DNA of 64,000 nt from Candidatus Poribacteria bacterium (lineage in GTDB: Bacteria > Poribacteria > WGA-4E > WGA-3G), in NCBI GenBank assembly GCA_022825825.1, contig JAJDWA010000062.1:1-64000 (forward strand). The letters run 5' to 3'. This document shows, piece by piece, positions 1 through 64,000 of the stretch; position 1 is the stretch's first letter, and each line of letters begins with the position of its first letter. The notes under the pieces are model-generated. The model was not told where the DNA came from, did no database searches, and saw only the letters and a list, made by a program, of their open reading frames with translations. Position numbers and translations under genes: made by a program.

Positions 1-17
1 TGTTTTCTATAAACATA

Positions 18-34
18 GCACTCCGCTGGAGTGC
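18..34. repeat. Short perfect palindrome
   Basis: A 7-bp perfect stem (GCACTCC / GGAGTGC) closes a 3-base loop and is followed by a T-rich run at 36-40. It could be the terminator of a gene lying before the window or one more member of the short intergenic palindromes scattered here. No coding sequence is visible next to it. Confidence 0.4.
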
Positions 35-225
35 AGCATTTTTCGTGAGGTTCTACTGATATGGAAAACTTACAGAAAAATCGAAAAAGACTTGATAACT
101 CAAGATATAACTGACATAAATTGTCCAAACTTTAGTTTAGGTAAGGATACCATTTTTATAAATACTTTTCAAACTCCCATTCAATTCCTGCAAAAAACTT
201 TACGCACCCTACATCCTACATCTGA

Positions 226-402
226 GGGTGTGTAAATATTTTGGCACAAAGGTTCAAATTGCGGAGAACATGTAATGTTTTATACTGTAGGGCGGGGTCC
301 CCGGGGAATGCCTAAAGACGAATGCGCCAAACAACGGGTGGGCACAGGGACCCGCCTCTACAATAAGCGGAGAAATGATTTTGCCAAAAACTTTACACAC
401 CC
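226..402 (+). mobile_element. MITE-like element, copy 1 (177 bp)
   Basis: Bounded by perfect 11-bp terminal inverted repeats GGGTGTGTAAA / TTTACACACCC. It is nearly identical, in inverted orientation, to 61105-61280: I count three substitutions and one single-base length difference. An 8-bp direct repeat ACATCTGA flanks it at 218-225 and 406-413, with three extra A residues on the right, and may be a target-site duplication. It is too short to encode a transposase, so it would need one in trans. The interior contains a GGCGGGTCC-type imperfect palindrome. Confidence 0.8.
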
Positions 403-420
403 AAAACATCTGAAACCTAC

Positions 421-449
421 TTGACATTTGATGCTGTTTCTGATATTAT
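421..449 (+). promoter_or_regulatory. Sigma-70 type promoter with extended -10
   Basis: TTGACA at 421-426, 17-bp spacer, TATTAT at 444-449 preceded by TGA. The start of transcription would be near 456, giving a leader of about 33 bases before the gene at 489. It lies just downstream of the MITE-like element. Confidence 0.7.
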
Positions 450-488
450 ATCAATATACTTATCAAGAATATAGATGGAAAGTAAACC

Positions 489-2420
489 ATGAAAAACACT
501 TATGCCCTCTTTTTAGTAACAAGTTTCGCGCTGATACTGCTGCTATTCACAAGCGATGCTTACAGCGAACAATATGTCATCGTTGACATGGAAAACGGTG
601 ACAGACTCACCGGTACTTGGCGCAATGCAACTGATACACATTTTGAGATTGAATATAGCGGACAAGTTTTAAAGTTGCCATTAGAAGGACATACGCTTCG
701 CTTTATCGAAAAACTCGAAAATGTCCCTGACCGGACCGCAGCAAAGCATTATCGTAATGGATTGGACCTGTTAGACTTAAATCTACCCGAATTAGCAAAA
801 CGACAATTTGAAAAGGCGTTGGAAGAATTTCCCAAGTTTGCCGATGCACATTACCAACTTGGATTACTCCATAAAACTGATAAAGACTTTGCAAAAGCAT
901 TGGAACGATTTCGTTCTGTCGCGCTGATGGATGCGGCGAATTTTGACCTTGTGCCGCAACTTCAAGAGATTGGTAATAATGCGATTGCTACAATTGATGA
1001 CAATATAGATGCTAAGGAAAAGTACGCACAAGCAGTTGATGCCTTCCAATTAATACTTAAGAATTACCCAGAACATGAGACCATCCCAACGCTTAGTTAC
1101 CAAACTGGATTTTTGCTTGTAGAGAATTTAGAAGATGCGGTGGCAGGTCTTGATTTGTTGCAAAAAACAATTTCTCAATATCCGAATGCCCCTGAACATG
1201 AAAAAGCTACCTACCTAATAGGAGGGTTACAAGCTGAAACAGGTGAATCTGAAAAAGCCCTAAATACCTTGAAAAATTTCGTTAGGATTTATCCGAATAG
1301 TGTTTGGGTGAATAACGCTTACTTAAAACAAGCACTTATCTACCTTCAGATAGGAGACAAAGCAAACGCAGTTAACACAGCCAACCTTGTAATTCGGCAA
1401 AATAAGGATGCCCCTGCCATTATTGAACAAGCAAACGATGTGTTACAAGCAAGTGCTTGGAGCATCTTTACACAAAATTTGCCCGATCCCAGTATTCAGG
1501 CTATCGCTGTTGATAATGGATTCCTCTGGATAGGTACACCAAAAGGAATAGCGCACATCCGAACAAGAGGCAATGGCAGATGGCAGGCGGTTGAAGCAAC
1601 TGGATGGGTAATTAACAAGCATCTGCCGACAGTCCCGGATGTCCGTGCAATTGCAGTGAACAAATCTGAAGTATGGATCGGCACTCGAAATCAAGGTATT
1701 TTACATTTTAACAAAGAAACGACTGAAATAAAAAATTACACAATTGCCGACGGTTTACCAAGCATATGGATCCGAGACATCAAGATGGATAATGAAGAAA
1801 TTTGGTTCGCTACAGATGCTGGAGTTGTGCGACAAAATCTTAAGACTGGAATAATAGAAGCCCATTATAATGAAGAAAACAGCAACATTCCCAATGACAT
1901 TCACTCCATAGCACTTACGCCGAAAGCAGTATGGGTAGGGACATCAGGAGATGATATAGCCATTTTCAATCGGGAATTAGAATTTTGGAACCCTCAGAGT
2001 TTCTATGACATTAAATCGGATACACAAATTATTAAATTCGATGTTGTTGGTGAAAAAATACTTTTTTCCTGGTACAACGAAGAAAACGCGGAAAACGGCT
2101 TTTTTCAAGCAAATTGGGACGGGGCAAATGGAGATTATGCCTCAGTTTCAGAGGGAACAGAGGAAGATACTGAGTTGGATGACATCCTCGTTACTGGAAT
2201 TGCCGACAAAGCATACCTATGGGTTGCTGCGAATGACTACGTTGCTATCTATTTCCCAGATGCTGATAAATATGAGGAAACTACTGTCGGATATCCCAAA
2301 ATATTATTGGATGATTTATCAATTCAGTGTATTGTGGTCGACAAAGATCGGGCTTGGATTGGTACCACAAAAGGCCTGCTTATGATAGATAGGCAAAAAT
2401 TCAATCCAACAATGGAATAG
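489..2420 (+). CDS. Secreted TPR and beta-propeller protein
   Basis: Exported protein of 643 residues with a clear signal peptide (hydrophobic residues 5-20, likely cleavage after AYS near residue 26). Residues about 90-320 form tetratricopeptide-type helix pairs (for example the FEKALEEFPKFADAHYQLG region), including outer-membrane-lipoprotein-like TPRs. Residues about 325-640 carry repeated strands ending in WIGT, WFAT, WVGT and WVAA, the signature of two-component-regulator type propeller blades (Reg_prop). TPRs suggest a protein-binding scaffold; no enzymatic motif is visible. Transcribed from the promoter at 421-449; fdhD follows after 33 bases. The exact role in the cell envelope is unknown. 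The domain calls are from motif reading. Confidence 0.8.
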   Translation: MKNTYALFLVTSFALILLLFTSDAYSEQYVIVDMENGDRLTGTWRNATDTHFEIEYSGQVLKLPLEGHTLRFIEKLENVPDRTAAKHYRNGLDLLDLNLPELAKRQFEKALEEFPKFADAHYQLGLLHKTDKDFAKALERFRSVALMDAANFDLVPQLQEIGNNAIATIDDNIDAKEKYAQAVDAFQLILKNYPEHETIPTLSYQTGFLLVENLEDAVAGLDLLQKTISQYPNAPEHEKATYLIGGLQAETGESEKALNTLKNFVRIYPNSVWVNNAYLKQALIYLQIGDKANAVNTANLVIRQNKDAPAIIEQANDVLQASAWSIFTQNLPDPSIQAIAVDNGFLWIGTPKGIAHIRTRGNGRWQAVEATGWVINKHLPTVPDVRAIAVNKSEVWIGTRNQGILHFNKETTEIKNYTIADGLPSIWIRDIKMDNEEIWFATDAGVVRQNLKTGIIEAHYNEENSNIPNDIHSIALTPKAVWVGTSGDDIAIFNRELEFWNPQSFYDIKSDTQIIKFDVVGEKILFSWYNEENAENGFFQANWDGANGDYASVSEGTEEDTELDDILVTGIADKAYLWVAANDYVAIYFPDADKYEETTVGYPKILLDDLSIQCIVVDKDRAWIGTTKGLLMIDRQKFNPTME

Positions 2421-2453
2421 TATTTTTGACAACCGCACATTCCGTATTTTACC

Positions 2454-3305
2454 ATGCAACAACAGACATGCACAAAACAGGTCATCCGCTGGCATCAGTC
2501 AAAACCGACGCGTGTTGAAGACGAATTGGTCGTAGAAGAACCGCTTGAAATTCGTGTGGGAGAACAGAGCTTAATCGTTGTCATGCGAACACCTGGACAT
2601 GATTTTGAACTCGCAGCAGGTTTTCTCTATACCGAAAGTCTCATCAAATCCGTAGATGACATTGAAATCATAGCATACTGCGATGACGATGTTATTGATG
2701 AAAAAACTAACGGACAAGGTGCGGGTTTGAAAACGATGCGGAACATTGTTAATGTTCGTCTCACCGAAGAATTGGATATTGAGGATCAACAGGGATGGCA
2801 AAGGAATTTCCATGCAAATGCCAGCTGCGGTCTCTGCGGTAAAATGACAATTGAGTCTGTTAAACATCAAGTAAAGCCTCTGGATTCGGTTTTTCGTTTG
2901 CATCAGACGGTATTTTACAAACTCAATGATCGGCTGCGAGCAGCGCAATCGGTCTTTGAAAAAACAGGTGGGCTGCATGCGGCAGGGCTATTTGATGAAA
3001 ACGGTGAACTGCTTATTGTTAGAGAGGACATCGGTAGACATAATGCAGTTGATAAAGTCATCGGTCAGGCTTTGTTAGCAGAGATGCTACCACTTGACAA
3101 ACACATTTTAATGGTGAGTGGACGCGCAAGTTTTGAGATAGTGCAAAAAGCACTGTTCGCACGAATCCCTATCGTTGTTGCTGTTTCAGCAGCATCCACA
3201 CTTGCCGTTGACTTGGCAGATGAAGGAAATCTCACATTAATTGGGTTTATGCGAGGAGAACGTATGGCGGTTTATAGCCATCCTAATAGGATACATTGTG
3301 AATAA
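2454..3305 (+). CDS. fdhD: Formate dehydrogenase accessory sulfurtransferase FdhD
   Basis: FdhD transfers sulfur from a cysteine desulfurase to the molybdenum cofactor of formate dehydrogenases and is required for their activity; it is cytoplasmic. The 283-residue length fits the family. Visible family signatures are the N-terminal EEPLEIRVG, the paired cysteines in SCGLCGK (about residues 124-127, the sulfur-carrying cysteines), the HAAG segment, and REDIGRHNAVDK (about residues 182-193). No formate dehydrogenase gene lies in the window, so its client enzyme must be elsewhere. There is no good ribosome binding site before the ATG at 2454, and the gene lies 33 bases after the preceding stop, so translation may depend on the upstream gene. 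Confidence 0.93.
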   Translation: MQQQTCTKQVIRWHQSKPTRVEDELVVEEPLEIRVGEQSLIVVMRTPGHDFELAAGFLYTESLIKSVDDIEIIAYCDDDVIDEKTNGQGAGLKTMRNIVNVRLTEELDIEDQQGWQRNFHANASCGLCGKMTIESVKHQVKPLDSVFRLHQTVFYKLNDRLRAAQSVFEKTGGLHAAGLFDENGELLIVREDIGRHNAVDKVIGQALLAEMLPLDKHILMVSGRASFEIVQKALFARIPIVVAVSAASTLAVDLADEGNLTLIGFMRGERMAVYSHPNRIHCE

Positions 3306-3406
3306 CGAAAATATAAAACAAAATGTCGGCGCCGACAAATCTTGCTATCTTTTTCGGACGTGGTGTCTCTATATTTACAAGTAAACTTAAAAGGAGTAAA
3401 ATTATC

Positions 3407-3691
3407 ATGGATTTCATTTTAGAGAGCATCCAAGATCTCGTTAATTTACTATTCTTTCTGGCTATTGTTGGCACTATAGGTGTTTCGTGGCTATATGCAC
3501 ACCGCTTGAAAAAACAGCACAGCGCAAGCTTTCCGTGGAGTAAGACGGCACTTATCGTTGGGATAGAAGTCCTGCTTTGGATCGGATTTACCATTTTCTG
3601 GTCAATTCTAAAAACGTTCTGGGTGCCAATCCTCATCATTGCTATTATTGCTATTGTGCTGATCTCGCGAAAGAAGCGAAAATACGTATGA
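3407..3691 (+). CDS. Small membrane protein, unknown function
   Basis: The start at ATG 3407 is set by an AAGGAG at 3390-3395; the frame is open further upstream but without a binding site. The 94-residue product has two or three hydrophobic segments (about residues 10-28, 45-66 and 68-86) and ends in a basic tail RKKRKYV, so the C-terminus is probably cytoplasmic. No family recognised. It sits between fdhD and a repeat element, with no obvious functional partner. Confidence 0.6.
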   Translation: MDFILESIQDLVNLLFFLAIVGTIGVSWLYAHRLKKQHSASFPWSKTALIVGIEVLLWIGFTIFWSILKTFWVPILIIAIIAIVLISRKKRKYV

Positions 3692-3696
3692 GATAG

Positions 3697-3781
3697 GACT
3701 TACGCAATTCCCTGGTAGGGGCGGTTTCCTAACCGGCCCTACCGTGTGAGAATAGGGAAAATTCCATGATTCGCGTAAGTC
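3697..3781. repeat. Palindromic element with GACTTACGC ends
   Basis: Ends are inverted repeats GACTTACGC / GCGTAAGTC. Nested inside are AATTCCCT / AGGGAA and a central palindrome GGTAGGG...CCCTACC (3714-3743). The same terminal sequence bounds 21775-21887. It could fold as a long hairpin after the membrane-protein gene. Confidence 0.7.
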
Positions 3782-3851
3782 ACATGAGAAAAGGGTTGTG
3801 AGGTAAACGAGGGTTCCACATCCTTACCTTGCATTTTGAAAGGAGATAACT

Positions 3852-4904
3852 ATGCCTCGGACCGGTAGAGCCGTAGTCGCTTACGGCAAAGATTTTGAGA
3901 TACGCGAATACCCAGTACCCGACCCCGAACCCAACACGCTGCTACTTCGTCAAGAGTTGGCAGGTATCTGCGGCACCGACCTCCATAACTGGCAGAACGG
4001 CTTCAAAACAGAGATTCTCTTGGGGCATGAAAATGTCGGGACTGTTGAAGCAATTGGTGAAGGCGTGAAAACTGACTATGTCGGTAAGCCGATCAAAGAG
4101 GGAGATAGAGTCATATTCGCACCCGGCACTGACTACGGTGGGTACGGTTTTCAATGGAATCCGGATGAAGCACCCCATTTCCGCGGCGGATTCGCTGATT
4201 ACATGTATCTGACCTACCCCAATACCTGTTTTATGAAAACAGAAACTTCGCCAGAGGTCGCTGTCCTCGTAGAGCCTTTTACTGTCGGTGTGCATGCCGT
4301 CATGCGAGGTGAGATAAAGCTTGGTGATACCGTCGTTGTACAGGGTTCAGGCGCAATCGGATTGGTAACCCTTGCTTGTGCAAAATTGAGTGGAGCAGGA
4401 AAAATAATTATGGTCGGTGGACCCGCAGGACGGTTGGAACTGGCAAAACGGTTCGGGGCAGATGTCACAATCGATATTGAAGAGGTTACCTCTGCTGAGG
4501 AGCGGACAGAACTCGTTAAATCTGAAACACCACGCAATGAAGGGGCAGACGTTGTTTTTGAATGTGCTGGTTTCCTTCCCGCAACACCCGAAGGACTGGG
4601 GTACACGCGACGTAGCGGCACTTTTGTGGAAGTCGGTCACTTTGTGGATATGGGTTCAATTGATTTTAATATCAATCAATTGCTCATGCGCAAAAACCTT
4701 CGCGTTGAAGCGATCTGGGGAAGTCAATACGAGCACTTCGTCCGAGGACTTCCGCTCCTTGAAAAAAGCGAATTACCATTTGCTGATATGGTTAGTCATC
4801 AGTTGCCACTCTCACAGGTTGAAGATGGATTTAAGGCACTTGATGGCGGCTACCGTATCAATGGCGAAACAGCTATCAAAATTGCTGTTCGCGCCGAGGA
4901 ATAA
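3852..4904 (+). CDS. Zinc-type alcohol/polyol dehydrogenase (MDR family)
   Basis: Medium-chain dehydrogenase/reductase of 350 residues, likely oxidising a sugar or polyol hydroxyl with NAD(P). The catalytic zinc site is visible as CGTDLH (about residues 39-44) and GHEN (about 59-62). The nucleotide-binding fold is marked by GSGAIGL (about 165-171). The usual four-cysteine structural-zinc loop is not evident: that region reads GTDYGGYGFQWNPDEAP, so the structural zinc may be absent. AAAGGAG at 3838-3844 precedes the ATG. Followed 36 bases later by a Gfo/Idh/MocA oxidoreductase and then a sugar isomerase, which supports a carbohydrate or inositol-type catabolic run. The substrate cannot be assigned. 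Confidence 0.85.
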   Translation: MPRTGRAVVAYGKDFEIREYPVPDPEPNTLLLRQELAGICGTDLHNWQNGFKTEILLGHENVGTVEAIGEGVKTDYVGKPIKEGDRVIFAPGTDYGGYGFQWNPDEAPHFRGGFADYMYLTYPNTCFMKTETSPEVAVLVEPFTVGVHAVMRGEIKLGDTVVVQGSGAIGLVTLACAKLSGAGKIIMVGGPAGRLELAKRFGADVTIDIEEVTSAEERTELVKSETPRNEGADVVFECAGFLPATPEGLGYTRRSGTFVEVGHFVDMGSIDFNINQLLMRKNLRVEAIWGSQYEHFVRGLPLLEKSELPFADMVSHQLPLSQVEDGFKALDGGYRINGETAIKIAVRAEE

Positions 4905-4940
4905 GAAAAAATAAATAACTGAATATAGGAGATGAAATTT

Positions 4941-5960
4941 ATGTCAAAAACCTATCGCGTTGGCTTTGCTTCGCTCGTGCATGACCATGTCTGGGGCGAA
5001 CTGAATCGCTGGAAGGAACACCCAAACGTTGAGATCGTCGCTGCAGGCGATGTCAACGCGGAATTACGTGACCAATTCAAATCGGAAACGAATGTTGATA
5101 ATGTCTATGATTCTTGGCAAGAGATGTTGGATAAAGAGGAATTAGACATCGTTCAAGCATGTGCAGAAAATAACGCTGGACCGGAAATCGTTGAAGCGGC
5201 AGCAGCAAAAGGTGTTCACGTCGTTTCTGAAAAACCGATGTCAGCACGGTTGTCACAAGCCGATCAGATGCTTAACGCTGCGCAAAAAGCTGGCATCTCC
5301 CTGATGATCAATTGGCCTACTGCGTGGAGTCCTGCGCTGAATACTGCTATGCAGCTTATCAAAGATGGTGCAATCGGTGATGTATTCTATTTCAAATGGC
5401 GTTCAGCGCATAACGGACCAAAAGAAATCGGATGTTCTCGCTATTTCTATGATTGGTTATATGACGAAGAGAAAAATGGTGCAGGCGCACTGATGGATTA
5501 TTGCTGTTATTGTGCAGATATGTGTGCCTACCTACTCGGTTTGCCTGAGCAGGTAACAGCCTTCCGCGGCACCTTTGTCAAGGACTATCCACTTCCTGAT
5601 GATAACGCTGTTATCCTGATGAAATATGGGAACGCATTCGGTATCACCGAAGCATCGTGGACACAAAAAACAGGTTATGTCACACCAAATCCTGTGGTCT
5701 ACGGCACTGAGGGTGCATTGACGGTAACCGGCAACCAAGTAAATCTGAACCCTGCTGGTGGTGATGCACAAGTGATAGACCCCGACCCACTTCCTGAGGG
5801 CAAGCGAAACGCTCCAGAATACCTAATTCACTGCTTGGAAACAGGTGAACATATAGACGGGTTGTGCTGCCCATACATAAGCCGGAATGCACAAGAAATC
5901 TTGGAGGCAGGTCTCGTTTCTGCCGATAGCGGGCAAGTTGTTAACCTGCCAATGACATAG
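4941..5960 (+). CDS. Gfo/Idh/MocA family oxidoreductase
   Basis: NAD(P)-dependent sugar or polyol dehydrogenase family. The N-terminal Rossmann half is seen from YRVGFASLVHDH through VSEKPMSA (the conserved EKP, about residues 94-96). The C-terminal half is the alpha/beta substrate domain, including GGALMDYCCY-type metal/substrate segments. Start chosen at ATG 4941 because AGGAG at 4927-4931 would overlap the alternative ATG at 4932 but sits nine bases before 4941; the product is then 339 residues. It is in one orientation with the dehydrogenase at 3852 and the isomerase at 6037, with short gaps, and is probably co-transcribed with them. Confidence 0.88.
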   Translation: MSKTYRVGFASLVHDHVWGELNRWKEHPNVEIVAAGDVNAELRDQFKSETNVDNVYDSWQEMLDKEELDIVQACAENNAGPEIVEAAAAKGVHVVSEKPMSARLSQADQMLNAAQKAGISLMINWPTAWSPALNTAMQLIKDGAIGDVFYFKWRSAHNGPKEIGCSRYFYDWLYDEEKNGAGALMDYCCYCADMCAYLLGLPEQVTAFRGTFVKDYPLPDDNAVILMKYGNAFGITEASWTQKTGYVTPNPVVYGTEGALTVTGNQVNLNPAGGDAQVIDPDPLPEGKRNAPEYLIHCLETGEHIDGLCCPYISRNAQEILEAGLVSADSGQVVNLPMT

Positions 5961-6036
5961 AGCTTCATAACGAGGGAATTGTTCATATAGTTTTTTTTAC
6001 TCTTTTTCAAACCAACTTCAAACAAGGAGAACCTAA

Positions 6037-6795
6037 TTGAGCGAAAGAATACCGATAGCCTTACAGTTGTATTCCGTTAGAGAAGATTGTGCAAAAGACC
6101 TATCCCTTGCACTCCAAGCAGTCGCACAGATGGGATATGAAGGCGTTGAATTTGCTGGATACTATGACCGATCAGCAGAAGAATTGCGCGGCATGTGTGA
6201 TGACCTTGAATTAAAAGTCGTTGGCACACATACAGGATTGAACACACTTCTCGGAGATGTACTCGCCAAGACAGTGGAATTCAATAAAACTCTCGGCAAT
6301 CCCTATCTGATTGTGCCAGGATTGGGGGGAGAGTATACAAATTCACAGGAGGCGTGGCGAAACACAGCAAAACTTTTTAATGAGATTGCTGAAAAAATCT
6401 CTGACCAAGGTATGTTTGTTGGTTATCACAACCACACTGGTGAATTTAAACCTTTAGACGGTGAAGTGCCGTGGGATACATTCGCAAGTAATACTCATGA
6501 CAGTGTTGTCCTGCAAATTGACACGGGACATGTCCTCCGCGCAGGTGCTGACAACCTTACGTTTATTGAACGTTATCCGGGCAGATCAAAAATTGTACAC
6601 ATCAAAGAATATTCTGCCACGAATGACAAGGCACTCATCGGAGAAGGCGATATACCGTGGGACGACCTGTTTCATGCCTTCGAAACCGTCGGTGGCACTG
6701 AGTGGTACATTGTTGAGCAGGAAAGTTATGCGTATCCGCCGCTTGAATGTGCAGAAAAATGTCTTGAAAATCTGCGAAAGATGGGGAAAATATAG
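6037..6795 (+). CDS. Sugar phosphate isomerase/epimerase (TIM barrel)
   Basis: Xylose-isomerase-like TIM barrel of about 252 residues. Family marks: PIALQLYSVRE at the N-terminus, GYEGVEFAG, the GYHNHTGEF metal-binding region, QIDTGHVLRAG, and VEQESY near the end. Typical members isomerise or epimerise keto-sugars or act on inositol intermediates. The start is TTG at 6037, supported by AAGGAG at 6024-6029 and by alignment of the N-terminus to the family. Part of the 3.8-7.5 kb run with two dehydrogenases. Two further paralogues lie at 17866 and 59124. Exact substrate unknown. Confidence 0.88.
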   Translation: MSERIPIALQLYSVREDCAKDLSLALQAVAQMGYEGVEFAGYYDRSAEELRGMCDDLELKVVGTHTGLNTLLGDVLAKTVEFNKTLGNPYLIVPGLGGEYTNSQEAWRNTAKLFNEIAEKISDQGMFVGYHNHTGEFKPLDGEVPWDTFASNTHDSVVLQIDTGHVLRAGADNLTFIERYPGRSKIVHIKEYSATNDKALIGEGDIPWDDLFHAFETVGGTEWYIVEQESYAYPPLECAEKCLENLRKMGKI

Positions 6796-6797
6796 GT

Positions 6798-7535
6798 TTG
6801 CGTGAACCCGATGCATCGCAACCGAGAGAGAATGCCTGGACTGTTGAGACGGGCCTTTTGCTCTGGTGGGAAGATTTCTACCTACCTATCTTTGAGTACG
6901 TCCTACCCGAAATGGGAGCATTGGAAGGTAAAAAGGTGCTTGAGTTAGGCACAGGCACAGGGGGAACTGCTACGCTGCTTGCTAAACAAGGTGCATCCGT
7001 TGTTGGTATTGACTTGTTGCCCTTCCGACTTGATGAAGCGAAGGAGAGGGCAGCGCAACACAACGTCGCAAATGCGGTTGATTTTTCCCTGATGGATGCC
7101 ACACAACTCGCTTTTCCAGATAATACCTTTGACTTTATCATCTCAAAATCTGTGTTGGTGTTTACCGAACATGCGCAGGCTGCAAAAGAGTGCTGCCGTG
7201 TTCTTAAACCGGGTGGAAAGGCAATTTTCATTGAAAATATGCGGAGTCACCCGACGGTGTGGCTCTATCGCAAACTTTTTCTCAAATACTCCCGCGAGTT
7301 GCACTATTTTTCACTGCGCGATGTAGAGGCAATCGGCAGAGAATTTGAGGAGATGGAACACCGCGAATTTCATCTCTTTTCTTTAGGCGCGCTGTTTTGG
7401 AAACGGATAATCCCAATTCCTATATTCTATCGGTGGACACTCCATATTCTTAAATTGGTTGATAAAAGCCTTTTACGACTGTTTCCTTTACTCAAACGTT
7501 TCTGCTGGATTACTGCGATGATTTGTTGCAAATAA
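6798..7535 (+). CDS. Class I SAM-dependent methyltransferase
   Basis: Motif I is clear as VLELGTGTGG (about residues 47-56) followed by VVGIDLLP, and motif III-IV regions follow (FDFIISKSVLVF, CRVLKPGGKAIFIEN), so the fold is the UbiE/COQ5-like Methyltransf_11 group. About 245 residues. It begins only two bases after the preceding stop, probably with TTG at 6798; there is no strong ribosome binding site, so translational coupling is likely. The C-terminus is hydrophobic and basic. The methyl acceptor is unknown. Confidence 0.8.
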   Translation: MREPDASQPRENAWTVETGLLLWWEDFYLPIFEYVLPEMGALEGKKVLELGTGTGGTATLLAKQGASVVGIDLLPFRLDEAKERAAQHNVANAVDFSLMDATQLAFPDNTFDFIISKSVLVFTEHAQAAKECCRVLKPGGKAIFIENMRSHPTVWLYRKLFLKYSRELHYFSLRDVEAIGREFEEMEHREFHLFSLGALFWKRIIPIPIFYRWTLHILKLVDKSLLRLFPLLKRFCWITAMICCK

Positions 7536-7624
7536 ACGTGAGTTTGATAATTAGATTGAGTATAGTCCGTTAGGTAGAGTGCTATGAGACCTATAGGCGT
7601 CAATTTAGCGGACCACATCCCTGG

Positions 7625-7651
7625 TAGGCGCGTTTTCTAAACGCGCCGTTA
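7625..7651. repeat. Short GTAGGCGCG palindrome
   Basis: GGCGCGTTT / AAACGCGCC separated by three bases, preceded by GGTA. It lies between the convergent genes ending at 7535 and 7684. Member of the dispersed GTAGG palindrome family. Confidence 0.7.
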
Positions 7652-7683
7652 GGCAATCTTCAGCAATTCTTCAACTACCACAT

Positions 7684-9507
7684 CTATCCTGCTCCAAAAA
7701 GCATTCCAAACATTTGAAAAAGCGGTTTGAAGTCACCAAGCATAAGGATAAGTTTCGCATTAATTCCATTATCTTGTGCTTTGGCAGAAAAACCAACGCT
7801 ATAGTTATCTGGAAGATTTGCAAACATGACCGAAAACATCTGTATTGATGCAGCCTCATCAGGTTCTGTTTTTGCTAACAACGGTATGAGGTTTTTAACG
7901 GCGACAATTGGGGAAACCGCCACAAAGACATTGTTGTCCATTCCTAAACTGTCTACAAGTTTCTGGTAATTCGGATTGCCCGAAAACTTATCCTCTGTCC
8001 CAGCTTGCCTATCCAACGCCATAATAATCGATTCTGCACTGGTCCCCGTTGTCCAAAAGAGTTGTCCTTCTGAAAACGCGTAATGCCAGTGCCATTCTAA
8101 GGGTACCAACTCAGGATATTCAGGCGACTTCTCCGCAGAAACCTCTCTGAAATTGGGAAAGACGTAACTTTTTATCTCAACACCGTTGTGCATAATAGGT
8201 TCACCTGCATAAACTTGGTCGTGGAGTTTTTTCAATAACGCCTCATCCATATAGTTTTTTGCGTTTTGTTCATCTTTAAGTTCATAGACAAACAGACAAT
8301 CAGGCATGGTAGAGCTCTCAAAATTTACAGAGACACGCCACTGGTCTGCTAATGATTCATAAAAGCCTTTTACTTCTTGGAAAAGAGGGTGTAGATGTTT
8401 CTGTTGTCCTGGTGTCTCTTTTTCAAATGTATCAAACCAGTAAGTGCTGATCTCAACCAATAGGTCTGGGACACCTTGAAAACCGGCGTTTAGTATGTTA
8501 CGATTTGGAAGTTCGCCAAGGCCCGCTAAATCAGTAGAAGCTGTTTTGATCCCATTTAAGAATTCACTGTTTTCTTTGAATTTCAAGAATGGCTTGAGTT
8601 GGATATCCATATCCTGCACCTGTAAGGAAGCACTTACGAACTGTAACTGTTCGATTAATTTTTCCCAACTACCAAACATTTGTGTAAAAAGCAACGATGT
8701 TCCCTTGGAAAACGGATCATTATCGTTGTCAAGATTTTCTGTCATTGCCGCCAATCCCTCTTCAAGTGAACCCAAGTTTGCAGTTATTGCTACAATGTCA
8801 AAGAAAACTCCTAACTGATCAGTGCCTTTTACAAAAAAATCGGTTAGGAACATGCCACAATCTGGATTATTTGTGATCGTTGGCAGGGTTCTGTTATGGG
8901 TATCAATCACATTTTTACAAACCTCTACATGTTGTGAAAAGACGAGAATGTTTTCCAATATAATAAAATTGTTCCCACCTTCAGTGGAACTCCAGAAAGT
9001 TATACCTTTATATTCTGCAAGGGTACTTCCGTCTGCTTCTGCATTGATTACCTGTTTTATTGCTTCGGGGTCCGTTAGATGTACAGCCGCTGAAACTTGC
9101 ATTGGCGCAAAGCTGGTGAAAAACACCGCAAAATCTTTGTCCAAATCAAGTCCGATCTCTTCCAGGTCGGCTAAACTTTGAAACCCGGCTCCGAAGGCAT
9201 TCGCCAAAACCTTTGCGAGCAACTCCATTTCGTCTGCTTGCGGCATCATATCTGATGTCATGACGTTAATCCTGTGATTTAATTCACTTAAACTGGGACA
9301 ATAAATTAGTCCTAAGGATGTTTGCGGAATTAAATGGAGCACACTATCCTTGGGCATCACGAGCGGTGTTGCATCGGATTGCTGGACAGATGCGTCTATG
9401 GGTGCCCGCTCAGATTGTGCTGCAACATCTACGATTAAACAAATGGATAATATTATATTTAGGCAAACTAATGCCATGAAGGGTCTGGAAAACCATTTTT
9501 CTTTCAT
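7684..9507 (-). CDS. Secreted protein, DUF3352-like
   Basis: 607-residue protein with a signal peptide (hydrophobic residues 9-29, likely cleavage after VAA). The body resembles DUF3352-type proteins of planctomycete/poribacterial genomes: long alternating segments such as DSVLHLIPQTSLG, KDFAVFFTSF and GLDLDKDF, with a repeated two-domain layout. No catalytic motif is recognisable. AAGGAG lies about 11 bases before the ATG. Last gene of the probable minus-strand series headed by the sigma-propeller gene, though the 174-base gap before it may hold its own promoter. The family call is from memory of sequence style and moderately sure. Confidence 0.6.
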   Translation of the reverse strand: MKEKWFSRPFMALVCLNIILSICLIVDVAAQSERAPIDASVQQSDATPLVMPKDSVLHLIPQTSLGLIYCPSLSELNHRINVMTSDMMPQADEMELLAKVLANAFGAGFQSLADLEEIGLDLDKDFAVFFTSFAPMQVSAAVHLTDPEAIKQVINAEADGSTLAEYKGITFWSSTEGGNNFIILENILVFSQHVEVCKNVIDTHNRTLPTITNNPDCGMFLTDFFVKGTDQLGVFFDIVAITANLGSLEEGLAAMTENLDNDNDPFSKGTSLLFTQMFGSWEKLIEQLQFVSASLQVQDMDIQLKPFLKFKENSEFLNGIKTASTDLAGLGELPNRNILNAGFQGVPDLLVEISTYWFDTFEKETPGQQKHLHPLFQEVKGFYESLADQWRVSVNFESSTMPDCLFVYELKDEQNAKNYMDEALLKKLHDQVYAGEPIMHNGVEIKSYVFPNFREVSAEKSPEYPELVPLEWHWHYAFSEGQLFWTTGTSAESIIMALDRQAGTEDKFSGNPNYQKLVDSLGMDNNVFVAVSPIVAVKNLIPLLAKTEPDEAASIQMFSVMFANLPDNYSVGFSAKAQDNGINAKLILMLGDFKPLFQMFGMLFGAG

Positions 9508-9681
9508 TTTTTTAATTTCTCCTTATAAGTGAATAGCATGAGTATTCACTCTGGATTTTGGTGTTGATTGTGGATGAATTTATATTTCGTATTTAATAAA
9601 GCTAGCAGAGACATTGACGATTGCGAGGCTGCTAACGCTATAAAGGAATAGTTGTTTTCATAGAAGCACCTCTCCATTTTC

Positions 9682-10413
9682 TCAAAACTTCGGTTCAAAT
9701 CCATGAGCACGAAGCTCCTCTAAATGCCTTTTCGCGCCCGCTTCTGAAGCATATTCCTGCATCTTCTGTTTTAAACCTTCAAGGACCATATCTATTGCTT
9801 CCTCTGAATTTCCTTTTGATAGCATATTTGCCCTTGCTGATTCAAAAAAATTAGGTGGTATTTCTTCAAGCACTTTACCACTCCGTATATTATCAAAATA
9901 AGCTTGCTGCTCTTCAGCCGAAAGAGAGTTGAGTTCATTCGCTTTTTCATATAAACGCTTTTTTCTATTCTCGTTGAGTACTTTTAGACGTGCTTCCACA
10001 TCTGCGAGTCTTTTGCGTACGGTTTCACTAAACTCCTCCATCTCTTTTAGCTCTTTTGCCCATTCCTCTTCGCTATGCGAGTGTGTTTCTGCAGCATGTT
10101 GGTTTATTTCTTCCTGTGTAGGAGAAGCGGCTGCAGTTTCTGCTCCTTCACGCACAGACTGATTTATAGATTTTAGGTCTTTATGTGTTTCCGCGGTGCC
10201 ATCCTCTTGAATATTTTTCTCTATATGAAATTTTTCTATAGCCGCTGTGTCTACCTCGTCATCCGCTGTTATTTGGGATTTGGTGTTGTACAGCGTGATA
10301 GGATCCCCTATAAGTTTAGGCCGGACAATGGTGAAATACCATGTTGTCCACCCTATTATGAGAATAAGAAACAGAAATCCTAAACTGAGAAATAAGCGTT
10401 TCCATGTAAACAT
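9682..10413 (-). CDS. Membrane-anchored coiled-coil protein, unknown
   Basis: About 243 residues. One N-terminal transmembrane segment (about residues 9-27) is followed by a low-complexity acidic stretch rich in E, H, S and A (about 70-120). A likely coiled coil from EEEWAKELKEMEEF to RKKRLYEKANEL follows, then a helical C-terminus. Two ATGs are adjacent; the second (10413) has GAGG six bases upstream and is preferred over 10416. No family recognised. Lies between other anchored proteins of the same strand, suggesting an envelope role. Confidence 0.6.
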   Translation of the reverse strand: MFTWKRLFLSLGFLFLILIIGWTTWYFTIVRPKLIGDPITLYNTKSQITADDEVDTAAIEKFHIEKNIQEDGTAETHKDLKSINQSVREGAETAAASPTQEEINQHAAETHSHSEEEWAKELKEMEEFSETVRKRLADVEARLKVLNENRKKRLYEKANELNSLSAEEQQAYFDNIRSGKVLEEIPPNFFESARANMLSKGNSEEAIDMVLEGLKQKMQEYASEAGAKRHLEELRAHGFEPKF

Positions 10414-10510
10414 CATGCACCTCTTTGGTTTTAAGGCAATACTATACGGTGAAAAATCAATGCGTCCCTCATGTTCAATTATAACCTAAGTTGCCACATA
10501 GTAGCACAAT

Positions 10511-10633
10511 CTGTCCGAAGATCAATTTATTAATTCGGTCCTTTCATAGAGATGTCCGGTGCGATTACAAATCGCACCTACCGGGCCTAGAAAAAGATAG
10601 AAGGACCGAAATATTTACTTAAACTTCGGACAG
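10511..10633. mobile_element. Nested-palindrome element with CTGTCCGAAG ends
   Basis: A 123-bp unit with perfect 10-bp terminal inverted repeats CTGTCCGAAG (10511-10520) and CTTCGGACAG (10624-10633). Inside is a second inverted pair, TTCGGTCCTTTC / GAAGGACCGAA, and a central GGTGCGATT / AATCGCACC hairpin (10559-10578). It begins 15 bases past the stop of the gene at 10649 and could act as its transcription terminator. It is non-coding and has MITE-like architecture. Confidence 0.7.
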
Positions 10634-10648
10634 TTTGCGGGACGGAAT

Positions 10649-11836
10649 CTATGGTTTTGTTTTAGGCGGCACCGGTGGTGTAGGTGTTTTCGTTTCCTGT
10701 TCAGAGAGCCACTCATTTATTTTAGAAGGTGTCTTAAACTCTCTCAATAGCCAATTCGCTGCTTCCTTATCATTTTCAAGCAGATGTAGCATTCCTGCCT
10801 CGGTGCCGTGGCGCGATAAAGTTTCACGAATAGTCGCTATCCGTGCAGGGGGTAGCGATGGAGATGCACCTTTCCCAGGTAACGCCTTTGCGTCTCTGTT
10901 TTTGTTCAAAAGGGTAGATAAAACATCAACAAGTTCACTCTTTGATGCTGTGCCTTGGGGCGTTTGTGTCGGTGTTTTAGATTCTCGTGTACCTGCTTTG
11001 GTAAAAGAGTTTGTAAAATTGGACATATCTTCAGGAACAGTATACTCAATCCCTTCCATCTGCCCTGCTGCGATGACTGCCCCTTTTAGCCACTCTAACT
11101 GTTGACCAATCTTGCCTTGAAACTGTCCCATCGTCCATGCAGAAAATTCTTCGTCTGTTGCGAGTTTCATCACGGCAGCCATCATTACTGTTTCAAAGTC
11201 ACCGGGTGTTGAAGCGACAAGTTTATGAATTCGTTGTGCCATTTGCGGTTCATAATCTGCAGGTTCACCTTCAGGAAATTGCCTTCGGAACACTTTCATT
11301 GCGGTTTCAGAGAAATCCATCTCTACCCCGAATGCGGGACCGAGTATATCATAGAGTTCCTGCATATCCATATCCGGCATTTTGTCACCTGCCTCTAAAC
11401 CATCGAATCCATCGAACCAATTTTCTGCTGCTTGCTCAGCCTCCTCTATCTTAGCCAATTGTTCTGGACTCATAAGTGATTTGAATTTGTTCATGAATTT
11501 CTGTATGTCTTCGGGATTTTTACCCCTGGAATCTTTTAAACTTTCATATTCTTTAGAATCCAAGAGTTCTTTGAGCTTAGCAATATCTATAACCCCATTA
11601 CTATCAACATCTATAACCCCATTACTATCAACTTTCGCTGTGTTCACTTGAGGTGTTGTTTCAGCATCGATTACCGCATCTTTGCTCTCAGGCACCTTAT
11701 CCGGTTTGACAATTTCTTGAACCGATTCTGTTTTGACTGCCGGTTCGGTTTGCGGTCCTGATGACAGTAAAAACGCTATTCCAACGATCAAGATAAAGCA
11801 TATACCCATAACAATGGGAAACAAACGATTTTTCAT
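10649..11836 (-). CDS. Membrane-anchored protein, unknown function
   Basis: 395 residues. Residues about 5-26 are hydrophobic (signal anchor or uncleaved signal), then a P/V/K/E-rich linker. At about residues 69-83 the sequence VDSNGVID occurs twice in tandem, from an exact 24-bp duplication (11585-11632), and looks like a degenerate EF-hand or dockerin-type loop. The rest is helical (for example MSPEQLAKIEEAEQAAENW), and the C-terminus is threonine/proline rich (TPTPPVPPKT). No family recognised. It starts 28 bases after the sigma-propeller gene on the same strand and is probably co-transcribed, so it may be a regulator or target of that system. Confidence 0.6.
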   Translation of the reverse strand: MKNRLFPIVMGICFILIVGIAFLLSSGPQTEPAVKTESVQEIVKPDKVPESKDAVIDAETTPQVNTAKVDSNGVIDVDSNGVIDIAKLKELLDSKEYESLKDSRGKNPEDIQKFMNKFKSLMSPEQLAKIEEAEQAAENWFDGFDGLEAGDKMPDMDMQELYDILGPAFGVEMDFSETAMKVFRRQFPEGEPADYEPQMAQRIHKLVASTPGDFETVMMAAVMKLATDEEFSAWTMGQFQGKIGQQLEWLKGAVIAAGQMEGIEYTVPEDMSNFTNSFTKAGTRESKTPTQTPQGTASKSELVDVLSTLLNKNRDAKALPGKGASPSLPPARIATIRETLSRHGTEAGMLHLLENDKEAANWLLREFKTPSKINEWLSEQETKTPTPPVPPKTKP

Positions 11837-11864
11837 GAGAAATCTCCTATTCAGTGATATAAAA

Positions 11865-14774
11865 TTATCTATTTACTTCAAGTGGAATGTGAAATATTCC
11901 ACGGTTCTCGGTCATAATGTAAAACTTATCGTTATGAATGACAAGTTTTTGAACTTGGTCTGGAACTTCTGGAGAGATCTTCGCCCACTCGCGATGATCA
12001 TCTAATTCGTAAATTCCGGCATCGCCGACACCGTAAACGGTGTTGCTATCAACTGCCAAACTGGCAATGACAATATTTGAACCTGAACTATCAGTTAACA
12101 CGCGCCAATGTTTCCCAGATTCTGAAATTAGGACACCATTGTCAGTGGCAATATAGACCGTTGACCCAACAAAGACGATCTCGTCGAAACGTTCAAATTC
12201 AAGAGGAAGATTTGACGTAATGTCTTTCCAATTTTCCCCTTCGTCATGAGACTGAAATAGGGCACCATCGCGTCTGCCGACGTAGACCATTTTGCCAGAT
12301 GCAGCAAGACTCGCTGTAGAATTACAATTTTCACCTATATCAAATCCAGTATCTATCCACTTCGGGAATCCATGTTTCCATTTGAAAATTCTGCGGGTAT
12401 ATTCGACATAAAATGTTTCATTACTAACTGCAATGCCCCCAACTTTTCCAATGTCAAGCATTGCCCGCATATTTCGTATTTGTTCTTCCAATCCGTCAAG
12501 TTTTTCACCATAATTAGTGCCATTAGTTTTTCCACTTTCTTTTATATCTTTTTTACTAAAGTTATCGGGCGAGGTGTCTCCACTTATAGCAGGCACCCGT
12601 TGTACAGGAACAAGTAGATTACCATTTGAAGATAAACTGCAAATGCGCATCCTTTCTTTTGCATCACGGGCAATCGCATAAAAAGTATTGTTAGCAACCG
12701 TCATTCTCGGATATAAGAGATACTCCGCATTTCCAGATTCGTCAAAAACGGTTGTCCATGTATCACCGCCATCGGAAGATTGCACAATCTCTTTCCCAGA
12801 ATAAGCGTAGAGCCGATCTCCAAACGAGACTAAGAAATCAAGTTTACTACCCACAATCCCTTTCATGAAAGGGTGCCACGATTCACCTGCATCAATTGTA
12901 CGTTGAAGTTTGTAAAGTCCTTCTTTGTAAAAAGTGTTTTCATCCTGTGCCACAATGGGAGAATCTGACATTGTAAACTTATTTAAACTCACTCCAAGGT
13001 GATCCCACGTTTGGCCGCCATCTCTTGAACGGTAAGTATAAGTTCCCAATGCTAAAATAGTTTTGCCGGAAACCAGGACTTTGAAGCCTGTCGGTACTCT
13101 CTCAATGACAGGTCTATTTTGAGGTGTTATTTTGCTCCATGAATATCCTAAGTCGTCTGAGCGAAAAATCTCCCAACTATTAGAATTTTCATTTCGCATC
13201 ATCTCCCGGACAAACTTTGTCTTCAACTCGGATGATGTCAATTGAGAATCGTTTGGAGTCATTCCAACATAGACCGTGTTTCCAGAGATTGCTAACGAAT
13301 CAATTGTTCTAAACTTACCTACTGGCAACTGTTTCCAAATACCTGAATTGAGTCGGTAAAGTCCTCGGTTTGTTCCAACAAATACCGTGTTTCCGATAGC
13401 AGCCGCTGCGGTTATTTCTCTATCTTTCAAACCGTTGTTAAAAAGTTCCCACTGTTTACCGGCATCAGTAGACCTAAAAATTTCATCGTCCATTACAAGA
13501 TAAGATGCTTCGTCAGTTATCAGCAACTCAATAGCTGTTCCCCTCGGACGTGAACCAACAGAATTCCAATTTACACCGTCATTGGTTGAAGCAAAGATTT
13601 CACGATTAGAAACGATATAGAGGGTGTCCTCATGTTCTGCCATCGGCATTTTGGAGTAAGCTTGAGTCGGAAGGGTGTTGTTGATTTGCCCCCACTCAGT
13701 TGCATCTTCTGTCATTTGGTAAATACCCGTTGGTGACACGGTTAGGAGTTTCCCTTTAGATGTAAGAAAAATTTCGTGTACATTGCCACTTTGTGGACCA
13801 ATTGCCTGTGTCCACTGGTGTGTCGGAATAGGCACCTTGGCAGAATCTTCTTGGGTGTCAGCTGCTAAAGTATCCTCTGATACCTGTTGACCGGATCCAC
13901 TGTTTTGGCTGGCAAGAACAGCACTTCCTATCTGACGTCGTGTTTCTGGTTTTGATTGGACATCAAGGATAATAGAAGTGTCCACGATTTCAATAGCGGT
14001 TTCCGATTGTGCCTCTAAACTGTAGGGTTTCTGAAAACGGGTAAGGAGTTGATTGCTTGCACCCAATAGTAGAATAACCAGAACAACAGCTGAACCTAAA
14101 GCTGCCCATGGTACCAGAGGTTTCCCACTCGAAGCAGGTGACGGTTTAATGTCTGCGATCTGCTCCATGATGTTTTCGGTTAAGTTAGCGGGCAATTGGA
14201 TGCTGCCCAATGTTTCGCGAATCATCGGTTCTTCCTTCTCCAGACGTTTGCGTGCGCGTCGGAGTCGACTCCTAATCGTATTCACGGATACGCCCATAAA
14301 TTTACTTATCGCTTCGGATGTCATTTCACCGAGATAGTGAAGCGTTACCACTGTGCGTTCACTCTCCGGTAATTTTTCAAGAAGGTTTTTAACAAGTTCA
14401 CGGCGGCGTTCTGCTGCAGCCTTCTCCCGTTCTTCGGCCACATAACGTTCATAAGCTGTTTTCTCCAAAGTCTTCGTTTTGGTGGCTTCTAATGATTGCA
14501 TAGTTGGTTTTTTCCTTCTGTGCCAGTCCGAGCAAAGGTTACTGGCGATTACATAAAGCCATCCGGCAAATTGATTCGGATTCTTTAACGTCGCAAGTTT
14601 CTTGTACGCTTTAAGGAAAGCATCTTGGGTAATTTCTTCGGCTACCTGAAAATCACCTACTTTACGCCAAGCAAGCGCGTGAACACTCTTTTGGTATTTT
14701 TGAACTAAATCACTGAAAGCTGCATCGTCACCAGACAAGATACTGCGAATCAGTTCAACATCGCTTTTTTCCAT
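11865..14774 (-). CDS. ECF sigma factor fused to membrane-tethered propeller
   Basis: 969 residues. Residues about 5-85 are sigma-70 region 2 (from IRSILSGDDAAF to WLYVIASNL). About 130-190 are region 4 with a helix-turn-helix (EKLPESERTVV, then SVNTIRSRLRRARKRL). A single transmembrane segment follows at about 226-247 (WAALGSAVVLVILLLG). The remaining ~700 residues form an extracytoplasmic beta-propeller with at least seven Asp-boxes (S/T-x-D-x-G-x-x-W), for example STDAGKQW, SDDLGYSW, SRDGGQTW and SSDGGDTW. The likely role is a sigma factor controlled directly by an outside ligand or by proteolysis. Start at ATG 14774, six bases after GGAGG; the frame continues to a TTG at 14789 without support. 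Domain calls are strong; the mechanism is inference. Confidence 0.88.
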   Translation of the reverse strand: MEKSDVELIRSILSGDDAAFSDLVQKYQKSVHALAWRKVGDFQVAEEITQDAFLKAYKKLATLKNPNQFAGWLYVIASNLCSDWHRRKKPTMQSLEATKTKTLEKTAYERYVAEEREKAAAERRRELVKNLLEKLPESERTVVTLHYLGEMTSEAISKFMGVSVNTIRSRLRRARKRLEKEEPMIRETLGSIQLPANLTENIMEQIADIKPSPASSGKPLVPWAALGSAVVLVILLLGASNQLLTRFQKPYSLEAQSETAIEIVDTSIILDVQSKPETRRQIGSAVLASQNSGSGQQVSEDTLAADTQEDSAKVPIPTHQWTQAIGPQSGNVHEIFLTSKGKLLTVSPTGIYQMTEDATEWGQINNTLPTQAYSKMPMAEHEDTLYIVSNREIFASTNDGVNWNSVGSRPRGTAIELLITDEASYLVMDDEIFRSTDAGKQWELFNNGLKDREITAAAAIGNTVFVGTNRGLYRLNSGIWKQLPVGKFRTIDSLAISGNTVYVGMTPNDSQLTSSELKTKFVREMMRNENSNSWEIFRSDDLGYSWSKITPQNRPVIERVPTGFKVLVSGKTILALGTYTYRSRDGGQTWDHLGVSLNKFTMSDSPIVAQDENTFYKEGLYKLQRTIDAGESWHPFMKGIVGSKLDFLVSFGDRLYAYSGKEIVQSSDGGDTWTTVFDESGNAEYLLYPRMTVANNTFYAIARDAKERMRICSLSSNGNLLVPVQRVPAISGDTSPDNFSKKDIKESGKTNGTNYGEKLDGLEEQIRNMRAMLDIGKVGGIAVSNETFYVEYTRRIFKWKHGFPKWIDTGFDIGENCNSTASLAASGKMVYVGRRDGALFQSHDEGENWKDITSNLPLEFERFDEIVFVGSTVYIATDNGVLISESGKHWRVLTDSSGSNIVIASLAVDSNTVYGVGDAGIYELDDHREWAKISPEVPDQVQKLVIHNDKFYIMTENRGIFHIPLEVNR

Positions 14775-15117
14775 CGGAGTCCTCCACAAAAGATTAGTTT
14801 ACGATTATTAGTGACGTAATTCTGATATGAAAAAGGTGCATAATTTCAAAAAAAATGTAAAAATTCTGAAATTTAATTCAATTTTTTCCAAATACCTTCT
14901 AATATTTTATTTCAGTTTATACCTTTCGTAAAACCATTATACACCCAATCCACAACTTTAGCTTGAAATTATTCATCTGCGCATGCAATAATTACACAAG
15001 TGCTAACACCAAATTCCAGAACACATGAACGGTCGGTCAATCTATAGATATTACGTGATATCGGGGTAATAGATATAAAGTTCCCAGTGCTTTGAACAAA
15101 AAATAAGGATGTGTGGT
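14775..15117. other. Divergent intergenic region, AT-rich
   Basis: Separates the minus-strand sigma-propeller gene from the plus-strand vWA gene. I see a plausible plus-strand promoter at 14963-14992 and no gene. The minus-strand promoter of the sigma gene is not obvious; it may use an ECF-type promoter. Confidence 0.5.
14963..14992 (+). promoter_or_regulatory. Putative promoter of the vWA gene
   Basis: TTGAAA at 14963-14968, 18-bp spacer, AATAAT at 14987-14992 preceded by TGC. It would give a leader of roughly 115 bases. Confidence 0.4.
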
Positions 15118-16170
15118 ATGAAACCCAAAATTACAAAAACCATTTATTTTGCCCTCGTCCTCTCTATTGTTCTGCATATTGCTCTGGTTTCTATCATGAG
15201 AGTGCTGCACCAAACTGACCCAAGTTTGGAAAAAGACATAACATATCTCCAAGTATCACAGATCCCCTCACAACGTTCTATACGTACATTAAAACGAAAA
15301 CAGTACGTCCCGCCAAAGTTCACGCCTGTAAAACAGCAGCAGATTGAGACAGAGATGTCCCCTCCCATAGCTGCCTTACCTGCCACAGCACCAATTGTAC
15401 ATCAAAATCCGGTAACCCCTGTACGCGGTCTTACGGTTCCCACATCCCGTACATTAGGAATTCACAAATCCGATATTAATTCTGCAGTTCCAACTGTTAA
15501 TGAAGGCATTAGAAACCAACCAGGGACAAGCAAATTTGATGTGCAGAACATATTTCGCGGGACAAAACATCAATCTTTTAAACCTCTTGTTGATAGCACG
15601 TTTTCAACTGTCAGCGATCTCCCTCTGCCGACAGCAATGTTAATACGAATCGGGCAACACATCGTAGCGAATCGAACCACTGATATGGTGGATGTCGTTT
15701 TTATCATTGATGCAAGTGGTAGTATGAAAGATAATATTAACGCTATTCGAAATCATCTACACCGCATGACTAAACTACTTGATAGTGCTGAACTTGATTT
15801 TACTCTCGGAATCGTTATCTTTCGAGAAAACTTATTAGATTGGAATTTTGAAGTTATTCCGCAAACCCGTTCCGTTTCTCAAATTAAAAGAACCCTTTCA
15901 CAAGTAAAGTGTCGTGGCGGTGAAAAAGCCATAGACGCTCTGATCCGTGCTGCTGATGAAGTCGCCTTCAGGCAAAATGCCGATGTACATTTTATCTTAA
16001 TTACCGATGAATATGTCAGCGGTAACTATTCTGCCAAAGATGTCTTGACTAAAATGAGTCACGCAAAAATCAAAGTGGATGTCATAGGACGCGATGAACC
16101 GTTCCAAAAATTCATTGCACGCAGCACCGGCGGGTTATGGTTTCCGATTGCAAGTTTAGGTGCACATTAA
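15118..16170 (+). CDS. Membrane-anchored von Willebrand factor A protein
   Basis: Product of 350 residues. An N-terminal helix (about 7-27, FALVLSIVLHIALVSI) resembles the TonB-type anchor. A proline/glutamine-rich linker follows (about 40-125), then a vWA domain (about 190-350) with the MIDAS motif DASGS at about residues 200-204 and a conserved downstream threonine/aspartate region (FILITDEY). vWA domains bind metal and protein ligands; the layout suggests a periplasmic ligand-binding module. The start at ATG 15118 is preferred because AAGGA at 15105-15109 lies eight bases upstream; ATG 15109 overlaps it. A paralogue is at 45102. The next gene begins nine bases after its stop. Confidence 0.82.
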   Translation: MKPKITKTIYFALVLSIVLHIALVSIMRVLHQTDPSLEKDITYLQVSQIPSQRSIRTLKRKQYVPPKFTPVKQQQIETEMSPPIAALPATAPIVHQNPVTPVRGLTVPTSRTLGIHKSDINSAVPTVNEGIRNQPGTSKFDVQNIFRGTKHQSFKPLVDSTFSTVSDLPLPTAMLIRIGQHIVANRTTDMVDVVFIIDASGSMKDNINAIRNHLHRMTKLLDSAELDFTLGIVIFRENLLDWNFEVIPQTRSVSQIKRTLSQVKCRGGEKAIDALIRAADEVAFRQNADVHFILITDEYVSGNYSAKDVLTKMSHAKIKVDVIGRDEPFQKFIARSTGGLWFPIASLGAH

Positions 16171-16179
16171 CAACAATCC

Positions 16180-17763
16180 ATGTTCTTCCAGAATTCTCAC
16201 CAAACCCCACAAATTGAAAACCCGGAATCTGATCCGCAGACTTCTTATAGAAAAAATGATCTCTATTATGCCTTCTGGGTAACTATCGTTTTCCTGTTTG
16301 TGTGCGGTTATGGTGCGATACATCATGAAATGTGGCGGGACGAAATCCAAGCATGGCTCCTTGCAAGGGATAGTGCATCTATTTTTGAACTCTTCGCCAA
16401 TATGAAATACGAGGGGCATCCTGCTTTATGGCATCTGTGTCTAATGCCCCTCAGCCGTATCAACGCATCCCCTATTATGATGCAGGTGTTTCATCTCCTT
16501 ATTGCTGCCACAACTGTATTCCTATTTACGCGCTACGCCCCCTTTAATCGTCTACACAAGGTTCTTTTTGCTTTCGGGTATTTCGCTCTCTATGAATACG
16601 CTATTGTTGCCCGAAATTATGCGATCGGCGTGTTACTTATTACCATCTTTTGTGTGCTTTATAGGGAACGTTACAAACGATTTCTGTGGATCGGTATCGT
16701 CCTCATACTACTGGCACACACCAGTGTACATGCCCTCATCGTAACCATTGCCATTGGGTTCGCGCTTATATGTGAATATCTCTATTTTTACTGCCGCAAG
16801 GAAGATGCACTCACAGAAAATAAACTGCATATCTGGATCGGTTTTGTCCTAATCGGCTTCGGTATTGTGACTGCTGTTCTACAACTTAATCCTCCTGCCG
16901 ATACTGGCTTTGCTGTTGGATGGAACTTCAAATTTACAGTCCAACGCATGAATAACATCACCAAAATCATTACACAAGCCATGCTGCCATCCCCAAGATC
17001 AACCATGGGATTTTGGGGTAGCCACCAGCTTAATAGCTACCCACTCTTTCAGTTAATTCGTTTGCCGCTCTGCTATCTCATTGTCCTCTGGTGTGTTCTC
17101 CGTTTTTTAAAACGCCCGACCGCACTCCTTACCTATCTGGTAGCTACGGTTGGCCTTCTCGCATTTTTCTATGTTAAGTATGGGGGCAGTATACGCCACC
17201 ATGGATTTCTATTTTTCACATTCGTCTTGGCAAGTTGGATCTACTATGATTGTCCTGAGATCAAGTTGCCGTTCAATCGCACCAGTGAATTGGCACAACG
17301 GTTCTTCGGCCCCGTCTTCATAGTCATTCTTGTTGTTCACTTTCTCGGCGGCATCACTGCTATCCGTATGGATATAGAACACATCTTCTCTAATGGCAAA
17401 AGAACTGCGGAATATATCAAGGCACAAGGCAGGCAAGACATGCTCATGGTCGGGGATACAGATTTTGCTGTCAGCACTGTTGTCGGTTATTTAGAAAAAG
17501 ACAAGGTTTTCTATGCGAAAGGCAGTCGGTTCGGTTCTTTTGTGCGATGGGACAAAGCCAGAACACACGGTGTTTCTAACGAAGGTGTTGTCAAAGAGGC
17601 ACAAACGTTAAGCACCCAAAACTCACAAGATGTGTTGATCATCATGAATCGCGCATTAGAAACATCGCTGGTTGAACAATATCAACTCACACTGTTGGAA
17701 AAATTTACAGGTTCAACAATCGGTGATGAAGGTTTTCACCTATATCTTATGGAAACTCCTTGA
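16180..17763 (+). CDS. Polytopic membrane GT-C type glycosyltransferase-like protein
   Basis: 527 residues with about ten transmembrane segments. After the first segment the external loop carries MWRDEIQAW (about residues 51-59), an Asp-Glu pair in the position used for catalysis by GT-C enzymes that transfer sugars from polyprenyl-phosphate donors (PMT/ArnT/RgtA-like). EGHPALWH follows, another common motif of that loop. A soluble C-terminal part of about 120 residues follows the last helix. It starts nine bases after the vWA gene stop and has no strong ribosome binding site, so the two are probably co-translated. The donor and acceptor are unknown. Confidence 0.7.
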   Translation: MFFQNSHQTPQIENPESDPQTSYRKNDLYYAFWVTIVFLFVCGYGAIHHEMWRDEIQAWLLARDSASIFELFANMKYEGHPALWHLCLMPLSRINASPIMMQVFHLLIAATTVFLFTRYAPFNRLHKVLFAFGYFALYEYAIVARNYAIGVLLITIFCVLYRERYKRFLWIGIVLILLAHTSVHALIVTIAIGFALICEYLYFYCRKEDALTENKLHIWIGFVLIGFGIVTAVLQLNPPADTGFAVGWNFKFTVQRMNNITKIITQAMLPSPRSTMGFWGSHQLNSYPLFQLIRLPLCYLIVLWCVLRFLKRPTALLTYLVATVGLLAFFYVKYGGSIRHHGFLFFTFVLASWIYYDCPEIKLPFNRTSELAQRFFGPVFIVILVVHFLGGITAIRMDIEHIFSNGKRTAEYIKAQGRQDMLMVGDTDFAVSTVVGYLEKDKVFYAKGSRFGSFVRWDKARTHGVSNEGVVKEAQTLSTQNSQDVLIIMNRALETSLVEQYQLTLLEKFTGSTIGDEGFHLYLMETP

Positions 17764-17813
17764 TATAGAGTCATTCAGTTCTCGTGTTCTCGCGAAAAAA
17801 GATGAAAATCTAT

Positions 17814-17842
17814 TTGAAATCTGCAAAAAATTATGTTACAAT
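17814..17842 (+). promoter_or_regulatory. Promoter with extended -10
   Basis: TTGAAA at 17814-17819, 17-bp spacer, TACAAT at 17837-17842 preceded by TGT. The leader before the isomerase start would be only about 17 bases, just enough for its ribosome binding site. Confidence 0.6.
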
Positions 17843-17865
17843 TCAAAATCATATAGGAGGGAAAT

Positions 17866-18630
17866 ATGAAGGTAGGTATTAGAGACGGGATGTTACCCGT
17901 TCCGTTCACAGAATCGTTTAAGAAAGCAAAAGAGATAGGATTTGACGGTATTGAACTCTGCATGGGAGTAAATTATCGGGAACACACGCTTTGGCAAGAA
18001 GATGGAATTGACACAGTAAATAGCCTTGCACAAGAGGCCGATATTGAAGTCTCATCGCTGTCACCGGGTGGTTTTACAGCATATTCCTTTATGCATCCAA
18101 CGGATAGTGTGCGCACCGAAGGCATTGCAAAGTTGCAGTATCTCGCAGAAACATGTCCGAAATTAGGCACGAATGTGATCCTCGTACCGTTTTTTGGTGG
18201 CGGTCAAATAAAAGATGAACATATCACCGCCCCACGCTTCCTTGATGGCGTAAAGGCTGCCGCAGAAACTGCTGAGAAGCATGACGTTTTTCTTGCTATT
18301 GAGTCTACATTAAGCGCAGACCAACACCAACAGATTATTGATCAAGTCGGTTCAAAAAATGTCGGTGTGTATTACGACATGGGAAATGCGACAAATTTCG
18401 GCTACGACTCACCCGCAGAAATTCGGAGTTTGGGCAGTTCAATCGTGCAAATGCATATTAAGGATACAGGTGGTAACCACGCTGGTGAAGGTGATGTCGA
18501 CTTCCCCGCAGTCTTTGATTCAGCGCATGCAATTGGCTACGATAGTTGGTTTGTCTTGGAAACGCCTGGAAAAGATGACCCAATCGCGTCAGCCAAGAAG
18601 AACCTGAATTTTGTCAGGAACAACTTTTGA
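17866..18630 (+). CDS. Sugar phosphate isomerase/epimerase (TIM barrel)
   Basis: 254-residue xylose-isomerase-like TIM barrel. It starts MKVGIRDGMLP; GFDGIELCMG marks strand 2, LAIESTLS the first acidic metal ligand, YYDMGNATNFG the Asp/Asn segment, MHIKDT the His ligand, and VLETPG the last acidic ligand. This spacing resembles L-ribulose-5-phosphate 3-epimerase and hydroxypyruvate isomerase relatives. GGAGGG at 17854-17859 fixes the ATG. It appears monocistronic, with its own promoter and a hairpin after the stop. Paralogues at 6037 and 59124. Confidence 0.88.
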   Translation: MKVGIRDGMLPVPFTESFKKAKEIGFDGIELCMGVNYREHTLWQEDGIDTVNSLAQEADIEVSSLSPGGFTAYSFMHPTDSVRTEGIAKLQYLAETCPKLGTNVILVPFFGGGQIKDEHITAPRFLDGVKAAAETAEKHDVFLAIESTLSADQHQQIIDQVGSKNVGVYYDMGNATNFGYDSPAEIRSLGSSIVQMHIKDTGGNHAGEGDVDFPAVFDSAHAIGYDSWFVLETPGKDDPIASAKKNLNFVRNNF

Positions 18631-18648
18631 ACTCTGGTAGATTGTGGC

Positions 18649-18673
18649 TGTAGAGCGTTTTTATCGTTCTACA
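18649..18673 (+). terminator. Hairpin after the isomerase gene
   Basis: TGTAGAGCG pairs with CGTTCTACA across TTTTTAT, giving a nine-pair stem with one G-T pair, 18 bases past the stop. The following bases are A-rich rather than T-rich, so it is a weak intrinsic terminator or a bidirectional hairpin. Confidence 0.4.
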
Positions 18674-18767
18674 GAAAAACCGAATAATCCAAGATAAAGC
18701 ACATTGAAAACTAATCAGTAATCTACAGAACGCGAGACACCTTGTATTGTCCACTTGGAGGGTTGGT

Positions 18768-19571
18768 ATGAGCAATCAGAAATTAGTTATCCCACAATCA
18801 GAAGTCAAGAAACTATTATCACTCCCCACACGCGAAGCAGAGCAACTTTTCCAAAGTTACGAAAAAGAACAACAACTTGAAATCATCCGTTCTACTCGGA
18901 ACCCAAAGCAACGAGAAGAATTATATTACCTCGTGCCAGACTGCACAGAGTTAATTCAGGATAGTCCCACCGAAGATGTCTTACAGGTTTTAGATACACT
19001 TCTTGGAACAGGTCTTGCTTGTGGCTTATTACCGTGTTTATCTAACGAACAATTTGAAGAGATCATTGACATTGCGATTTGGCACGATGGGAAATTAGAC
19101 GAAAAATCGCTTAGTCTGTGGCTTTTTGAACTATCTGAATGTGAAAGAGACGATCTCAGTCGGTTCCTCGGACAAATCGACCTGCGTATTCTTGCGGGCC
19201 TTCTCAAAGATCGTGTTAAGCTAAAAGGTACTCTTGGTGCAATGATGATAGAAGAGGGTATCATTGACCCAAGTTCTCCGTCAATAGAATGTAAAGATGA
19301 CCAAGCCAGAGCGATTCTCAATGCGATATGGGAGGCAGATGGAGACCTTTTCAATCGACTTATGCGAGAGATGTTTGCTATTGACAAAGAAGCAGATGCA
19401 GACAAGGAATTAGTTTCCGCATTAGAAAAGGCAGCTGCGGAAAGGGCAGAACGAGTCAAAGCCCGTGATAGTGAAGCAGGAATCAGTGTCACCGAATCTG
19501 ACTTAAAACAGCATGTCGATCTGGATTCACTTGAACTTGCCGAGGATGAAGAGGAGAATGCAGACGAGTAA
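18768..19571 (+). CDS. DUF6178-like protein, N-terminal part
   Basis: 267 residues, soluble and helical. Sequence style (ELYYLVPDCTELIQDSPTEDVLQVLDTLLG, read in pieces, then LWLFELSE and ILNAIWEADGDLFNRLM) recalls the DUF6178 family of deltaproteobacteria and relatives, in which this region is joined to the part encoded by the next gene. Function unknown. GGAGGG at 18757-18762 selects ATG 18768. The C-terminus is strongly acidic. Its last 14 bases overlap the next gene in another frame. The family assignment is from memory, moderate confidence. Confidence 0.6.
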   Translation: MSNQKLVIPQSEVKKLLSLPTREAEQLFQSYEKEQQLEIIRSTRNPKQREELYYLVPDCTELIQDSPTEDVLQVLDTLLGTGLACGLLPCLSNEQFEEIIDIAIWHDGKLDEKSLSLWLFELSECERDDLSRFLGQIDLRILAGLLKDRVKLKGTLGAMMIEEGIIDPSSPSIECKDDQARAILNAIWEADGDLFNRLMREMFAIDKEADADKELVSALEKAAAERAERVKARDSEAGISVTESDLKQHVDLDSLELAEDEEENADE

Positions 19572-20508
19572 ATTTTCCCTCGTAACCGACGCAGCGATCG
19601 ATGGCCAGTCTTTTTTGGCACGAACAATGCAGCACGGCGATACCCTCGGTAGAATCGACGCTGAAAAATCGGAGACGCTTTCCGAGGATATCGCCGCGCT
19701 GGCACATAAGCTGATTACGATGAAGGTTGCTGACCTTTCCAATGAAGCTGAACTTCGTGCACAGATTCAAACTACCTTTGCACTGACGAGTTTAGGGTTA
19801 GAATACGGAAGCAAGGGAAACTTGGATAAGGCAGTACGGGTGCTACTTGCGAACCCTGTCGTCAAGTTTTTCCAAATCGGTAATACGCTTACCGATAAAT
19901 TGCTGAAAAAAGCTAACCATATTCTTGAACACGCGGTGATTGAGCCAGATGAGTCCCTTTCTCACCTTGATATTGATAGCATTCGTATCTATAACCATGC
20001 CGAAGCAAAATTTTTAGATGCCTTAGCCGCATATAATTCGACTATCACCACAGCACGAGTAACAATAAAAAACAACCATCCACCGAGAATTTTCGCTAAT
20101 CTTGTTGATATGGAGATTATTCATCAACAGTTAGATTATATTGAGGCACGGTGGGCTTATGTCCAAGCATTGCCGCTTGAAGATATTTTCACAATTGACC
20201 CACCGCTTAGCACTGCTGTTGACCCAATTCAAATATTGACACTCAGTTTGATGGCAAATTTGACGGTGTATTTTCAACCTAATTTGCAGTTAGAAGTTGA
20301 CACGCTTTCCGATTTCCGAGACATCATCTATGATGAAAGCAGTGATGAGATCCGTCCAGCGCCACGTCAGCGCTTGTTAGACTGGATTGAAAACTATCTT
20401 GAACAAGATAACCAACCTGACGATGTAAGAAAATACACTATGGCTTATTGGGATGCTTGCCTACAAGAGATAGCAGATCCAGATTCCAATTTGGCATGGT
20501 TGTTGTAA
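19558..20508 (+). CDS. DUF6178-like protein, C-terminal part
   Basis: 316 residues if started at ATG 19558, which overlaps the upstream stop by 14 bases and has a GAGGAG just before it. The frame is open back to 19513. The segment with SLGLEYGSKGNLDKAVRVLLANP and KFFQIGNTLTDKL resembles the helical C-terminal half of DUF6178 proteins. Together with the previous gene it would make one full-length protein in other species. No frameshift signal such as a slippery run is obvious, so this is either a natural gene split with coupled translation or a sequencing frameshift. Function unknown. Confidence 0.6.
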   Translation: MQTSKFSLVTDAAIDGQSFLARTMQHGDTLGRIDAEKSETLSEDIAALAHKLITMKVADLSNEAELRAQIQTTFALTSLGLEYGSKGNLDKAVRVLLANPVVKFFQIGNTLTDKLLKKANHILEHAVIEPDESLSHLDIDSIRIYNHAEAKFLDALAAYNSTITTARVTIKNNHPPRIFANLVDMEIIHQQLDYIEARWAYVQALPLEDIFTIDPPLSTAVDPIQILTLSLMANLTVYFQPNLQLEVDTLSDFRDIIYDESSDEIRPAPRQRLLDWIENYLEQDNQPDDVRKYTMAYWDACLQEIADPDSNLAWLL

Positions 20509-20637
20509 TACGGTTTCGGATTGAAATTTACGCTTTCAGTGATTTGCGATTTGTAACGCGTTGTGTTATACCCAATTAAAAGACAAAGAAAAAATTATTG
20601 GAGAATTGAAGGTTTCTGTTTAAGAAATAGATTTTAG

Positions 20638-20666
20638 TTGCAAATGCCGCGTAGATGTGTTAAAAT
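20638..20666 (+). promoter_or_regulatory. Promoter with extended -10
   Basis: TTGCAA at 20638-20643, 17-bp spacer, TAAAAT at 20661-20666 preceded by TGT. Predicted leader about 40 bases before the HNH gene; it may also serve rnpA and the genes after it. Confidence 0.55.
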
Positions 20667-20712
20667 AGTATGTGACTAAAATCAGAATGCTTGCTTGTAG
20701 GAGGACAGGCGA

Positions 20713-21225
20713 GTGGAAGTACCTGTTTTAGTGCTAAATGCCAGTTATGAAGCAATTAATGTTTGCAATCTGAGGCGAGCCTTAAAGATGGTTTTCAAGG
20801 GAACTGCTCAGACAGAGGAAGTGTCTGAGTCAGAAATTCGCTCACCATCGGCTATTGTCAAAGTGCCGCATGTAATTCGTTTGGTAAATTACGTGCATGT
20901 GCCGCGCAGTGTTGTCAAGTTTTCTCGCAAGAACGTTCTTGCGCGCGACCAACATGTATGCCAATATTGCAACCGAGAGTTTTCTGCTTCTCTGCTAACG
21001 CTTGACCACGTTATACCGATTTCAAAGGGGGGCAAGACAACCTGGGAAAATGTTGTGACTGCTTGTAAACGCTGCAACAATAACAAAGGCGATCAGATGC
21101 TTCATGAAACGCATTTCAAGTTGAAACGACTGCCGAAAACGCCTTCAATCTTAACGTATTTGCAGCTCAACCGTCATTTTCGGGGTTACCATCCATCTTG
21201 GAAAAAATATCTCTATATCAATTGA
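20713..21225 (+). CDS. HNH endonuclease
   Basis: 170 residues of the small HNH family common in cyanobacteria and other phyla. Zinc-ribbon cysteine pairs CQYC (about 82-85) and CKRC (about 117-120) flank the LDHVIP motif (about 96-101), whose His is the general base, and the downstream Asn-rich segment CNNNKGD. The N-terminus VPVLVLNASYEAINVC is typical of this subfamily. The start is GTG at 20713, with GGAGG nine bases upstream. It precedes rnpA, where rpmH is usual. Its role (DNA repair or mobile-DNA control) is not known. Confidence 0.85.
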   Translation: MEVPVLVLNASYEAINVCNLRRALKMVFKGTAQTEEVSESEIRSPSAIVKVPHVIRLVNYVHVPRSVVKFSRKNVLARDQHVCQYCNREFSASLLTLDHVIPISKGGKTTWENVVTACKRCNNNKGDQMLHETHFKLKRLPKTPSILTYLQLNRHFRGYHPSWKKYLYIN

Positions 21226-21341
21226 AACTAAACGACATTTGTATTATCTATTCTCATCCGATGTATATGTAAATAGCAAAGTCAACTTTTCAGAATTGTG
21301 CGGAGGAGAAGCGAATACCAATCTGAATAGAGGCTAAGGTT

Positions 21342-21737
21342 ATGCCGTATCAACCACATCCAGAAAGGCTTAAGAAGTCCTGGGAATTTCTAAGAGTATA
21401 TCAAAAAGGGAAAAAGTACTGGAATCCTCACTTCGTTATTTATCTCTATCAAAGAGAATTAAGTCAGCCTCGGTTAGGAATAACAGCCAGTAAAAAAGTA
21501 GGTAATAGTGTTACGCGGAATCGTGTCAAACGACTCATACGTGAAGCATATCGTATGCTTAAATTTGAACTTCTCCCTTACTTCGATATTGTGGTTGTAA
21601 GCAGGAAAGCTGCCGCTGGTCTTTCAGGACAGCAAGCTCAAGAAAGTTTACATCAATTATTTTGTAGAGCATCAATCATGTTAACCGAAAACAAGTTTAT
21701 AGAAGAACTTGGCAACGTGAACCTTTGTAAAGATTGA
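21342..21737 (+). CDS. rnpA: Ribonuclease P protein component
   Basis: 131 residues. RnpA binds the 5' leader of precursor tRNA and assists the catalytic RNase P RNA. The RNR signature is present as GNSVTRNRVKRLIREAYR (about residues 51-68), preceded by RLGITASKKVG. The gene opens the conserved rnpA-yidD-yidC-jag-mnmE block. No rpmH (ribosomal protein L34) is found in the 116 bases upstream, nor within the HNH gene's span. Confidence 0.95.
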   Translation: MPYQPHPERLKKSWEFLRVYQKGKKYWNPHFVIYLYQRELSQPRLGITASKKVGNSVTRNRVKRLIREAYRMLKFELLPYFDIVVVSRKAAAGLSGQQAQESLHQLFCRASIMLTENKFIEELGNVNLCKD

Positions 21738-21774
21738 GGCGTATTCTAATTAATATTGATAAAAGTTTATTGGA

Positions 21775-21887
21775 CAGGACTTACTCACAAATGGTAGGCG
21801 CATTTTGGAAACGCGCTGATAGTTCAGAATGCCGTTGGAAAGAACACCATTTTAGCCATAATTATCGTGAAAATTGCGTAAGTCCTG
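21775..21887. mobile_element. Palindromic element with CAGGACTTAC ends
   Basis: Perfect 10-bp terminal inverted repeats CAGGACTTAC (21775-21784) and GTAAGTCCTG (21878-21887) around a GGTAGGCGCATTTTGGAAACGCG core. Same terminal motif as 3697-3781. It sits in the rnpA-yidD gap and interrupts an otherwise compact operon. Confidence 0.7.
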
Positions 21888-21935
21888 TTGGAATCTAAAA
21901 ACACCTCCTGCAAGCGAGCGATTATTTAAAAGAAA

Positions 21936-22145
21936 ATGAACCGATTAATTCTTTACGCAATCCGCGGGTATCGCCGCTTTATTTCCCCACTTCTTCCTCC
22001 AACGTGTCGTTTCCATCCGACTTGTTCACACTACGCACAGCAAGCCTTTGAGAAATACGGTATATTAAAAGGGAGCCGGTTAACTTTAAAGCGATTGGTA
22101 AAATGCCATCCATATCATCCAGGGGGTTTTGACCCACTGAAGTAG
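21936..22145 (+). CDS. yidD: Membrane protein insertion efficiency factor YidD
   Basis: 69 residues. YidD is a small membrane-associated protein that helps YidC-dependent insertion. The family pattern is complete: [18 protein letters not shown], then HPTCSHYA with its conserved cysteines (about residues 23 and 29), and [12 protein letters not shown] near the end. Position between rnpA and yidC is the classical one. Confidence 0.95.
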
Positions 22146-22229
22146 CAGATAACGTTGAACTTTTGTATACAGCGTCCGGCGAGTCATAAATCTCACGTAA
22201 TAATAAGAAAGAGGAGCATCTAAATTTAA

Positions 22230-24095
22230 ATGGGAGCACGTTATATTCTCGCACTTGTTCTAATGATTGGTGTAATGATTGTATGGAGTCTGATATTTGG
22301 CAATCGTTTCGTACCAGAACAGGACAGCCCCACGACCACTGAACAGACCCCGCCAACTGGCACACCCGAAGGAGCAGAACTCGAAGAAAAGCGAGAAGAT
22401 GCAACTGATTTGAACCTTCTGGTGACGGTTCAAGAGAGTCCTGATGATCCTAAAGTAGAAGTAAGAACTGCTACTTACAATATTACTTTTAATGAAAAAT
22501 TGGCAATAGCCAAGCGCTGGGAATTGGTTAAAAAAAATGACAAAGGTGATTTACTTTTTCCAGACAGATCGGATATCGCTAAGGACGTGCCGCTAAACCT
22601 TATTCCTGAGGCAGCACTCAACTGTCTTGCCCTTCGGTTCGGAAATCCCAATTTGCAGATTGATTTAGACTTGCGTCGCGCCACTTGGAAGGTTGACAAG
22701 CCACAAGGCATTCAACTCTCAGAGACACAGGAAAGTGATATGCTTACGTTTACTACACTGATCGGTGAACAACTGAAAGTTGCCAAACGATTTACCTTTT
22801 ACAACAATAGTTATACGGTGGATTTGGACTTAACGTTGGAAAATGTTTCTGATGCTTCTGATCCGTTGATAATTGGTGGAAATGAACAATGGAATGGTTA
22901 CGAACTGCGTTGGGGGCCGGGGATTAACGCTGACTTGCTCGTACACGAAAAAGAAACCGGTAAATCCGGTCGCCGGGGTACTGAAGGTGCAAAAACCTAT
23001 ATCGGTACAGGAAAACCTACACGCGAACTCAAACAAGAAGATGCTTTAGCGACAGTCCTCTGGGCAAGTATGAACAGTCAATATTTTAGTGCCGTAATGA
23101 TTCCCGACCCGCAACTTGATGCTACCTATGCACTGGATAATAAAGCAAAAGCAAATGAGGCAACAGATATCCTTGTGGCGGCACCTACTGAGACCGCTGT
23201 TTTGACAATCCCTCGTTTTCAACTTCCGCCTCAGCAGAAGCAGACTCATGCTTTCCGTTTTTATGTTGGTCCCAAGGATAACGCACTATTGAAGTCTGTT
23301 ACTGCTCCGAATGCGCCCGAAAAACCGGTTCATCTTTCAAAAATCATAGATTTCGGATATTGGGGTATTCTCGATCCGTTGATATGGGGAATGCTGTGGG
23401 TGGTCAACGGTTTATACAGTATCTTTGGAAACTATGGCATAGCGATTATCCTGATGACGGCATTAGTAAAGATCATTTCCTTCCCGCTTACCCGTAAAGC
23501 ACATGTTTCTATGAAGAAGATGCAGGAACTTCAACCGCAATTGACCGAATTACGGGAAAAATATCGGGATGACCCACAAAAACTGAATAAAGCCACAATG
23601 CGGATTTACAAAGAAAATGGTGTGAACCCGTTAGGTGGTTGTATGCCTTTGCTATCACAAACCCCCTTTTTTTTAGCACTCTTTGGGCTGCTTGGAAGTG
23701 TTGTTGAATTGCGGGGAGCACCTTTTTTATTTTGGATTGATGACCTTTCAGCACCAGATACTTTGGTTAAACTCCCTTTTTCGATACCACTAATTTTTAC
23801 ACAGATAGACGCTGTCCGGTTTTTACCGCTACTAAACGGGTTGACAGCATGGCTCCAACAAAAATTTGTCGGTGGCATGTCTACTACTCCCACTACCAGT
23901 AATACACAAGCAAAACTTATGCAGTTTTTGCCGCTTATCTTCGTCTTTATGTTTTATAACTGGGCTTCTGGGTTTGTGTTATACTGGTTATGTAATAGTA
24001 TCTTTACTATAGCGCAACAGCAGATACAAACAAAATTTTTCCATGATGGTGAATCTGAAACAGAGAAAAACACACCGAAACGCAAATCACAATGA
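22230..24095 (+). CDS. yidC: Membrane protein insertase YidC
   Basis: 621 residues, the long Gram-negative form. An N-terminal anchor (about 5-23) and a periplasmic beta-supersandwich domain (about 60-360) precede the conserved five-helix insertase core (about 380-610). Core marks include ALVKIISFPLTRKAHVSMKKM, GGCMPLLSQTPFFLALFGLL and the conserved groove arginine in SFPLTRKA. YidC inserts proteins into the inner membrane alone or with SecYEG. Followed by jag after a short gap. GAGGAG lies about 14 bases before the ATG. Confidence 0.95.
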   Translation: MGARYILALVLMIGVMIVWSLIFGNRFVPEQDSPTTTEQTPPTGTPEGAELEEKREDATDLNLLVTVQESPDDPKVEVRTATYNITFNEKLAIAKRWELVKKNDKGDLLFPDRSDIAKDVPLNLIPEAALNCLALRFGNPNLQIDLDLRRATWKVDKPQGIQLSETQESDMLTFTTLIGEQLKVAKRFTFYNNSYTVDLDLTLENVSDASDPLIIGGNEQWNGYELRWGPGINADLLVHEKETGKSGRRGTEGAKTYIGTGKPTRELKQEDALATVLWASMNSQYFSAVMIPDPQLDATYALDNKAKANEATDILVAAPTETAVLTIPRFQLPPQQKQTHAFRFYVGPKDNALLKSVTAPNAPEKPVHLSKIIDFGYWGILDPLIWGMLWVVNGLYSIFGNYGIAIILMTALVKIISFPLTRKAHVSMKKMQELQPQLTELREKYRDDPQKLNKATMRIYKENGVNPLGGCMPLLSQTPFFLALFGLLGSVVELRGAPFLFWIDDLSAPDTLVKLPFSIPLIFTQIDAVRFLPLLNGLTAWLQQKFVGGMSTTPTTSNTQAKLMQFLPLIFVFMFYNWASGFVLYWLCNSIFTIAQQQIQTKFFHDGESETEKNTPKRKSQ

Positions 24096-24135
24096 TGTTT
24101 TGACTTAGTCTTGTGTGAATAAGGAGTACTACCAA

Positions 24136-24762
24136 TTGCAAAACTATATAGAAACTGAAGCTGAAACTGTGGAAGCGGCAATAGAAATTGCGCTCACGCA
24201 GCTTGAAGCAACGCGTGAACAGGTTAACATCATCATAATTAATGAACCGACTAAAGGCATTTTGAGTTTTGGCGCAAAACCTGCAAAAGTTCGTGCTACT
24301 CTTAAGGAAGATGTCTCTACTGCTCCAGAAACCGTTTTGAAGGAGATGCTCACGCGGATAGGAATTGATGGGGAAGTTGAATCCAACTTTATTGAAGGCA
24401 GTCTGCACCTCAATATGGTCTCTGATTCGCCAGCACTTCTTATCGGCAAGCATGGACAGACCCTTGACGCTATTGAACGTATCCTCAATTGTATCGTCAA
24501 CAAAAATGCCCTCGCCAAGAAAAAGGTGTTTGTCAATACCGAAGGTTATCGCGAACGCAGAGAACAGTCGCTCGTAGACATGGCACATCAAGTTGCAGCA
24601 AAAGTCAAACGGACACGTCAGGATGTTGTTCTTGCACCTATGTCTGCTAAGGACAGACGCGTGATTCATCTCGCCCTCCAATCGGACGATTCTGTTTCAA
24701 CGTTTAGCCAAGGTGAAGGTGATATGCGTCGCATTGTTATTGCAAGGCAAGATAACTATTGA
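24136..24762 (+). CDS. jag: RNA-binding protein Jag/KhpB
   Basis: About 208 residues. Domains in order: Jag-N (about 1-50, with EAETVEAAIEIAL and KGILSFGAKPAKV), KH type II (about 60-140, with LLIGKHGQTLDAIERIL), and R3H at the C-terminus (REQSLVDMAHQVA ... APMSAKDRRVIHL). Members bind RNA and affect cell-envelope biogenesis. Start chosen at TTG 24136, because AAGGAG at 24121-24126 lies nine bases before it and the Jag-N domain begins exactly there. The frame is open back to a GTG at 24115, which would overlap the binding site. Confidence 0.9.
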   Translation: MQNYIETEAETVEAAIEIALTQLEATREQVNIIIINEPTKGILSFGAKPAKVRATLKEDVSTAPETVLKEMLTRIGIDGEVESNFIEGSLHLNMVSDSPALLIGKHGQTLDAIERILNCIVNKNALAKKKVFVNTEGYRERREQSLVDMAHQVAAKVKRTRQDVVLAPMSAKDRRVIHLALQSDDSVSTFSQGEGDMRRIVIARQDNY

Positions 24763-24841
24763 GCCAGAGAGATACGACCAAGTTTGAGAGACAATAAACG
24801 AATGGTAACCTCGTGCTGCCTTATAGGATGGGGGTTGCGAT

Positions 24842-26233
24842 ATGAAATATGACGATACTATCGCCGCCATCGCAACGCCACGCGGTGAAGGCGGTATCGG
24901 GATAGTACGCGTTAGTGGTCCGCTTGCCATTTCGATTGCCTGTCAGCTGTTTCGCTCTTCACGCGCTGTTCCTCCCGATAAACTCCCATCACATACACTC
25001 ACCCACGGGTACGTTGTAGATACATCGGACACCGATGAAGAAATTATTGATGAAGTAATGCTTGGCGTTATGCACGCCCCGAAAACATATACCACTGAAG
25101 ACATCGTGGAATTCAACTGCCACGGTGGAACTGTTCCGTTAACTACTGTGTTGGCGTTAGTGGTAAAAGCAGGTGCAAGGCTTGCTGAACCGGGAGAGTT
25201 TACAAAACGTGCTTTTCTCAACGGTAGGCTCGATCTTGCACAGGCTGAAGCTGTAGCAGAACTCATCAGCTCAAAAACAGAGCTTAGCCATAAAATTGCG
25301 ATCCAGGCACTTGAAGGTAAACTTTCTGAAAGTGTAAATCAACTCAGCGATAGACTGGCAGCATTGCTGGCAGAAATTGAAGCCTCTATTGATTTCCCCG
25401 ATGAAGACCTTGATTTTATGAAGGTAGAGGCACAACTTCAGACTGCTCGTGCTGTTCAAACAGATTTGATGTGTCTACTCCAAACTGCCTCGGATGGACG
25501 TCTCATCAAAGAGGGTGTTAACGTTGCCATTTTAGGCAAACCAAACGTCGGGAAATCAAGTCTCTTTAACGCGCTTGTCCGAACAGCGCGTGCTATTGTT
25601 ACAGATATCCCTGGCACCACGCGCGACACAATTGATGAAACTATCAATCTTGATGGTATCCCCATAAATCTGATTGATACTGCTGGACTGCGACAGACAA
25701 AAGACATCGTTGAACAGCAAGGTGTTCAACGGAGTAGAGATGTCCTCAAAAAAGCAGAATTTCTACTTCTTATGTTTGATGCATCTGAAACCTTAAATGA
25801 AGCGGATATTGAACTCTTACAGATAGCGAATTCACATCGGGCAATTTTGATTCTAAATAAAATAGATCTTCCCACTATCGTTCAAGCACAAGCTTTAACC
25901 GACCATTGCCCAAATGTTCGTGTTGTTCAGACAGCAATTACCGAAGATAAAGGTATCGATACGTTAAAAACTGCTATCCGAGAAGCGTTAGTTGGTGGAG
26001 AATTCGTTGTCGGTGAATCTCCAATTGTTACCAACGCGCGTCATCAAGATGCACTACGCCGTGCACAAGAAGCACTGGATGATGTGATAGCAAGCTTAGA
26101 AAACGAGATGCCGCCTGACCTTGTTTCGGTTGACTTGCGTATTAGTCTTGATGCCCTCGGCGACATCGTAGGCAAAACAACGACTGAGGATATTTTGGAT
26201 CGAATTTTCTCACAGTTCTGTGTAGGTAAGTAA
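24842..26233 (+). CDS. mnmE: tRNA uridine-5-carboxymethylaminomethyl modification GTPase MnmE
   Basis: 463 residues. MnmE, with MnmG, modifies the wobble uridine of certain tRNAs. The N-terminal tetrahydrofolate-binding domain is seen (TIAAIATPRGEGGIGIVRVSG). The helical domain is split by an inserted G domain with G1 GKPNVGKS (about 231-238), G2 TRDTI, G3 DTAG and G4 NKID. The C-terminal signature cysteine is kept in FCVGK at the very end. It closes the rnpA-yidC block; mnmG, often adjacent, does not follow here. Confidence 0.96.
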   Translation: MKYDDTIAAIATPRGEGGIGIVRVSGPLAISIACQLFRSSRAVPPDKLPSHTLTHGYVVDTSDTDEEIIDEVMLGVMHAPKTYTTEDIVEFNCHGGTVPLTTVLALVVKAGARLAEPGEFTKRAFLNGRLDLAQAEAVAELISSKTELSHKIAIQALEGKLSESVNQLSDRLAALLAEIEASIDFPDEDLDFMKVEAQLQTARAVQTDLMCLLQTASDGRLIKEGVNVAILGKPNVGKSSLFNALVRTARAIVTDIPGTTRDTIDETINLDGIPINLIDTAGLRQTKDIVEQQGVQRSRDVLKKAEFLLLMFDASETLNEADIELLQIANSHRAILILNKIDLPTIVQAQALTDHCPNVRVVQTAITEDKGIDTLKTAIREALVGGEFVVGESPIVTNARHQDALRRAQEALDDVIASLENEMPPDLVSVDLRISLDALGDIVGKTTTEDILDRIFSQFCVGK

Positions 26234-26304
26234 ACAGAGTCTCTTTTAAGGACGTAAACCAAAATCTATAATAACGTGAGCTCGGGATAAGCAATTTCGG
26301 AAAC

Positions 26305-26334
26305 GGTAGGTGCGGTTTGCTAACCGCACTTACC
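26305..26334. repeat. Short GGTAGGTGCGG palindrome
   Basis: GGTAGGTGCGGTT / AACCGCACTTACC around a four-base loop; 12 of 13 positions pair as Watson-Crick and the remaining one as G-T. Member of the GTAGG family. Confidence 0.75.
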
Positions 26335-26406
26335 ATCTGGGATATATAACAGGTGTTAAAAATTCGCAAGAAAAACTGAAAAACTAAGTAGCCCGGTCTA
26401 TTTTAC

Positions 26407-26435
26407 TGGATATTCTTTGTTGAATGTGATATTAT
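26407..26435 (+). promoter_or_regulatory. Possible promoter of the UGA-containing gene
   Basis: TGGATA at 26407-26412, 17-bp spacer, TATTAT at 26430-26435 preceded by TGA. The -35 is weak and the leader would be about 210 bases, including the inverted-repeat unit. Confidence 0.35.
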
Positions 26436-26526
26436 GTTACAACCAAATCAAAGTAAGATAGTGAAAAAAGTTGTATTGGTTTTCTGTTTGACATCACTGT
26501 TTAAGCAAATACCTTATTTATCACTT

Positions 26527-26633
26527 ATGGTAGATTTTAGAATTATCTGACCTGGACACTCTGTACCCAGCGAGGTTAGGAAACCTCGTCTACCGAGAGA
26601 CGAAAATGTCCATTTATTTTATAATTCACCATA
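26527..26633. repeat. Nested inverted-repeat unit
   Basis: TATGGT near 26527 and ACCATA near 26628 form the outer arms. GGACA (26554-26558) and TGTCC (26607-26611) form the middle arms, and CGAGGTT / AACCTCG (26571-26588) the core hairpin. Similar in plan to the element at 10511-10633. It lies directly before the ribosome binding site of the next gene. Confidence 0.5.
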
Positions 26634-26652
26634 GGTCAAAAAGGAGAATAAA

Positions 26653-27771
26653 ATGTTTAATTCTGTTTTTCACCGCTACTCTCCCTATGTAGCAGGGCTC
26701 ACCGTCCTCTTGCTAATGGCAATATCAATGCCTGTTCTTGCGGAAGGCGAAAAAATCCAATGGGGAATGTCCATTGAGGAAGCTACGAAACAAGCCGCTG
26801 AAACTGGCAAACCGATTATGATGGACTTCTATACAGATTCGTGAGGTTGGTGCGATCGGCTGGATGCCGACACATTTACTGACGCAAACGTCATCACTCT
26901 TTCTGAAAAGTTCATTACCGTCAAGGTAAATCCACAAAACGAGGACTTGCCCATAAACGAGGAAGCGCGTAAAAAGTATGGAGTTACAGGTTTTCCGACA
27001 ATTATGTTTATCGGTCCGGATGGCGGGGTCATCACTAAGAAAGTGGGATACGCTCCACCTGCTCAATTTACACCTGTTATGGAAGAAGCTTTAGAGAAAG
27101 AAGCAGAATTCCAAGCAAAGTTGGCAAAATTAAAGGAAATGCCTGATGATATTACACTAAACCGCGATATTGCGATTCTTTACCTGCAACGTCAACAAAT
27201 CGAAAAAGCGTTGCCGATCGGTGAAAAGATACCGGACGATGTTGAACTGAACCGCGAATTCGGTATTTACTATCTTGGCAAGAAAGAATTTGAAAAAGCA
27301 CTTCTGATTAGCGAAAAGATGCCTGATGATATCAAGCTGAATAATGAATTCGCTATCGCCTACTTACGGCAGGGACAATTAGAAAAAGCGCGCCCGTTCG
27401 GTAAAAAAGTCTTTGAAAAAGACCCAAAGAACGAATCGGGACTTCTTCCTAATTTACACATACAACACGGGATTGCTTACGGCAATCAAATTCGGAACAA
27501 AGCCGAAGATGTTGCAGCAGAAAATACTAAAATGGCTGTGATGCATTTTCAAAAGGTGATTAACACCTATCCCAAAAGCGATATCTTTGAACTTGCTCAG
27601 CTTTATCTCGGTATAACCTATTCAATTTCAAAACAGTACGACAAATCAATTGAAGTGTTTGAGAAATTGGTGAATCATGCAACCGAAGAACGGATGAAGC
27701 AAAGTGCTGAAGCGAATTTGCAACGTGTCAAACAATTGGCTGCGGAAGCCGCGGGTGGAACTGATAATTAA
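26653..27771 (+). CDS. Candidate selenoprotein: thioredoxin-fold/TPR protein with in-frame UGA
   Basis: Read through the TGA at 26842-26844, the gene encodes 372 residues. A signal peptide (hydrophobic 12-30, cleavage after VLA) is followed by a thioredoxin-like domain of the Thioredoxin_7/DsbD-gamma kind (about 38-140), then TPR-type repeats built on EKALPIGEKIPDDVELN-like units (about 150-365). The redox motif reads DFYTDS-U-GWC: the UGA is residue 64, exactly where relatives have the first Cys of CxxC. The second Cys (67) and the cis-proline segment TGFPT (about 112-116) are intact, and the frame is clean on both sides. A hairpin suited to a bacterial SECIS lies just downstream. AAGGAG precedes the ATG. 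The alternative is a nonsense mutation or sequencing error. Confidence 0.75.
26850..26873 (+). promoter_or_regulatory. Candidate bacterial SECIS hairpin
   Basis: TCGGC (26856-26860) pairs with GCCGA (26866-26870) around loop TGGAT. Below it GTG (26850-26852) pairs with CAC (26871-26873) across a three-base CGA bulge. The loop starts 16 bases after the UGA and has G as its second base. Published bacterial SECIS models call for a 16-37 base distance and a G among the first two loop bases; both are met. Confidence 0.6.
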
Positions 27772-28514
27772 ACCTGTAATTTAGCAATTTCCGTAGGGGT
27801 CAGAAATCGATACTGCCCCTGCGGGAGATTGCCTAATCCTAATTCCCCAATATGTGTCCGCTTCAAGCGGATAACTCTATGTCCTACCGCCTTAAACATT
27901 AGACGGACCTGCCGTTTTTTCCCTTCGTGGATAATTACCCTAAGTTTTGCAACTATCCCATTTTTTCTTTTATTGCTGTTAGCAGATGGCATTGGTGCAG
28001 CCTTAACATCAAGTTGTTTGATCTTCGCTGGTGCTGTTTTCCCGCCATGAATTGCCACACCGTTACGTAAACGTTCAAGCGCTCGTTGGCTTGGAACACC
28101 GTTTACCCATGCAAGGTATGTCTTATCAATCTCATGGCTGGGATGCATCATCCGATTAGCAAAATTTCCATCGTTTGTGAATAGTAGAAGGCCTTCAGTT
28201 TCCAAATCTAAACGCCCTACAGGATAAATAGACTTTGGTAGGTCCGTTAAAAGATCCATCACGGTAGGACGACCCCGCTCATCACGACGGGTTGTCAAAT
28301 AACCAGCAGGTTTATTCAACATAAGATATATCCGTTCTGTGAGCGGTTCAACGCGTTTCCCTTCAAATTCAATACAATCCCTTTCCACGTCAATCGGGTG
28401 ACCAGGAATAAATATCTCTGTTCCGTTAACAGTGACGCGCCCCTCACGAATTGCCCGCTTTACTGCGCGTCGAGAAGCGATACCTGAGGTTGCGATATAT
28501 TTTTCAAGCCGCAC
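27768..28514 (-). CDS. rluB: Ribosomal RNA pseudouridine synthase (RsuA/RluB/E/F family)
   Basis: 248 residues. An N-terminal S4 RNA-binding domain (RLEKYIATSGIASRRAVKRAI) precedes the catalytic domain with the family motif GRLDLETEGLL (about 100-110), in which Asp103 is the nucleophile. Members isomerise a uridine in 16S or 23S rRNA. The exact target is not decidable by eye; RluB is the usual annotation for this form. It ends convergently with the selenoprotein candidate, overlapping it by four bases. Last gene of the minus-strand series starting with glutamate dehydrogenase. Confidence 0.85.
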   Translation of the reverse strand: MRLEKYIATSGIASRRAVKRAIREGRVTVNGTEIFIPGHPIDVERDCIEFEGKRVEPLTERIYLMLNKPAGYLTTRRDERGRPTVMDLLTDLPKSIYPVGRLDLETEGLLLFTNDGNFANRMMHPSHEIDKTYLAWVNGVPSQRALERLRNGVAIHGGKTAPAKIKQLDVKAAPMPSANSNKRKNGIVAKLRVIIHEGKKRQVRLMFKAVGHRVIRLKRTHIGELGLGNLPQGQYRFLTPTEIAKLQV

Positions 28515-28532
28515 TGTTCACCTTACCCGTGA

Positions 28533-29168
28533 CTACAATTCTATTTGCCAATTCCGCTCTGTCGCTATTCGACGAAGTTCCCGATCCGGGTTTACCGCTA
28601 CAGGATTTCCAAACAATTCCAATTTATATACATCTGAGTGATGGTTACCATACGCATAAGAAGCGCTTAGGTCAAACCCATGTGTTGTAGCAAGTTCTTT
28701 TGCAAGGGAGGCTTTATTTTCGGCATAAGGACGTAATCCAACACGCTCGCCAGTAAATTTCCCATTCGCCACTTCCAGTTCATCCGCAACCATGATGTCA
28801 GTCTGAAAATGTTCATGAAAGAGCTCTACCAGAAACGATAACGAACCAGACATTAAAATTACTGTTCGTCCCTCACTGCGGTGAGTCTGGATTAGTGTTG
28901 AAATGTGGGGTGTTATGCTCACCTTAAGTGAATTGACAAAGCACTCGTGCGCGAGTTCACAGAGATGCCGCTGTTCTAAACCGCGAAGATGAATTTTGTT
29001 TGATTTTGCTTCGGTATAAGACCTGACCTTTAAAAAATGAGATATCCACGCAAACAGATTTGAAATGGGAATTTCGCCATGTTTCAGCAAATGTTTGAGG
29101 AACTCTTTTTCTGAAGATTGACTGATGAGTGTCCCATCAAGGTCAAAAATAGCACATGTATTTTTCAT
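28533..29168 (-). CDS. HAD-superfamily phosphatase (SerB-like, HAD-IB)
   Basis: 211 residues. Motif I is FDLDGTL (about 8-14), with nucleophile Asp; motif II is LMSGS (about 105-109); motif III-IV is GNHHSD (about 175-180, the position usually GDSxxD). The fold and HAD-IB C1 cap suggest a small-metabolite phosphatase related to phosphoserine phosphatase. Asn replaces the first acidic residue of the usual GDxxxD, which may lower metal affinity. It overlaps pdxJ by four bases and lies 18 bases before rluB, so it is translationally coupled within that operon. Substrate unknown. Confidence 0.8.
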   Translation of the reverse strand: MKNTCAIFDLDGTLISQSSEKEFLKHLLKHGEIPISNLFAWISHFLKVRSYTEAKSNKIHLRGLEQRHLCELAHECFVNSLKVSITPHISTLIQTHRSEGRTVILMSGSLSFLVELFHEHFQTDIMVADELEVANGKFTGERVGLRPYAENKASLAKELATTHGFDLSASYAYGNHHSDVYKLELFGNPVAVNPDRELRRIATERNWQIEL

Positions 29169-29917
29169 TGTACGTTTTGTCCTAAAGCAGTTCGGTATGC
29201 TTTGACTGCAGCTTCCAACCCAATATAGAGTGCATCAGCCATCAAATGGTGTCCAATTGAAACTTCAAGTAACCCAGGCAATTGCTGCATTAAAGGGAGA
29301 TTATCAAGATTGAAATCGTGCCCAGCGTTAGTCCCAAGACCTAAATCAAGTGCTTTCTCGCCAGCTTTCTTCAAGAGCGCAAATTCGCTCTGAATTTCCG
29401 TTTCTGTCTGTGCCATCGCATAAGGGGCTGTATAGAGTTCAATTCTATCTGCACCTATGTCACGGGTTCTCTCTATCTGTTCCAAGTCTGTGCCGCTAAA
29501 CAAGCTAACGCGGATACCAGCATTCTTCAGAGAGGTAATCATAGGTTTTAACATATCTCCATCTTTTCGGATATTCCATACGGTGTGGCTGGTGATCTCA
29601 CCACTGACAACAGGGACAAGCGTGCATTGTGTTGGTCGCACATCCAGTACCATTTCAATAAGTTCTGGGCGTGGATCGCCTTCGATGTTATATTCAATTT
29701 TATTATCTCTTTGGGAGTTTATATCTTTCAACCGTTGGGCAATTTCATAAACATCTGTCGGTCTGATGTGACGTTGATCTTCGCGCGGATGTACCGTAAT
29801 GCCTTGACACCCTGCATCAATACAGGTGTCAACAGCAGTTAGGACATCCGGAATGTCACCGCCTCTCGAATTTCGTAATGTTGCGACTTTATTTACATTC
29901 ACGCTCAGACAAATCAT
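29165..29917 (-). CDS. pdxJ: Pyridoxine 5'-phosphate synthase
   Basis: 250 residues. PdxJ condenses 1-deoxyxylulose 5-phosphate with 3-amino-2-oxopropyl phosphate to give pyridoxine 5'-phosphate (DXP-dependent vitamin B6 route). Family marks: LSVNVNKVATLRNSRGG at the N-terminus, ITVHPREDQRHI (about 39-50), NIEGDP (about 73-78), CTLVPV, LGLGTNAGHDFN (about 193-204) and EVSIGHHLMADAL. pdxA is not in the window. Its stop overlaps the HAD gene start; glutamate dehydrogenase lies 38 bases upstream. Confidence 0.94.
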   Translation of the reverse strand: MICLSVNVNKVATLRNSRGGDIPDVLTAVDTCIDAGCQGITVHPREDQRHIRPTDVYEIAQRLKDINSQRDNKIEYNIEGDPRPELIEMVLDVRPTQCTLVPVVSGEITSHTVWNIRKDGDMLKPMITSLKNAGIRVSLFSGTDLEQIERTRDIGADRIELYTAPYAMAQTETEIQSEFALLKKAGEKALDLGLGTNAGHDFNLDNLPLMQQLPGLLEVSIGHHLMADALYIGLEAAVKAYRTALGQNVQ

Positions 29918-29955
29918 CCTTTCTCCTTTATAGCAAATCCAAAAGTGTAATAGAA

Positions 29956-31371
29956 TTATGGAAAGATGCCGAGTTGCATATAGGATTGTGCAATTTTATG
30001 TATAGCATTGATAAATGCTGCTGTCCTACTATCTACAACATCTCTTCCATGTCTCAATCGAATTTCGCGAATCTCTTGATATGCGTTTATCATTGTATCT
30101 TGAAGTCCTGAGTTGACTAAATCTGTTTCGTCGGCACCGTGCACTGTCTGGCGTTCATCATCAGAAAACTGGTAGCCGGTTGCTTTTTCAACAGCACGAA
30201 ACATTGCATTATAAGTGCTTTCTTCATATCGTCTGGCAAGTCTACCGAATCCGACGTGTGAAAGATTGCGCAGCCATTCAAAATAGGAAACGGTAACACC
30301 TCCTGCGTTTAGATAGGTATCGGGAATAATCAGGGCACCATGTTTTTGTAGGATTTCATCAGCTTTCGTTGTTGTAGGACCGTTCGCGGCTTCACCGATA
30401 ATACGCGCTTTAATATGCGGCGCGTTCTCTGCTGTAAGCTGGTTTTCTAAAGCAGCGGGAACAAGGATATCACATTCCAATTCTAAACTATAGTTCGGAT
30501 TCTCTATAAATGTTGCGTCCGGATAATCCCGAATTGAACCGGTTTCTTCGCGAAACATGGATACCTTTTCAAAATCTAATCCCTCTGAGTTATAGATAGC
30601 ACCATCTATCGTGGCAATGCCGATGATGATTGCTTCAGCCTCAGTTAAGTATTTTGCGGCATGATACCCGACGTTGCCAAAGCCTTGAAGCACAACGGTT
30701 TTTCCTGATAGTCCGGGGGCAAGTCCTACCTGTTTCATGTCATCTTCATAACTACATGCCTCTTCCAACCCAAAAACAACACCACGTCCAGTAGCCTCTT
30801 TTCGTCCCTGAATTCCGTTCTGCTCGATCGGTTTTCCCGTAACACATGCGATGGCGTCAAGCTTGTCCGAGGACATTGTAAGATACGTATCAAGAATCCA
30901 TACCATCTCCTTTTCACTGGTGCCGAAGTCTGGCGCAGGCACATCCACGCCGGGCCCGATATAGTTCTTCTGGATCAATTCATAAGTATAGCGGCGGGTG
31001 ATTCGCTCTAATTCACTCTCCGAGTACTCATTTCTATCCAGCTGAATCCCGCCTTTTGCGCCACCAAACGGCACATCTACCAGCGCGCATTTGTAGGTCA
31101 TTAAGGCAGCAAGCGCCACTATCTCGTCTTCGTTAACAAGTGTGCTGTAACGGATACCACCTTTCGTTGGCAGTTTATGATGACTATGTTCAGCACGCCA
31201 TCCATGAATCGTTTGAATTGTGCCATCGTCGCGTTTAATCGGAAAGGTGAAATGACAGGAGTTGTTACAAATTTTTATCTGATCCAGAAGCCCCTGCGGA
31301 TATTCTGTGAACTGCGCTGCTTTGTCAAAATTTTGGTTCACTTTTTGAAAGAACGAGAGGTTTTCTGCCAT
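29956..31371 (-). CDS. gdhA: Glu/Leu/Phe/Val dehydrogenase (glutamate dehydrogenase)
   Basis: 471 residues. It reversibly deaminates glutamate to 2-oxoglutarate with NAD(P). The substrate lysines are visible in [11 protein letters not shown] and [24 protein letters not shown], and the Rossmann motif in [13 protein letters not shown]. The C-terminal region contains [12 protein letters not shown] and the glycine-rich [13 protein letters not shown]. The start at ATG 31371 is supported by an AAGG nine bases upstream; a TTG at 31380 is too close to it. The insertion around [17 protein letters not shown] is normal for the family. Likely first gene of the gdhA-pdxJ-HAD-rluB series. Confidence 0.92.
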
Positions 31372-31467
31372 TTGTGTCAACCTTTTAGTGAATTAGCTGT
31401 TTCAACTTTGAGATGTATCAAGATACTTTCATGCTAATCCTTCTCTATGGGAGAGCAGTACAAAGAT

Positions 31468-32328
31468 TTAACGTTGCCTAATATATTTTTGTAATCTTGC
31501 GTCCGCTTGAACTTCTCCAACATAAATGTCACCGTGTGAATCAACCCAAATACCGTGTGGGCAAGCAAAAAATTCTCCTGGAACAGTACTACCGCGTTCG
31601 CTTCCCCACTGGGAAATGACTTCCCCGTCTAAAGTCATGATTGTTACGCGTTGGTCCAGTTCAGCAATATACACCAAGTCGTCTTCGTCAATAAAAATTG
31701 TGTCTGGTTGCAGAAGATCGCCCCACTCCTCAATGTATTCTCCCTCTAAGGTGAAAAACTGAATCCGATTGTTGTTTCTGTCTGCCACCATCACCCGATT
31801 GCGAGGGTCAACTCTGACACAGTGTGGCAGGTCAAATTCGCCTGGACCTGTACCCGGTTTCCCCCAAGATTTAATCAGCTCTCCATCGGGTGAATATTTG
31901 TGAATCCGTGCGTTGCCGTAGCCGTCACTGATGAACATCTCACCATCAGGGCCGAGTGCTAAATCTGTTGGCAGATTGAAAGGTTCGTCTTCTGCACCGG
32001 GCTTATCCATTGTGCCAAGGGTCATGAGCAATTTACCATCGGTTGTGAATTTGTGCATAACGTGTGTCTCACGTTCAACACAGTAGATATTATCCTCTGC
32101 ATCAATGAAAATGCCGTGTGCGTCCTTAAGAATGTCATCACCCCACGAGGTTAGGAAATTGCCATCACGGTCAAAAACCACCATCGGATGTTCGCTTCGA
32201 CTATAGATATAAACGCGGTCTTGAGAATCAACAGCAACAGCTGGAATCCATCCAAATTCATAGCCGTCGGGTAGTGTCCACCAATTTTCCTGCACTGTAT
32301 ACTGATGTGTTCCTTGTCCAAAAATCAT
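31468..32328 (-). CDS. NHL-repeat beta-propeller protein
   Basis: 286 residues forming a six-bladed propeller. Repeated units such as DNIYCVERETHVMHKF, GPDGEMFISDGYGNARIHKYSPDG and RNRVMVADRNNNRIQFFTLEG are typical NHL repeats of the peptidyl-glycine lyase-like group. It has no signal peptide, so it is cytoplasmic or exported by another route. No catalytic set is certain; such proteins often act as lyases or hydrolases or as protein-binding scaffolds. AGGAGG lies before the ATG, and a good promoter is at 32366-32394. Confidence 0.82.
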   Translation of the reverse strand: MIFGQGTHQYTVQENWWTLPDGYEFGWIPAVAVDSQDRVYIYSRSEHPMVVFDRDGNFLTSWGDDILKDAHGIFIDAEDNIYCVERETHVMHKFTTDGKLLMTLGTMDKPGAEDEPFNLPTDLALGPDGEMFISDGYGNARIHKYSPDGELIKSWGKPGTGPGEFDLPHCVRVDPRNRVMVADRNNNRIQFFTLEGEYIEEWGDLLQPDTIFIDEDDLVYIAELDQRVTIMTLDGEVISQWGSERGSTVPGEFFACPHGIWVDSHGDIYVGEVQADARLQKYIRQR

Positions 32329-32365
32329 TAGGAGGCCTCCCTATTTATTAAATGAATTGTGAGTT

Positions 32366-32394
32366 ATTTTACCAGATACATTGGCATATATCAA
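32366..32394 (-). promoter_or_regulatory. Promoter with extended -10 (minus strand)
   Basis: Read on the minus strand: TTGATA (32394-32389), 17-bp spacer, TAAAAT (32371-32366) preceded by TGG. It drives the NHL gene with a leader of about 30 bases. Confidence 0.6.
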
Positions 32395-32438
32395 GTGGAA
32401 TTTATAGTAAACTTTAGAATTAACAGGACATTTTGAGT

Positions 32439-32504
32439 TGTAGGAGGGAACTCCGATTCCCGACTATCAGAGAGGTGCGTCGCGATTCGGAGATCGCTCC
32501 TACA
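32439..32504. repeat. TGTAGGAG ... CTCCTACA inverted-repeat element
   Basis: Outer arms TGTAGGAG (32439-32446) and CTCCTACA (32497-32504) enclose GGAACTCCGATTCC and GCGATTCGGAGATCGC pieces. It is a composite of two GTAGG-type palindromes and sits at the left edge of the defence-like island. Confidence 0.65.
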
Positions 32505-32644
32505 GGAAGAAAATCGGGCGGACAAAGCCATCCAACAAGAAAGATGACATGGTTCATGCCAAAGTGCTTACACACTTAAGCGGATATAAAACTTGCACTT
32601 TTCTGTCTATTGTGTTAATTTAGATTATAGGAGAAAGAAATATT

Positions 32645-35602
32645 ATGCCAAAAAGACGCGAAACGACAATCACAAACGAACTGGTGAACATCTTACGCTA
32701 CATGCGCCACGGATGGGAACTCGAAACGGAAGTTAACGCCTTCATTAAAGGCAACAACGAACTTGACGCTATCGTTATTGAACGCGGTAGAGAACCAGTC
32801 GGAATAGAAGCAAAATTTGCCACCACGACTAACGCCAAAAATCTTATTACCCAAGCAGAGGATAGACTTGTTCTTGAACTTGAAACGGAATACCACGTCG
32901 TTGGCAAAACGCTTAATAACGTCATGGCGATCCTATATCCTGACCGATTTAAGACAATGCCAGGAAGGGATATCAATCCACAACTACGTTCTGCGGATGA
33001 CCTCCAGTACAAACTTGTCAATACCGTTGGTGACACCGTTGCACATTTCCCAGAAAACGGATGGGCAACAGGTACAGTCGCGGACATAGCAAATGCGCTC
33101 CGCGTGGGTGCAATGCCGAACTCTCACCTTGAAAATGCAGCAGAAGAGATGGAGAAAAGCGTCAACAAAGCGGCTTATCTACTTGAAGATGCAATCGTTG
33201 AACACCCTGCTATCGGTAAGAAAATTGAAACAATTCTGCACCAAGAGGTCTTTTCTGAGGAAGATTCGTCTGCATCGCGACTCCCCAACGTCCAAACGCT
33301 CCGTATGGCAGCACTGATTATCACCGATGCCTTTGTCTTTCAGAGTTCCCTCGCTGGTAAAGCGGAGATGGAATCTGTTCGTTCTCTCCGTCAACTCCTG
33401 CCGACAATTGATTATGCCGATGTTATTGATGACTGGAACACAATCCTTAAGGTTAACTACCGTCCCATTTTTGAAGATGCGCGTAACCTCGTTGAAGCAC
33501 TTGCTACGGATGACAGACTTGTCAAACATATCTTAAGACTTCTGTGTGAGGCTGCCAAAGACCTTGTTGATACAGGTATCGCGCAGATACATGAGCTCGC
33601 GGGTATCGTATTCCAAAAGTTAATCACTGATAGGAAATACGTGAAGGCAAACTACACTCTACCCGAAAGTGCTGTGTTGCTCTCTACGCTTGTGATGCCC
33701 GAACTGCCGAAAGGCAAACTCCCAAAAGTAGCAGACTTTGCATGCGGTACAGGCGCGCTGCTCAACGGTGTCTATCAACGCATTTTATCGCTGTATGAAC
33801 AATCGGGTGGAAATGGTAGGGATATCCATCAAAAAATGTTAGAGGAGAACCTTGCGGGAGCTGATGTGATGCCGAATGCTACGCACCTTACTGCTGCTGC
33901 ACTTGCGAGTAGATATGCCGATATGAAACTGGGTGGTACGCGTATTCTCACAGCACCCTACGGTAAATTAGAAAATGATGATTACGCGGTTGGTTCACTT
34001 GAATTGCTTGATATGAAGTTATTTGATACGGAGGCTGAGCAGATCGGAGGTGAAGAAAACAGGGTAGTTGACCTCCAGCGGGCATTTCCGTACGAAGAAT
34101 TTAACGTTGTTATTCAGAATCCTCCCTTTACGAAACCGGGTGCTGACCCTGCAGGCATAGATAGTGCAAAATCCCCGTTCCAAGGCACTGACCGACCTCA
34201 AGAATACACGAAAATCATGCAGGCAATACTCAACAAAAAAGTAACACGGGTTGCTGATGGACAAGCAGGGCTTAGCTCATACTTTATAGAACTGGCAGAT
34301 AGGATGCTTAAACGTAAAGGCACAATGGGTTTTATATTGCCTGCTACAGTACTTGCCTCGCCAACTTCGCAAAAGGTACGGGACATGTGGGCGACAGAAT
34401 ACCGCGATGTAGTTGTGATTACTATTGCCGAAGCAAAGGGGACTGATTGTGCTTTCTCTGCCGATACAGACATGGCAGAGTGCATCATCGTAGCAACAAA
34501 AGGAAAAAGCGATAACACGGGACGGGGCAAGTTCGTTTGTCTAAACCAACGTCCACAGAGTCAACTTGAGGCTTTTGAGATTGCAAACCGGATCATCCGC
34601 AGTAACGGTAAATACCAATTAGAAGATGCACCCAGTGGCGGTGATTCGGTTAAAGTTGGAAATGAACTGCTTGGAAACATGCTTGATTGCCCGTTACCTC
34701 GCGGTGAAGGGTGGATTGCAACGCGCGTCAAGTCAATGGCACTTCTCCAATCTGCTCGACGACTGAAGAAGGGCAAATTAGAATTACCGCTGCAAGAGTT
34801 ACAAGAAAAGGTTACTGAGATTCCAATTTGCCAAGTCGGAGATATTGCTACTTTAGGACTTGCTGAGGTTAGGCGCGTGTTTCGCAAAGAGGAAGGGTAT
34901 CAACCCAACGATGAAGGTTATCCATGTTTGTGGAATGCTCAGAGTGAAGTCCAAAGGTCAATGTTAGTGCTTCCAGATTCACGTGCGATTCCCCTTCCGA
35001 AAGCTGAAATTGCAGTACAGAAGCGGGTAGATCAAAACAGCAGAACCCACTACAACATGGTACCAAGATTCACTGCTTGCTCAAATATAGTTCTTTTCAC
35101 TGAACAACCTGCTATTGGTCCAACTCTAATAACAAATGTAGCTTTTGAAAATCCACGACATGAAATCCCTTGGACACTGTGGTGTAATTCAACTTTAGGA
35201 ATTTTCTGTCACTGGATGCATAGTGGCAAACAAACTGCTGGACGTGGGAAATTAAGGTTAACAACATTAAGAAGCATGCCAACGCTGGATGTGCGTGAAC
35301 TCTCCGATGAGGCATTGGCAAACGCTGACGCAATCTTTGATCGGTTGAAATATAAGCGGATGCTGCCTGTCAATGAATGCGCTCATGATCCTGTGCGCGC
35401 GGAATTAGATCGTTCTCTGCTAACTGATGTGTTGGGCATTACAAGTGATAACGTGTTAGAGTCTATGCAGACTCTGCGTGAGATGCTCTGCGCTGAACCG
35501 AGTATCCACGGTGGGAAGCAGTCTACATGTGATCTGGATGCGGAGTTGGAGGGGCTTAAGCGGAAGGGAATTGCTTTTCCGAGTTGGTATGTTGAGGAGT
35601 AA
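32645..35602 (+). CDS. Single-chain restriction nuclease / N6-adenine DNA methyltransferase
   Basis: 985 residues. The N-terminal ~100 residues look like a PD-(D/E)xK nuclease: Asp41 in NNELDAIVIE, then Glu55-Ala-Lys57 in VGIEAKF. A helical region follows (about 150-340). The gamma-class N6-adenine methyltransferase core has SAM motif I DFACGTG (about 364-370) and catalytic motif IV NPPF (about 491-494). The C-terminal third (about 700-950) probably recognises the target; it has one TRD-like unit with FCHWMHSGKQTAGRGKLRLT (in pieces). This is a type IIG-like arrangement, with cutting and modification in one chain. It opens the accessory island; the NTPase gene follows after 121 bases. Whether it cuts or only modifies needs testing. 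Confidence 0.75.
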   Translation: MPKRRETTITNELVNILRYMRHGWELETEVNAFIKGNNELDAIVIERGREPVGIEAKFATTTNAKNLITQAEDRLVLELETEYHVVGKTLNNVMAILYPDRFKTMPGRDINPQLRSADDLQYKLVNTVGDTVAHFPENGWATGTVADIANALRVGAMPNSHLENAAEEMEKSVNKAAYLLEDAIVEHPAIGKKIETILHQEVFSEEDSSASRLPNVQTLRMAALIITDAFVFQSSLAGKAEMESVRSLRQLLPTIDYADVIDDWNTILKVNYRPIFEDARNLVEALATDDRLVKHILRLLCEAAKDLVDTGIAQIHELAGIVFQKLITDRKYVKANYTLPESAVLLSTLVMPELPKGKLPKVADFACGTGALLNGVYQRILSLYEQSGGNGRDIHQKMLEENLAGADVMPNATHLTAAALASRYADMKLGGTRILTAPYGKLENDDYAVGSLELLDMKLFDTEAEQIGGEENRVVDLQRAFPYEEFNVVIQNPPFTKPGADPAGIDSAKSPFQGTDRPQEYTKIMQAILNKKVTRVADGQAGLSSYFIELADRMLKRKGTMGFILPATVLASPTSQKVRDMWATEYRDVVVITIAEAKGTDCAFSADTDMAECIIVATKGKSDNTGRGKFVCLNQRPQSQLEAFEIANRIIRSNGKYQLEDAPSGGDSVKVGNELLGNMLDCPLPRGEGWIATRVKSMALLQSARRLKKGKLELPLQELQEKVTEIPICQVGDIATLGLAEVRRVFRKEEGYQPNDEGYPCLWNAQSEVQRSMLVLPDSRAIPLPKAEIAVQKRVDQNSRTHYNMVPRFTACSNIVLFTEQPAIGPTLITNVAFENPRHEIPWTLWCNSTLGIFCHWMHSGKQTAGRGKLRLTTLRSMPTLDVRELSDEALANADAIFDRLKYKRMLPVNECAHDPVRAELDRSLLTDVLGITSDNVLESMQTLREMLCAEPSIHGGKQSTCDLDAELEGLKRKGIAFPSWYVEE

Positions 35603-35723
35603 ATTTAAGAACTCTACAACGAAAATTAAATACAGTGCTGAGCGAATTGCTTTCATAAAGGTCTTTGACATAGGATGCGAAATGTGGTATCCTATTTATA
35701 TCTTTAAACTTCGGAGATATATA

Positions 35724-38700
35724 ATGAATCGTGATACTATTTCCACGGTTAAACCTGAACATCTTAGTGTACTTGGTCCGTCAGAATCTGTTCTGTTTTT
35801 CAGGGATTTGCTCTGGGCAGAAGCACGTCGATTAGGTCCAGGGTCCTGCAAGATTGACGTTCCGAGCAAAATCAATGTTGCAGACGGTGGAATTGATGCT
35901 ACCGTTGATGCAGACTCATCTGTGCCAGAGAGCGAGATAATTAGTCCTGGTAAAAATGGTTACCAAATTAAATCGGGAACTGAATTTAAACCGTGGCAGA
36001 TATCGCAGATCAGGAAAGAACTCTTTGGCGGTACAAGAACCCAGATAACTAAAGATAACCTTGGACTAAGTATTCACGCTTGCCTTAGCGCAGGTGATAC
36101 CAATGGCACGTACGTCTTAGTCTGTACTGGAATCAACCTGAGTAAATCACAAACGAACAAGGCCCGATCTCACATTGAAGAATGTTTTAAGCAGTGCGGT
36201 TATCAGAATCCCAAAGTCAAGGTTTGGAGTCAAGACGATTTGATTAATTTTCTTCAGGAATTCCCATTGTTGGAATTAAGCCTCAAGGGACTCCGTGAAG
36301 AGAATTTTAAAACACATCATAATTGGGCACAATATTCAGATCTGCAAGTTCCATTTGTGCCGGGACAACTACAAAGCGAACTTATTGAAAAAATACAAAA
36401 TGATTTACGGAGAGACGACTATCCAGTACACATTCGGGTGTGGGGAGAACCTGGCATCGGTAAAACAAGGTTGGTTTTTGAAGCCACAAATGTAGAAGAT
36501 TTATCTCCACATATTATTTATTCCCGCTCAGCTGCCCAGTTTGAATCCAGCGTTTTGATGAATGAAATACGCTTTAACGACAATCTTTCTGCCATTGTAG
36601 TGATTGACGAATGCGATCCGAGCAGGCGGTCTCGTATTTGGTATGATCTGCAACATTGTAGCCCAAGGATTAAATTAATCACTATTTATAATGATTATGA
36701 GGAAAAGTCTGGAGGTATTACTTACTATGATATGCCGCCTTTAGCGCATGAACAGATTCGTGACATCATGATTCAAGAGTATGAAATACCATCAGAGCAA
36801 GTAGACCGATGGGCAGAACTCTGTGATGGTTCACCGAGAGTTGCGCATGTCATTGGTTGGAACTTAGTGAATTACCCAGCAGATGTACTCAAAATACCTA
36901 GTACAGTTGATATTTGGGAACGTTATATTGCTGCAGGTGATCAAGACAGCGAAAAGACAGAGCGCCGACGGGTGGTGCTTCAACATCTTGCACTTTTTAA
37001 ACGTTTTGATTATGGAATTCAAGTTCAAACTATAGCACAAATGGTGGAGAAGGCAAATTCAGACATCACTTCATACAAATTTGAAGAGATCATCTACGAG
37101 CTTAAAGAGCGGAAAATACTTCAGGGCGATCCTACGCTTTACATAACACCAAAAGCCTTACATATTAAATTATGGGCACAGTGGTGGGAAAGGCATTATA
37201 AGGGATTCAACCTTGAAAGGTTTACCGAAGGCTTAAATCCAAAATTGGTTGAGTGGTTCTATGAGATGTTTAAGTATGCTGCTGAGTCAGAGGCAGCATC
37301 TAAAATTGTCAAAACTCTTCTTGGTCCTGATGGTCCATTTCAAGATAACGAATATTTGAAGACAAGGCTGGGTAGCCGTTTTTTTCTCGCACTGACTGAA
37401 GCAGATCCCAAATCAGCCTTAAGATGCCTGATGCTAACGTTAGGGACATGGGATACGGAAAATCTTTTGCAATTCACTATTGGACGACGAGATGTGATAT
37501 GGGCACTTGAAAAGATTGCTATATGGCGTGAGTTTTTTGTTGATGCCGCGCGGTTACTCCTCGCCCTCGGCGAAGCTGAAAATGAAAGTTATTCAAACAA
37601 TGCCAGCGGTGTATTCGCCGGACTTTTTTCGCCAGGAAGTGGTAGAGTAGCTCCAACCGAAGCGTCTCCTGCAGAACGTTTACCTGTTTTGAAAGAAACA
37701 TTTGAATCGGATTCAAAAGAACGCCGTGCACTTGCCTTGAAAGCTTGTAATGCTGCGTTAGAGTCAGAGCACTTCGTGTGGGGAGTGGGTGCTGAATATC
37801 AAGGGTTGCGCAATGCCCCTAAACTTTGGAAACCCGAAACGTACAGTGAACTTTGGGAGGCTTACCGTCAGGTGTGGCAACTTCTATCCGAACAATTAAC
37901 CCGTTTGTCTCAAGATGAGTGTAAAGAGGTCGTAGATATTCTCCTCGGACGTGCGGAAGCACTTGCGAAAATTCCGAATCTGAGTGATATGGTTGTGGAT
38001 ACGGTGATAACAATTGTCGCCAAAGGGTATGTGAGTCAAAAGGAGGTTATTGAAACAATAAACCGCATCTTGTACTATGATGACAGCTATGACAACAACC
38101 TTCCTATTGAGACACGACAACGTTTTGAACAACTTCAAGGTGAATTAGTTGGTTCTGACTTTCATTCCCTGATGCAGCGGTATGTCGGAATGGATTTACT
38201 TGAAGATCATCTTGAAACAAACAAAGATGGAGTAGATCGGGTACAGCTTCATCTTGAAAAACTTGCCCAGCAAGCCGCTGAGGATCCAACACGTTTGCAA
38301 GCCGAACTCTCGTGGCTTGTAACAACTGAGGCAAAAAATGGATACAAGTTTGGATATGAACTTGGAGAGAGAGACAACGGTTTTTGCCTTCTGCCAATAC
38401 TTCTGGATGCCCAAAGAAACGCAGTTGACAATGCAAGTGTCTATTTTCTGGGAGGCTATTTCCGTGTAATCTTTGAGAAAGACCTGCCACAGTGGGAAGA
38501 ACAACTTGACGCATTGGTTGAAGATACGAAACTGAATGTGATGATTCCAGATCTCACGCATCGTTCAGGTTTGACAGACCGAGCGGGTATACGCCTTCTT
38601 AATCTCGCCCAAAATGGCATCATTGGTATTAATCACTTTGGCACTTTTGTTTATGGCAAAGTCATTGAAAACCTATCTGAGAAGGTATTCACAACGTGGA

Positions 38701-39536
38701 TTGAGTTTTTACTGAGTTTCATGGACAAATCTGCTATTTCAATCGCTTTGAATCTTTACCATCGCTATTACGATCACCGGAAATCAAATATAGTTTTATC
38801 GCGCGATCTAACATTTAGGTTGCTCACGCATCCACTGCTATTTGGAGAGTTAGACAAAGGTCTGTTTAATCAAATGACAGATTATCATTGGACAGAAATT
38901 GGAAAAGAGTTTGTGCAACTCTATCCAGAAAGAAATTTGGAACTTGCCAAAATAATGCTTGCTCACTTTGGTGAAAAAAGATCTATAGTTGGTAATTACT
39001 CAAAAACTTGTTCTGTGTTAACAGAATTAATGAAACAGAATCCTACAAAACTTTGGGAGTCCGTTAGCAAACACTTAGAGACACGAGATAATTTTTTAAG
39101 GATGTTTGCTCTTGAAAAATGGTTAAGAGAAGCGGATATTTCTACAGCAGAAAAAGAAAGAGGGGCACTAACACTCATTCCACGCGAAAAAATCTGGGAA
39201 TGGGTTGATGGCGACGTAGAAAATCGCGCAGAATATACAGCCTTTAGTCTTATTCCTAAAAAACACTTAGCAGAAGAATGGAAAACTTCTCTGGTGCGGG
39301 CATTTCTCAAACGTTATGGGATGCGAGAAAATGTCCGCCGCGCTTTGATGGCGAATTATCTGACAGGTGTGTGGGCGGGCCCTGTAAGTTCACACTATGA
39401 AAGAAAGAAACAAGATCTGCTGCGAATTAAGAACATTGAAAACGACAAAGATATAAAACTCTGGATTGACAACTTTGTAGATGGTTTAGAAAAAGAGATT
39501 GAGCGCGCAAAAGTTGAGGAAGAAAGAGAGTTTTAG
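35724..39536 (+). CDS. Nuclease-STAND-type NTPase, Avs-like defence candidate
   Basis: 1270 residues from ATG 35724, which has GGAGAT upstream; the frame is open from 35478, overlapping the previous gene, without support. The N-terminal ~150 residues resemble an Mrr/Cap4-type PD-(D/E)xK nuclease: GGIDA (about 55-59), then YQIKSG (about 80-85) with the catalytic Q-x-K. A P-loop NTPase follows: Walker A GEPGIGKT (about 241-248), Walker B VVIDECD (about 292-298), then a winged-helix-like part. About 700 C-terminal residues are helical and repeat-like, a plausible sensor. This order (effector nuclease, STAND ATPase, helical sensor) matches antiviral STAND (Avs) proteins. Assignment is by architecture only; no specific Avs type is claimed. 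Confidence 0.65.
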   Translation: MNRDTISTVKPEHLSVLGPSESVLFFRDLLWAEARRLGPGSCKIDVPSKINVADGGIDATVDADSSVPESEIISPGKNGYQIKSGTEFKPWQISQIRKELFGGTRTQITKDNLGLSIHACLSAGDTNGTYVLVCTGINLSKSQTNKARSHIEECFKQCGYQNPKVKVWSQDDLINFLQEFPLLELSLKGLREENFKTHHNWAQYSDLQVPFVPGQLQSELIEKIQNDLRRDDYPVHIRVWGEPGIGKTRLVFEATNVEDLSPHIIYSRSAAQFESSVLMNEIRFNDNLSAIVVIDECDPSRRSRIWYDLQHCSPRIKLITIYNDYEEKSGGITYYDMPPLAHEQIRDIMIQEYEIPSEQVDRWAELCDGSPRVAHVIGWNLVNYPADVLKIPSTVDIWERYIAAGDQDSEKTERRRVVLQHLALFKRFDYGIQVQTIAQMVEKANSDITSYKFEEIIYELKERKILQGDPTLYITPKALHIKLWAQWWERHYKGFNLERFTEGLNPKLVEWFYEMFKYAAESEAASKIVKTLLGPDGPFQDNEYLKTRLGSRFFLALTEADPKSALRCLMLTLGTWDTENLLQFTIGRRDVIWALEKIAIWREFFVDAARLLLALGEAENESYSNNASGVFAGLFSPGSGRVAPTEASPAERLPVLKETFESDSKERRALALKACNAALESEHFVWGVGAEYQGLRNAPKLWKPETYSELWEAYRQVWQLLSEQLTRLSQDECKEVVDILLGRAEALAKIPNLSDMVVDTVITIVAKGYVSQKEVIETINRILYYDDSYDNNLPIETRQRFEQLQGELVGSDFHSLMQRYVGMDLLEDHLETNKDGVDRVQLHLEKLAQQAAEDPTRLQAELSWLVTTEAKNGYKFGYELGERDNGFCLLPILLDAQRNAVDNASVYFLGGYFRVIFEKDLPQWEEQLDALVEDTKLNVMIPDLTHRSGLTDRAGIRLLNLAQNGIIGINHFGTFVYGKVIENLSEKVFTTWIEFLLSFMDKSAISIALNLYHRYYDHRKSNIVLSRDLTFRLLTHPLLFGELDKGLFNQMTDYHWTEIGKEFVQLYPERNLELAKIMLAHFGEKRSIVGNYSKTCSVLTELMKQNPTKLWESVSKHLETRDNFLRMFALEKWLREADISTAEKERGALTLIPREKIWEWVDGDVENRAEYTAFSLIPKKHLAEEWKTSLVRAFLKRYGMRENVRRALMANYLTGVWAGPVSSHYERKKQDLLRIKNIENDKDIKLWIDNFVDGLEKEIERAKVEEEREF

Positions 39537-39576
39537 AAACTTTCTCATAATACAAGTCCAAAAGCAAAGGTCCAAC

Positions 39577-40071
39577 ATGCAAATAGAAGATTACTTCAAC
39601 TTTTTAGCAGAAGATGATATTCGTATCAAGGGAACACGTAATGGCATTCATGACATCTCCAGAACGGAATTAGATGAGAATTCGGGGTTTCCGCGATTCA
39701 ATATGCCTTTGGAATTCGGTGTTTTCCTTGGGGCAAAGAAATTTGGGGTAGTCGAGCAGAAAAGAAAGAAATGCCTTGTTTTAGATAAAGAGTTGTATCG
39801 GTATCAACAGTTTATTTCGGATATTGCAGGACAAGATATTCAGGCACATAATAACGAAGTTGAAACACTTGTGAGAGTGGTTCGGAATTGGCTCCGCACC
39901 GCCTCGGGCCGGCAGACAATCCCAGGTGGGAACATCATTTGGGAACGTTACCAAACTTTTTTGCGGGATCTGCCTCAAACAGTTGAAGAATGTCGATTAG
40001 ATATTGAAGATTTGATTTTTAATGATTACATTTTGGTGGTCGAGGAATGGTTAAAAACCAGTGATGGTTAA
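39577..40071 (+). CDS. Chimeric small protein: DUF433-like N-terminus joined to an unknown domain
   Basis: 164 residues from ATG 39577, with AAAGG seven bases upstream. The first ~21 residues (IEDYFNFLAEDDIRIKGTR) look like the start of DUF433 proteins. From IHDISRTELD onward (FNMPLEFGVFLGAKKFG, QQFISDIAGQDI, TIPGGNIIWERYQTF) it resembles the later part of another small family of unknown function, which in my recollection normally has a different N-terminal third. The downstream gene at 40478 looks like the missing body of a DUF433 protein. The N-terminal third of the second family therefore seems replaced. Function unknown; may be part of the preceding defence-like pair. Confidence 0.5.
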   Translation: MQIEDYFNFLAEDDIRIKGTRNGIHDISRTELDENSGFPRFNMPLEFGVFLGAKKFGVVEQKRKKCLVLDKELYRYQQFISDIAGQDIQAHNNEVETLVRVVRNWLRTASGRQTIPGGNIIWERYQTFLRDLPQTVEECRLDIEDLIFNDYILVVEEWLKTSDG

Positions 40072-40104
40072 GTTGTTGAATTACAGTTCAAGGAGGTGAT
40101 TCAA

Positions 40105-40281
40105 ATGGCAAGGCGAAGAATCATCAAATCTACTCCGAAACGAGGGATACTTACAAGAAGAGAGGTTAGACGGGCAGTACAGAAGGTTGTTCGCGAGCGG
40201 TTAGAACGAGAAGCGAAAGAAGCAGCAGAACAAGCAACCTCCAAAGTCTCCGAACCTAAGCCTTCGTCTAAAAATGCCTAA
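40105..40281 (+). CDS. Tiny basic protein, tandem copy 1
   Basis: 58 residues beginning MARRRIIKSTPKRG, very rich in Arg and Lys, with a helical middle (RREVRRAVQKVVRERLERE) and an Ala/Glu stretch. A near-perfect ribosome binding site AGGAGGTGAT lies four bases before ATG 40105. It shares 41 of the first 44 residues with the next gene. No family recognised; a nucleic-acid-binding or antitoxin-like role is possible but unsupported. Confidence 0.6.
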   Translation: MARRRIIKSTPKRGILTRREVRRAVQKVVRERLEREAKEAAEQATSKVSEPKPSSKNA

Positions 40282-40307
40282 AAACATGGTATGAGGAGAT
40301 GATTCAC

Positions 40308-40466
40308 ATGGCAAGGCAAAGAACCATCAAATCTACTCCGAAACGAGGGATACTTACAAGAAGAGAGGTTAGACGCGCAGTAAGAAAAGTTGTCCGCGAG
40401 CGGCTGGAGCGAGAAGCGAAAGAAGCAGCAGAACAAGCAGACGCGCCCCTTTCCGAGAAAAAATAA
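40308..40466 (+). CDS. Tiny basic protein, tandem copy 2
   Basis: 52 residues beginning MARQRTIKSTPKRG. It differs from copy 1 at three positions in the first 44 residues and then has its own C-terminus (DAPLSEKK). It keeps its own ribosome binding site GAGGAGATGATT, itself a copy of that of copy 1, so the duplicated unit includes the leader. The differences at protein level are conservative, suggesting the gene is under selection rather than decaying. Confidence 0.6.
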   Translation: MARQRTIKSTPKRGILTRREVRRAVRKVVRERLEREAKEAAEQADAPLSEKK

Positions 40467-40477
40467 ATTCCGTATCT

Positions 40478-40753
40478 ATGAAGATGTCCCATGCAATAGG
40501 TATTGAAACTGTCCTGTACGAGTATATTCACAACGACAAGACAGCAGAGGCAATTGCTGATCGCTATCATACAGTCACACTGGAACAGGTTTACGCTACA
40601 ATTTTATATTTCCTTCAAAATCAGCAAAAAGTAAGTCCTTATTTTGTGGATTATCTGGAATTCTGTCAAAAGGCACGAGAAGAACAGGCGAAAAATCCGT
40701 CACCCGCCGTTGTTCGCCTGCTTCAACTCAAAAAAGATAGAAGGCCTTCATAA
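40478..40753 (+). CDS. DUF433-family protein, N-terminally shortened
   Basis: 91 residues. From GIETVLYEYI through AEAIADRYHTVTLEQVYATILYFLQNQ it follows the DUF433 helix pattern found in antitoxins paired with Mut7-C/VapC-like toxins. The usual opening (…DDIRIKGTR) is missing and instead appears at the start of the gene at 39577. No ribosome binding site precedes ATG 40478, and no toxin gene follows; thiD comes next. It is probably an orphan or remnant, perhaps still expressed by coupling to the tiny gene 11 bases upstream. Confidence 0.55.
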   Translation: MKMSHAIGIETVLYEYIHNDKTAEAIADRYHTVTLEQVYATILYFLQNQQKVSPYFVDYLEFCQKAREEQAKNPSPAVVRLLQLKKDRRPS

Positions 40754-40902
40754 CCCTCCCTGTTTTTCACAAAATCCACAAATCCTTGAGAATCCTGGTT
40801 CAGACAATCAACCGTTCCATTCACAAACCTCCATCCGTGTAATCAGTGTAATCCGCGCCAATCCGCGATTCAGACAATTAACAAAAACCTACACCTGAAA
40901 AC

Positions 40903-40932
40903 TTGCACAATGTCAATAAACAGTGATATAAT
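40903..40932 (+). promoter_or_regulatory. Promoter of thiD with extended -10
   Basis: TTGCAC at 40903-40908, 18-bp spacer, TATAAT at 40927-40932 preceded by TGA. Leader about 28 bases. No TPP riboswitch core is visible between the promoter and the start. Confidence 0.6.
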
Positions 40933-40966
40933 TTGCCATTATTCATAAATTGGTTAAGGGGAGAAC

Positions 40967-41752
40967 ATGAAACAGATTTTAACAATTGCTGGTTCAGATT
41001 CCGGCGGGGGTGCGGGGATACAAGCGGATATCAAGACGATCTCGGCAAACGGTGGATTTGCTATGTCCGCGATTACCTCCGTAACCGCACAGAATACGGT
41101 TGCTGTCACGGACGCGTATGACCTGCCTATTCCACTGATTGATGCACAGCTGGATGCTGTTTTTACAGATTTTGATGTCGCCAGCGTCAAAACGGGGATG
41201 CTTTCATCACCAGCAATCGTGGAAGCAGTAGCACGAAAGTTACGTGAATACACGCCGCAAGTTATCGTTGTAGACCCTGTGATGATTTCTAAAAGCAAGT
41301 TTCCACTGTTGAAAGAGGAGGCAATAAATAGCCTCAAGCAGGTGTTAATCCCGATTGCAACGGTCCTTACACCTAATGTCTACGAGGCAGAACTGCTTGC
41401 ACAACAGGAAATCCGAACCCTTGATGACGCTAAAGATTCCGCGAAAACTATTGCTGAATTGGGTTGTCAAGCAGTGCTTGTCAAAGGGGGACATCTTGAC
41501 GATGAAAAAGCGACAGATGTACTTTATTGCAATGGAGCGTGGTCATTTTTTGAGGCAGATCGGATAGAGACAAAAAATACACACGGCACAGGATGCACCT
41601 ATTCGGCTGCGATTGCAACGCATCTGGCACTTGGAAAGGACTTAATTGAGGCAATTGGTGATGCAAAAACGTACATTACGCATGCTATCCAACACGCGTT
41701 GGATATCGGTAAAGGACATGGACCAACAAATCATTTCTATTTTTTGGCCTAA
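40967..41752 (+). CDS. thiD: Hydroxymethylpyrimidine/phosphomethylpyrimidine kinase
   Basis: 261 residues. ThiD phosphorylates HMP and HMP-phosphate in thiamine synthesis (ribokinase fold). Signatures: ILTIAGSDSGGGAGIQADIKT at the N-terminus, VVDPVMISKSK (about 104-114), LTPNVYEAELL, and the anion hole/catalytic base TKNTHGTGCTYSAAIA (about 202-216), with Asp replaced in context as usual. GGGGAG lies seven bases before ATG. Its stop directly abuts the stop of the convergent DUF2203 gene. No other thiamine biosynthesis gene is nearby; thiI at 62668 serves tRNA thiolation and possibly thiazole. Confidence 0.94.
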   Translation: MKQILTIAGSDSGGGAGIQADIKTISANGGFAMSAITSVTAQNTVAVTDAYDLPIPLIDAQLDAVFTDFDVASVKTGMLSSPAIVEAVARKLREYTPQVIVVDPVMISKSKFPLLKEEAINSLKQVLIPIATVLTPNVYEAELLAQQEIRTLDDAKDSAKTIAELGCQAVLVKGGHLDDEKATDVLYCNGAWSFFEADRIETKNTHGTGCTYSAAIATHLALGKDLIEAIGDAKTYITHAIQHALDIGKGHGPTNHFYFLA

Positions 41753-42133
41753 TTACAAAGGCTTTCGTCCTGCAAAACCGCTTTCAATCTCATGCCAATA
41801 ACGGATCTCCTTTTCACCAAACCGCCAACAGAGATAAACCTCTTTCCCATCGCGCATGTGCGGAAAATCGATTAAGGCGGGATCAAGCCCTTTAAGATGG
41901 CATCCACGGTGTTGGATACGTTCAACGATCTCTCTGAACTGATCTCCGGTTTGCATAAGCAAAAGTGCGTTTTTGCTGCCCCCGTTAGATGGAATCACTT
42001 CTAAAAAAGGTGTTAGTTCAGCGTGTAACTTTTCCAATTCTTCTTTCAATTCAAGTAACGCCGAGATGTCTGTAGTCAATTCAGGAATACATTCATTTGC
42101 TTCTTCAACTGTAAAATATCTTTTCTCTTGCAC
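41753..42133 (-). CDS. DUF2203 family protein
   Basis: 126 residues, matching the DUF2203 layout: KRYFTVEEANECIPELTTDI at the N-terminus, a long helix, then the conserved GCHLKGLDPALIDFPHMRDGKEVYLCWRFGE read in pieces, and IRYWHEIESGFAGRKPL at the end. Small cytoplasmic protein of unknown function, widespread in diverse bacteria. GGAG lies before the ATG on the minus strand. Convergent and abutting with thiD, so they may share a terminator region. Confidence 0.88.
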   Translation of the reverse strand: MQEKRYFTVEEANECIPELTTDISALLELKEELEKLHAELTPFLEVIPSNGGSKNALLLMQTGDQFREIVERIQHRGCHLKGLDPALIDFPHMRDGKEVYLCWRFGEKEIRYWHEIESGFAGRKPL

Positions 42134-42219
42134 TGGTAGGTCTCCTCATTATTTTACTTTCAATTTATACGAATTCAGGGAAGATGTCAAGAATCAAAAT
42201 CAATTTGGTATGAAAAAAG

Positions 42220-42248
42220 TCGTCAATTTTATAGAAAAGTGCTATAAT
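42220..42248 (+). promoter_or_regulatory. Putative promoter with extended -10
   Basis: TCGTCA at 42220-42225, 17-bp spacer, TATAAT at 42243-42248 preceded by TGC. The -35 is weak. A short palindrome (42285-42305) lies between it and the dehydrogenase gene. Confidence 0.45.
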
Positions 42249-42282
42249 ATCGGTGAAATATAGAATATATTGATACTACTTG

Positions 42283-42305
42283 TAGGCGCGTTTTGTAAGC
42301 GCGCT
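42283..42305. repeat. Short GTAGGCGCG palindrome
   Basis: GTAGGCGCG TTTTGTAA GCGCGC: imperfect member of the GTAGG family, lying in the leader of the downstream gene. Confidence 0.6.
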
Positions 42306-42370
42306 GTTAATAAGGGCTGTAAATAGATAGATATAACTACTGTCCTCAGACTTCTACTATGAGGAATTTA

Positions 42371-43828
42371 ATGAACCTACAAAAACCGATCCTGAATTAT
42401 ATTAACAACACATGGCACGAATCTGTGGCAGTCAACCTACTTGATGTTACAAATCCGGCAACTGGTGAGATTTTGACCCAAGTCCCGTTGTCACCGGGTG
42501 ATGAAGTGCATCAGGCGGCGACAGCCGCCGCATCTGCGCTTAACGAATGGCGCCGCACTCCACCTGTTGAGCGTGTTCAATACCTATTCAAGCTAAAAAA
42601 TCTTTTAGAAGAAAACATAGACGACATCGCGCAAACGATTACGATGGAGTGTGGAAAAACAGTTGCAGAAGCGAAAGGAGAAATGCGGCGCGCTATTGAA
42701 AACGTTGAGGTGGCGTGTGGTATTCCTACGTTGATGCAAGGCACAAATTTGGAAGACATCGCTACCGGTATTGACGAATTCATGATCCGTCAACCAGTGG
42801 GTGTTTGTGCGGTGATTGCCCCCTTCAATTTTCCTGGAATGATAACTTTCTGGTTTCTGCCTTATGCTATCGCTTGTGGGAATACCTACATCGTTAAACC
42901 TTCTGAAAAAGTGCCGCTTACAATGCAGAAGATATTCCAACTCCTTGAACAGACAGGACTCCCGCAAGGTGTTGTAAATCTTGTTAACGGTGGGCAAAAG
43001 ACTGTAGATGCTATCTTGGAACATCCAGAAATCCGAGCTATCAGTTTTGTTGGGTCGACTGCTACTGCGAAAGCGATTTATGCCAAAGCTGCTGCAAATG
43101 GCAAGCGGGTTCAGTGCCAAGGCGGTGCTAAAAATCCTTTGATTGTCTTACCTGATGCTGATCCACAGTTTACTGCCAATGCTACTGCTGATAGTGCGTT
43201 TGGGTGTGCTGGGCAGCGATGCCTCGCAGCATCTCTGGCGTTTGCCGTTGGTGGTGCGCAGAACTGGTTTCCAAAAGCCATTAGCGACATTGCCACGGAT
43301 AGAGTTGTTGGAAACGGATTGGAAGAAGGCGTGCAGATGGGACCTGTCATCACGTCTGAAAGCAGGAAGCGGATTGAGGGAGTAATTCAGACAGGTATAG
43401 ATACGGGCGCGCGGGTTCTCGTTGATGGTCGGTATCCGAATATCAGTGGATATGAAAACGGAAACTTCATTCGTCCAACCGTCCTCGGTAATATTGACCC
43501 ACAAGGTGAAATTGCCAAAACAGAAATTTTTGGACCCGTATTAGGACTTATCCATGTTGAAACGATAGACGATGCTATCTCACTCATCAACAGCGGTGAT
43601 TATGGTAATATGGCGTGTCTGTTTACAAGCAGTGGTGCATCCGCGCGCAAGTTTCGCTATGAGGCACAGATAGGAAACATTGGCATAAACATTGGTGTTG
43701 CTGCACCGATGGCGTTTTTCCCATTTAGCGGTTGGAAAGATAGTTTCTTCGGCGATTTGCACGGGCAGAGTTGGGATGCTGTTGATTTCTTCACACAGAA
43801 AAAGGTTGTTGTGGAGAGGTGGAATTAG
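42371..43828 (+). CDS. mmsA: Methylmalonate-semialdehyde dehydrogenase (acylating)
   Basis: 485 residues, aldehyde dehydrogenase superfamily. It converts malonate/methylmalonate semialdehyde to acetyl-/propionyl-CoA in valine or inositol breakdown. Family evidence: the start of the catalytic core [12 protein letters not shown] (about 141-152), [17 protein letters not shown] (about 222-229), and the catalytic cysteine in GCAGQRCLA (about 276-284). The usual catalytic glutamate of other aldehyde dehydrogenases is replaced in QCQGGAKN, as in MmsA. ATG 42371 is chosen, five bases after GAGGA; ATG 42359 lacks a site. Inositol-type dehydrogenases near 4-6 kb could feed the same pathway. Confidence 0.9.
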
Positions 43829-43899
43829 CGCGTATTAAGACAAATTTCAATAAGCACAAAACCACTGCGAATTTTGGTTATAAGCGTGAAGGGTTTAAC

Positions 43900-43928
43900 T
43901 TGATACATATTCATATCTGTAGTATAAT
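43900..43928 (+). promoter_or_regulatory. Promoter of the DNA methyltransferase gene
   Basis: TTGATA at 43900-43905, 17-bp spacer, TATAAT at 43923-43928; leader about 35 bases, followed by AAGGAG at 43958-43963. Confidence 0.6.
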
Positions 43929-43969
43929 TTGGACAATGCATTGAAGGACAACGTCTAAGGAGATGCCAG

Positions 43970-44803
43970 ATGAAATTGAACGATATAAGAAACGAAAACT
44001 GCATTGACACCATGAAAATGATGGGTGCTGAGTTCGTTGATCTCGTTGTAACTTCGCCTCCCTATGACAAGATGCGAGAATATGAAGGATATAGGTTCGA
44101 GGAATTTGAGCAAATTGCTATTGATCTGTTTCGAGTTGTAAAGACTGGTGGTGTGGTCGTATGGGTCAGCGGCGATCAGACGGACGATCAGGCGATAAAA
44201 GGAAACGAGGCGGACATTTCATTTCGTCAGGTACTTTATTTTAAAGAAATCGGATTTAACCTGTTTGACACAATCATATACTTGAAACCACCCAGAGGGG
44301 CAGTTAGCAACAATAAAACTTACTGGCAATCGTTTGAGTATATGTTCGTGTTTAGCAAAGGGCAGCCAAAAACAATCAATCTGATTAAAGACAGGAAACG
44401 CTTACCTGATGGGTCTTTATTGAAGAAATTAAACCGAGAGGGTTACGGTGATTTCGGAAGGAGAACGAATGTCTGGGAGTATATGTTTGGAAAAGGACAC
44501 TCGGCATCGGATAAAATCGCACATAAACATCCTGCTATATTTCCAGAGAAATTGGCTCAGGACCATATACTTTCTTGGAGTAATCCAGGAGATTTAGTAT
44601 ACGATCCATTTTTAGGAAGTGGCACTGTGGCTCTAATGGCTGAGTTAAATGATAGAAATTTTCTTGGTAGTGAGATAAACGCGAATTACTGTGAAATTGC
44701 CAGAGAAAGACTGCAAAGGAATCGTACCTCCGCAAAGCAACTACTGTTTTATCAAGTGCTAATTGATGGGCTTGAAAGGAATCGGAGTTCCCTTTCACCA
44801 TAA
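43970..44803 (+). CDS. Beta-class DNA methyltransferase (SPPY type, orphan)
   Basis: 277 residues. Catalytic motif IV TSPPYD comes first (about 28-33) and SAM motif I DPFLGSGT late (about 213-220), the beta order. SPPY is typical of N4-cytosine methyltransferases. NRNFLGSEINANY marks motif II. No restriction nuclease is adjacent, so it may be an orphan regulator of methylation or a leftover of a restriction system. AAGGAG lies six bases before the ATG. The last ~12 residues (LERNRSSLSP region) are encoded by GGAATCGGAGTTCC-type palindromic sequence related to the repeats after the gene, so the native C-terminus may have been altered. Confidence 0.88.
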   Translation: MKLNDIRNENCIDTMKMMGAEFVDLVVTSPPYDKMREYEGYRFEEFEQIAIDLFRVVKTGGVVVWVSGDQTDDQAIKGNEADISFRQVLYFKEIGFNLFDTIIYLKPPRGAVSNNKTYWQSFEYMFVFSKGQPKTINLIKDRKRLPDGSLLKKLNREGYGDFGRRTNVWEYMFGKGHSASDKIAHKHPAIFPEKLAQDHILSWSNPGDLVYDPFLGSGTVALMAELNDRNFLGSEINANYCEIARERLQRNRTSAKQLLFYQVLIDGLERNRSSLSP

Positions 44804-44814
44804 GCAGTCCATCA

Positions 44815-44843
44815 GTAGGAGCGATTTCCGAATCGCGACCTAC
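44815..44843. repeat. Short GTAGGAGCGATT palindrome
   Basis: GTAGG-A-GCGATT TCCG AATCGC-GA-CCTAC. It follows the methyltransferase gene by 11 bases. Farther on, at 44879-44894, CTCGAAAATTTTCGAG is a separate perfect 16-bp palindrome. Confidence 0.75.
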
Positions 44844-45101
44844 AATAATATGTTGACAAAGCACTTGTAACGCAAGACTCGAAAATTTTCGAGACAATAC
44901 CTTCTTCATCAAACGGGCTATACAGTGGTTGAAAGGAACACTTAGTTTTTGTTTTAATAAAAAATCTGTGGTTGTTAATCCAAAACAGCTAATTCTGTAT
45001 ATTCGCGATTCCCAAAATCCAATCTGAGCATTGCCGTTTTTTTAAGGAAAGAAGTATTGACTTTTAGCCTCCAAATCAACCAATAACAACGCCCTTCTAT
45101 T

Positions 45102-46070
45102 ATGAAATATAAATCAAGCACATCGCTACTTATCTCATTTGCTTTACACCTCATCGTTGGCATCATCGGTTTCTTTTTCTGGTTTAGCGTTGTACCAAGC
45201 CACGATGCAGATAGCATTGATGCGATTTTCACAAATGTGGAACCGCCAAAAACCAAGCGGGTTATTCCACCAAAACGTCCGCAAATCCGCAAACAAACCA
45301 CACAGAGTACGAATCAACCGCAGATGAAGATATTAACAAGCAATCAACCCGTAACACACCGCGGTGTTGTTTCTGCTGAAGAACCGACTACGTTTGAACC
45401 TTTTGAAAAAGTCAATTTGGGTGAAGGGCTTGCCCCTGGGCCGACTTCTATCAAATTTGAAGGAGCTCCCAGCATTCAGAGAGGGGTTGAACAACCTATT
45501 AAGAATCAGGAGAAGGCTCCTGAACGGACTAAGAGTCGGTTGGTTAAGTTTATTGAGGCACAAGAGGGTCCACAACGTATCGTTTACTGTGTTGATTTAT
45601 CTGCCAGCATGCAGAATTTACAAGATCGGAAGTTGAAAAAAGTTGTGGATATTATGCGAGATTCGCTAACTTTCCTTGAGCCGCACGACAGTTTTAACAT
45701 CGTTGCGTTTAGTACCGAATTAGTCATCTATCAAGACAAGTTTGTCCCTGTGACTGAAGAGACAGTAGATGCATCGTCAGCGTATTTGGCGGATATTAAA
45801 TCACAAATCCGGACAAAAGGCACCGACCACGATATGCTCACAGTATTGACAGAGACAGCCAAAACTTCACCAACAATCGTTGTTCTCTTTAGTGATGGAA
45901 TCCCGACAAGTATTACGCAACCAGACCTTACGTTGGTAGGCAACCATGCCGAAGGAAACGGAAAGGTTTTTGCAATGGGCATCGGCATGGCACCGAATTT
46001 TCCCGGTGCAGTGATGCTAAAGCAGCTAAGTATTGTGAGTAAAGGCGATTTTTGGCTCGTTGATAGATAA
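45102..46070 (+). CDS. Membrane-anchored von Willebrand factor A protein
   Basis: 322 residues. A TonB-like N-terminal anchor (about 9-29, LLISFALHLIVGIIGFFFWF, read in pieces), a Pro/Arg/Gln-rich linker (about 45-105) and a vWA domain (about 160-320) with MIDAS sequence VDLSAS (about 166-171) and the downstream VVLFSDGIPT. Same plan as the protein at 15118, so the two are paralogues in layout though not close in sequence. No ribosome binding site is clear before ATG 45102. A metal-dependent periplasmic binding role is inferred. Confidence 0.8.
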   Translation: MKYKSSTSLLISFALHLIVGIIGFFFWFSVVPSHDADSIDAIFTNVEPPKTKRVIPPKRPQIRKQTTQSTNQPQMKILTSNQPVTHRGVVSAEEPTTFEPFEKVNLGEGLAPGPTSIKFEGAPSIQRGVEQPIKNQEKAPERTKSRLVKFIEAQEGPQRIVYCVDLSASMQNLQDRKLKKVVDIMRDSLTFLEPHDSFNIVAFSTELVIYQDKFVPVTEETVDASSAYLADIKSQIRTKGTDHDMLTVLTETAKTSPTIVVLFSDGIPTSITQPDLTLVGNHAEGNGKVFAMGIGMAPNFPGAVMLKQLSIVSKGDFWLVDR

Positions 46071-46094
46071 TACCGAATTAACTTGATCCTTCTC

Positions 46095-46122
46095 AGTAGG
46101 CGCGTTTTGTAAACGCGCCTAA
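46095..46122. repeat. Short GTAGGCGCG palindrome
   Basis: GGCGCGTTT TGT AAACGCGCC with GTA/TAAC flanks; near-identical core to that at 7625-7651. Confidence 0.75.
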
Positions 46123-46200
46123 CACCCAGAAAAACAAGATAATTCCCGTTAATTTCGTATAAGGTATCGGTTAGAAATCTTTGTCCGAAAGGAAAACTGC

Positions 46201-48030
46201 ATGCAGGAAATAAGCGTCAAGCGTGCCGAAGAAATTGCAGAAGGTTTATTTCCCCACCAAGTAGAAGGTATTGCATTTCTGTTAGGTCGCCGCCGTGCTC
46301 TCCTTGCCGATGATATGGGGTTGGGCAAAACCCGCCAGTCCATCATCGCGATGGTTGAGGCAGAACCGGAAGGCCCTTACCTCATCATCTGTCCTGCCTC
46401 TATTAAACGCAACTGGGCGCGCGAAATCGAAATTGTTTTCCCAGATGTTGAACCTGCAATCGTCGGTCCTGCACCACTCCCCTCCATAGACTACAACGGT
46501 TGGGTTATCATCAACTATGAAATTCTCGGTAAAAACCTTGACAAACTGCTTGCATTTGACTGGAAAGGCGTTGTTTTCGATGAGGCACATTATCTGAAGA
46601 ATTATCAGAGCCAGCGGAGTCGAAACGGTGCCAAACTTGTAGAATCTATTGAGAATGATCCAGTAGTCCATGCGCTAACTGGTACTCCGATGACAAGCCG
46701 CCCTCGCGATCTTTTCCCTTTGTTGCAAATTCTAAATCATCCGCTCGGAAAGAGTTTTCTCAGTTTTGCGAAACGTTATTGTGAGGCGTATCAAGGAGAT
46801 TTTGGGTTAGTGGCAGATGGCGCCAGTAATATTGAGGAATTGACCGTGCAACTACACGGTGTGATGCTACGCCGCACAAAAGATGAGGTGTTAGACCTGC
46901 CACCGAAGGTACGAACATGGATGGACGTTGAGTTGCACCCTTATGCAATCCAACACTACAATAGATTAGTACAAGATTTCCTATCTAAATTTGAGTCACC
47001 TGAAGCCATTGCTGGATTACCAGAGTCCATTGGTCTATCAACGGAACAGAGCGAGGAATTAGATGAATCGATAGACACTACGGATTTAGGGACTGGAATG
47101 GGCAGGATAACCCAAGTGCGCCGAGCAATTGCGTTTGTCAAATGCCGTCACACCATTAAGTTTGTTGAAAACGCGTTGGAACAGGGTGAAAAGGTTATTA
47201 TTTTCACATCTTTTCTCAATACAATGCAGCGTTTTCGTCAGTATTTCAAGGATAGGGCGGTTTATGTTTCCGGTGCAGTGCCTACACATCAGAGGCAGGA
47301 TCGGGTTGATCGGTTTCAAAATGACGACAGTATCAGAATCTTTGTGGCAAACATGCACATTGCAGGTGTGGGCATAAATCTCACAGCAGCGCGACAGGTT
47401 GTCTTCAACGACTTAGATTGGGTGCCTGCTAACCATTGGCAAGCAGAAGATCGCGCCTACCGTATTGGACAGACTGGGACTGTCAACGTTACCTATATGA
47501 TTGCGAATGGCACCGTCGATTCGTTTGTTAAGACGGTGTTGGAAACAAAAGCAGCGTTAATGGACGCCATCGTTGAAGGCTCAATTATGGTGCCGGGTGG
47601 TGAGGCAGCACTTCAGTTAGATGTTCTCAGTGAACTCAAGCGGATGATGAACGCGTTGTCTGTTCAACCCAATAAAATTGAGGAATCCAATATCCATGAT
47701 GTGCTTCAGAAAGCAGGCGATGCTTATCTTGAAGAAAACACCTCACATCTTCAAGAAGCGACACGCAAGCAACTCCGTCCATATTCCGAAGAAGCCATCC
47801 GAATTTTAGCAGAAGTTCTCTCTGGACCACAGCGAACCGTGTATCATGCCGAAAGCGCATCACAAAAAGGTAAGTTTTACACGCTGGAAGTAGTCGGCGC
47901 AGATATAACATGTGATTGTCCAGGGTTTACCCATCGTGGTAACTGCCGACATGTGCGTCCTCTTAAATCTGCCCTTGTCGCAGGTAAACCTTTACCGAAA
48001 GGTTATAAGAAAGTTTCGTCAGAGAACTGA
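46201..48030 (+). CDS. SNF2-family helicase with C-terminal SWIM zinc finger
   Basis: 609 residues. The two RecA-like lobes begin almost at the N-terminus (LFPHQVEGIAFLL). Walker A is DDMGLGKT (about 37-44), the DEAH-type box FDEAHYLKN (about 125-133), the TGTPM motif III (about 161-165), and motif VI DRAYRIGQ (about 417-424). The C-terminus carries a SWIM finger, CDC-x-GFTHRGNC-RH (about 575-591). SWI2/SNF2 ATPases move along double-stranded DNA; SMARCAL1-like bacterial members act in repair or defence. AAAGGA precedes ATG 46201. No nuclease or methyltransferase is coupled to it; the orphan methyltransferase lies 1.4 kb upstream beyond the vWA gene. Confidence 0.88.
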   Translation: MQEISVKRAEEIAEGLFPHQVEGIAFLLGRRRALLADDMGLGKTRQSIIAMVEAEPEGPYLIICPASIKRNWAREIEIVFPDVEPAIVGPAPLPSIDYNGWVIINYEILGKNLDKLLAFDWKGVVFDEAHYLKNYQSQRSRNGAKLVESIENDPVVHALTGTPMTSRPRDLFPLLQILNHPLGKSFLSFAKRYCEAYQGDFGLVADGASNIEELTVQLHGVMLRRTKDEVLDLPPKVRTWMDVELHPYAIQHYNRLVQDFLSKFESPEAIAGLPESIGLSTEQSEELDESIDTTDLGTGMGRITQVRRAIAFVKCRHTIKFVENALEQGEKVIIFTSFLNTMQRFRQYFKDRAVYVSGAVPTHQRQDRVDRFQNDDSIRIFVANMHIAGVGINLTAARQVVFNDLDWVPANHWQAEDRAYRIGQTGTVNVTYMIANGTVDSFVKTVLETKAALMDAIVEGSIMVPGGEAALQLDVLSELKRMMNALSVQPNKIEESNIHDVLQKAGDAYLEENTSHLQEATRKQLRPYSEEAIRILAEVLSGPQRTVYHAESASQKGKFYTLEVVGADITCDCPGFTHRGNCRHVRPLKSALVAGKPLPKGYKKVSSEN

Positions 48031-48091
48031 TTTAAAACTTTTCTGCGTATAGGAATGACGTAAAACTTCAGAGAAGCAAACACCTACCTTA

Positions 48092-48236
48092 GGGTGTGTA
48101 AAGTTTGGTTATAAATGTCATGCTGCTTGTGGAAGTTCATTCCAATATCTGTCCCAGTCCCCATTTTCACTAAACACCTATTATTAGGATAGGATACCAA
48201 TTTTTATACCCGCAATATCTCATTTCTTTACACACC
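48092..48236. mobile_element. MITE-like element, divergent relative
   Basis: Perfect 11-bp terminal inverted repeats GGTGTGTAAAG (48093-48103) and CTTTACACACC (48226-48236), the same ends as 226-402, but a different 120-bp interior. Its right part (48186-48210) resembles 137-166 at the window start. No target-site duplication is evident. Confidence 0.65.
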
Positions 48237-48253
48237 TAAAGGCATAAATAAAT

Positions 48254-48282
48254 TTGTAATTTCTGCATTACCATGATATAAT
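48254..48282 (+). promoter_or_regulatory. Promoter of the pyr operon, extended -10
   Basis: TTGTAA at 48254-48259, 17-bp spacer, TATAAT at 48277-48282 preceded by TGA. Transcription would start near 48289, about 30 bases before the PyrR hairpin. Confidence 0.65.
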
Positions 48283-48317
48283 TTACATAAAATGTTAGGA
48301 TGTTTATGTTCAGAGAA

Positions 48318-48351
48318 CCTTTTTAATCCCATCCGGAGAGGTGGAAAAAGG
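48318..48351 (+). promoter_or_regulatory. PyrR-binding anti-antiterminator hairpin
   Basis: CCTTTTT (48318-48324) pairs with AAAAAGG (48345-48351); above a 5' bulge AATC, CCA pairs with TGG and closes the loop TCCGGAGAGG (48332-48341). This loop matches the conserved UCCNGAGAGG of the PyrR binding site in Bacillus pyr leaders, with the same bulge placement. PyrR bound with UMP would stabilise it and allow the terminator at 48514-48543 to form. Confidence 0.8.
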
Positions 48352-48513
48352 ATGTTGTGTTACATTTCGGTAGACTGTCTACAAAAAACATGCGCTTACA
48401 ATATATGTTTTGCAGAACGGAAAATCATATTGGAGCAAAAAATACTTGTGAATCTTGCAAAATTGGTTTTGCATTTGAAACATCCCATCTGTAATAAAAA
48501 ATATGAAATTGTT

Positions 48514-48543
48514 CCTTCTCACTTTTAGTGAGGAGGTTTTTTT
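48514..48543 (+). terminator. Intrinsic terminator (attenuator) before pyrR
   Basis: CCTTCTCAC / GTGAGGAGG form a nine-pair stem (one G-T) around TTTTA, followed by seven T. It lies 38 bases before the pyrR start and can only act as an attenuator of the operon. Confidence 0.85.
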
Positions 48544-48581
48544 ATGGTGTCATGCCATAGACCTATAGACGGAAAATAACC

Positions 48582-49136
48582 ATGAAAATGCGTGAAAAAG
48601 CACAAGTCATGAACGCGGAAGAAATGCGCCGCGCCTTAATCAGAATCGCCCACGAAATTTTGGAGCGAAACCATCAACATATTGAAAATCTTGTCCTTGT
48701 CGGTATCAAAAGCCGAGGCGATATCCTTGCTGACCGAATTGCTGAAAACCTGGATAGGATTGAAAATATCAGTGTCCCAGTCGGGGCAGTTGATACCAGA
48801 CTCTATCGGGATGATGTCAATCTTCATGAAATAAAGATTCAGGTTAGCAGTACTGAAATCGATTTTGATGTTACTGAAAAATGCGTTATCTTGGTAGATG
48901 AGGTGCTTTATACAGGACGAACTACCCGTGCAGCAATGGAGGCAATAATAGACTTTGGACGGCCGGCGGCAATCCAATTGGCAGCATTAATTGACAGAGG
49001 GCACCGCGAACTACCAATTTCTGCAGATTATATTGGAAAAAATGTACCCACTTCCCGCAAAGAATTCGTTAGAGTACAATTAGAAGAAGAACACGGTGTA
49101 GATTCTGCAATGATTTGCGAACCAGATTCTGAATGA
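48582..49136 (+). CDS. pyrR: PyrR bifunctional attenuation regulator / uracil phosphoribosyltransferase
   Basis: 184 residues of the type I phosphoribosyltransferase fold. The PRPP-binding loop is VDEVLYTGRTTRAA (about 106-119), preceded by LVGIKSRGDILADRI, and DRGHRELPI is near the end. PyrR binds the leader hairpin in the presence of UMP and terminates transcription of pyr genes; it may also make UMP from uracil. It is first in the operon, just behind its own target hairpin, so the regulation is autogenous. Its stop overlaps pyrC by four bases. ATG 48588 is an alternative start. pyrB, usual between pyrR and pyrC, is absent. Confidence 0.94.
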   Translation: MKMREKAQVMNAEEMRRALIRIAHEILERNHQHIENLVLVGIKSRGDILADRIAENLDRIENISVPVGAVDTRLYRDDVNLHEIKIQVSSTEIDFDVTEKCVILVDEVLYTGRTTRAAMEAIIDFGRPAAIQLAALIDRGHRELPISADYIGKNVPTSRKEFVRVQLEEEHGVDSAMICEPDSE

Positions 49137-50449
49137 CAAGCACGAGGGAATACCAGAAAGAAATGAAGAGTGTGCTTATCCGCAATGGACATATCATTGA
49201 TCCGGCGAATAACGTTGATGAGGTAGGGGACGTTCTTATCATTGATGGTAAAATCGCTAAGGTTGGCGGAAATCTTGCAGAAGATGTTGGTAATGTGATT
49301 GACGCTACTGATCTGACCGTTACGCCCGGTTTAATTGACATGCACGTTCATCTACGTGAGCCTGGATTTGAGCATAAGGAAACCATTGCCACGGGAACAG
49401 CAGCGGCAGCAGCAGGTGGGTTCACGTCCGTTGTTTGCATGGCAAACACGTCACCGGTAACAGATTCTCCTGAAAAGATTAAGCACATTTATGACATCGC
49501 AAATCGGAATTCGGAGCAACAAGCATCTTCTACAGCAAACGTTTTTCCTGTGGGCAGCATAACCCAAAACCTTGCAGGTGAAGAACTGACTGATGTCCGT
49601 GGCATGCTATCAGCAGGAGCAGTCGGTATCAGTGACGACGGTGTTACCGTCATGAATTCTGCACTGATGCATGAAGCATTAAAGTTAAGTGCGGAACTCG
49701 GTTTTCCTGTGATGGTTCACTGTGAAGAGCACAATTTGAATGCTGGTGCCGTGATGAATCTCGGTGAAACATCAAGAAAATTGAATCTCGTGGGGAGCCC
49801 GAATGCAGCAGAGGATATTATTGTAGCACGCGACATCATGCTCGCGGAATTGACAGGAGGGCACGTACATATTCTACATGTCAGCACGGCAGGTGCAGTT
49901 GATTTAGTGCGATGGGGTAAACAGAGAGAAATAAATGTCACTGCAGAAGCATGCCCCCACCACTGGATTCTAACCGATACGGAGGTTGAAAAACAGGGAA
50001 CGAATGCCAAAATGCACCCGCCCTTGCGGACACAAAAGGATATTGACGCTGTTCTTGAAGGTTTGCGAGATGGCACAATAGACGCAATTGCTACTGATCA
50101 TGCCCCACATACACCAACTGAAAAGGCACTCGGCATGGAAGATGCGCCTAACGGAATTATTGGGCTTGAGACATGCGTGCCGCTTGTCCTGACTTATGTG
50201 GTTGATGAAGGACATCTTACATTGAAAGATGCGATTGCAAAGCTGACATGTATTCCAGCAGAAATAGTTGGAATTGACCGTGGAACACTCTCTATTGGTG
50301 CAGTGGCAGATGTTACATTAATAGATACACAAAAAACTGCAAAGGTTGATGTAGAAAAATCGTGTTCAAAAAGCCGAAATACACCCTTCGCTGGTTGGCA
50401 GCTGAAGGGATGGCCGGTAATGACAATCCGAGAGGGAAATCGGGGTTAG
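49133..50449 (+). CDS. pyrC: Dihydroorotase
   Basis: 438 residues as given (428 if started at ATG 49163, where family similarity KSVLIRNGHIIDPAN begins). PyrC cyclises carbamoyl-aspartate to dihydroorotate. Zinc site and active-site marks: DMHVHLREPG (about 62-71), VHCEEHN, ILHVSTAGA, and DHAPHTPTEK (about 322-331). ATG 49133 overlaps the pyrR stop (ATGA), suggesting coupling. The last residues (REGNRG) and the stop codon fall within a GGGGTTAGAAACCCC palindrome (50442-50456), so a repeat insertion has redefined the C-terminus. Confidence 0.93.
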   Translation: MTSTREYQKEMKSVLIRNGHIIDPANNVDEVGDVLIIDGKIAKVGGNLAEDVGNVIDATDLTVTPGLIDMHVHLREPGFEHKETIATGTAAAAAGGFTSVVCMANTSPVTDSPEKIKHIYDIANRNSEQQASSTANVFPVGSITQNLAGEELTDVRGMLSAGAVGISDDGVTVMNSALMHEALKLSAELGFPVMVHCEEHNLNAGAVMNLGETSRKLNLVGSPNAAEDIIVARDIMLAELTGGHVHILHVSTAGAVDLVRWGKQREINVTAEACPHHWILTDTEVEKQGTNAKMHPPLRTQKDIDAVLEGLRDGTIDAIATDHAPHTPTEKALGMEDAPNGIIGLETCVPLVLTYVVDEGHLTLKDAIAKLTCIPAEIVGIDRGTLSIGAVADVTLIDTQKTAKVDVEKSCSKSRNTPFAGWQLKGWPVMTIREGNRG

Positions 50450-50456
50450 AAACCCC
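50442..50456. repeat. Short GGGGTT palindrome overlapping the pyrC end
   Basis: GGGGTT AGA AACCCC, followed by TCCTACAAGAGG. It overlaps the last codons of pyrC and supplies sequence next to the carA ribosome binding site. Belongs to the GTAGG-type group. Confidence 0.65.
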
Positions 50457-50473
50457 TCCTACAAGAGGAAACT

Positions 50474-51610
50474 ATGAAAGCAATTCTCGCATTAGCAGAC
50501 GGAACCGTTTTTGAAGGACAGCAGTTTGGCTCGACAGGTGAAACTGTCGGTGAGGTTGTCTTTAATACAAGTATGACGGGGTATCAGGAAGTTCTAACCG
50601 ATCCGTCCTATAAAGGACAGATTGTTACAATGACCTATCCGTTAATTGGCAATTACGGTTGTAACGAAGTGGATATTGAATCTATCGGTCCACAGGTAGA
50701 AGGATTCGTAGTGCGTGAATACAGCGCATATCATAGCAATTGGCGTTCGAAATGGAGTTTGGACACCTACTTAGCCGAAAACGGCATCATCGGAATTCAG
50801 AATATTGATACCCGGGCACTTACCCGACGGCTTCGTGTTCACGGTGTAATGAACGGCTGTCTCGCGACAGAAGATACTGATGGAAATCTTGATGCAGCAA
50901 GCCTCGTGGAGAAGGCACAAGCATGGCGCGGTTTAATAGGTTGGGATTTGGTGCAACGTGTTACTTGCCCAAATCCTTACGCGTGGAATCAACACCCATC
51001 AAGTTCTAATGGGTTACAATCAGGAGATTCAACTCCATCAGAAAATGGAAAATACCGCGTGGTTGCAATGGATTTCGGCATTAAATATAACATTTTACGG
51101 CAGCTAACCGAACATGGCTGCGAAGTCCAGGTTGTGCCTGCGAAAACAACAGCAGAAGAAATCCTCGCTGCAGAACCTGATGGCGTATTCCTTTCAAACG
51201 GTCCTGGAGACCCGATGCCGCTTGACTATGCGATTAAAACTATCCAAGAATTGCTGGGTAAAAAGCCTGTATTTGGTATCTGTTTGGGACACCAACTTTT
51301 AGGGCTTGCGCTCGGTGGAAAAACATACAAACTAAAGTTTGGACATCGCGGGGCAAACCAACCCGTAAAACACTTTGAAACCGATCAGGTTGAGATTACC
51401 TCACAAAATCACGGGTTCTGCGTTGATATTGATTCACTGCCAAACATCGTTGACATTACACATATCAACTTAAATGACAACACACTTGAAGGGATACAGC
51501 ATCGGGAGTATCCCGCTTTTTCTGTACAGTATCATCCAGAGGCATCACCCGGACCGCATGATGCGAGTTACCTATTTTCAAGATTTACACAAATGATGGA
51601 AAAAAATTAG
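50474..51610 (+). CDS. carA: Carbamoyl-phosphate synthase small subunit
   Basis: 378 residues. CarA hydrolyses glutamine and passes ammonia to CarB. The N-terminal domain is clear (ALADGTVFEGQQFG, NTSMTGYQEVLTDPSY). The C-terminal class I glutamine amidotransferase domain has the nucleophile cysteine in FGICLGHQLLGLA (about 268-280), LSNGPGDP, and the catalytic His-Glu in VQYHPEASPGPHD (about 351-363). AAGAGG precedes ATG 50474. Located in the pyr operon, so it serves pyrimidine and probably also arginine synthesis. Confidence 0.96.
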   Translation: MKAILALADGTVFEGQQFGSTGETVGEVVFNTSMTGYQEVLTDPSYKGQIVTMTYPLIGNYGCNEVDIESIGPQVEGFVVREYSAYHSNWRSKWSLDTYLAENGIIGIQNIDTRALTRRLRVHGVMNGCLATEDTDGNLDAASLVEKAQAWRGLIGWDLVQRVTCPNPYAWNQHPSSSNGLQSGDSTPSENGKYRVVAMDFGIKYNILRQLTEHGCEVQVVPAKTTAEEILAAEPDGVFLSNGPGDPMPLDYAIKTIQELLGKKPVFGICLGHQLLGLALGGKTYKLKFGHRGANQPVKHFETDQVEITSQNHGFCVDIDSLPNIVDITHINLNDNTLEGIQHREYPAFSVQYHPEASPGPHDASYLFSRFTQMMEKN

Positions 51611-51667
51611 AAAAGTCCTTAAACCTTCTTTCTCAAACTCAAAACTGATAATTGATAACCATTAGAA

Positions 51668-54600
51668 ATGCCAAAACGAACAGATATAGAAAAAATCTTA
51701 ATTATAGGCTCCGGCGCGATCATTATCGGTCAAGCGTGCGAATTCGATTACTCTGGAACACAAGCATGCAAAGCCCTCAAAGAAGAGGGCTATCAGATTG
51801 TTCTGGTCAATAGTAATCCTGCCACAATTATGACCGACCCAGATTTCGCTGATCGCACCTACGTTGAACCGATTACTGCAGACACGGTCGAACTTGTAAT
51901 AGCGGAAGAACGACCACACGCGTTGTTACCAACATTGGGTGGACAGACCGCCTTGAACGTCTCAGTTGCCCTTGCAGAATCTGGTGTATTAGATAAATAC
52001 GATGTTGAACTGATCGGCGCAAAACTACCAGCAATTCAGAAAGCAGAAGACCGCGCTTTGTTCAAACAAGCGATGGAAAAAATCGGTTTAGCTGTTCCTC
52101 ATAGCGGTATTGCACACTCTGTGCAAGAAGCAATTGCGCTTGTTGATGAGATCGGTTTTCCCGCAATTATACGTCCCGCCTTTACACTTGGTGGTACAGG
52201 TGGTGGTATCGCCTATAATATCGAAGAGTACGAAAAAATGGTCGCGGCGGGTCTCGCTTTAAGTCCGATCAACGAATTGCTCATTGAAGAATCCATCATC
52301 GGTTGGAAAGAATTTGAATTAGAGGTAATGCGAGATGGGGCGGATAACGTTGTTATCATCTGCTCCATTGAAAACGTGGATCCGATGGGTGTTCATACTG
52401 GTGATAGTATTACCGTTGCGCCGATCCAAACATTAACCGATAAAGAGTATCAGGAGATGCGGGATTCAGCGATTAAAATTATCAGAGAAATTGGTGTTGA
52501 TACGGGAGGATCTAATATCCAATTTGCTGTTGATCCAAAGACGGGGAAACAGGTTGTCATTGAAATGAATCCCCGTGTCTCCCGTAGTTCTGCACTTGCC
52601 TCAAAAGCAACAGGATTCCCAATTGCCAAAATTGCAGCGAAGTTAGCTGTCGGCTATAATCTTGATGAAATTCCAAACGACATTACTGCTGAAACCCCTG
52701 CCTGTTTTGAACCAACTATTGACTACGTTGTTGTCAAAATTCCGAGATGGGCATTTGAAAAATTTCAGGGTACAGATGAAACACTCACTACCCAGATGAA
52801 ATCTGTTGGCGAAGCAATGTCAATCGGTGGGACCTTTAAGGAGGCACTCCAAAAAGGCTTGCGGTCTTTAGAAACAGGATGGTACGGATTTGATAACCAC
52901 CCACTTGAAGAGCTACCGCTCTCAGAACTATCAAGTAAATTGACGATCCCGAATGTTGAACGAATCTTTTACATCAAGTCAGCCCTCAAACGTGGGATGA
53001 GCATCGATGACATCTATTCTTATACACATATCGATCCGTTCTTCCTCTACAATCTCCAAGAAATAGTTGACTTTGAAAAATCTCTTAGCGCTCCACACAC
53101 ACAACCCTTCACAGAAAACGGGAAGTCAGATGCTGATGTAGTTTCTCTCTTACGGCAAGCAAAACAGTTCGGTTTTTCGGATCGGCAGCTCTCCGAAATC
53201 TATGATGTGCCAGAAACCGAAGTGCGAGAAACCCGTAAAACGCTTGGGATTGAGGCAACGTTTAAAACCGTTGATACCTGCGCAGCAGAATTTGAGGCAG
53301 AAACACCTTACTATTATTCGACCTGTTCCAGTGAAGACGAAGTACGGCCCACCGATAAACAGAAAATCATGATTTTAGGCGGCGGACCTAACCGTATCGG
53401 GCAAGGCATTGAATTTGACTATTGCTGTGTGCACGCCGCAATGGCACTCAAAGCAGATGGTTATGAAACCATCATGGTGAACAGCAATCCTGAAACGGTA
53501 AGCACAGATTACGACACCTCTGACCGCCTCTACTTTGAACCGTTGACGTGTGAAGATGTCTTGAATATTTACGACAAGGAAAATCCATCTGGTGTCATCG
53601 TGCAATTTGGTGGGCAAACGCCATTGAATCTTGCAATGGCACTTAAAGAGGCAGGCGTTCCGATAATTGGCACAAGCCCAGAGGACATCGCTCGTTCTGA
53701 AAACCGGCAGCTTTTCAAGGAGGTGTTAGACCAAATTGGACTGATGCAACCACCTAACGGCACAGCAACATCAAGCGAGGAAGCAGCACCTATCGCCGCA
53801 TCGCTCGGGTACCCTGTAATTGTCCGACCCTCATTTGTACTTGGTGGCCGCGCTATGCAGATTGTTTACGATGAAAAACTCCTACAAGAATATATGGACT
53901 CCGCAGTGCAAGCCTCACCTGAACATCCTGTACTGATTGACAAATATCTTGAAGAAGCAATCGAAGTGGATGTAGATGCAATTTCTGATGGAAATCAAAC
54001 CGTCATCGGTGGTATCATGGAACATATTGAGGAAGCAGGCGTTCATTCTGGCGATAGCGACTGCGTCCTGCCTCCTTATACACTGGTCGACGAACAAATT
54101 GATCAACTCAAAGAGTATACTTACGCACTTGCAGAAGCACTCAACGTACGCGGATTGATGAACGTACAGTATGCGATTAAGAACGAGGAAATTTATGTGT
54201 TGGAAGTGAATCCGCGTGCTTCTCGAACGATTCCGTTTGTAAGTAAAGCGATCGGTGTGCCGCTGGCAAAATTGGCGGCGCGGGTGATGGCTGGAAAAAC
54301 ACTTAATGAACTTGGGTTTACAAACGAAATTGAACCGCCTTATTTTAGTGTGAAGGCCCCTGTTTTCCCCTTTAACCGATTTCCCGGAGCAAACTCACGA
54401 TTGGGGCCTGAAATGAAATCGACAGGAGAAGTCATGGGCATTGATGATGATGTTTCCCGTGCATTTGCGAAGGCACAAAAAGCGTGTGGATATACATTAC
54501 CTCTGAAAGGAAATGCGTTTATCAGCGTCCGAAATAAGGACAAACGAGCGGTTATCTTTATAGCGAAAAAACTTACTGATATGGGATTTGAGCTCATAGC

Positions 54601-54901
54601 CACACACGGCACAGCGAAAGTACTCCTTCGAAACGGAATGGACGCTGAACTTGTCTATAGCATCGGCAAAGGTAGACCGACAATTCATGACTATATTAAA
54701 AACCATGCGGTTGATCTGATTATCAATACACCAACAGGCGATTTACACCGAACTAACGAATTACTCATTCGTCAGATGGCGATAGAGAACGATATTCCGA
54801 TCTTTTCAACTATTCCAGGTGCTGCTGCTGCTGTTAACGCAATTGATGCACTACAAAGCGGAGAAATTTCAGTCAAACCACTCCAAGATTATCATAAGTA
54901 A
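51668..54901 (+). CDS. carB: Carbamoyl-phosphate synthase large subunit
   Basis: 1077 residues, normal length. CarB makes carbamoyl phosphate from ammonia, bicarbonate and two ATP. Both halves show the preATP-grasp start ([28 protein letters not shown] read in pieces; [19 protein letters not shown] in the second), the ATP-grasp with [25 protein letters not shown] (in pieces) and [18 protein letters not shown] (in pieces), and a C-terminal MGS-like allosteric domain (about 940-1075). No clear ribosome binding site lies before ATG 51668, 57 bases after carA. Followed eight bases later by an unknown gene. Confidence 0.97.
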
Positions 54902-54909
54902 GGTAAAAG

Positions 54910-55710
54910 ATGGCAAACGATTCTGTTCAAAGAAACACACGATGGGTTCAAGCACTTGATAGACTTCTACAAGTCCTTAACCTTGACGAAGATCATCCTA
55001 TCAGGATTCTGACAATTGAAGACGGTAGAGAAGTGGTTGTCGTACAACCGAACGCTTTCACAGTTTCCCGCATTTACGCTACAGGACGTCCCGACGGCGC
55101 ACGTCCGCACGGAATGGATTCATACTACGATTATTTTGATGGAAAATTAGAAAAATATGAAGAAGAAAACGGAACACGCGAAGGTTTTGAATTGACAGAA
55201 GAGGAGTGGCAAACGTTGTTTGAGGAATCTTTCCACCGCTATACTAGATATCTTTTATTTGCAGGTATTAAACGATGGGAAGATGTGAAACGCGATACTG
55301 ACATGAATTTATCTGTGACTAATTTGGCTCGTGAATATGCACCATCCGAAATTGCTTGGCAAAGTTACCAATATAAAGGGTATATGATTATGATGAACAG
55401 CATCGCTAAAGCGGAATTGAGTTTGCAAGAAGATGATCCTGACACCGCTTTACAGCAAATTGACATTGGAATTCAACAGATTGGTGAATTTTGTGGTGAA
55501 TGTTTACGTGAAGAGCACGGCGAAGCAGAAAATATTACGCGCGAACGTTACTTGAGTAATCTTATCGAATTTCGATCCGATTTAGAAGCACTTGGAACAG
55601 AAGACAGCAACGATGATGAAACGAATGAAGAACGGGATGATACAGACCTTTTGACCGAATTAGAACGGTTGTTGAACGAGGCAGACACCCCAGACACAGA
55701 AAGAGAGTAG
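54910..55710 (+). CDS. Unknown soluble protein at the end of the pyr operon
   Basis: 266 residues, cytoplasmic, acidic. The first ~60 residues (LLQVLNLDEDHPIRILTIEDGREVVVVQP, read in pieces) look like a small beta-rich domain. The middle (residues about 110-215) is helical with TPR-like character (ALQQIDIGIQQIGEFC), and the C-terminus is strongly acidic and low in complexity. I do not recognise the family. It starts eight bases after carB with AAGGT-type sequence before the ATG, so it is certainly co-transcribed with the pyr genes. It may be unrelated in function. Confidence 0.65.
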   Translation: MANDSVQRNTRWVQALDRLLQVLNLDEDHPIRILTIEDGREVVVVQPNAFTVSRIYATGRPDGARPHGMDSYYDYFDGKLEKYEEENGTREGFELTEEEWQTLFEESFHRYTRYLLFAGIKRWEDVKRDTDMNLSVTNLAREYAPSEIAWQSYQYKGYMIMMNSIAKAELSLQEDDPDTALQQIDIGIQQIGEFCGECLREEHGEAENITRERYLSNLIEFRSDLEALGTEDSNDDETNEERDDTDLLTELERLLNEADTPDTERE

Positions 55711-55835
55711 CTGGGACAGCATATCAATCACTTCCATGAAGCGATAACAAATACGTGTCCCACTCACTTCTACTTATAATTCTACAACGACATCTACAGT
55801 GCCCAAAGTCCTGACCTGGATTTTGCTAACAGAGA

Positions 55836-56456
55836 TTACACTTCCCATTCCTCATTAATTTTTTCTCTGGATGCCTGCATTAGCACACCCCCTAAAAATA
55901 GGAATGCAATACCTCGGCTCAAAATGTGCCAATAGAAACTTACGCCTGGTGTGAAAGTAATCACGAAAACGATTGCGGACAATGTCAACAGATACGCAGA
56001 GGCTGGATTTCCCCACGTACGGAGAGATATGCCGTAACACAATGCAGCCACAGAGAATAAAGATGCACTAATGAGTGTAAGTGCCAGTCCCCATTCCTGC
56101 CATACCTGATTGAATCCCTCCCCGAATTCCTGTGTTGCTGATGCTTGTATCAATTCATTGAGAGTCTTCAACGGTGCAGTTTGGGAACAGTGTGCTATTA
56201 GTTCCAGCACTATCCAAAGCACTGCGAAACCTACTCCTAAAAGTGCACCTGTTTTTGCATCTTTTAGGAGTAGGACAGTCGTTGCAATCACTGTTGGCAC
56301 TAACAAAATAAGCATCGCTACACTAATACCATGCATCACATCAGGACGTTGATCGGCTCTAAAAATAAACCAAATACTTGTGAAGGCCATGAGGAGTCCG
56401 CTGAGAACTGCCGTGGAACCACCGAGAAAACACAAACTTTTTGAATTATCATTCAT
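55836..56456 (-). CDS. Polytopic membrane protein, unknown
   Basis: 206 residues with about six transmembrane segments (approximately 11-32, 43-63, 69-90, 124-143, 152-171 and 178-195). The topology resembles small DUF998- or SPW-type membrane proteins but no family motif is certain. A longer periplasmic or cytoplasmic loop lies at about 92-122. AAGGGG precedes the ATG. Convergent with the pyr operon, monocistronic. Confidence 0.6.
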   Translation of the reverse strand: MNDNSKSLCFLGGSTAVLSGLLMAFTSIWFIFRADQRPDVMHGISVAMLILLVPTVIATTVLLLKDAKTGALLGVGFAVLWIVLELIAHCSQTAPLKTLNELIQASATQEFGEGFNQVWQEWGLALTLISASLFSVAALCYGISLRTWGNPASAYLLTLSAIVFVITFTPGVSFYWHILSRGIAFLFLGGVLMQASREKINEEWEV

Positions 56457-56854
56457 TTACATAATCCCCTTCTATATCACTTTTGTGTGAATTGATAAAT
56501 GTCTTTGTATGTCAGCCTAAAATAATTGAAAAATTCAAGTATTAAACATAAATACTGATTATGCTACGAAAACCAAATCGGGACAATTGAAGTATATAAT
56601 CAGAATCAAATAAAGTTGATAATCAAGTGAAATATAATCGCAATAAGTATACCTGAGAGCTGCTTCTGAGTCAATAAAAACTCTGAAAAATATCAACTGT
56701 CAAATTACAACATTCTTGTTGACGAAAAATAGGAACATTAGGTATAATTTATATAAACAGTGTGTCAACGAATATATTTTCCGATAGACACATTTTCAAC
56801 AAGTTTCTATTAAGATATCCATTATACCGAAATTCCTAAAAGACAGAGTGACAA
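56457..56854. other. Divergent intergenic region with promoter and inverted repeat
   Basis: AT-rich, no gene. Contains the promoter at 56719-56748 and, just downstream of its expected start point, TGTGTC (56761-56766) and GACACA (56787-56792) in inverted orientation, a possible operator or leader hairpin. Confidence 0.5.
56719..56748 (+). promoter_or_regulatory. Promoter of the sigma-54 activator gene
   Basis: TTGACG at 56719-56724, 18-bp spacer, TATAAT at 56743-56748. Leader about 100 bases. Confidence 0.6.
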
Positions 56855-58279
56855 ATGAACATTCAAAAAAACGTCCTGATTGTAGATACTGACACGAGAC
56901 AACGTGAAATTGTTTGTCAAGCACTTGATGGAGAAGGGCTCAATCTAATTGTCACAGAAAATATGTATCAGGCTTTTCACCGGATTGAGCACCTGACAAT
57001 GGACATCCTGATTGCACCTCTGAAAGCAGAACGGATTGATGGATTGGCTCTTTTGGAAGCTGCTACGCGTCATCATCCGGATATGGGTATTATTTTTATT
57101 ACGTCTCCCAACGTTTTAGAAACCGATATCGGTATCAAAGCTATGTTGGCACATGAAGGTACTTATTTTCTCTACAGACCGCTGAATCCTGTTCATCTGA
57201 AGGCACTCTTACAGAAAACACTCCAGAATCAACGGCTTACATTTGAAAATAGACAACTACGATCACAAATTGACGAAAAAGAGGGGCTCTGCAGACTTAC
57301 GGGGAAATCACCACAAATCATACGAATTCGAGAGATGATTACCCAAATTGCACCAACAAAGGCGACAGTGATGATTTATGGCGCACGAGGGACTGGTAAA
57401 GAATTGGTCGCACGTGCCATACACCATCGGAGTTTACGACAGGGTAATCTGATTGCCTTTAACTGCGCTACGCTTAATGAGAATTTGGCAGAGTCCGAAC
57501 TCTTTGGACATGAACGCGGTGCTTTCAGTGGTGCATATAACCAGCGTAAAGGCAGATTTGAACTTGCTCACGGTGGTACACTTTTCCTTGACGAAGTTTC
57601 TCAGCTTAGTCTTTCCAATCAAGCTCGTCTCCTACGCGTGCTTGAAGAACGTGAATTCGAACGCGTAGGGGGAAATAAAACAATTCAGGTGAATGTACGA
57701 ATTATCTGTGCTACCAACCATGACTTAGAAGCTGCTTGTAGTAGGGGTGAATTCTTACACGATCTCTATGATCGGCTTAATGTCGTATCCATTAACCTAC
57801 CAACACTTCAGGAACGAATTGAAGATATTCCGTTGCTTGTCAAAGATTTTCTTGAAGAATTTTGTAGAGAAAATGGAAAAACATTGAGAACTCTCACACC
57901 CGAAGCAGTTCGTGCATTGATGAAATTCAATTGGCCCGGCAATGTGCGTGAGCTGAAAAACTGCATTGAAGGGCTTGTTGTAATGTCAACACAACAAGCT
58001 TTACAACTGGCAGACCTACCCGAACGTATCCTCAAGGCTATGGAAGCGAATTCGATCATCTCCTCTGTTCCAACCCTCCACAAAACAGATTCTTCTGGCA
58101 ACGGAAACGCCCACCTTAATGTTGAAATCGGAATGTCACTTGAAGAGATTAACCGTGAAGTTTTTCGAGCCACCCTTGAATATGCGGATAATAACAAGGC
58201 AAAAGCTGCGAAAATACTTGATGTAAGTCGACGCACTATCCAACGGAAAGCTAAAGAATACGGGTTTTGTGATGAATAA
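56855..58279 (+). CDS. Sigma-54-dependent transcriptional activator with degenerate receiver
   Basis: 474 residues. A receiver-like domain (about 5-120) starts VLIVDTD. The strand-3 end that should carry the phosphorylated aspartate reads DILIAPL, so by alignment with NtrC the site is Pro55, and the conserved Lys is Arg108 (YRPLNP). An AAA+ domain (about 147-385) follows: Walker A GARGTGKE (176-183), the sigma-54 contact loop GAFSGA (222-227, Ser for the usual Thr), Walker B GTLFLDE (241-247) and an arginine finger region. The C-terminal Fis-type helix-turn-helix has KAKAAKILDVSRRTIQRKAKE (in pieces). It is likely activated without phosphorylation. No sensor kinase is nearby; the regulon is unknown. 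Confidence 0.9.
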   Translation: MNIQKNVLIVDTDTRQREIVCQALDGEGLNLIVTENMYQAFHRIEHLTMDILIAPLKAERIDGLALLEAATRHHPDMGIIFITSPNVLETDIGIKAMLAHEGTYFLYRPLNPVHLKALLQKTLQNQRLTFENRQLRSQIDEKEGLCRLTGKSPQIIRIREMITQIAPTKATVMIYGARGTGKELVARAIHHRSLRQGNLIAFNCATLNENLAESELFGHERGAFSGAYNQRKGRFELAHGGTLFLDEVSQLSLSNQARLLRVLEEREFERVGGNKTIQVNVRIICATNHDLEAACSRGEFLHDLYDRLNVVSINLPTLQERIEDIPLLVKDFLEEFCRENGKTLRTLTPEAVRALMKFNWPGNVRELKNCIEGLVVMSTQQALQLADLPERILKAMEANSIISSVPTLHKTDSSGNGNAHLNVEIGMSLEEINREVFRATLEYADNNKAKAAKILDVSRRTIQRKAKEYGFCDE

Positions 58280-58324
58280 TCAAATTTTTAACGATGTTTA
58301 GCCAGTTTAAAGTGGCAGGTCGTT

Positions 58325-59110
58325 CTACTGAGACTGAAGTTTCAACTTATTGGCATAAGACCGTTTATAGTATTCTACTTCTTTGAGATCAGAAGCAGCA
58401 GATTCATCAATTAAAACAACCGTATTTGGATGTGTCTGTAAAATTGATGCTGGTACCATTGATGTAATAGGGCCTTCTACTGCTTTTGCTATTGCTTCCG
58501 ATTTTGAAGCACTATTTGCTAAAAGCAGGCACTGCTTTGCTTCCATGATGGTCCCAATCCCTATCGTAATTGCCATTTCTGGAACCGCGCTGATATCATC
58601 TCCAAAATGGATAGCATTTGCCGCGAGAGTGTTTTCTGTTAGGGTTACGATGCGAGTTCGTGAAGCGAGAGACGAACCCACCTCATTAAAACCGATATGT
58701 CCATCCGTGCCGATACCCAGTACTTGAATATCAATACCGCCAGCACGTACAATTGCTTCCTCAAACGCTGTACAGAATGCTTCATGATTTTCCGCAGTAT
58801 TCTGAGGGATATGTTGATTCTCTACGGAGATATTGACATGGTCAAAAAAGTGTTTCGCCATAAATGTGTGATAACTCTGCGGATGTTCACGGGGAATGTC
58901 AACGTACTCGTCCAAATTAAAGGTAGTAACCCTTGAAAAATCGAGTCCATTTTCTTTGTGCATGCGTACGAGTGCTTTGTACAACGCTATCGGGGTACTA
59001 CCTGTTGCTAATCCTAAAACAAGGTTAGGTTTCCTTAGGAGTGCGTCTCGAATGATTTCTGAGGCAATTGCAGCAAGTTGATAATGAGAGGGTTGAATAA
59101 TGATTTCCAT
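58325..59110 (-). CDS. nagB: Glucosamine-6-phosphate deaminase
   Basis: 261 residues. NagB converts glucosamine 6-phosphate to fructose 6-phosphate and ammonia. Family marks: GLATGSTPIALYKAL (about 33-47), FNLDEYVDIP (about 64-73) with the catalytic Asp, the GIGTDGHIGFNEVGSS motif (about 131-146), SRTRIVTLTE and VPASILQTHPN. It starts 13 bases after the stop of the sugar isomerase at 59124 on the same strand, so the two form an amino-sugar or sugar-use operon. Length and active site are normal. Confidence 0.93.
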   Translation of the reverse strand: MEIIIQPSHYQLAAIASEIIRDALLRKPNLVLGLATGSTPIALYKALVRMHKENGLDFSRVTTFNLDEYVDIPREHPQSYHTFMAKHFFDHVNISVENQHIPQNTAENHEAFCTAFEEAIVRAGGIDIQVLGIGTDGHIGFNEVGSSLASRTRIVTLTENTLAANAIHFGDDISAVPEMAITIGIGTIMEAKQCLLLANSASKSEAIAKAVEGPITSMVPASILQTHPNTVVLIDESAASDLKEVEYYKRSYANKLKLQSQ

Positions 59111-59123
59111 TTAAAACTGAACT

Positions 59124-59912
59124 TTAAACTTCTCCAGCGATAATTTTGCCCATATCTTCACTAATTTGGTGAACTGTGCCTTCCGGATCGTCTGCACCAA
59201 CAGGAAGTTCGGCAGTCATGTAGTCATCATATCCAACGTCATTTAAAGCTGTCATCACTGCGTTCCAATCAATTGTGCATTCTTCAATCAGATAGGTAAA
59301 CATGTGTTCATTGGCATTGAAGCCTTTCACATGCACCTTAGAAATGCGAGAACCGAGCGAACGGATCCAGTGTTGTGGAAAACCGTACGCCACAATATTG
59401 CCGACATCAAAATAAGCTGAAACTGCATCACTCTCAAATTCATCAAGGTAACGCGCAAATTCCATTGGACTCAGCAGAAATTTATTCCATACGTTCTCTA
59501 TCGCAATGGTGAGTCCTTTTTCTTTTGCGGTTGGGATCAATTTCCGAATTTCTTCTTGGGAACGTTGGTATGCCTCTTCATAAGTTGTCTTTTGATTGAC
59601 AACCGCACAAACAAGTAGCACTGTATCTGCACCAATTGTTTCCGCAGTTGCAAGCGAATCGAGCATGGCATGATGAGACACTTCACGTACCGCAGCATCC
59701 GCATCTGAAAGTGGATGTGACCAATGTTTTCCATTCATCACGCTGCACAACTCAATTCCGTTATCTGTTGCCAACTGTTTTATTTCAACGCGTTCCTTTT
59801 CAGTCTTTAAAGTTCCAATTTCAACGCCGTCAAAACCGGCTTTTTTCGCAAGTTTAAACCGCGCATCCGTTGAATCGCCAGGCAATGACCCGATACATAT
59901 TCCTTTTTTCAT
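59124..59912 (-). CDS. Sugar phosphate isomerase/epimerase (TIM barrel)
   Basis: 262 residues, xylose-isomerase-like TIM barrel. GFDGVEIGTL near the N-terminus, LTIAIENVWNKF with the first Glu ligand (about 133-144), AYFDVGNIVAYG with the Asp, KVHVKGF with His, and MTAELPVG with the last Glu. GAGG lies five bases before the ATG. It is upstream of nagB and probably supplies or interconverts a hexose derivative in the same route. Third paralogue in the window; substrate unknown. Confidence 0.88.
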   Translation of the reverse strand: MKKGICIGSLPGDSTDARFKLAKKAGFDGVEIGTLKTEKERVEIKQLATDNGIELCSVMNGKHWSHPLSDADAAVREVSHHAMLDSLATAETIGADTVLLVCAVVNQKTTYEEAYQRSQEEIRKLIPTAKEKGLTIAIENVWNKFLLSPMEFARYLDEFESDAVSAYFDVGNIVAYGFPQHWIRSLGSRISKVHVKGFNANEHMFTYLIEECTIDWNAVMTALNDVGYDDYMTAELPVGADDPEGTVHQISEDMGKIIAGEV

Positions 59913-60012
59913 TATTTCCTCTGTATGTAGATTTTTATTTGATGTGTCCCGAATTTTAAAATTCCAACCTTATTTATGAAAAGAGCGTAATCAAGGATAT
60001 TAAGAAAATGAA

Positions 60013-60040
60013 TAGGGACAGCACCGAAGCTGTCCCTATG
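60013..60040 (-). terminator. Hairpin terminator after the LamG gene
   Basis: ATAGGGACAGC / GCTGTCCCTAT, a perfect 11-bp stem with loop ACCGAA, 15 bases past the stop of the minus-strand LamG gene and followed by a T-rich run on that strand. It can work in both directions. Confidence 0.65.
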
Positions 60041-60055
60041 TTATTGATTGTAAAA

Positions 60056-60850
60056 TTAGTCACGATATGTCTTCAATTTTCCCCACGTAGTAGTGAGTTT
60101 TTCCTGGGGTTCAACAGGAAGGAGCAAACCATCCTTAACCTCTGTAATTTCATCTGCACTCAAAGCCCTATTGAAAACATAAAGATCATCAAGGTGGAAC
60201 GTAGCAGCTCGATACCTAGGACTTTTACCGACATACAGTGTATCCGCACCTTGGTCAATATTTACAGGAATATCGTTGTATTCGGCTGTTGACGCTCCAT
60301 CCACATAAAAGGTTAATTTTGTTCCCTCTCTAACGCCAGCAATGTGGTACCATTTCTGGAGGTCAAACTGGGTATTGTTCCCACCGGGGCCAACGTAACC
60401 GGCACCTTTGTTACCTGGGTTAAACCGGTAGTGAATCCCTAATTCATTTGGACGGACCCAAATGCCGGGTGAGCGATCTGCCCCTGGGGCCGGTTTAGCA
60501 ATTATTTGGCTCCAAGCACCGTTCGTGCCTTGAATGAAGTATACCCAAAAAACATAACTGTTATCCTGATATTCCGCTAACTCTTTGAAAGATTCAACTT
60601 GGAAGCTCGCGTTCTGGTCTAAGATTTCCAGAGATCCTGCTCCGTGAACCTTCTCCTGGGTTGTTATTTCTGCACCGGCAGTAAGTTCACCGTCATTTCC
60701 TCCACCGGTTCCATCTTTAACCTTTCCACCACTTTCTTTATCAAAACCGAAGTAGAGGATTAAACCTTCATCGCTGACAGCGGCGTGTGCTCCCCCAACT
60801 CCTACGAGAATTGCAAGGGTTGCGATGCATAGATGTGTAATAAATCTCAT
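60056..60850 (-). CDS. Secreted LamG/concanavalin-like domain protein
   Basis: 264 residues. The signal peptide (about 1-23) ends AHA. Residues about 28-240 form a laminin-G/concanavalin A-like fold: LILYFGFDKESGGKVKDGTG at the start (in pieces), YHIAGVREGTKLTFYVDG, and HLDDLYVFNRALSADEI near the end. These domains bind glycans or proteins; no hydrolase active site is seen. The short tail KLTTTWGKLK is common to such proteins in poribacterial genomes, as I recall. AAGGAGGT precedes the ATG on the minus strand. Apparently monocistronic, with its own terminator. Confidence 0.85.
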   Translation of the reverse strand: MRFITHLCIATLAILVGVGGAHAAVSDEGLILYFGFDKESGGKVKDGTGGGNDGELTAGAEITTQEKVHGAGSLEILDQNASFQVESFKELAEYQDNSYVFWVYFIQGTNGAWSQIIAKPAPGADRSPGIWVRPNELGIHYRFNPGNKGAGYVGPGGNNTQFDLQKWYHIAGVREGTKLTFYVDGASTAEYNDIPVNIDQGADTLYVGKSPRYRAATFHLDDLYVFNRALSADEITEVKDGLLLPVEPQEKLTTTWGKLKTYRD

Positions 60851-61060
60851 TATGAATACCTCCTTAAGGTATACAAATAGGTTTATGTTATGGTGCAGAT
60901 CATTTTAGGTGACCTGCATATTGTTTGCCATCAAACCTATTTTACAAAAAACGATTAAATTTGTCAAGAAAAACCGAGAATTAAACCATAGAATCTTATG
61001 TTGCTAAGTACTTTTGTGGAAGAACTTTGTCTGTTCACTGAATCTCAAATGTGCATGCTG

Positions 61061-61076
61061 CGGGTTTGTAACCCCG
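61061..61076. repeat. Short CGGGTT palindrome
   Basis: CGGGTT TGT AACCCCG, six paired bases around a three-base loop; immediately left of the MITE-like element. Confidence 0.6.
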
Positions 61077-61104
61077 ATTTACGAGCAGCCTCGTTTGTAG
61101 TTGC

Positions 61105-61280
61105 GGATGTGTAAAGTTTTTGGCAAAATCATCTCTCCGCTTATTGTAGAGGCGGGTCCCTGTGCCCGCCCGTTGTTTGGCGCATTCGTCTTTAGGCATT
61201 CCCGGGGACCCCGCCCTACAGTATAAAACATTACATGTTCTCCGCAATTTGAACCTTTGTGCCAAAATATTTACACACCC
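61105..61280 (-). mobile_element. MITE-like element, copy 2 (inverted)
   Basis: Reverse complement of 226-402 with three base substitutions and one missing C. Ends are GGATGTGTAAA (one mismatch to copy 1) and TTTACACACCC. No clear target-site duplication. The high identity over 60 kb suggests recent movement or gene conversion. Confidence 0.8.
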
Positions 61281-61299
61281 TGTATGTTTTATTCATAAC

Positions 61300-61328
61300 T
61301 TGTTTTTTTTTAGTATTTGATATATAAT
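61300..61328 (+). promoter_or_regulatory. Putative promoter of the FMN reductase gene
   Basis: TTGTTT at 61300-61305, 17-bp spacer, TATAAT at 61323-61328. It lies 20 bases right of the MITE-like element. Confidence 0.45.
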
Positions 61329-61378
61329 TTTGACTATGAGAAAAGTCTATAACCCGAAACTGTCTAAATCAGAAAGTG

Positions 61379-61957
61379 ATGTGCCAAATGCCAAATATTG
61401 ATAGCCAAACCATTTATGTGGTAGGTCTATGTGGTAGTCTACGGCAAGGCAGTACCACACACGCAGCACTAACGATTGCCCTTGCAGGAGCGAGAGAGGT
61501 CGGTGCGGAAGTGGAATTATTAGACCTGAGTGAATACCAACTCATTTTTCACGGCGCAATTGCGGATGAATCTGAATATCCTGCCGATGTTTTCAAACTC
61601 AGAGAAAAAGTTAAACGCGCTCACGGCATACTCCTTGGAACTCCTGAGTATCATGGAAGTTTCAGTGGCGTTCTCAAAAATGCTTTGGATCTGATGCGGT
61701 ATGAAGAATTTGAAAATAAGGTTGTTGGGTTAATTGGTGTTTCAGGAGGCAGGATGGGTGCGGGAAATGCGTTGTCTATGTTACGAACAGTAGGGGCAAC
61801 ATTGCGGGCTTTGGTTATTCCTAACGATGTTTCAATCCCACATGCTTCTGAAGCCTTTGATGAGAACGGCAACTTGCATGATCCAGACTTGGCAGCACGC
61901 GTCAAAGCTGTCGGACGCCAAGTCACCCAATTTGCTGCTCTCTGTAATTCAGGATAG
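61379..61957 (+). CDS. NAD(P)H-dependent FMN reductase
   Basis: About 192 residues, flavodoxin-like fold of the SsuE/azoreductase group (FMN_red). The FMN phosphate loop is GSLRQGSTTHAAL (about 17-29). The second flavin segment is GTPEYHGSFSGVLKNALDLM (about 85-104, in pieces), and GGRMGAGNAL follows. It reduces FMN or quinones using NAD(P)H. Several starts are close together (GTG 61376, ATG 61379, ATG 61388) with only AGAAAG upstream; 61379 is given. The RNase HIII-like gene starts a few bases after its stop. Confidence 0.85.
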   Translation: MCQMPNIDSQTIYVVGLCGSLRQGSTTHAALTIALAGAREVGAEVELLDLSEYQLIFHGAIADESEYPADVFKLREKVKRAHGILLGTPEYHGSFSGVLKNALDLMRYEEFENKVVGLIGVSGGRMGAGNALSMLRTVGATLRALVIPNDVSIPHASEAFDENGNLHDPDLAARVKAVGRQVTQFAALCNSG

Positions 61958-61972
61958 ATATTGACATATAAT

Positions 61973-62647
61973 ATGAATGATATACATGATTGGAATGAAT
62001 GGATTGGGACAGACGAGGCTGGAAAAGGTGATTACTTTGGTCCGCTTGTTGTTGCAGGAGTTTATGTAAACGCTGAATGCCGTGATGATTTTTTGGATAT
62101 GGGTATTACTGATGGAAAAAAGATTTCCAATCTACGCGTTCGTAAACTTGCCGATTTGATGTGGAAGCATCACGAACAACACATTGTTGTCGTGGAAAAA
62201 ATGCCAAAGGAGTACAATTCTTTTTACGAAACTCTCAAAGAGCACGGTCAGAACCTAAATACGATGCTTGCAAAACTACATGTTAAGGTCATCCAAACGC
62301 TTGCAAATCGAATGGGAGCGAAGCACGCGCTCGTGGATAAATTTGCAAGTAATGATGTTATCACACCACAGTTGACACAACGAGATATAAGGATAAAACA
62401 GGAAACTAATGCAGAAAGAGATATCGCGGTCGCTGCCGCTTCGGTTATAGCACGCGATGCTTTCCTAAGAGGTATAGAATCGTTATCCAAAAAATATGAA
62501 TTGCCATTACCGAGGGGAGCATATCGGGTTACGGACGCAGGAAAAGAATTCATCAAATTACACGGCGCTGAAGCACTACGGAACGTTGCAAAACTCCATT
62601 TTAGTTTAACAAAGGTCGTTCTCTATCCAGAATCAGAACGTCTTTAG
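61973..62647 (+). CDS. rnhC: RNase HIII-like ribonuclease, lacking N-terminal domain
   Basis: 224 residues from ATG 61973 (a TTG at 61961 is an alternative). It cleaves RNA in RNA-DNA hybrids. The active-site opening GTDEAGKGDYFGPLVV (about 12-27) is the RNase HIII form. Other catalytic acids lie in LVDKFAS and ERDIAVAAASVIARDAF. Typical RNase HIII has about 300 residues with an N-terminal TBP-like substrate-binding domain; here only the catalytic part is present, as in some HII proteins. It is close-packed between the FMN reductase and thiI. Confidence 0.85.
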   Translation: MNDIHDWNEWIGTDEAGKGDYFGPLVVAGVYVNAECRDDFLDMGITDGKKISNLRVRKLADLMWKHHEQHIVVVEKMPKEYNSFYETLKEHGQNLNTMLAKLHVKVIQTLANRMGAKHALVDKFASNDVITPQLTQRDIRIKQETNAERDIAVAAASVIARDAFLRGIESLSKKYELPLPRGAYRVTDAGKEFIKLHGAEALRNVAKLHFSLTKVVLYPESERL

Positions 62648-62667
62648 CAATGTAAGGATTAATAACG

Positions 62668-63855
62668 ATGTCTCATACCGAAAAGTTTTTTGTTATTCAT
62701 TACGCTGAAGTTGGACTCAAAGGAAAAAATAGAATATTTTTTGAGAAGAAACTTGCACGAAACATTAAGCTGTCGTTGCGCGGCACAGGCTATGCAGAAG
62801 TCCAAAGACTTCACGATAGAATCGTTGTTCATCTTAAGCAAGGGACAGATATTGCTGAAATTGAAAAACGACTGCGCCGGGTTATGGGGATCGCACATTT
62901 TGAACTGGTCCACCGTGCCCCCAAAAATATTAAGGCAATTAAAGACATCGCTTTGCAGCTAACAACAGGAATGTCTTTTGAGACACTTAAAGTTGAAACG
63001 AAACGTTCCGACAAAACCTTTCCACTCACTTCGCCCGAAGTAAGTGCGGAAGTAGGGGGACACCTGATTCAACAGACTGGCAAACGCGCAGATATGCACA
63101 CACCTGATCTACGCTTATGGATAAATATATCACATAACGATGTCTATATCTACACGGATAAACTTCAAGGAATTGGAGGATTACCGGTCGGGGTCAGCGG
63201 TAAAGTGCTGGTAATGCTTTCCGGTGGAATAGATTCTCCTGTTGCTGCATGGCAAATGATTAAACGCGGCGCGAAAGCCGTTTTTATCCATTTCTACAGT
63301 TATCCCTACACAGATAAAGCATCTTTGGAAAAGGTGATGGAATTGACCCGTATCTTGTCAGAACCGAATTATCGTAGTGTAATCTATCTGGTTCCATTTG
63401 CAGACCTTCAACAAATTATCGTTACAGAAACACCTGCACCGTTTCGAGTTTTGCTGTATCGGCGTATGATGACACGTATTGCACAGCGAGTTGCAGCGCT
63501 TGTCGACGCTGAAGCACTTGTTACAGGAGAAAGTCTTGCACAGGTGGCGTCACAAACGCTTCCCAATCTTCGGGTAATTGAAGCAATCGCAGATATACCA
63601 ATTCTCCGCCCGCTTATCGGTGATGATAAGGCTGATATTATCGCAAAAGCTGAACAGATAGGTACTTTTAAGGTGTCTACACTTCCACATCAGGATTGTT
63701 GTTCTCTCTTTGTGCCGAAGCATCCCGCAACGCACGCATCACTTGCAGATTTAGACAAGGCAGAGGCAGGTCTTGATATAGCAACACTTGTTGAAATAAC
63801 AATGAACAGGATTGAAAAGGAAATTGTTAGTTTTTCTTATGAAGATGACAGTTGA
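62668..63855 (+). CDS. thiI: tRNA 4-thiouridine synthase ThiI
   Basis: 395 residues. ThiI adenylates and thiolates U8 of tRNA and can supply sulfur for thiamine thiazole. Domains: N-terminal ferredoxin-like and THUMP (about 1-165), then the PP-loop ATPase with SGGIDSPVA (about 182-190) and the C-terminal signature HQDCCSLFVPKHP (about 334-346). The rhodanese domain of enteric ThiI is absent, as in most phyla. AAGGA precedes ATG 62668. Confidence 0.94.
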   Translation: MSHTEKFFVIHYAEVGLKGKNRIFFEKKLARNIKLSLRGTGYAEVQRLHDRIVVHLKQGTDIAEIEKRLRRVMGIAHFELVHRAPKNIKAIKDIALQLTTGMSFETLKVETKRSDKTFPLTSPEVSAEVGGHLIQQTGKRADMHTPDLRLWINISHNDVYIYTDKLQGIGGLPVGVSGKVLVMLSGGIDSPVAAWQMIKRGAKAVFIHFYSYPYTDKASLEKVMELTRILSEPNYRSVIYLVPFADLQQIIVTETPAPFRVLLYRRMMTRIAQRVAALVDAEALVTGESLAQVASQTLPNLRVIEAIADIPILRPLIGDDKADIIAKAEQIGTFKVSTLPHQDCCSLFVPKHPATHASLADLDKAEAGLDIATLVEITMNRIEKEIVSFSYEDDS

Positions 63856-63928
63856 CATAGACTTCGAACAGAAAAGGAACTGTTAACTGAAAGCCGAACG
63901 GCAGCAACCGAAAACCGATTGTAATATC

Positions 63929-64000
63929 ATGGAAAGAATCTTGCTCATTCGCCTCAGTTCACTCGGAGATATTGTACTGACAACCCCAGCGATCCGAGCG
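63929..64000 (+). CDS. Glycosyltransferase family 9 (heptosyltransferase-like), 5' end only
   Basis: Only the first 24 codons lie in the window. The opening MERILLIRLSSLGDIVLTTP is the strongly conserved N-terminus of family 9 glycosyltransferases, which add heptose to lipopolysaccharide inner core. No strong ribosome binding site is visible. The rest of the gene runs past the right edge. Confidence 0.8.
   Translation, partial: MERILLIRLSSLGDIVLTTPAIRA

Follow-up and report, generated by a model that had tools for sequence, protein, structure and literature searches.

A predicted selenoprotein of Poribacteria with a UxxC thioredoxin domain and tetratricopeptide repeats

Poribacteria, a group known from marine sponges, carry a gene that very probably encodes a selenoprotein, a redox protein with an in-frame UGA read as selenocysteine (Sec); we put the probability of this reading at about 0.88. 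The gene lies in the window, the whole stretch of 64,000 nucleotides analysed here. Conservation of the UGA, a bacterial SECIS element, the Sec machinery of the genome, coding constraint before and after the UGA, and the thioredoxin and TPR folds of the product together lead to this assignment. As far as sequence comparison goes, a UGA that specifies Sec with the help of a bacterial SECIS is very well supported, and Sec would be expected to be inserted in the cell. The features are as follows.

26642..26646, + strand: Shine-Dalgarno-like AGGAG ahead of the ATG, by eye
26653..27771, + strand: predicted selenoprotein gene for a probably exported thioredoxin-TPR protein, 372 residues with UGA as Sec
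26653..26742, + strand: probable signal peptide, residues 1–30, ending ...PVLA-EG, by eye; a low-confidence helix in the AlphaFold2 model
26794..27078, + strand: Thioredoxin_2 / Thioredoxin_7 domain, residues 48–142, from Pfam, the AlphaFold2 model and the fold search
26842..26844, + strand: UGA codon, predicted Sec64, first position of UGWC, from translation and alignments
26850..26873, + strand: predicted SECIS stem-loop, outer limits, from sequence and folding
26857..26869, + strand: predicted SECIS core CGGC-UGGAU-GCCG with loop 26861–26865, nearly invariant; its four pairs covary in 83 distinct Sec-form sequences
27124..27732, + strand: TPR / helical-repeat region, residues ~158–360, from Pfam TPR families and AlphaFold2 helices

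The earlier note described a frame of 63 codons, a TGA at nt 26842–26844 and 308 further codons in the same frame. Translation of nt 26653–27771 with TGA as U confirms this, giving a 372-residue product that contains U64 and ends at TAA; the TGA, in the motif DFYTDS-U-GWC, is the only one in the frame. Ten TGA junctions in the 64-kb window join at least 50 open codons to at least 80 further ones. The one at 26842–26844 is the sole junction in a UxxC context, and its downstream frame is the longest of the ten, the next having 229 codons. The UGA was also said to fall on the first Cys of a CxxC whose second Cys and cis-Pro are intact, and both residues, Cys67 and Pro115 (cis-Pro position, FPT), prove invariant in 22 sequences of the genus and in a 40-sequence alignment.

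When U is replaced by C, Pfam places Thioredoxin_2 (PF13098) on residues 48–142 at 6.8e-15 and 55.7 bits (cut-off 27), Thioredox_DsbH matches at 6.5e-11, and several TPR families match C-terminal of the Thioredoxin_2 domain. Searched as separate pieces, the first 63 residues match Thioredoxin_7 at 0.012 and the remainder matches Thioredoxin_2 at 5.6e-8. In each of seven pairwise comparisons, third codon positions differ most often, both 5′ and 3′ of the UGA. This excess 3′ of the UGA indicates that the sequence past it is constrained as coding DNA in the unchanged frame. The product is probably exported, judging by eye from its signal-peptide-like N-terminus. Several Neomarinimicrobiota homologues have N-termini that look lipoprotein-like by eye.

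The AlphaFold2 model, built from 40 sequences (pLDDT 92, pTM 0.81), consists of a thioredoxin fold, a long helix and a helical solenoid. Pfam, AlphaFold2 and Foldseek thus agree on the combination of thioredoxin fold and TPRs that had been read from the sequence. Foldseek against the PDB ranks E. coli YbbN (3qou) first at E 2.5e-7, with TMq 0.21 and an rmsd of 22 over the whole chain. DsbH and DsbD-gamma follow, matching the thioredoxin domain with TMt 0.68–0.78, and TPR proteins stand further down. Among NCBIfam models, those for TsoB, DsbD and DsbH are matched, all far under their cut-offs.

From these folds we give roughly even odds to an extracytoplasmic thiol-disulfide reductase that is fed by DsbD and binds clients through its TPRs; here we infer the redox direction, the electron donor and the client binding. 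SelB with Sec-tRNA, bound to the stem-loop a few bases downstream, would read the UGA at codon 64 and give a 372-residue protein with Sec as the first residue of UGWC. Outside the cytoplasm, the thioredoxin domain, closest to the DsbD-gamma and DsbH folds, would reduce or isomerise disulfides or oxidised thiols; Sec64 would be the attacking and Cys67 the resolving residue. Re-reduction would probably fall to the DsbD encoded in the same genome, and the TPR solenoid would hold client proteins. A DsbD-like protein of the source genome comprises an N-terminal domain, a membrane part and a thioredoxin end (by eye and from its similarity to the query), and is a plausible electron donor. The gene for this DsbD-like protein (L038) overlaps the next one, which by eye encodes a membrane-anchored TPR-like protein. 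Genes for a DsbD-like and a membrane-anchored TPR-like protein likewise lie side by side in another genome of the genus (L026 of G012).

The rival view of function is that the protein is a chaperedoxin with Sec, similar to CnoX/YbbN and placed outside the cytoplasm, whose TPRs would act as a holdase and whose Sec would protect or repair oxidised cysteines of clients. YbbN, the top PDB match (E 2.5e-7), is a thioredoxin domain fused to TPRs. According to the available text of PMC8129009 and PMC6282202, CnoX combines a thioredoxin domain and TPRs with holdase and redox-protective activity, and the Caulobacter CnoX is a reductase. However, the whole-chain superposition on YbbN is poor, the matches to the thioredoxin domain after YbbN are DsbH and DsbD-gamma, and CnoX works with GroEL in the cytoplasm whereas the Poribacteria protein is seemingly exported, by eye. 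We consider a chaperedoxin function unlikely, though it deserves to be kept in mind beside the DsbD-fed reductase.

The predicted hairpin core, CGGCUGGAUGCCG, lies 13–25 nt past the UGA, and its synonymous sites are nearly fixed. The earlier note had drawn a hairpin at 26850–26873 with its loop 16 nt after the UGA and a G as second loop base. The window copy has this spacing, carries G at loop positions 2 and 3, and folds at −10.7 kcal/mol over a 30-nt stretch. The bSECIS model, as set out in the available text of PMC13188914, has a loop of 3–9 nt, a stem of 4–16 bp, G in the first two loop positions, a spacing of 16–37 and an MFE of −7.5 or lower, and the window hairpin lies within all of these limits. 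Its folding energy alone is modestly unusual (z −1.88; 9 of 200 shuffles equally good), so the case for a SECIS had to rest on comparison. Rfam gave four matches on the locus up to E 10, all far under the gathering scores and irrelevant. The pattern TGA..CGGCTGGNTGCCG has a single match in the source genome, the selenoprotein gene itself, and thus can not be used to list other selenoproteins.

In a wider set of 66 copies, 64 have TGA at the site and two have TGT. The residues over the hairpin, R69-L70-D71-A72 (RLDA), are the same in all 64 TGA forms, a constancy that is biased by the search, as C[KD]RLDA[DE]T[FY] was one of two peptide patterns of the homologue scan. The choice of codons is free of that bias, and is CGG in 63/64, CTG in 64/64, GAT in 62/64 and GCC in 63/64, a uniformity that reflects shared ancestry in part. 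A Leu 13 codons beyond the hairpin is encoded by CTG in 1 of 47 copies. Outside the hairpin, in 22 genes of the genus, CGG makes up 17.6% of Arg codons, CTG 14.4% of Leu codons and GCC 9.4% of Ala codons. Both Cys forms in the wider set, L143 (labelled Planctomycetota) and L145 (labelled Bacteroidia), use other codons at the hairpin site. L144, a TGA form, folds at only −2.9 kcal/mol, and some homologues miss the MFE limit.

Covariation was scored on 83 distinct Sec-form sequences, obtained from 103 by merging identical 36-nt rows. All four pairs have changed on both sides, a number reached by 1 of 500 shuffles. Cells with such changes number 13 against a mean of 1.1, and 97.3% of cells are paired. 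The covariation score is 0.191 against a shuffle mean of 0.099, was reached by none of the 500 shuffles, and drops to between 0.001 and 0.082 when the alignment is slid by 1 to 3 columns. Kinship alone can push sequences past shuffles without any structure, and better controls are provided by the slid versions and the Cys forms.

The Cys comparison comes from Neomarinimicrobiota, the phylum of G086, from which L137 derives. At 1e-20 the family profile matches 129 of its 245 genomes, part of them only through the thioredoxin domain of a DsbD-like protein. Sixty copies, a non-random and mostly full-length choice among the matches listed, comprise 48 with TGA and 12 with TGC or TGT. Nine of the 60 stretches fall outside the motif and were excluded from the hairpin counts and the covariation alignment; on looser inspection all nine have U at the thioredoxin site. 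All four core pairs are kept in 36 of the 39 parsed Sec forms versus 2 of the 12 Cys forms. The variants that keep four pairs in TGA forms include CGUU-AACG, CGGU-ACCG, CAGC-GCUG, CGAC-GUCG and UGGC-GCCA. The hairpin is absent from the TGA forms L215 and L218, and L200 has three of four pairs. Other residues follow the UxxC in L215, L218, L205, L207, L208, L214, L216 and L217; these divergent TGA forms may use a different SECIS or make up a distinct subfamily. Two Cys forms, L163 (TGT) and L177 (TGC), have a 13-nt core identical to that of the window, and the family-profile match behind L177 also contains one TAA. The hairpin in these two may be left over from a recent change of Sec to Cys. 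A wider proposal, that an extracytoplasmic family of chaperedoxins with Sec spans Poribacteria and Neomarinimicrobiota and that a SECIS nearly fixed across both phyla dictates the RLDA behind the active site, appears doubtful to us.

The earlier note had also pointed to selA, selB, selC and selD, and to homologues with Cys at residue 64, as things to look for. Cys homologues exist, as given above, and all four genes are in the source genome. Its tRNA-Sec scores 78.7 bits against a gathering score of 47, and ARAGORN likewise reports a tRNA-SeC with anticodon tca. Another 17 matches in the genome are under the cut-off, and all 14 control genomes have some match, five of them above the cut-off; therefore only the top match was counted. 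The selB gene adjoins the tRNA-Sec gene. The selA and selD matches reach 530 and 372 bits, and selD (L050, C51:57412-58338) itself has an in-frame TGA (GUASK).

Within the genus, 15 of the 18 genomes have a full selA, and selB and selD are each above the cut-off in 16, every such selD having one TGA. G006 (95% complete) has the gene and no selA match, and in G010 (96%) selD is not above the cut-off; we take both as gaps of draft assemblies, which is unproven. Across the phylum, 75 of 84 genomes have a selB match at 1e-80; among the 55 with at least 90% completeness and at most 5% contamination, 54 do. The lone exception, G021, likewise lacks a gene match at 1e-20. Six genomes have the gene without a selB match at 1e-80 (G001, G004, G041, G047, G058 and G059), all of them at most 83% complete. 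Eight have selB and no gene match at 1e-20 (G018, G019, G022–G026 and G028), and G012 has selB with a gene match that is only DsbD-like. Such selB-bearing genomes may have other selenoproteins. Outside Poribacteria, tRNA-Sec is matched at 1e-8 in 8 of 13 genomes, namely 7 of 11 with the TGA form and 1 of 2 with the Cys form.

The gene with its one TGA is present in 17 of the 18 genomes of the genus. In the eighteenth, G012, there is no orthologue, and the match is the thioredoxin end of a DsbD-like protein. At 1e-20, 73 of the 84 genomes of the phylum have a match and 72 have a match holding one TGA. The TGA-bearing gene belongs to 71 of the 72 genomes of the same order and to one genome (G029) elsewhere in the class. 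A second TGA-bearing thioredoxin-TPR gene, probably a paralogue, occurs in six genomes of the genus (L022, L027–L031) and stands in tandem with the first in G005. L139, labelled Gammaproteobacteria, encodes a protein that by eye is very close to that of L134, labelled FCB group, and is possibly a misbinned contig.

Could the UGA have another meaning? The frame is open whatever the UGA means, and decoding as another amino acid (a general recoding with UGA as Trp or Gly) or leaky readthrough would also carry translation across it. TGA terminates 8 of the 40 ORFs of at least 200 residues in the window, showing that it is a stop in the source genome. The gene, moreover, has a single TGA, set on a redox Cys position at which some homologues do have Cys, and the genome encodes a tRNA-Sec with anticodon tca. 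General recoding was therefore rejected. Decoding as another amino acid or leaky readthrough is thus very improbable. The chance of a pseudogene or a sequencing error, that is, a nonsense mutation at a Cys codon beside a coincidental hairpin, is slighter still. A Cys-to-stop change is an ordinary source of an in-frame TGA, and TGC and TGT do occur in homologues. Yet all 53 of the 53 aligned Poribacteria copies, counting the window and the paralogues, have TGA at residue 64, relatives keep the frame as well as the TGA where decay had been looked for, and the downstream constraint, the covarying hairpin and the full Sec machinery speak against it. Dozens of separate assemblies share this TGA, so a sequencing error is untenable. 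Both were rejected.

Several observations concern the surroundings of the gene. The gene order around it is conserved: among 53 loci (52 from Poribacteria and L134), mnmE lies upstream in 37 and a convergent RluB-like gene downstream in 38, and several loci end short of these genes. The names mnmE, jag, RluB-like, DsbD and lipA, for neighbours and for genes of the source genome, are presumed from a look at the sequences. Directly upstream of the selenoprotein gene, at 26570–26589, is the palindrome GCGAGGTTNNNNAACCTCG. Exact matches in the source genome number 59 forward and 56 reverse, largely the same places on both strands, and its reversed control pattern has none; it is a REP-like dispersed repeat. 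Two large ORFs at 32645–39536, of 985 residues (NPPF methylase-like motif by eye) and 1352 residues (P-loop-like motif by eye), are possibly a restriction or defence pair. A PADLOC search gave no match.

The gene offers one concrete candidate for a selenoprotein product. If annotation treats its TGA as a terminator, a protein carried by nearly the whole order is missed. The Sec reading would add the thioredoxin-TPR architecture to the predicted selenoproteins, and in uncultured bacteria it would connect selenium with protein thiols outside the cytoplasm. Compensatory variants of the SECIS occur naturally, as do Cys counterparts, of which two retain the hairpin; this makes Sec-to-Cys exchange and SelB recognition testable.

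Among known proteins, DsbD-gamma and DsbH share the fold of the thioredoxin domain (TMt 0.68–0.78). DsbD-gamma is part of a membrane protein, and to our knowledge the solved DsbD-gamma and DsbH proteins have neither Sec nor TPRs. CnoX/YbbN (3qou) has an N-terminal thioredoxin domain and C-terminal TPRs, the same order as in the Poribacteria protein. It acts with GroEL in the E. coli cytoplasm and has SxxC there, and the available text of PMC8129009 and PMC6282202 mentions no Sec form.

TsoB, a rhodanese/DsbD fusion-like selenoprotein (NF045694), is the top NCBIfam match at 1.3e-20, over profile positions 438–570 of 572, with 73.1 bits against a cut-off of 805. It has two Sec in UxxxxU according to the available text of PMC13188914, versus the single UxxC here. 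The Trx7/PDZ selenoprotein (NF041199) is matched at 28.2 bits against a cut-off of 300, and its described motif is CxxU where the present one is UxxC.

The earlier note regarded the combination as not a standard selenoprotein family, which holds for the architecture and not for the domain. A literature search that covered few subscription journals found no published description of a thioredoxin-TPR selenoprotein; the main text of PMC13188914 contains none of the words tetratricopeptide, TPR or Poribacteria, and the available text of two metagenome surveys, one of them PMC2398784, has neither TPR nor tetratricopeptide. Sec in a UxxC thioredoxin_2 or DsbD-gamma-like domain, by contrast, is already known from listed families, so the architecture is the part not found in print. 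Table 1 of PMC13188914 lists a predicted family 'Thiol:disulfide interchange protein' (PF13098, UxxC; representative WP_011366075.1), and Table 2 of the GOS survey (PMC2398784) lists 'Trx-like 2' (cd02953). Both share the Pfam domain and the UxxC motif with the Poribacteria protein but have no TPR part in their table rows, a comparison by description only. 'Trx-like 3' of the GOS survey (UxxC; 212 sequences, with higher abundance in marine samples) resembles the present family, again by description only, in being marine, UxxC-bearing and thioredoxin-like with a weak domain match, and it may include the Neomarinimicrobiota branch.
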